Of a stretch of 21,461 nt of DNA, positions 1-21,461 are shown one piece after another. The stretch is from Deltaproteobacteria bacterium RBG_13_61_14 (GTDB lineage: Bacteria > RBG-13-61-14): the NCBI GenBank assembly GCA_001797815.1, contig MGQK01000063.1, positions 30,313 to 51,773 of the forward strand. The letters are read 5' to 3'. Made by a program: the position numbers and the translations under genes. The notes below the pieces were generated by a model. It did no database searches, had not been told where the DNA came from, and saw only the letters and a program-made list of their open reading frames with translations. The first letter of the stretch is position 1. Each line of letters opens with the position of its first letter.

Positions 1-624
1 CTTGAAATCCGAGACAAAGACCATCGGCCCGCCTTTGGCGCCGGGCGGGTGGAATTCTTGGAAGGTTTGTTGCGCAACCGGTTGCGCGGGTGAGGTCACC
101 CGCGCCCCTAAAGCCTGTGGAAGTGATGGAACTGGAATGGCTTCGCCGTAGTGGTTCCGGACCTTGGCGGAGGCCGCGCCGGCGAGATCAATCAATTGGT
201 CTTCGGAGCAGGCGCACTGGTCCAGGCTTGAAAACTCATTCGCGCCGGTCTGGATGTCAATCACGTTGGTGGTCAAGATATAGAGCTTGCCCAATTTGCT
301 CAGCTCGCCGGTCACCATCTTCTGGGCCTGGACCAGTTTCCCGATCTCGACCTGGCACATGGTGGAATCGCACAAGTCGGAGATGTTCACGGCCTGACGC
401 TTCATCACTTCCTGGAGCATGTCCTCCTTGATCACAATCAGCCTGGACGATTGGGTCAGTTGATAGCCCATCAGGGAAGTCAAAGTGGCGGCGATGGACT
501 TGTCCACCCCCTCCACCGCCTTGAGCGGATAAACCGCGATGCTGGTCTTGGCCGGAGGGCTGGATTGGGCCAGCAGGAAAATGGTCGTAATGACAAAAAT
601 AAGCCGGATTGGAATTAGCTTCAT
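1..624 (-). CDS. CsgG-like exported protein, 3' end beyond window
   Basis: An open leftward frame runs 208 codons from an ATG at 624 to the window edge without a stop. A GGAG motif lies 9 bases upstream of the ATG. The protein begins with a signal peptide (MKLIPIRLIFVITTIFLLAQS); no cysteine follows it, so it is probably not a lipoprotein. The next 140 residues (TSIAVYPLKAVEGVD, then SRLIVIKEDMLQEVM, VTGELSKLGKLYILT and VIDIQTG) look like the CsgG/TolB-N-like fold seen in outer-membrane-associated proteins that sum up a variable set of factors. That family call is by pattern memory and is moderate. Residues 172-185 are encoded by palindromic repeat DNA and form a low-complexity linker. What follows the linker is cut off. 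It is separated from glnA by a repeat-rich gap and is probably transcribed on its own. Confidence 0.72.
   Translation of the reverse strand, partial: MKLIPIRLIFVITTIFLLAQSSPPAKTSIAVYPLKAVEGVDKSIAATLTSLMGYQLTQSSRLIVIKEDMLQEVMKRQAVNISDLCDSTMCQVEIGKLVQAQKMVTGELSKLGKLYILTTNVIDIQTGANEFSSLDQCACSEDQLIDLAGAASAKVRNHYGEAIPVPSLPQALGARVTSPAQPVAQQTFQEFHPPGAKGGPMVFVSDFK
72..105. repeat. Two overlapping palindromes inside the CsgG-like gene
   Basis: Positions 72-87 read GCGCAACCGGTTGCGC, a perfect 16-base palindrome. Positions 84-93 and 96-105 are perfect 10-base inverted arms (GCGCGGGTGA and its complement) around a 2-base centre. The outer flank CCCCTA matches the tail of other palindromes in this window. 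The host reading frame stays open through the element. Confidence 0.85.
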
Positions 625-649
625 TGGACGTTGCTCCAAGCAGCATCCG

Positions 650-815
650 GGCGCGGCTTGCCGCGCCTCTACATTTGGGCGCTTTGGGCGCGATCAATCG
701 CGCCGCTACTTTCCGCGACCGATGCGCGGTCGCGGCTACCCGGCCTCATATCTTATCTCCGTGCTCTCAATCTTTCCCGACCCACCCTTCGCGCGGACGC
801 AAAGGGCGGGCTACC
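650..815. repeat. Array of four hairpins each followed by CTAC
   Basis: Four inverted repeats lie in a row. Positions 650-667 have 8-base arms GGCGCGGC with a 2-base centre. Positions 687-704 have 8-base arms GGCGCGAT. Positions 713-735 have 9-base arms CCGCGACCG. Positions 781-810 have 13-base arms with two mismatches. Each is followed on the plus strand within 0-2 bases by CTAC. The stems differ in sequence, so structure and tail are kept rather than the arms. The array lies between the 3' end of glnA and the start of the CsgG-like gene. It could act as a transcript-end structure or as a mobile palindromic repeat family. Confidence 0.8.
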
Positions 816-836
816 TATTTTTCTTAAAACCCAGAG

Positions 837-890
837 TTTCTTCTCCTCTTCCCTCTGTGCTCTCCGTGTCTCTGTGGTTAACTCTTCTCT
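837..890. repeat. Intergenic CTCTGTGT-type word repeat, copy 1
   Basis: A pyrimidine-rich stretch directly downstream of the glnA stop contains GTGTCTCTGTGGTTAACTC. A closely related stretch occurs in the opposite orientation at 16222-16263, where it overlaps the start of a TPR lipoprotein gene. No coding or RNA function is seen. Confidence 0.65.
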
Positions 891-895
891 CTTCT

Positions 896-2308
896 TTAGC
901 AATCGAAGTAGAGCGCGAACTCCCAGGGCGTGGGCCGCATGCGGACGGGGTTGACTTCGGCCCGCATCTTGTATTCGATCCAGGTGTCAATCACGTCCGA
1001 GGTGAAGACGTCGCCCTTGAGCAAAAATTCGTGATCTTTTTCCAGGCAGCCCAGCGACTCTTCCAGGCTGCCCGGGGTCTTGGGCACGTCCCGGAGTTCC
1101 TCCGGGTTCAGGCCGTAGATGTCCTTGTCCAGGGGCGCCCCGGCCGGAAGCTTCTTCTGGATCCCGTCCAGCCCAGCCATGAGCAGGGCGGCAAAGGAAA
1201 GGTAGCCGTTGCAGGAGGGGTCGGGGAAGCGGATCTCCGCCCGCTTATCCGAGGGACTCGCGCTGTACATGGGGATCCGGACCGCGGCGGAGCGGTTGCG
1301 GGAGGAGTAGGCCAGGTTGACGGGCGCCTCGAAGCCCGGCACCAGCCGGCGGTAGGAGTTGGTGGTGGGGTTGGTGAAGGCGCAGACCGCGGGCGCGTGC
1401 TTGATGACGCCGCCGATGAAGTGGAGGGCGAGGGTGGAGAGGCCCCCGTATTCGCCGCCGGCGAAAAGCGGCTTGCCGTCCTTCCAGATCGAAGTGTGCA
1501 CGTGCATGCCCGAACCGTTGTCGCCGAAGATGGGTTTGGGCATGAAGGTCACGGTCTTGCCGTGCTTGCGGGCCGCGTTCTTGAGCAGGTACTTGAACCA
1601 CATCAAGTTGTCGCCCATTTGCACGAGCGGGGCGAAGCGGAGGTCGATCTCGGCCTGGCCGGCGGTGGCCACCTCGTGGTGCTGGGCCTCGACCAAAAGC
1701 CCGACCGCTTGCAGGGCCAGCACCATCTCGGTGCGGAGGTCCTGGAGCGAATCCGAAGGCGAGGCCGGGAAATAGCCCTCCTTGTAGCGGAGCTTGTAGC
1801 CGAGGTTGGGGTTCTCCGGCCGGCCGCTGTTCCAGAAGCCCTCGGCCGAGTCCACGCTGTGCATACTCGAGTGCTCGTCCTGAGAGAAGCGGACGTCGTC
1901 GAAGATAAAGAACTCGGCTTCCGGCCCGAAGTAGGCGGCGTCGCCGATGCCGGTGCTTTTCAGGTAGGCTTCCGCCTTGCGCGCGATGTTGCGCGGGTCG
2001 CGGGAATAGGCCTCCTTGGTGATGGGGTCCGCGATGTTGCAGATCAGGCTCAGGGTCGGGTGCTGCATCACCGGGTCCATGACCGCGGTCTGGGGGTCGG
2101 GGATGACCAGCATGTCGCTGGCGTGGATGGGCTGCCAGCCCCGGATGCTGGAGCCGTCAAACCCGAAGCCCTCCTCAAAGGAAGATTCCTTAAGCTGCGC
2201 CAGGGGCACGGAAAAGTGCTGCCACAGGCCCGGGAAATCCATGAACTTGAGGTCTGCCATCACGGCCCCGTGTTTTTTCGCAAATTCAATGACTTCTTTA
2301 GGTTTCAT
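896..2308 (-). CDS. glnA: Glutamine synthetase, type I (GSI-beta-like)
   Basis: This 470-residue protein makes glutamine from glutamate, ammonia and ATP in the cytoplasm; the family forms dodecamers. Visible signatures include [10 protein letters not shown] near residue 48, the metal-binding [11 protein letters not shown] region, [23 protein letters not shown] and RIP near the active site. Tyr398 in [10 protein letters not shown] matches the tyrosine that is adenylylated in the enterobacterial enzyme, so control by GlnE-type adenylylation is possible; no glnE is in the window. The ATG at 2308 is chosen because AAGGA lies 8 bases upstream and the family N-terminus starts there. The frame is open further up to 2413, but that extension is Pro/Arg-rich and unlike the family. 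The gene diverges from the chemotaxis receptor gene. Confidence 0.97.
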
Positions 2309-2384
2309 CTGCGTGTCCTTCCCCTCTCCCGTTCCCGGGCGCTCCCCACCCGCCCGCCGGGGCGGTTTTGGTTTTAAGCTGCTT

Positions 2385-2413
2385 GTGTAACATGAAAGCG
2401 GCCTCCAGGTCAA
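2385..2413 (-). promoter_or_regulatory. Possible glnA promoter
   Basis: On the minus strand, TTGACC (2413-2408) is followed after 17 bases by TTACAC (2390-2385), preceded by TG. The -35 match is good and the -10 match poor. It would give a leader of roughly 70 bases for glnA. No NtrC or sigma-54 site was recognised. Confidence 0.35.
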
Positions 2414-2437
2414 GCCGGAAAAATGACCCGGCCGGGC

Positions 2438-2465
2438 TTGACTTCCCTTCCGCCTTAACTATAAT
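2438..2465 (+). promoter_or_regulatory. Sigma-70 promoter of the chemotaxis receptor gene
   Basis: TTGACT at 2438-2443 and a consensus TATAAT at 2460-2465 are separated by 16 bases. The predicted transcript start, near 2472, lies only about 14 bases before the ATG at 2486. No Shine-Dalgarno sequence fits in that leader. Confidence 0.75.
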
Positions 2466-2485
2466 GACGCTAATTATTCTTAATT

Positions 2486-4342
2486 ATGGGCGCCCGAATG
2501 AAGAAATTACTCGATAGCTTACGCGCGGTCTGGAATACCATCAACGGCCGGCTCAGTTACCGCCTGGCCTTTTACATGATGGTGGCCTATCTCCTGCTCA
2601 GCATCGTGATTTACTGGTTCATTTCCAACCTCACCAGCTCGCTGCATGCCGCCCAGATTCAAGGGGTGGAAGAGCGGGGGCTGTCGCTCGCCCGCAACCT
2701 GGCCAACAACGCCCGGTTCGGGGTGTTGACCGGGGATACGGTCATCCTTCGGCAGAACGTGAACGAGCTCAGGAACGAGAACATCGCCTACGCCGTCTTT
2801 TACAACGCTGACGACCAAGTCATTTACCAGGAATACGGGCTCCCTCTTCAGGCCCAAGATTTCGAGTTCCCCTCCGTCCCGGATAATGCGCCCGAAGAAC
2901 CCCGGACCCAGGAAGTTTCTGCCCGGGGCGAACTCCGCTTCCAGGACTTCTGGTATCCGGTCAAGATCGGGATCGGGGAAGCAGACTCCTCCCCGGCGCC
3001 CGGCCCCCTGAACTTCGAATTCCCCGGCGCGCCCGCGGCTGAACCGGAACCAAAAGCCCCGGAGACCGCGGCCGGAGCCACCGAAGCTTCGGCCCCGCCA
3101 CCGGCTCCGGGTGAAGAGTTTTCCCCGGGCCCGCCGCGGTCGCCGCCCTCGCCGGCCGCCGGACCGGCGGCCGCGCCAGCGAAACCCGCCAAGCGGATGG
3201 GCGCGATCCGGCTGGGGTTCTCGACCCAATCCTACTTCGCTCAAAGCCAGCGCAACCGGCTGAAAGGGCAGGGCATCATCCTCTTTATTTTCGTGACCGG
3301 CTTTTTCATCATCCTGCTTTTCAACCGGGTGCTGGTCGGCCCGGTGGCTCTGATGTCCCGGGCGGCCAAGCGAGTCAGCCAGGGCGAGCTGGACGTTACC
3401 GTGGAAGTGCCTTTCTCGGACGAGCTGGGCAGCCTGGGCCAGGCCTTCAACGAGATGACCCGCAGCATCAAGCAGCAGATTGACCGTTCCAAGCTGCTGG
3501 TGGACAACATCGCCAACACCATCACCCTGCTTTCGCAGACCACCGATAACCTCTACAGCATCTCCTCCCAGCAGGCGAGCGGGGCCACCGAGCAGGCCGC
3601 CTCGGTCTACGAGGCCTCGAGCACCTCCAAGGAGATCGCGGCCTCCGCCACCCGGATTGCGGAGAGCTCCGAGGAAGTGACCAAGATCGCGGACACTACC
3701 CGCCGGGTGTCGGAAGACGGCAAGAGCTATCTCCAGAATGCCATCGCCCAGATGCAGGAGGTCAAGGGCAAGGTCAATCAGGTGGCGCAACGGATGGTGG
3801 AACTGGGCGAGCAGTCGCAGAAGATCGGCGGAGTAATTGACATCATCAACGAGATTTCCGAGCAGACCAACCTCCTGGCCCTGAACGCCGCGATCGAGGC
3901 GGCCGGGGCCGGGGAGGCGGGCCGGCGGTTCTCGGTGGTGGCCGCGGAGATCCGCCGCTTGGCCGGCCGGACCCTGGAGGCCACCCAGGTGGTGCGGGAG
4001 CTGATCGAGCAGGTGCAGCACGCCACTAACTCGACGGTGTTGGTGACCGAGGAGAGCCTGAAGGCTTCGGACAAGAGCGCCGAGGCGGTGGACCAGATGC
4101 GCGATTACTTCGGCCACATTCTCTCTCAGGTGGAAAACACCCACCGGGCGGCCACGGAGATCAACCTTTCCACCCGGCAACAGACCACGGCCTGTGAACA
4201 AATGGTGGCCACGGTCATGGAAGTCAGCGAAGTGGCGAACGAAGTCGAGCGCGGCGCCCGGGAGACGGAGCGGGTGCTCTCGGACCTGAAAACCCTGGCC
4301 AACCGCTTGCAGGAGCTGACCGGGGAGCGCTCGGCATTTTAG
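2486..4342 (+). CDS. Methyl-accepting chemotaxis protein
   Basis: This 618-residue membrane receptor should relay a periplasmic signal to CheA/CheW. Segments in order are: TM1 about 27-49; a periplasmic part; a long Pro/Ala/Glu-rich linker about 160-238; TM2 about 264-284; a HAMP domain about 284-338; and a cytoplasmic coiled-coil signalling domain from about 350 to the end. The hairpin tip reads [19 protein letters not shown]. Gly474 stands where enterobacterial receptors have an arginine (Tsr Arg388), and GRRF replaces the usual GRGF. There is no C-terminal CheR-binding pentapeptide. No che genes are nearby, so the partner kinase is encoded elsewhere. The start is uncertain: ATG 2486 has almost no leader, and ATG 2498 (MKKLLDSL) is an alternative. 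Ligand unknown. Confidence 0.94.
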
Positions 4343-4565
4343 GCTCCCCGGAATCGAGCCGATCTAGTCACCACCATTTTAATGAAAAAAGAAACGGAAG
4401 ACCCCAACTTCCTCCTCCTCCGAGAGAAAAAAATCGGGTCGGAGACCTCCCATTTCTGAATGTAATCCAGCTTACACTGAATCCGTAAGCCAGCTCGCAT
4501 TCTTCCTCCCCCGGCTTAAACTGTTCCCTGTCAAACCAAAAGCCCTCCCGCCTCAAGCTTTTTCA

Positions 4566-4616
4566 CCAGTTAGCGGAACTCCGCATCAGAACTGGGGATG
4601 CTACGCCTCTTTTTTT
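4566..4616 (+). terminator. Possible terminator downstream of the chemotaxis receptor
   Basis: CCAGTT (4566-4571) pairs with AACTGG (4590-4595) around an inner GCGGA/TCCGC stem. A run of seven T begins at 4610. The 14-base gap between stem and T-run is longer than in a classical intrinsic terminator, so the call is weak. It lies over 220 bases beyond the receptor stop. Confidence 0.3.
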
Positions 4617-4638
4617 CAAAAATTTCCCCATTTTTTGC

Positions 4639-4666
4639 TTGACAAAACCTTTAGCTCTGGTAAATT
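4639..4666 (+). promoter_or_regulatory. Sigma-70-like promoter upstream of dnaA
   Basis: TTGACA at 4639-4644 is a perfect -35. TAAATT at 4661-4666 is a fair -10, with 16 bases between. It would produce a dnaA transcript with a leader of about 300 bases that includes the DnaA-box pair at 4816-4835, which would allow autoregulation. Confidence 0.6.
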
Positions 4667-4815
4667 AGGCGCGCTTTTAACCAGGGTCCAGGGAGAGCAA
4701 GCGCAAAAACCAGAGAATTCCTTTCAACTTGACCAGGGGGGCAAGCAACGCAAAGTTGTGGGAAAAATCGGGTTCCGGTTCTTGAAGTCGCCTTGAAAAT
4801 AATCTCTTTTTTCGG

Positions 4816-4835
4816 TTATCCACAGCTGTGAATAA
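4816..4835. promoter_or_regulatory. Head-to-head DnaA-box pair upstream of dnaA
   Basis: TTATCCACA at 4816-4824 (plus) and TGTGAATAA at 4827-4835 (TTATTCACA on minus) both match the consensus TTATNCACA fully, with a 2-base GC centre. It is likely a DnaA binding site for origin function, dnaA autoregulation or both. Confidence 0.85.
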
Positions 4836-4972
4836 ACTTGTGTGTATTTCATCATGTTTTCTTGATAACTGAAAGCGGGGCTTAGGTTTTTTATTCGCCT
4901 GCCGGAAATGAGTTCATCCTGGGCAGAAGCGAGAGACTAAGGACCTTGATTCCTTTACCGTGAAGGAGCTCC

Positions 4973-6316
4973 ATGCAAGCGCAACGTCTTTGGCAGGAAG
5001 CGCTGGGACGCTTAAAATCTCGGGTCAGCGATCAAAGTTTCGAAATCTGGCTGAAGCCCCTCACTTCGGTCCGGTGTGAGCAAGCGACCCTGGTGGTGGA
5101 AGTGCCCCATGCCTTTTTCCAGGAATGGATCCAGGATCACTTCGGCGAGGATCTCCTCCATTCCCTCCGCCAGGTCAGCGAGGAAATCCAGCAGATCCGC
5201 TTTGAGGTCAACGAGAACCTGGAGGTCGCGGCCCCGGAGCAACCCCTCCTCCCCCTGCCCCCGCCCAAAACCAAACCTCCGCTGCTTCATCCCGCGCTCA
5301 ACCCACGCTACACCTTCGACCATTTCGTGGTCGGCCGCAGTAACCAGTTCGCCCACGCCGCCTGCAAGGCCGTGGCCGAGCAGCGGCCGCGGCGCTACAA
5401 CCCGCTTTTCATCTACGGCGGTGTCGGCCTGGGCAAGACCCACCTGCTCAACGCCGTGGGCCACCGCATCCTCGAACGCAAGCCCAAGAGCCGGATTGTC
5501 TGTCTCCAGGCCGAGGGCTTCCTTAACGAGCTGATCAACTCCCTGCGGTCCGACCGCATGGCCGAGTTCCGCCAAAAATACCGGCAGAAATGCGACGTGC
5601 TCCTCATGGACGACATCGAGATCCTGGCCGGCAAGGAGCGCACCCAGGAAGAGTTCTTCTACACCTTCAATGGGCTTTACGAATCCGGCAAAACCATCGT
5701 CATCACCAGCGACCGCTTTCCCAAGGACATGCCCGAGCTGGAAGAGCGGCTGCGCTCGCGCTTTGAAAGCGGGATCATCGTGGACATCCAGGCTCCGGAC
5801 CTGGAGACCAAGCTCGCCATCCTGCGCAAGAAGGCGGAAGAAGAGCAGATTCATCTTTCGCCGGAGGTCGCCCTTTTCATTGCCGAGAGCGTGACCAGCA
5901 ACGTCCGCAAGCTGGAAGGATCCCTCATCCGCCTGGGCGCCTTTGCTTCCCTTTCCGGCAGCGACATCACGGTGGACCTGGCCAAGAACATCCTCAAGAA
6001 CATCCTGGACGAAGAAAAGAAAGTGTTCACTCCCGACCTGGTCATGAAAATCGTGGCCGCCCATTTCCAGGTGAAAGTCTCGGACTTGAAATCCGCCAGG
6101 CGCAACCGTTCCTTCGCCTATCCTCGGCAACTGGCCATGTATTTGATCCGCGAACTGATGAACCTGTCCTTTCCGGAAATTGGAAGAACCTTCGGCGGCA
6201 AGGACCATGCCACCGTGATCCATGCCTGCAAAAAGCTGCGCTCGCTCCTGCAGGAAGACGTTGAAACTCAGCGCCATTTGCAGGCGATAAAAAGCGCGCT
6301 GGGCATCCAGGCCTAG
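4973..6316 (+). CDS. dnaA: Chromosomal replication initiator protein DnaA
   Basis: This 447-residue AAA+ ATPase binds DnaA boxes and melts the origin. Domain I spans about 1-85 and begins LWQEALGRLKSRV. A Pro-rich linker of only about 25 residues forms domain II, so the protein is compact. Domain III has Walker A GGVGLGKTH (149-157), Walker B LLMDD (210-214), a sensor-1 region ITSDRFPKDMPEL and the arginine finger in RLRSRF (Arg263). Domain IV ends with the helix-turn-helix signature FGGKDHATVIHACKKL (407-422). DDIEIL replaces the more usual DDIQFL after Walker B, a mild change. The ATG follows GAAGGAG with a 4-base gap. DnaA boxes lie on both sides of the gene and dnaN follows, as in many bacterial origins. 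Confidence 0.99.
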   Translation: MQAQRLWQEALGRLKSRVSDQSFEIWLKPLTSVRCEQATLVVEVPHAFFQEWIQDHFGEDLLHSLRQVSEEIQQIRFEVNENLEVAAPEQPLLPLPPPKTKPPLLHPALNPRYTFDHFVVGRSNQFAHAACKAVAEQRPRRYNPLFIYGGVGLGKTHLLNAVGHRILERKPKSRIVCLQAEGFLNELINSLRSDRMAEFRQKYRQKCDVLLMDDIEILAGKERTQEEFFYTFNGLYESGKTIVITSDRFPKDMPELEERLRSRFESGIIVDIQAPDLETKLAILRKKAEEEQIHLSPEVALFIAESVTSNVRKLEGSLIRLGAFASLSGSDITVDLAKNILKNILDEEKKVFTPDLVMKIVAAHFQVKVSDLKSARRNRSFAYPRQLAMYLIRELMNLSFPEIGRTFGGKDHATVIHACKKLRSLLQEDVETQRHLQAIKSALGIQA

Positions 6317-6607
6317 CTTGTGAATGGATGGGTTGATAAGGTGAGAAAGTGCCTGTGGAAAGAGCTCTGGATAAAGTTTTTCAAGGAAAGATCCCGTTTT
6401 TCTACCGGAGTCTTCTACCGGTCACGCGCACAGGAAAGTGGTTGGATGGCTTGCAGATATCCCGCTGGAAAAGTGATAAAATCGGATAACCATGAGATAC
6501 CCAAAAAAAGTAGTTGTTCACAAATTAACAGGCTCTACTATCATTACTCTCTTTAAAGCTTATATAATAAAACAAGAAGAAGAGGGACGCTGAAACAGGA
6601 GGGTTTC
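6317..6607. other. Predicted replication origin (oriC) between dnaA and dnaN
   Basis: There are four DnaA-box-like sites. TGTGAATGG (6319-6327) and TGTGGAAAG (6354-6362) match 7 of 9 on minus, TCTGGATAA (6366-6374) matches 8 of 9 on minus, and TTGTTCACA (6514-6522) matches 8 of 9 on plus. After the last box comes a short spacer, then CTACTATCATTACT at 6535-6548, which resembles the DnaA-trio of Bacillus subtilis. A/T-rich DNA follows at 6551-6575 and could be the unwinding element. The same A/T stretch contains TATAAT at 6563-6568, which might serve as a dnaN -10 box. Motifs are read directly; function is inferred. Confidence 0.7.
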
Positions 6608-7726
6608 ATGAAATTCACCATCGAGAAGGATGTGTTTCTCAAGTGCCTTTCCAAGCTGCAGGGCATCGTGGAAAAGCGGAGCACCATGCCCATCCTTTCC
6701 AACTCCCTGCTCCGGGTTCTCAAGGGCGAGCTGGAGGTCACCGCCACCGACTTGGAGGTGACGGTGGTGGACCGCTGTGAGATATCGTCCAGCGAGCCGG
6801 GAAGTATCACCCTCAGCGCCAAGAAGCTTTACGAGATCGTCCGCGAACTGCCGGAAGGTCCGCTCGAACTCCGGAGCAAAGAAGATAACTGGGTTGAGAT
6901 CAAGAGCGGCAAGAACCTGTTCGAACTGGTCGGCCTGGGCAGCGATGAGTTTCCCAAGGTCCCGGAGATTTCCCAATATAGCCTGATGGAATTGGATGCC
7001 GCAGTCCTGAAGCAGATGGTGGAAAAAACCATCTACGCCTCGGCCGGCGAAGAATCGCGCTACAGCCTCAATGGCATCTTCCTGGAGAAGAGCGAAGACA
7101 AGAAGGGGCTGCGCATGTCGGCGACCGACGGCCACCGCTTGGCCGTGATTGACCGGGAGATCGAGCCGGCCGCCAAGATGCAACTGGAAAAGGGAGTCAT
7201 CCTCCCTCGCAAAGGCATGGCCGAGGTCAAGAAGATCCTGGAAGGGGTGGACGGCAAGGTCCAGTTCGGGATCAAGGACAACAGCGCCGCGGTCAAAACT
7301 AATGCCACGGTGGTCTTCATGCGCTTGATTGACGGAGAGTTCCCTGAATACCGGCGGGTGATCCCCGAGCCCGCTGAGCGACAAAAGAAAGTCAGCATCG
7401 CCCGCGAGGATTTCCAGCGCACCTTGCGCCGGGCCTCGCTCTTGGTGGACGAGCGGGCCCGGGCGGTCAAGTTCACTTTCAGCCCCAACCTCCTGGTCAT
7501 GGAGGGCAAGAACCCGGGCCTGGGCACCTCCCACGGAGAGTGTGAGATGGAATACAAAGGAGACAAAGTCGAGATCGGCTTCAACGACCGCTATTTCATG
7601 GACATCCTCGCCGTCACCCAGAGCGACAAGATCAAGCTCGAGATCAAGGACGAATTGAGCCCGGTCGTCGTCCTGCCCGATGACGACAGCCGCTACTTCT
7701 GCATCGTCATGCCCATGCGTTTGTGA
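6608..7726 (+). CDS. dnaN: DNA polymerase III sliding clamp, beta subunit
   Basis: This 372-residue protein forms the ring-shaped dimer that tethers DNA polymerase III to DNA. The length and three repeated subdomains of about 120 residues each are standard. Recognisable pieces are MKFTIEKDVFLKCLSKLQGIV at the start, RSTMPILSN, SATDGHRLAV in the middle domain, DGEFPEYRRVIP, and the C-terminal VMPMRL, which is the usual clamp ending. The ATG follows AGGAGG by 6 bases, an excellent ribosome site. The gene lies directly after the predicted origin and is followed by alr rather than the common recF-gyrB. Confidence 0.99.
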   Translation: MKFTIEKDVFLKCLSKLQGIVEKRSTMPILSNSLLRVLKGELEVTATDLEVTVVDRCEISSSEPGSITLSAKKLYEIVRELPEGPLELRSKEDNWVEIKSGKNLFELVGLGSDEFPKVPEISQYSLMELDAAVLKQMVEKTIYASAGEESRYSLNGIFLEKSEDKKGLRMSATDGHRLAVIDREIEPAAKMQLEKGVILPRKGMAEVKKILEGVDGKVQFGIKDNSAAVKTNATVVFMRLIDGEFPEYRRVIPEPAERQKKVSIAREDFQRTLRRASLLVDERARAVKFTFSPNLLVMEGKNPGLGTSHGECEMEYKGDKVEIGFNDRYFMDILAVTQSDKIKLEIKDELSPVVVLPDDDSRYFCIVMPMRL

Positions 7727-7734
7727 AAGGAATG

Positions 7735-7792
7735 GTATTCCGTATTTCGTATTGCGTATTTTGGATTAGGCGAAATACGTAATACGGAATAC
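7735..7792. repeat. Inverted repeat of CGTATT words between dnaN and alr
   Basis: Arms 7735-7756 and 7771-7792 are 22 bases each with two mismatches, and the loop is 14 bases. The first 12 bases (GTATTCCGTATT) pair perfectly. The arms are built from repeats of CGTATT. The element fills nearly all of the 83-base gap, ending just before alr, which has no Shine-Dalgarno sequence. There is no T-run, so a classical terminator is not supported. Confidence 0.85.
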
Positions 7793-7809
7793 ACAATACG
7801 ATTCTCCCC

Positions 7810-8934
7810 ATGTCCCGTCCCACCACCGCCCTGGTTGACCTTTCCGCCCTCTCCCACAATCTTGCTTGCGCCCGCTCCCGGGTGAATAAGTCTGTGGAAA
7901 TCATTCCGGTGGTCAAAGCGGACGCCTACGGCCACGGGGCCAAGGAAGTTGTGCGCAGACTTTATTCACAGGGTGTGAATATCCTGTGTGTAGCCCTGCT
8001 GGACGAGGCCCTGGCCTTGCGCCAAAGCGGCTTTGCCGGCGAAATCCTGATCAGCAACGGGCTTTTTCCCGGCGAAGAAGAGGAAGCGGTGGCCCGGGGT
8101 TTCATCCCCTTTGTCCTGTCCTCCGAAAGCCTGGAACGCCTGGAGCCAGCCGCCAAAAAGCTGGGCCAGCCGGCCAAGGTCCACCTCAAGGTGGACACCG
8201 GCATGGGCCGGATCGGAGTGGATCCCGGAGAGTTCTTCCCCCTGGCCGAGCGCATTCTCCGCTCGCCCCACCTCACGCTCGACGGCGTCCTCTCCCACCT
8301 CGCCTCCGCCGACCTCAACTCGCCCGAGGAGAACGACTACACCCGCCGCCAGATCGAAAGCTTTGCTCTGCTCCGCGCCGGCCTGGAAAAGCGCGGCTTC
8401 CAGGTGCCCCGCTGGCACCTTCTCAACTCCGCCGGCCTCATCCGCTTTCCCGAGGCGCATCACACCGCGGCGCGCCTCGGCATCATGCTCTACGGCGTCA
8501 GCCCCTCCGACGACGTGGACCTCTCGGACCAACTTCAGCCGGTCCTCTCCCTCAAGACCCATATTACCTTCCTGAAAAAGGTCCCGCCCGGCTCAGCCGT
8601 CTCCTACGGCCGGCGGACCGTGGTCGAGCGGCCCTCCCTCATCGCCACCATCCCCATCGGCTATGCCGACGGCCTGCCTCGCACCCTGCCCGTCGGCTTC
8701 CCGCTCCTGGTCCGGGCCCGGCGCGCGCCCATCGCCGGCGTGGTCACTATGGACATGACCATGCTGGACGTCACCGACGTGCCCGGCGTAGCGAGGGGCG
8801 ATGAGGTGGTGATCATCGGGGAGCAGGCTGGCGAGCGCGTCCGGGCGGAGGACATCGCCAAGGCCTGCGGCACTATCCCTTACGAGGTTCTGTGCCGGAT
8901 CGGGCCCAGGGTGGAGCGGAGATATCATGATTGA
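7810..8934 (+). CDS. alr: Alanine racemase
   Basis: This 374-residue PLP enzyme interconverts L- and D-alanine, supplying D-alanine for peptidoglycan. Lys36 in VVKADAYGHGAKEV is the PLP-binding lysine. The KVDTGMGRIGV segment of the TIM-barrel domain is present, and AVSYGRRT in the C-terminal domain should hold the catalytic tyrosine. IGYADGLPR and DMTMLDVT are further family signatures. The ATG at 7810 gives the expected N-terminus but has no clear ribosome site because the CGTATT inverted repeat ends just upstream. The 3' end overlaps the next gene by 8 bases. Codons 52-58 contain a DnaA-box pair. Confidence 0.97.
   Translation: MSRPTTALVDLSALSHNLACARSRVNKSVEIIPVVKADAYGHGAKEVVRRLYSQGVNILCVALLDEALALRQSGFAGEILISNGLFPGEEEEAVARGFIPFVLSSESLERLEPAAKKLGQPAKVHLKVDTGMGRIGVDPGEFFPLAERILRSPHLTLDGVLSHLASADLNSPEENDYTRRQIESFALLRAGLEKRGFQVPRWHLLNSAGLIRFPEAHHTAARLGIMLYGVSPSDDVDLSDQLQPVLSLKTHITFLKKVPPGSAVSYGRRTVVERPSLIATIPIGYADGLPRTLPVGFPLLVRARRAPIAGVVTMDMTMLDVTDVPGVARGDEVVIIGEQAGERVRAEDIAKACGTIPYEVLCRIGPRVERRYHD
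7962..7982. promoter_or_regulatory. DnaA-box pair inside alr
   Basis: TTATTCACA at 7962-7970 is a full consensus match. TGTGAATAT at 7974-7982 matches 8 of 9 on the minus strand. The two are head to head with a GGG centre, much like the pair at 4816-4835. They lie in coding sequence (LYSQGVNI), so binding in the cell is an inference. Confidence 0.55.
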
Positions 8935-10615
8935 CCTTTCCAGGTTTCGGAAGCTGGAGCTGACCGAGGCGGAGGTGCGGCGGTTTCTGGCCGAGGAGGA
9001 AGGGCCGTATTATGAGCGGAAGTCGCTCTGGGACCGGAGCGGGCCGACGCCGAAAGTCCGGGACCGGAGCACGGTGCGGGAGGAGATTGCGGAGTATCTG
9101 GCGGCCTTTGCCAATGCCGACGGCGGGCTTTTAGTTCTGGGCGTGGAGGATGACGGGACACCCACTGGCCACAAATACCCGGAAGAAGCCATTCTCAGTT
9201 TCTTGAAGGCGCCCGAGGAAAAAGTTCAGGCGCCGCTTCACCCTCGCATGCAGATCATCACGATTGACGGACATGAGCTTTTGCTCTTTGAGATCGAGAG
9301 CGCGCCGGAAGCAGTTCATTGTAAAGGCAAGTGTCCCTACCGCACCGGCGATCAGGTGATGCCCCTGACCCAGGAGGCAATCAACGGCCTCAAGAAGACC
9401 TACCAGCGGGTTTCTTTTGAGCAAAAGCCCGGGCCTGAATTTGTGGATCAGGACTTGGATCTGGAACTGGCGAAAAAGGTCTTTTCGCGGACGCCGTTTC
9501 AAGATCGGACCCTGGAAGAGAATTTTACTCGTTATGGCTTGGCCGTTCGACGGAACGGTAAATTGATCTGGCGGAACGCGGGCATGCTCTTGTTTGGCCG
9601 GGAGGAACAGTTTGCCTCGTATCATCCTCGTGCGGGAGTGCGCATTTTCAAAGTGGAGGGCACCGAGCGGAAGTATGGGCAGGCTCATAACGTGGTGGAG
9701 CATCGCGTTGAAGGGCCGCTCCCGCTTTTGATCGAGCGTGCCCGCGATTACATCCGTTCCCAGATCCGGAAATCGGCTAAACTCCATGACCTCTTTTTCC
9801 GGGAGATGCCGGAATATCCGGAGTTTGCTTGGCAGGAGGCATTGATCAACGCGGTGGCGCACCGGGACTACGCGGTTACCACACGGGAGATCGAGGTTGA
9901 GATGTATGATGACCGGATGGAGGTAAAGAGCCCAGGCGGGTTGGTGGAGGGGATTACGTTGGAGCGGCTCCGGGAGCGACGCTCGAATATTCATGCGAGC
10001 CGAAATCCGCTCCTGGTAAGGGTGCTGGTGGACTACGGCCTGATGCGGGAGGAGGGAGAGGGCATTCCCCGCATGATGGAGGAAATGGAAACTAGTTTTC
10101 TTCATCTGCCGGAACTGGAATTGATCAACGGCGATTTTCAGGTGCGGCTTAAAAACACCCCGATCTTTGAGGTTGGTTCCTCGGAATGGGTGAATTTTGT
10201 GAAGGGTTTGCCGATCACTGACCGACAGCGCCGAGTGCTGATTGCCACAGGGAAGGGCGGGTTTACCAATCAAGACTATCAGAAGCTGAACCAACTGGAT
10301 CGAGACACCGCCTACCAGGAAATTAAGACGATGTTGGATGCTGGAATAATAGAAACAAGGGGGAAAACAAAAGGCGCAAAATACTTTTTAAGCTTAACCG
10401 TAACCCGGATCGTAACTTTGATTCTGGGGCGGCTTCCCAAGCTTCGGGAATTCCTTGCGGAAAAAGAATTTGTTTCCAATGCGGATTATCGGGCCTTGTT
10501 CAGCCTATCCAGGCGCCAGGCTCGCGATGAGCTTAAAGCTCTATGCGATAAAGGTTATTTAACATTGATAGGGGAGCGGCGAGGGGCAAAGTATCAGAAG
10601 GGGCCGGCCTTTTGA
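8927..10615 (+). CDS. AlbA_2/Schlafen-type ATP-binding transcriptional regulator-like protein
   Basis: This 562-residue protein has the layout of the COG2865 group. An AlbA_2 (Schlafen-type) domain spans about 27-145, with YYERKSLWD and AFANADGGLLVLGVEDDG. A GHKL-type ATP-binding domain (HATPase_c_4) spans about 295-385, with EALINAVAHRDYA, YDDRMEVKSPGGL and GEGIPRMMEEM. Two winged-helix-like segments follow at about 430-490 and 500-560, ending in the similar motifs KGAKYFLS and RGAKYQKG. The family is linked to regulation and sometimes to defence islands; the exact role is unknown. Its ATG overlaps the alr stop by 8 bases and follows a GGAG. Its codons look less GC-rich than those of alr or purD, which suggests later acquisition. 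Confidence 0.88.
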   Translation: MIDLSRFRKLELTEAEVRRFLAEEEGPYYERKSLWDRSGPTPKVRDRSTVREEIAEYLAAFANADGGLLVLGVEDDGTPTGHKYPEEAILSFLKAPEEKVQAPLHPRMQIITIDGHELLLFEIESAPEAVHCKGKCPYRTGDQVMPLTQEAINGLKKTYQRVSFEQKPGPEFVDQDLDLELAKKVFSRTPFQDRTLEENFTRYGLAVRRNGKLIWRNAGMLLFGREEQFASYHPRAGVRIFKVEGTERKYGQAHNVVEHRVEGPLPLLIERARDYIRSQIRKSAKLHDLFFREMPEYPEFAWQEALINAVAHRDYAVTTREIEVEMYDDRMEVKSPGGLVEGITLERLRERRSNIHASRNPLLVRVLVDYGLMREEGEGIPRMMEEMETSFLHLPELELINGDFQVRLKNTPIFEVGSSEWVNFVKGLPITDRQRRVLIATGKGGFTNQDYQKLNQLDRDTAYQEIKTMLDAGIIETRGKTKGAKYFLSLTVTRIVTLILGRLPKLREFLAEKEFVSNADYRALFSLSRRQARDELKALCDKGYLTLIGERRGAKYQKGPAF

Positions 10616-10619
10616 GAGT

Positions 10620-10657
10620 TATGAGCATTTTTAAGGCCCGATATGAGCGTTATGAGC
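10620..10657. repeat. TATGAGC direct repeats in the gap before purD
   Basis: TATGAGC occurs at 10620-10626, 10642-10648 and 10651-10657, the last two 9 bases apart in start position. They begin 4 bases after the stop of the AlbA_2 gene. The rest of the 237-base gap (10616-10852) is A/T-rich, with no gene or terminator that I can support. Confidence 0.5.
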
Positions 10658-10852
10658 GGAAAATGTATCATTTGTCGGCATAAGTTGTTAAATTTGTTTA
10701 TCTTTCGTTTACGCAATTCCTGGCTAAAATCAGCTTCATAATGCCGGAATTTGGCTCAAAAAGCGTGGTCTTTGAGATCAAAGTGCTGAAAAAACAAAGG
10801 GTTGGCTTTGTGCAATTTTCAGGCAATAAAAATAAATAAAGAGGTGTAGCGG

Positions 10853-12133
10853 ATGAAACTCTTGCTAGTCGGTTCCGGCGGTCGCGAGCACGCCCTGGTC
10901 TGGAAGCTCAAGCAGAGCGCGAAGGTGGACAAGATCTTTTGCGCGCCGGGGAACGCGGGCATCGCGGAGCAGGCCGAGTGCCTGCCGGTCAAGGGCGAGG
11001 ACATCGAAGGACTGCTCAAGGTGGCGAAAGAAAAGAAAGTGGACTTGACTGTAGTCGGGCCGGAAGCGCCGCTCACCCTGGGCATCGTGGACCGCTTCTC
11101 GGCCGCGGGTCTGCGCGTCTTCGGACCGAGCCAGGCTGCGGCCCGGATCGAAGGCTCTAAGGCCTTTATGAAAGACCTGATGAAAAAATACCGTATCCCC
11201 AGCGCCGCCTTCGCGACCTTCGACTCGCCGGAAAAGGCCAAGGCTTACCTGAAAAAAGTCGGTGCGCCGATCGTGGTCAAGGCCGACGGCCTGGCCGCGG
11301 GCAAGGGCGTCATCCTCTGCCAGACCTTGCCGGAAGCCGAGGCCGCGATTGACCAGATCATGGTCAAAAAAGAATTCGGGCCGGCCGGCGATAAAGTCGT
11401 GATCGAGGAGTTCCTGACCGGCGAAGAAGCGAGCTTCCTCGCTTTCACCGACGGCGAGGCAGTGCTCCCGCTCGCCTCCTGCCAGGACCACAAGGCCATC
11501 TTTGATAACGATCAAGGCCCCAACACCGGCGGCATGGGCGCTTATTCCCCGGCGCCGGTGGTCACGCCGCAAATTTATCAGCAGATCATAGACCAAGTCA
11601 TGGTCCCCACCGTGCGGGCCATGAAAGCCGAGGGCGCGCCTTACCGGGGCGTGCTCTACGCCGGACTCATGATCGGAAAGGGCGGCGTCAAGGTGCTCGA
11701 GTTCAACGCCCGTTTCGGCGACCCCGAGACCCAGCCGCTCCTCTTCCGCATGAAGTCCGACCTCCTGCCGCTCCTCGAAGCCTCGGCCGATGGCTCGCTC
11801 AAAGGAATGAAGATCGAGTGGCACGACCAGCCCGCGGTTTGCGTGGTCATGGCCAGCAAGGGCTACCCCGGCTCCTACGAAAAAGGCTTCCCGATCACCG
11901 GCCTCCCCGAGGCCAATGCGCTCCCCGACACCTTCGTCTTCCACGCCGGCACCGCGCTTAAGGACGGCAAGGTGGTTACCGCCGGCGGCCGGGTCCTGGG
12001 CGTGACCGCTCGGGGCAAAGACATCAAGGCCGCCATTGACCGCACCTACCAGGCGGTAAAGAAAATCCGATGGGACGGCGCTTATTACCGCACCGACATC
12101 GGGCGGAAAGCGCTGGTCCGAAAGCGCGTTTGA
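10853..12133 (+). CDS. purD: Phosphoribosylamine-glycine ligase (GAR synthetase)
   Basis: This 426-residue ATP-grasp enzyme joins glycine to phosphoribosylamine, the second step of purine synthesis. The N-terminal motif LLVGSGGREHALVWKL (4-19), GNAGIAEQAE, VVGPEAPLTLGI, the ATP-grasp segment VVKADGLAAGKGVI, NTGGMGAYSPAPV and EFNARFGDPETQ are all present. Length is normal. The ATG follows GAGGTG by 7 bases. Other purine genes are absent here, so it seems to be a stand-alone gene in this genome. Confidence 0.98.
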   Translation: MKLLLVGSGGREHALVWKLKQSAKVDKIFCAPGNAGIAEQAECLPVKGEDIEGLLKVAKEKKVDLTVVGPEAPLTLGIVDRFSAAGLRVFGPSQAAARIEGSKAFMKDLMKKYRIPSAAFATFDSPEKAKAYLKKVGAPIVVKADGLAAGKGVILCQTLPEAEAAIDQIMVKKEFGPAGDKVVIEEFLTGEEASFLAFTDGEAVLPLASCQDHKAIFDNDQGPNTGGMGAYSPAPVVTPQIYQQIIDQVMVPTVRAMKAEGAPYRGVLYAGLMIGKGGVKVLEFNARFGDPETQPLLFRMKSDLLPLLEASADGSLKGMKIEWHDQPAVCVVMASKGYPGSYEKGFPITGLPEANALPDTFVFHAGTALKDGKVVTAGGRVLGVTARGKDIKAAIDRTYQAVKKIRWDGAYYRTDIGRKALVRKRV

Positions 12134-12137
12134 AAGA

Positions 12138-12169
12138 ATTTTAGATTTTGGATTTTTGATTTTAGATTG
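12138..12169. repeat. TTTTAGATT word repeat
   Basis: An A/T-rich stretch between purD and the carboxylesterase gene is made of near-repeats: ATTTTAGATTTTGG, then ATTTTTGATTTTAGATTG. It is a low-complexity quasi-repeat with no coding potential. Confidence 0.6.
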
Positions 12170-12208
12170 AGTGGTTGAAGGTTTGGAAAGAGAGGTTTCA
12201 TAAGGAAG

Positions 12209-13834
12209 ATGTTGAAGAGTAGAGAGCTGAATTTAGTAGTGGCGGTTCTGGTGCTGATCGCATTTGCCTTACCAGCGGTTGCCGAAGAAAAGCCGACCTG
12301 TGAAGAGCCAGTTGCCACCACGGAAGGCCTGGTCAAGGGTTTTGGCGATCCGGACTACGCCGCCTGCGGCTTCCTGGGCCTCCGCTACGCCGCCCCGCCG
12401 GTCGGCGAGCTGCGCCTCAAGCCACCCGAGCCGCCAAAGCCCCACGAGGGCGTTTACGACGCCACTCACACCCCACCGGTCTGCCCCCAGCCCAAGTTCA
12501 TCACCGCCGGCGGCAACCTCGATCAAATCTCCGAAGACTGTCTCTTCCTCAACATCTGGCGGCCGGCCCGCCCCGGCAGCTTCCCGGTCATGCTCTGGAT
12601 CCACGGCGGCGGCTTCCGCACCGGCTCCGGCGGCTTCCAGATCTACGACGGCGCCCGCCTGGCCGCTGAGCAGGGGATCGTGGTGGTCACCATCAACTAC
12701 CGGCTCGGCTGGCTCGGGTTCCTGGCCTTGCCCGAGCTTAGGCAGGAAGACCCGCGCCAGACCACCGGCAATTACGGGACCCTGGACATGATCCAGGCGC
12801 TCCGCTGGGCGCACGACAACATCGCCGCGTTCGCCGGCGACCCGGAGCGCGTGACCGTGTCCGGCCAGTCGGCCGGGGGCTTGAGCGCCTGCGTGATGAT
12901 GGCCTCGCCGCTGGCCGCGGACCTCTTCGACCAGGCCATCATCCAGAGCGGGCCTTGCGACCAGGCCATCCCGCTCCCGGTCGGCATCCAGCGCGGCCGG
13001 GAGTTTGTGGCGACGCTGGGCTGCCAGGAGCAGGACCTGTCCGCCTGCCTGCGCTCCCAGCCCCTGGAAAAGCTAGTCCCCAAGGGCGAGAACCTGATCC
13101 TGAGCGGCGGCATGACCTTCGGCCCGCACCAGGACGGCTACCTCCTATCCACCGACCCGGTCACCGCCATGGAGCAGGGGAACTACCGCAAAGTCCCGGT
13201 CCTGATCGGCACCACCCGCGACGAGATCAAGCTCTACACCCTCACCATCCCCGGCACCAGCCTGGTCCCCCGCTTCGAGGTCAAGAAGATCCTGCGCGGC
13301 CTGGCCGGACCTTATTACGACGGCATGATGAGTCTATACAGTTTTGACGAATACCGCCGGCCCATCAACCTCTTCCACGCCGTGGCCACCGACACCGCCC
13401 TCGGCTCCCGCGCCTTTCATGTGGCCGAGCTTGTATCCCCGGACGCGCCGGTCTATTACTACCGCTTTGACTGGGACCAGACCCGGTTCCCGCGCAAGAC
13501 CGGCGCCTTCCACAGCCTGGAGGTGCCCTTCGTGTTCGGCGGGCTGAACCTGGACTTCACCTTGGCCAAGCTGGTGGCGAACAAGAAGACGGTGGAGGCG
13601 GCCCAGCCCTTGGTGGACCAGATCATGGCCTACTGGGGAAATTTTGTGCGGACCGGGAATCCCAACGGCGAGGGCCTGCCTGAATGGCCGGCTTATAACA
13701 CGATAGACAAGCTCCGGCTGCACCTGGACAGTGAGATTACGGTCCAGCCGGTTCCGGCCAAGGAGATCGAGCGCTACGACTTCCTCAACCGCTTCACCCT
13801 CCAGGGCATGAAGGCCGTGCCCAGGTCTGAATAG
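12209..13834 (+). CDS. Secreted carboxylesterase, type B
   Basis: This 541-residue alpha/beta hydrolase has a signal peptide (about 1-25, ending ALPAVA), so it should act outside the cytoplasm on carboxylic esters; the substrate is unknown. It has an oxyanion loop HGGGF (132-136), nucleophile Ser221 in SGQSAGG, probable acid Glu339 in TTRDEIKLY and probable catalytic His435 in GAFHSLEVPFVFG. EDCLFLNIW (109-117) is the second type-B signature. The nucleophile elbow has Gln where most family members have Glu (GESAGG). Cys92 and Cys111 could form a disulfide. The AGGAAG ribosome site directly abuts the ATG; the next codon is TTG, an alternative start that would give better spacing. No pathway partner is adjacent. 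Confidence 0.94.
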   Translation: MLKSRELNLVVAVLVLIAFALPAVAEEKPTCEEPVATTEGLVKGFGDPDYAACGFLGLRYAAPPVGELRLKPPEPPKPHEGVYDATHTPPVCPQPKFITAGGNLDQISEDCLFLNIWRPARPGSFPVMLWIHGGGFRTGSGGFQIYDGARLAAEQGIVVVTINYRLGWLGFLALPELRQEDPRQTTGNYGTLDMIQALRWAHDNIAAFAGDPERVTVSGQSAGGLSACVMMASPLAADLFDQAIIQSGPCDQAIPLPVGIQRGREFVATLGCQEQDLSACLRSQPLEKLVPKGENLILSGGMTFGPHQDGYLLSTDPVTAMEQGNYRKVPVLIGTTRDEIKLYTLTIPGTSLVPRFEVKKILRGLAGPYYDGMMSLYSFDEYRRPINLFHAVATDTALGSRAFHVAELVSPDAPVYYYRFDWDQTRFPRKTGAFHSLEVPFVFGGLNLDFTLAKLVANKKTVEAAQPLVDQIMAYWGNFVRTGNPNGEGLPEWPAYNTIDKLRLHLDSEITVQPVPAKEIERYDFLNRFTLQGMKAVPRSE

Positions 13835-13976
13835 GGATTTGGGTAGTCCCCGCTTTTCATCGGCAGGCCCTGCCATTGCGCCGAGGGCCGTGATCCATTA
13901 TGATGAATGGAAGCGATGCGCCGGTCGCGGAGAGATCCCGCTTTCGGCGTGAACAACCCAGGGAGGTTTTGGCATC

Positions 13977-14777
13977 ATGCTGGTGATTGCGGAGCGGATC
14001 AATGCCACGCGCCAGGGGATCCGGCAGGCGCTCCTCGCCCGGGACGAGGCCCTGATCCGGAAGGAGGCCCGGGAGCAGGCCGCGGCCGGCGCCGCCTGGC
14101 TGGACGTCAACGCCGCGGCCGACCCGGTGCGGGAGCTCGAGCTGATGGAGTGGCTGCTGGAGGTGGTCCAGGCGGAGGGGAAGATCCCGCTGGCGATTGA
14201 CAGCGCCAGTCCCGCGGTGATCGAGGCCGGGCTCAAGCGGCACCGGAACGGCCAGGCCCTGGTCAACTCCATCACGATGGAGACCGGCCGCTACGAGAAA
14301 ATGCTACCCTTGGTCAAGGAATACGGCGCGGCCGTGATCGGCCTGGCCCTGGATGACCGCGGGATCGGGAAGACCGCGGCGGACCGGCTCCAGGCGGTGG
14401 AGCGGATGGTGGAGGAAGTGGACCGGCAGCGGATTCCGCTTTCAGATCTGTATGTGGACCCGATGGTCTTGACCGTGTCCTCGGACCAAGGCTCCGGCCG
14501 GCTGGCGCTGGAGGTGCTCCACCAGATCAAGGCGCGCTGGCCGGAGGTCAAGACCACGGCCGGGCTTTCCAACGTCTCCTTCGGCCTGCCCGGCCGGCCG
14601 CTCCTCAACCGCACCTTCCTGGCCATGCTCCTGGCCGCGGGATTGGACTCGGCGATCGTGGACCCCCTGGATAAGAAGCTCATGGCCGCTGTCCGCGCCG
14701 CGGAGACGCTCCTGGGCCAAGACCCTTATTGCGGAAATTATTTAAAGGCGTTCCGGGCGGGCTGGCTGGAAAGCTAG
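13977..14777 (+). CDS. Pterin-binding methyltransferase domain protein, AcsE-like
   Basis: This 266-residue TIM barrel belongs to the dihydropteroate synthase/methyltetrahydrofolate methyltransferase superfamily. AERINATR (5-12), WLDVNAAADP (41-50), AIDSASP with Asp75, LVNSI with Asn97, YVDPMV with Asp161 and GLSNVSFGLP with Asn199 align well with the folate-binding residues of AcsE from Moorella, and the length is close to that of AcsE. AcsE-type enzymes move a methyl group from methyl-tetrahydrofolate to a corrinoid protein. No corrinoid protein, acetyl-CoA synthase or folate gene is in the window, so the partner is unknown. Folate-synthesis DHPS is less likely given SNVSFGLP. GGGAGG lies 10 bases upstream of the ATG. 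Confidence 0.82.
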   Translation: MLVIAERINATRQGIRQALLARDEALIRKEAREQAAAGAAWLDVNAAADPVRELELMEWLLEVVQAEGKIPLAIDSASPAVIEAGLKRHRNGQALVNSITMETGRYEKMLPLVKEYGAAVIGLALDDRGIGKTAADRLQAVERMVEEVDRQRIPLSDLYVDPMVLTVSSDQGSGRLALEVLHQIKARWPEVKTTAGLSNVSFGLPGRPLLNRTFLAMLLAAGLDSAIVDPLDKKLMAAVRAAETLLGQDPYCGNYLKAFRAGWLES

Positions 14778-14824
14778 TGAAGTATCCTAATGATGGATTG
14801 ACAATTAATGATCGGTCGGCTTGC

Positions 14825-14852
14825 GTAGGGGCGGTTCGCGAACCGCCCCTAC
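14825..14852. repeat. Perfect 28-base palindrome between convergent genes
   Basis: The arm GTAGGGGCGGTTCG is followed at once by its exact complement. It ends in CCCCTAC, the tail also seen after the hairpins at 650-815 and at 84-105. It lies between the 3' ends of two convergent genes and might end both transcripts, but there is no T-run. Confidence 0.9.
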
Positions 14853-14864
14853 TCTGTCGGCCCT

Positions 14865-15695
14865 TCACTCGTCGCGAGCCGGTTCTTCTGTTTCCACATT
14901 CGGCGCTTCATTCATGCTCCCGGTGCGGTAGCCCAGGAGGTCGAGCGCCACGTAGGTAAAGCCCGCGGCCTTGACCTGCTCGTGCACCTGCCGGCGGAGC
15001 TCCGGGTCCAGCATCCGGTCCAACTCCTCCGGCTGAAGCTCGATCCGCGCCACCTCCCCGTGATAGCGCACCCGGAACTGGCGGAAGCCCAGCGAGAGCA
15101 GCGCTTCCTCCGCCGCGGCCACTTGAGCGATCCTCTCCTCGGTGATCGCGGTGCCGTAGGGAAAGCGCGAGCTTAAGCAGGCCAACGCCGGCTTGTCCCA
15201 GGTGGGGAGCCTCCGCGCCCGGCTCAGCTCCCGGATCTCGGCCTTGGTGAGACCCGCTTCCAGCAAGGGGCTGCGCACGCCCAGCTCTTCCGCCGCCTTG
15301 CGGCCGGGCCGATAATCGTCCAGGTCGTCGGCATTGGTGCCGTCGAGCACGAAGCTATAGCCCCGCTCATCCGCCGCCTTGCGGCACAGCCGGAAGAGCT
15401 CGAGCTTGCAAAAGTAACAGCGGTGGCGGGGGTTCTGGGCAAAGCCGGGGATGGCAAGCTCGTTCGATTCCACCTCGATCAGCTCCGCGCCCAGCGAGGC
15501 CGCGAGCCGCTTGGCGTCCTCGTGCTCGCGCGCCGGGTAGGTGGGAGACAGCGCGTTGACCGCGAGCGCCTTATCGCCCAGCGCCTCCCGCGCCACGGCC
15601 AAGAGGTAGGTCGAGTCCACCCCGCCGGAAAAAGCGATCACCGCCGAGCCCATCTCCCGCAGGATGGCAAGCAGCTTTTGTTCTTTTTCCTTCAC
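14865..15695 (-). CDS. larE: LarE-type ATP-dependent sulfur transferase
   Basis: This 276-residue PP-loop protein is of the LarE family, which converts carboxylates to thiocarboxylates when the nickel-pincer cofactor of lactate racemase is made. The PP-loop is SGGVDS (23-28). CYFCK supplies Cys93 and Cys96, and KPALACLSSRFPYG supplies Cys173, the position of the sulfur-donor cysteine in the single-cysteine enzymes. Three cysteines in this arrangement are known from LarE homologues that bind a [4Fe-4S] cluster. The start is GTG at 15695, overlapping the stop of the TPR gene by 4 bases, with GAGG 7 bases upstream, so translation is probably coupled. larA, larB and larC are not in the window; a different nickel-pincer client or a different thiolation role is possible. 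Confidence 0.9.
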   Translation of the reverse strand: MKEKEQKLLAILREMGSAVIAFSGGVDSTYLLAVAREALGDKALAVNALSPTYPAREHEDAKRLAASLGAELIEVESNELAIPGFAQNPRHRCYFCKLELFRLCRKAADERGYSFVLDGTNADDLDDYRPGRKAAEELGVRSPLLEAGLTKAEIRELSRARRLPTWDKPALACLSSRFPYGTAITEERIAQVAAAEEALLSLGFRQFRVRYHGEVARIELQPEELDRMLDPELRRQVHEQVKAAGFTYVALDLLGYRTGSMNEAPNVETEEPARDE

Positions 15696-16300
15696 GGCCC
15701 GGCCTCTGCTTCTTTAAGATGCCGGGCGATATCCTGACGGAGCGGTTCGGCGTCCTCCGGCGCCTGGATCATGGCCGCGCGCAAGTCTTGCAAGGCGCCG
15801 GCGCGGTCACCCTGGCCGAGCTTGACCCGGCCCCGGGTGAAAAGGTAATAGGGCAAGTTGGCCCCGTCCAGTGCCACGGCCTGGTCCGCGGCCGAAAGCG
15901 CTTGGTCGAGCTTCCCGAGCCCGAGGTAACCCCGGGCCAGCTCATCGAGAATCTCGGCATCGCCCGGGGATAGCTCGTGCGCCTTTTCGTAGCATTTCAG
16001 CGCCGGCCGGAGTTTGCCCAGGGCCCGGTCGGCGTTGCCCAGGCCCAGCCAGGCGGGCGCGTTCTTCTCGTCCAACCGGGTGGCCCGCTCGAACTCGGCC
16101 TGCGCCGCCGGCCAGTCCCCGGCCTGCGCATAGCTCAGGCCCAGCTTCACGTGTTCTTGGCCGCGGGAGGGATCGTTTTCAATGGCCAACCGCGAGAGGG
16201 TCTGGCAGGCGGGAAGGCCCAGGAGAAGAGGAAGAGTTAAACACAAAGACACAAAGAAGAAATTTCTATTACTTTTCACTTTCCACTTTTTACTGTGCAC
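15692..16300 (-). CDS. TPR-repeat lipoprotein
   Basis: A signal peptide with a plausible lipobox (LPAC, lipidated Cys32) is followed by about four tetratricopeptide repeats, about residues 50-190, including YAQAGDWPAAQAEFERA and LGKLDQALSAADQAVAL. It is probably anchored in a membrane and serves as a protein-protein scaffold; no partner can be named. The start is uncertain: GTG at 16300, GTG at 16279 and GTG at 16252 are all in frame, and none has a good ribosome site. The region coding for the signal peptide overlaps intergenic-type repeat DNA. The gene begins about 10 bases after pyrE and ends overlapping larE, so it should be in the same operon. Confidence 0.82.
   Translation of the reverse strand: MHSKKWKVKSNRNFFFVSLCLTLPLLLGLPACQTLSRLAIENDPSRGQEHVKLGLSYAQAGDWPAAQAEFERATRLDEKNAPAWLGLGNADRALGKLRPALKCYEKAHELSPGDAEILDELARGYLGLGKLDQALSAADQAVALDGANLPYYLFTRGRVKLGQGDRAGALQDLRAAMIQAPEDAEPLRQDIARHLKEAEAGP
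16222..16263 (-). repeat. CTCTGTGT-type word repeat, copy 2
   Basis: Read on the minus strand, TTTCTTCT is followed by GTGTCTTTGTGTTTAACTC and then TTCCTCTTCTCC. This resembles the intergenic stretch at 837-890, minus an internal segment. Here it encodes part of the TPR protein's signal peptide (FFVSLCLTLPLLL). Confidence 0.6.
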
Positions 16301-16318
16301 CGTGCACTGTTCACTTTT
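16271..16318. repeat. TTCAC/GTGCAC word repeat between pyrE and the TPR gene
   Basis: Short related words follow one another on the plus strand: TTTTCAC, TTTCCAC, TTTTTACT, GTGCAC twice (16295-16300 and 16302-16307) and TGTTCAC. It spans the pyrE stop and the proposed TPR start codon. Confidence 0.55.
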
Positions 16319-16883
16319 TCTCCCGGGCTGCAGCCTTGAGCTCCGTGGCCGTGAAGAGCGCGAACAGGGGATAGCCCTTGGCCGCCAGCGCCTCCCGGCC
16401 GCCCTCTTCCCGGTCCACCAGGGCCAGGACTTCCACCACCTTCGCGCCCTCGGCCTCCACCGCGGCGATCGCCTGCAAGGCCGAACCCCCTGTCGTCACC
16501 ACGTCTTCCAGGATGGCCACCCGGTCGCTCTTGCGCAAGTTGCCTTCGATTCGCCGGCCGGTGCCATGCCCCTTGGCTTCCTTGCGCACGATGAAGCCCC
16601 GGAGCGGCGATCCCGCGATCTGGCTCCTCACGATCAGGGCCGCGGCCATCGGGTCCGCGCCCAGGGTCAGCCCGCCCACCGCGTCCACCGGCTCCGGCAG
16701 GCCCTGGATGCGCTCGAGCAAAAGCCGCGCGGTCAGGTCGGCGCCCTCGGGGTCGAGGGTGGTGGTGCGGCAGTCCACGTAATAGTCCGAGGTCTTGCCC
16801 GAGGCGAGGGTGAAAGACCCAACCTGGAAGGAATTCCGGAGGATGACCGCTTGGAGCCTTTGTCGCATTTCCGGATAATTCAT
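16311..16883 (-). CDS. pyrE: Orotate phosphoribosyltransferase
   Basis: This 190-residue enzyme forms OMP from orotate and PRPP in pyrimidine synthesis. The PRPP-binding motif VAILEDVVTTGGSAL spans 122-136. Other typical parts are FTLASGKTSDYYVDCR (24-39), VGGLTLGADPMAAA, and FIVRKEAKGHGTGRRIEG. Length is normal. The ATG at 16883 overlaps the stop of the HEPN gene as ATGA, so its translation is probably coupled to the upstream MNT-HEPN genes. The C-terminal codons run into repeat DNA. Confidence 0.97.
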   Translation of the reverse strand: MNYPEMRQRLQAVILRNSFQVGSFTLASGKTSDYYVDCRTTTLDPEGADLTARLLLERIQGLPEPVDAVGGLTLGADPMAAALIVRSQIAGSPLRGFIVRKEAKGHGTGRRIEGNLRKSDRVAILEDVVTTGGSALQAIAAVEAEGAKVVEVLALVDREEGGREALAAKGYPLFALFTATELKAAAREKK

Positions 16884-17293
16884 TGAAGGTCCACTGGAAT
16901 CTGGTGAAGGATCGTTTCCCTAACTTTGCGCGCCGACTTAACCGCCTTCCTCGCATTCTCAAGAGTCAGCTCGGAGAGATCCCCCGGGTAACGGACATCC
17001 ACGCTGTAATCCGTCAACACGGTTGCTTCGCGCAGGGAATCCGCCAGCGGTTTATCCACCTTTGCCACCAGGTTGAGGAGCTCACCAATATCGTGAGTCT
17101 TGGGATACTCGACTTGATGCCAGACCAGAAAGGCTTTAAGAAATTTTTCTGCGGTTTGCTGGGCGTGGAAGGCGGCGATATCGGGGAAAGGCTCTCTTGC
17201 GTTAAGTAAGGCGGCTGCGGCGTTCAAATCGTTCTCGGCCTTTTGAATCCACTGCCGGGTGAATTCGCGTTTAACCTGCTCAGGCGGCTTCAT
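16880..17293 (-). CDS. HEPN-domain protein, partner of the MNT protein
   Basis: This 137-residue all-helical protein has typical HEPN features: WIQKAENDLNAAAALL (15-30), FHAQQTAEKFLKAFLVW (42-58), PKTHDIGELLNL (64-75) and VRYPGD (100-105). HEPN proteins next to MNT proteins act in several known pairs as toxins, often RNases, with the MNT partner as antitoxin. An R-x4-H pattern occurs at Arg125-His130 (RETILH) in the last helix, where the HEPN nuclease motif is expected; whether it is the active motif is unproven. The start overlaps the MNT gene by 14 bases, and the end overlaps pyrE by 4. Confidence 0.87.
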   Translation of the reverse strand: MKPPEQVKREFTRQWIQKAENDLNAAAALLNAREPFPDIAAFHAQQTAEKFLKAFLVWHQVEYPKTHDIGELLNLVAKVDKPLADSLREATVLTDYSVDVRYPGDLSELTLENARKAVKSARKVRETILHQIPVDLQ

Positions 17294-17600
17294 AGATCAC
17301 CCGGCCGTATTTGCTCGCAGGATAGGCGATTCCACCGATGACGTTTTTGCTCTCCTCAAAGTGCTCCATGGTCATGAGAAGAATATCAAAAGGATACCCC
17401 AAACTGCGCAGGGACTCGCGGATTTGCCTTCGCTCTTCGCGGGGATTAGCCAGCTTCGTTTTGATAATGAGAAGGTCAATATCACTGTCCCTGGTCATCC
17501 CACCGGTGGCCGCCGAGCCGAAGAGGATAATCCGGTCCGGCCGGGATACGCTAGTCACCCGCTGGATGATCTCCTCGCGCAATTTCTCATCAATCCCCAT
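17280..17600 (-). CDS. MNT-type nucleotidyltransferase (second, intact module)
   Basis: This 106-residue minimal nucleotidyltransferase has the GS-x10-DxD motif at Gly28-Ser29 and Asp40-Asp42 (DSDIDLLII) and a later acidic residue in FDILLM. MNT antitoxins of this kind can AMPylate or otherwise block their HEPN partner. The intact HEPN gene follows with a 14-base overlap. The ATG at 17600 is preceded by GGAAGGG about 11 bases upstream. The start lies inside the tail of the broken HEPN remnant. Confidence 0.88.
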   Translation of the reverse strand: MGIDEKLREEIIQRVTSVSRPDRIILFGSAATGGMTRDSDIDLLIIKTKLANPREERRQIRESLRSLGYPFDILLMTMEHFEESKNVIGGIAYPASKYGRVIYEAA

Positions 17601-17679
17601 GACGGCTCATTCCCTTCCGAGCTTTGAATCCCATCTTGGCCACCGCCAGCATCTGGCGCGCGTGCTCAAGGTCGCTCAT
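17590..17679 (-). pseudogene. Truncated HEPN gene remnant of the first module
   Basis: An ATG at 17679 overlaps the end of the first MNT gene by 14 bases, exactly as in the intact module. It encodes only 29 residues. They begin MSDLEHARQMLAVAKM and continue to KARKGM, which resembles the first helix of HEPN proteins. The frame then runs into the next MNT start region and stops at 17590. The HAQQ...EK core and the rest of the domain, roughly 100 residues, are missing, so this looks like an internal or 3' deletion. The short peptide might still be made. Confidence 0.7.
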
Positions 17680-18019
17680 AAAGCACCCTTCCCTCGCGGA
17701 GCGTCGTCGCAATGATATGGTTGATGGAATTCCGCCACTTCTCAAATTCCTTGATGCTGTAAACCAGGATGTCCTTCGGGATCTCAAAAGCCGACAAAGC
17801 CTCCCGAATCCGCACCAACTCCTCCAGCCGGCCGCGGCTTCCGCCAAATTCCTCCCGCTCCACAATCATCAAGTCTAAATCCGAATTCGGCCCGCCCCCG
17901 CCCCACACCAGCGACCCAAACAGGACGATCTTTTCCGGGTCCACCTCCCGGATAATGGCCTGAACCATCTCCTCCAGAACTTGGTCGTTGATCTCGATCA
18001 TGGGATTTACCTTGTCCAT
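17666..18019 (-). CDS. MNT-type nucleotidyltransferase (first module, orphaned)
   Basis: This protein of 117 residues has GS-x10-DxD at Gly35-Ser36 and Asp47-Asp49 (NSDLDLMIV) within IVLFGSLVWGGGGP, and a later IPKDILVY strand. It is only distantly similar to the second MNT protein, so the two modules are not a recent duplication. Its own HEPN partner, starting 14 bases before its stop, is reduced to a fragment, leaving a likely orphan antitoxin. ATG 18019 has AGG 7 bases upstream. ATG 18001 (MIEINDQ) has AAGG 8 bases upstream and is an equally good start. It is the first gene of the leftward run that reaches larE. Confidence 0.85.
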   Translation of the reverse strand: MDKVNPMIEINDQVLEEMVQAIIREVDPEKIVLFGSLVWGGGGPNSDLDLMIVEREEFGGSRGRLEELVRIREALSAFEIPKDILVYSIKEFEKWRNSINHIIATTLREGRVLYERP

Positions 18020-18091
18020 ATTTTAACCTGATTCCATTCGTCTTGCCAACCCCTTCCCGCCTAGCGGGCCTGCGAAATAAAATGGGGGCAA

Positions 18092-18148
18092 GTTGTGGTA
18101 CAGGCGTCTCGCCTGCCTGGCGTGCAGGCTGGAAGCCCGCCCCACAAC
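18092..18148. repeat. 57-base palindromic element upstream of the hydrolase
   Basis: Outer arms GTTGTGG (18092-18098) and CCACAAC (18142-18148) enclose an inner CAGGCG-TCT-CGCCTG hairpin (18101-18115) and a second GC-rich part containing GCAGGCTGG. The layout is that of a small mobile palindromic repeat. It lies between the divergent MNT and hydrolase genes. Confidence 0.75.
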
Positions 18149-18230
18149 CCGGCTCAGTCCCATCCCCCTAAACTCTGCTATGATAAAGCCCGGCACCGTG
18201 CCCGTAATCCCAATGGAGCGATCCATTACC

Positions 18231-19277
18231 ATGACCAACCCCATCCTGAACTGGATCGGTGGCATCCCGGACCTGCTCTTCCTGCGCATGCCCTCTTTCA
18301 TGCTCGAAACCAACCCCGCGACCTACTCCGAATACCTCGACCAGCTCCGCTTCTACTCCTCCGGCCGCTTCGCCGAGCCGGGCGAGCCTTTCTTCTCTCT
18401 GCCCCAGGAGGCGCCCGCTTTCGAGGTCCTCGAGAGCCGGCCCGATCGCAGCGGCGTCCTGGAGGTGCTCTGCTACCCCAGCCGCTACCAGGTCCGCAAC
18501 CCCGCCCTGCGCGAGGCCTTCGCCAGCCACCCGGCCAACCTCCACGGCTACCTCCACCTGTGGCGGCATCAGCCTCGCGGCTCCCGGCCCCTGGTCCTCT
18601 GCCTGCACGGCTTCATGATGCACGGACCCCGCCGCGCCCGGGCCATGTTCAAGATTGACGCCCTGTTGCGCCGCGGCCTGGACGTGGGCCTTTTTCACCA
18701 GCCGTTTCACTGGCGCCGGGCCGAGCAGCCGGGCCGGCAATACCTGCTCGGGCCCCAAAACCTCCCGCTCACCATCGAGACCTTCGGCCAGAACCTCCAC
18801 GACCTCCATTCCTCGGTCCTCCTCCTCCAGGGCCTGGGCTACGGCCGCATCGGCCTGATCGGCGCCAGCCTCGGCGGATACACCTCAGCCCTCTATGCCG
18901 CCCATGCCGCGGCGGTGGACTTTATGTTCCTGGCCGTGCCCGCCCTCGATTTCTTCCGCTACTTGCGGCCCCGCCCCGGCCTCTTCGCCTTCCCGGTGGA
19001 CGAGACCATTGTCTCCGAGACCCGCCAGGCCCTGGACCTGGTCACGCCCTGGCGCTACGCGCCCAGGTTTGATCCGGACCGCATCTGCGTGGTGGCCCAC
19101 GCCGGCGACCGCCTCTGTGAAGCGCGCCTCACCCGCGCCTGGGTCGAGCAGTGGCAGATCAAGAACTACACCGAAGTGCCCGGCGGCCATTGGCTCCACT
19201 TCGGCGGAAACTTGAGAGGCAGGATCTGGTACGCCTGGCTGGAAAAGATGGGCTACTTACAAAACTGCTTAATCTAA
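18231..19277 (+). CDS. Alpha/beta hydrolase, substrate unknown
   Basis: The protein of about 348 residues has the serine-hydrolase layout: PLVLCLHGFMMHGP as the strand and oxyanion loop, GLIGASLGGYTSAL as the nucleophile elbow (GASLGG), and GGHWLHF near the C-terminus with the likely catalytic histidine. An acid in the AHAGDRLCE region is probable. No signal peptide is evident. The frame stays open upstream to 18093, but that part is coded by a palindromic element, so it is unlikely to be real. ATG 18231 (MTNPILNW) is preferred, with ATG 18213 as an alternative; neither has a well-spaced ribosome site. TATGAT at 18179-18184 may be a -10 box. The last codons and stop lie in the palindrome at 19269-19309. 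Confidence 0.85.
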   Translation: MTNPILNWIGGIPDLLFLRMPSFMLETNPATYSEYLDQLRFYSSGRFAEPGEPFFSLPQEAPAFEVLESRPDRSGVLEVLCYPSRYQVRNPALREAFASHPANLHGYLHLWRHQPRGSRPLVLCLHGFMMHGPRRARAMFKIDALLRRGLDVGLFHQPFHWRRAEQPGRQYLLGPQNLPLTIETFGQNLHDLHSSVLLLQGLGYGRIGLIGASLGGYTSALYAAHAAAVDFMFLAVPALDFFRYLRPRPGLFAFPVDETIVSETRQALDLVTPWRYAPRFDPDRICVVAHAGDRLCEARLTRAWVEQWQIKNYTEVPGGHWLHFGGNLRGRIWYAWLEKMGYLQNCLI

Positions 19278-19309
19278 TAATTGGGGTCTGACCCCAATTA
19301 TTAGATTAA
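19269..19309. repeat. Perfect 41-base palindrome with GGGGTC-T-GACCCC core
   Basis: Arms of 20 bases (19269-19288 and 19290-19309) pair perfectly around a single T. The outer part is A/T-rich (TTAATCTAATAATT) and the core is GGGGTC. The left arm supplies the last sense codons and the stop of the hydrolase gene. A similar core returns at 19992-20002. Confidence 0.93.
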
Positions 19310-19412
19310 CGGGGTTATTAGGTTCCTTGTCATCCGCTTCTGGAAGCGCTAGGATGGTCCCGTTCCCCGCAGCTTGAGTCGCCACCTTTTCCCGAACTCC
19401 TGGAGGCGCTTG

Positions 19413-19982
19413 ATGCCGGCCCATCTCTCTGATCTTGAAATCGAGTCCGTCCGGTTTGGCGGCCAGAACCTCTTCTCCATGGAATTGGCCGAGACCGAAA
19501 TGTTGGAGCTGGGGATCTGGCTGGAGCGGGCCGGCGCCGAATACTACCGCTTCCTGGCCCAATCCACCTCGGAGCCGAAACTCCGGGAATTTTTCCTGCG
19601 CCTGGTCGGCATCGAGTGGGACCATGAGGAAAAGATGGAGGGCATCTTTCGCGACGCCCACGAGCGCCAGGTGGAACCCCTGGGCCGGGAAGAGGGCCTG
19701 CTTGGCCGCGCCTACCTGGAGCGGCTGCAGGAGATGGCGATCAAGAAAATTTTCCCCAAAGGTTTTGAAATCCCTACCTTCGAGTTTGGGCCCAAGCCCC
19801 TGGCCGACTCGCTTTTGGCCGCCCTCGAAGCCGAGCGCAAGAGCGCGGCCCTGTTCAAATACCTCTACCGCTTCCGCATGCACGGCCCGGCCCGGGAAAC
19901 TTTGCTGGTCCTTTACGAGGACGAGCGACAGCACATCAGCGACATTGAAAAGATTATGCGGGAAATCGAGACCGGCAAGTAG
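19413..19982 (+). CDS. Ferritin-like (rubrerythrin-type) di-iron domain protein
   Basis: This 189-residue helical protein has the ligand spacing of a ferritin-like four-helix bundle: Glu38 or Glu43 in ERAGAEYYRFL, Glu68-x2-His71 in IEWDHEEKM, Glu139 or Glu141 in ALEAERKSAALF, and Glu171-x2-His174 in EDERQHI. It may bind two irons and deal with peroxide or iron, as rubrerythrin-related proteins do, but there is no rubredoxin-type CxxC domain. The start at 19413 is chosen because GGAGG lies 6 bases upstream; an ATG at 19374 in the same frame lacks this. The gene stands alone, flanked on both sides by GGGGTC palindromes. Confidence 0.8.
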   Translation: MPAHLSDLEIESVRFGGQNLFSMELAETEMLELGIWLERAGAEYYRFLAQSTSEPKLREFFLRLVGIEWDHEEKMEGIFRDAHERQVEPLGREEGLLGRAYLERLQEMAIKKIFPKGFEIPTFEFGPKPLADSLLAALEAERKSAALFKYLYRFRMHGPARETLLVLYEDERQHISDIEKIMREIETGK

Positions 19983-19991
19983 AGCGGGTCG

Positions 19992-20002
19992 GGGTCAGAC
20001 CC
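19992..20002. repeat. GGGTC-A-GACCC palindrome after the ferritin-like gene
   Basis: This short palindrome shares its core with the 41-base palindrome at 19269-19309. It lies 9 bases past the stop codon of the ferritin-like gene. Confidence 0.7.
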
Positions 20003-20048
20003 TGACGATTTTCACAATTCGCGGTTATCGGTAAGGAGGAAGAGGGGC

Positions 20049-21272
20049 TTACTCGTAGCGGAGGGTTTCGATGGGGTCGAGGCGGGAGGCGCGCCAGGCG
20101 GGGTAAAAGCCGAAGAAGATGCCGACCGCGGCGGAAAAGAGGAGGGCGATCAGGATCGAGCCGGGCGAGACCAGGACCGGCCAGCCGTTGGTCCGGCCGA
20201 CCACCTGGGCGAGGATCATGCCCAGAGCGATCCCGATCAGGCCGCCGCTTGCGGCCAGGGCCACCGCCTCGACCAGGAACTGCATCAGGATATCCTGCCG
20301 GCGCGCGCCCACGGCCATGCGCAGGCCGATCTCGCGGGTGCGCTCGGTGACCGAGACCAGCATGATGTTCATGATCCCGATGCCGCCCACCAGGAGGGAA
20401 ATGGAGGCGATGACGGTGAGGAGGATGGTCATCACCTGGGAGACCTGGGTGATGGTCTTGGTCACCTCGGTCATGTCCATGATGGTGAAATCATCGTCCG
20501 CATCCGGGGCCAGGTGGTGGCGCTGGCGCAGGATCGCCCGGATCTCCTCCTGGGCCGGCTCCATGTGGTCCATGGAGTCGAGGGTGGCGAGGAGCTGGTC
20601 CACGTCGGCGAAGGGCGAGTTCTGGAGCACCCGGCGGATGGTGGTCCAGGGCGCGACCACGGTGTCGTCCTGGTCCTGGCCCCAGGCGGTGGAACCCTTG
20701 GGTTGGAACACGCCGATCACGCGGAAGGGTATGTTCTGGATGCGGATGGTCTGGTCGATCGGGTCGGTATCGGTAAAGAGATTCTTGACCACGGTCTGGC
20801 CCAGCACGCACACCCGCGCCGCGGTCAGGACCTCGGACTCCGTGAAGAAACCGCCTTGGGCCAGCTCCAAGTTGCGCACGCTCAAATAGTTGGGGTCCAC
20901 CCCCTGGATATGGGTGGACCAGTTGTTCTCCTGATAAATCACCTGTCGTCCGGTCCGCACCAGGGGGGTCAGGGCCACCACATAGGGGACCTCGTTGAGG
21001 ATGGCCTTGCCGTCCTCGGCGGTGAGGGTGCGCTGGGTGCCGGCGCCCCCCATCCTGCCCCCGAAGTGGCTAGTGCCCGGAAAGATCACAAGCAGGTTGT
21101 TGCCCATGCTCCGGATCTGGTCCTGGATCATGACGTGGGCACCCTCGCCCACGGCGACCACGGCAATGACCGCGGCGATGCCGACGATGATGCCGAGCAT
21201 GGTCAGGAAGGACCGGACCTTGTTGCGGACCAAGGCCCGAAACGCCACCCACAAGATCATGGCGAAGTTCAT
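20049..21272 (-). CDS. MacB-type ABC transporter permease
   Basis: This 407-residue protein has the MacB/FtsX fold. TM1 lies at about 18-42 ([20 protein letters not shown]); a large periplasmic domain follows; then come three TM helices from about 278 on. [19 protein letters not shown] and the C-terminal [17 protein letters not shown] are hallmark motifs. Family members export peptides, macrolides or lipoproteins, or transmit force across the membrane; the cargo here cannot be told. The start overlaps the stop of the upstream ATPase as ATGA, so the two are coupled. A membrane-fusion protein, if any, would lie outside the window. Confidence 0.95.
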
Positions 21273-21461
21273 AGGATCTGTCCGTCCCGCATGGTGATCT
21301 TCCGGCGGGCGTAGCGGGCGATGTCTTCTTCGTGCGTGATCAGGACGATGGTGATGCCTTCGGCGTTGAGCTGCTCGAAGATAGACATAATCTCCCGGCT
21401 GGAGCGGGTGTCAAGGTTTCCGGTCGGCTCGTCCGCCAAAATCAGCGGCGGCTGGTTGATC
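21269..21461 (-). CDS. MacB-type ABC transporter ATPase, 5' part beyond window
   Basis: The last 63 codons are visible. They include Walker B LILADEPT, the D-loop TGNLDT, and the H-loop in [10 protein letters not shown], then RDGQIL and a TGA at 21271-21269. This order is standard for LolD/MacB-type ATPases. Walker A and the signature motif lie beyond the edge. The stop overlaps the permease start. Confidence 0.95.

Follow-up and report, generated by a model that had tools for sequence, protein, structure and literature searches.

Class II modules, composed of a gene for a minimal nucleotidyltransferase (MNT) and a gene for a HEPN protein, are among the most common two-gene units in archaea and are also present in many bacteria. 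The HEPN protein is considered the toxin and the MNT an enzymatic antitoxin, an assignment that is mostly made by analogy with Class I. The locus described here raises the question of why an MNT gene is maintained when the HEPN gene that follows it is cut to 29 codons. We analyzed a stretch of 21,461 nt (the window) from Deltaproteobacteria bacterium RBG_13_61_14, positions 30313-51773 of contig C63 (MGQK01000063.1) in a draft assembly of 132 contigs that is 95% complete for a 4.7-Mb genome.

Organization of the Locus

On the minus strand of the window, MNT1, the 29-codon remnant, MNT2, HEPN2, and pyrE follow each other in this order, with overlapping frames throughout:

18020..18049, minus strand: promoter-like site 5' of MNT1 (TTGGCA, 18 nt, TAAAAT), a consensus match only
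17666..18019, minus strand: MNT1, intact minimal nucleotidyltransferase of 117 aa (111 aa from the ATG at 18001), GSx10DxD; GSLVWGGGGPNSDLD
17590..17679, minus strand: HEPN1 remnant, 29 codons, MSDLEHARQMLAVAKMGFKARKGMSRHGD; HEPN-derived from codon 1 to about codon 25 (17605-17679)
17601..17607, minus strand: approximate position of the deletion junction, with HEPN1 codon 24/25 on one side and the MNT2 start on the other, based on comparison with loci L010, L013, and L081
17280..17600, minus strand: MNT2, minimal nucleotidyltransferase of 106 aa, GSx10DxD; GSAATGGMTRDSDID
16880..17293, minus strand: HEPN2, full-length PF05168 HEPN of 137 aa
16880..16883, minus strand: overlap of the HEPN2 stop and the pyrE start, ATGA
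16311..16883, minus strand: pyrE, orotate phosphoribosyltransferase-like

A sequence-only reading of this DNA had described two tandem MNT genes, each overlapping a HEPN start by 14 nt, a full-length second HEPN, and a first HEPN of 29 residues running into the next MNT start. All of this was confirmed. In the first module, MNT1 stops at 17666 and the 29-codon frame starts with an ATG at 17679; in the second, MNT2 stops at 17280 and HEPN2 starts with an ATG at 17293. HEPN2 matched PF05168 with 101.5 bits (cut-off 22 bits), and the 29-codon frame terminates at 17590, 11 nt into MNT2, which has its ATG at 17598-17600. The true start of MNT1 is likely the ATG at 18001 rather than that at 18019, since relatives begin at 18001 and the -10 hexamer of the promoter-like site ends at 18020. 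One promoter-like site was observed upstream of MNT1, compared to a mean of 0.7 in shuffled sequences, and it is by itself no evidence of function. Because of its ATGA overlap with HEPN2, pyrE may be the final gene to be translated from the MNT/HEPN operon.

In the two genomes of the same taxonomic order that were compared for the ancestral context, pyrE is preceded by other genes, without MNT or HEPN. The GC content is 54-55% in the modules and 64-68% in pyrE and its neighbor. The lower GC content, together with the lack of the modules next to pyrE in these relatives, suggests that the MNT-HEPN modules arrived at the locus as mobile elements. No homologs of MNT1 were found in phages or viral contigs, and all plasmid matches had less than 40% identity.

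The HEPN ATG lies within Tyr-Glu codons (T-ATG-A..) near the C-terminus of the MNT, and this embedding recurs in relatives of both modules, including L020, the nearest relative of module 2 (63% identity for MNT2, 50% for HEPN2). Given this recurrence, the 14-nt overlap is characteristic of the family, and two modules with equal overlaps need not have arisen by duplication, let alone a recent one. A recent tandem duplication was rejected on two grounds: MNT1 and MNT2 are only 34% identical, and single-module relatives exist for each of them separately (L010/L013 versus L020/L063).

Domain Content of the Modules

MNT1 and MNT2 matched PF01909 with 36.8 and 40.8 bits, respectively (cut-off 21 bits); PF18765 was matched by MNT1 with 33.4 bits and was also passed by MNT2. 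The GSx10DxD motif starts at residue 35 of MNT1 and residue 28 of MNT2. In MNT1, GS is followed by an unusual LVWGGGG, which makes its activity uncertain. The HEPN of L010, an intact homolog of HEPN1, reached 66.4 bits for PF05168, and the 29-mer alone was too short for any Pfam match. A search of HEPN2 and the L010 and L013 HEPNs for Rx4HxY, with the AMP-accepting Tyr, gave no match, nor was a canonical Rx4-6H found in the latter two. HEPN2 has a single Rx4-6H match (RETILH, residue 125) in its C-terminal part, away from the RYP region. Both the conserved Glu (QQTAEK) and the alternative His (KTHD) are retained in HEPN2; this His is present in HEPNs of both types as THD, IHD, or KHD.

By domain content, these sequences belong to Class II HEPN/MNT (PF05168/PF01909) and not to the demonstrated type VII system MntA-HepT. 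Class II corresponds to the HEPN-T family of Anantharaman et al. 2013 (PMC3710099) and was named in Yao et al. 2020 (PMC7641770). Our locus shares with it the upstream MNT, the downstream HEPN, the overlapping genes, the PF05168 match, the GSx10DxD of the MNT, and an alternative His in place of a conserved Rx4-6H (PMC3710099). It differs in that HEPN1 comprises 29 codons and an MNT without HEPN stands in tandem with a complete second module. MntA-HepT, the type VII toxin-antitoxin system of Class I (PF01934), is known from S. oneidensis (SO_3165/SO_3166; PMC7641770) and L. pneumophila (PMC11586414). The gene order and the GSx10DxD of the MNT are the same there, but Rx4HxY is missing from HEPN2 and from proteins of the HEPN1 type, and MNT1 and MNT2 remained below the cut-off of 60 bits for NCBIfam MntA_antitoxin NF047752 (23.0 and 31.4 bits). 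The modules may still act like MntA-HepT.

The predicted structure of MNT1 (mean pLDDT 66) had the MntA chain 6m6u as best PDB match (weak, E 1e-3) and also matched HI0073, modestly supporting a fold that resembles both; with matches this weak and a model this modest, we make no claims on the active site. The MNT1-type profile also matched a solved chain named Cmr1-MntA (PDB 9z7q, 9z7v, 9z7x), a hint of fusions between MNT domains and a type III CRISPR component.

The 29-Codon Frame Is a Remnant of a HEPN Gene

Relatives of MNT1 with an intact first module were found by a search of genome contigs. L010, from a Latescibacterota MAG, has an MNT with 55% identity to MNT1; a HEPN gene overlaps its end by 14 nt and encodes 145 aa, beginning with MSDIDDARLMQTKAKQDLSALRGM. 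In L013 the MNT is 46% identical to MNT1, and the HEPN starts with MNGIDHARRLIALALLDFQAMTNM at the identical 14-nt overlap. The frame in the window reads MSDLEHARQMLAVAKMGFKARKGM followed by SRHGD. The first 24 residues of both HEPNs match it, and the match ends at codon 24-25, a few bases 5' of the MNT2 start. From this comparison we placed the deletion junction at about 17601-17607.

A position-specific score built from 15 intact HEPN N-termini gave 20.3 bits for the remnant and 0.3 bits for the next best of the 1,130 start-codon frames in the window, and 0 of 200,000 shuffles reached the score of the remnant. These values ruled out a chance open reading frame. The matching HEPN start of the intact relatives likewise contradicts the view that the frame had never been part of a HEPN gene. 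Going by these matches, the 29-codon frame is a HEPN remnant. It has drifted at Asp17 and Leu21, which are near-invariant in the 15 intact N-termini, as would be expected for a decaying piece. The rest of HEPN1 was not found elsewhere in the locus, where all HEPN matches belong to HEPN2.

Since the window derives from a draft assembly, the truncation might be an assembly chimera or a sequencing artefact. We consider this extremely improbable: the junction is well inside its contig, similarly precise HEPN deletions occur in unrelated assemblies, and there are pairs of genomes with a common junction.

Loss of One Partner Recurs in Latescibacterota

Sixty-four genomes of the phylum of L010, Latescibacterota, were searched with its MNT and with its HEPN, using similarity searches with fixed cut-offs in draft MAG assemblies, and the MNT1-type loci were classified. 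There were 14 intact MNT-HEPN pairs, 9 loci with MNT only (L009, L080, L083, L090, L089, L095, L096, L143, and L144), and 5 with HEPN and a broken MNT; L087 was cut off by a contig end. The HEPN stub has 11 codons in L009, 7 codons in L083 and L090, which have a common junction, and 18 codons in L095 and L096, which also have a common junction, while HEPN homology stops after about 36 codons in L089. On its right side, the L083/L090 deletion ends within what are the final HEPN codons in L081 and L084, and the deletion in L095 spares the stop codon that overlaps the start of the next gene. The MNT-only loci have at least six distinct junctions and thus represent at least six separate events, not including the window, if common junctions are taken once and L009 and L080 are taken as one. 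We counted by junction only because recombination between the halves of the MNT complicates trees.

Partner loss goes both ways, as judged from these gene structures: one Latescibacterota subclade kept the HEPN and broke the MNT. In these loci (L109 to L112 and L115) the MNT is truncated or frameshifted, and four of the five have an intact HEPN frame of 132 aa. The HEPN is located at 164-562 in L109 (genome G134) and at 1501-1899 in L110 (G133); L111, L112, and L115 are from G135, G128, and G129, respectively. In L110 just the C-terminal ~33 residues of the MNT are left, as a possible small frame. A natural allelic series is found at one Latescibacterota site, located 5' of a 252-aa gene that is conserved: pairs, MNT alone, and HEPN alone all occur there (L009, L010, L080, L095, L096, L110, and L112).

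Among all HEPNs collected, the Glu in the FHxQQxxEKxxK helix was present in 56 of 56 other distinct proteins and was replaced by Ala in all five HEPNs without MNT (L109-L112, L115), for which dN/dS was 0.23-0.45. Anantharaman et al. 2013 (PMC3710099) describe Ex3[KR], with another conserved acidic residue situated near the active site of HEPNs; judging from the motif, the Glu would be this residue. The pattern fits the view that the HEPN is the harmful partner and that the MNT is dispensable only where the HEPN is disarmed. The Glu to Ala exchange probably occurred in one clade, and the association therefore statistically counts as one event.

Orphan MNTs Are Constrained After Loss of the HEPN

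As each of the pairs L095/L096 and L083/L090 has one common deletion, the divergence of their MNTs postdates the loss of the HEPN. Pairwise Nei-Gojobori comparison over about 110 codons, with an approximate binomial test, gave 12 synonymous and 5 non-synonymous changes for L095/L096 (dN/dS 0.11, p = 4e-5) and 22 synonymous and 9 non-synonymous changes for L083/L090 (dN/dS 0.12, p = 2e-7). Between MNTs that still have their HEPN, dN/dS was 0.03-0.26, a range that covers both values. Comparisons of MNT-only with paired loci were mostly as constrained as those between paired MNTs, and L143 versus L082 was constrained as well (dN/dS 0.17). On these figures, orphan MNTs of the MNT1 type in Latescibacterota are under purifying selection after loss of the HEPN. 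They also keep an open reading frame, whereas frameshifts in the orphan MNT of close strains would have spoken against the sequence-only reading. Its proposal of toxin decay with the antitoxin kept is thus supported by the intact relatives, the matching HEPN start, and the constraint on orphan MNTs. Repeated loss and selection on the surviving partner indicate, as read from the relatives, that the kept MNT is probably still useful.

The main rival to a function of MNT1 is that it is a neutral remnant that has not yet decayed, or a mere leader of the operon translating MNT2, HEPN2, and pyrE. A leader would agree with the uninterrupted overlap of frames between MNT1 and pyrE, and for MNT-only L144 versus paired L094 a dN/dS of 0.46 (p = 0.11) is indistinguishable from neutral evolution. 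The low values in the two pairs with a common deletion, the usually undiminished constraint in MNT-only versus paired comparisons, and the catalytic motif kept in MNT1 make this rather unlikely.

Candidate Targets of the Orphan MNT

MNT1 might instead serve as a second antitoxin for HEPN2, by cross-neutralization or in a heteromeric MNT complex. Of the HEPNs in the genome, HEPN2 most resembles the HEPN1 type (36% identity to the L010 HEPN), and with its gene in the operon of MNT1 the two would be co-translated. Moreover, four genomes (G121, G122, G147, and G148) have an orphan MNT alongside an intact pair of its own type. However, MNT1 and MNT2 share 34% identity, and orphans persist also where no close HEPN remains: G098, G130, G131, G132, and G140 have no close HEPN of the same type, the best one having an E value of 1e-11 to 1e-13 with 29-34% identity, or none being found at 1e-10. 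Protection against modules that arrive from outside is more consistent with such orphans than service to a partner in the same genome.

Mosaic MNTs bear on the same question. In L081, L083, L084, L086, L089, L090, and L106, DNA identity is 86-95% in the N-terminal half of the MNT and 60-78% in the C-terminal half, and the HEPNs differ. Since the N-terminal half is similar and the C-terminal half and the HEPN diverge between loci, the alignments suggest that the C-terminal half sets partner specificity, which would be swapped by recombination within the MNT. In Class I, the alpha-4 helix of MntA contacts HepT (PMC7641770). Partner specificity of this kind speaks against a back-up for HEPN2, which we regard as unlikely.

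A trans copy of HEPN1 was not found in the genome of the organism (95% complete). A HEPN on contig C90 that appeared to lack an MNT was rejected as trans partner, as a partly masked MNT lies directly upstream. The genome (G000) harbors about 24 places with MNT domains and 10 PF05168 HEPNs in 4.7 Mb, and further MNTs lack an adjoining HEPN, e.g., L050, L053, and L055. In a Class I module of the same genome (L046, contig C21, ~32450), an intact MNT overlaps by 4 nt with a downstream 31-codon frame, MSQGRRIWEIVERDLPPLQAAIEAMRKEIKE, which weakly matches the C-terminal end of PF01934 HepT alone (positions 101-120, E 0.096). This points weakly to a second toxin-gutting event in the genome.

A new substrate would also account for an MNT without HEPN: MNT1 could be a domesticated protein or small-molecule nucleotidyltransferase untied from the HEPN. 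MNT-HEPN modules have been proposed to give rise to regulatory or resistance enzymes by domestication (PMC3710099), and MNTs without HEPN are repeatedly kept under purifying selection. The unchanged domain architecture, the similarity of MNT1 to partnered MNTs over its whole length, and the lack of a conserved new gene neighbor argue against this, and we consider it quite improbable.

Discussion

The explanation that best accounts for the locus as a whole, with a probability of roughly 0.5, combines a two-module ancestry, deletion of HEPN1, and retention of MNT1 as a trans-acting anti-addiction antitoxin. One operon ahead of pyrE would formerly have held two Class II modules of different ancestry, MNT1-HEPN1 and MNT2-HEPN2. 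HEPN1 appears to have been deleted from about codon 25 on, so that the stub, whose HEPN origin is established above, is joined directly to MNT2. We infer that a tandem array suffered a deletion, and not that module 2 integrated into HEPN1. MNT1, by its sequence, stayed a full-length nucleotidyltransferase with the catalytic motif, and it would persist because it modifies HEPNs brought or left by related mobile modules. The stub is probably a residue, which may be retained because its first 14 nt double as MNT1 codons and because it would link translation of MNT1 to that of MNT2. We favor the anti-addiction role over a back-up for HEPN2.

No biochemical demonstration of neutralization by AMPylation for Class II HEPN/MNT was found in the literature consulted on these modules, and by analogy we infer that the Class II HEPN is a toxin neutralized by its MNT. 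More generally, but only tentatively, a stand-alone MNT may be a selected and recurrent end state, providing enzymatic immunity to HEPN modules or having a new AMPylation target. It would be reached many times by deletions that start just past the MNT coding end, and the MNT would be lost only where the HEPN is disarmed by the Glu to Ala exchange.

Orphan antitoxins are well known. With HEPN1 cut to 29 codons beside an intact MNT1 and no cognate toxin elsewhere in the genome, MNT1 is a case of this kind. The kind is already known, and the recurrence is the interesting part. An anti-addiction role has been proposed for orphan antitoxins (Klebsiella survey, PMC7192599; review, PMC7354431), and as in our locus the antitoxin-like gene outlasts its cognate toxin. 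Those cases are of types II and IV, whereas our locus has an enzyme as antitoxin and still carries the toxin stub; in relatives, moreover, post-loss selection was measured and is purifying. The open-access literature, which leaves most subscription journals outside, yielded nothing specific on orphan MNTs beside a remnant of a HEPN or on HEPN pseudogenes, and the locus would add an enzymatic example of orphan antitoxins.

The series of pair, MNT-only, and HEPN-only loci, together with MNT-less HEPNs that lack the acidic residue, provides an evolutionary argument for the assignment of HEPN as toxin and MNT as antitoxin in Class II. The same series of losses supplies natural variants for testing this assignment.
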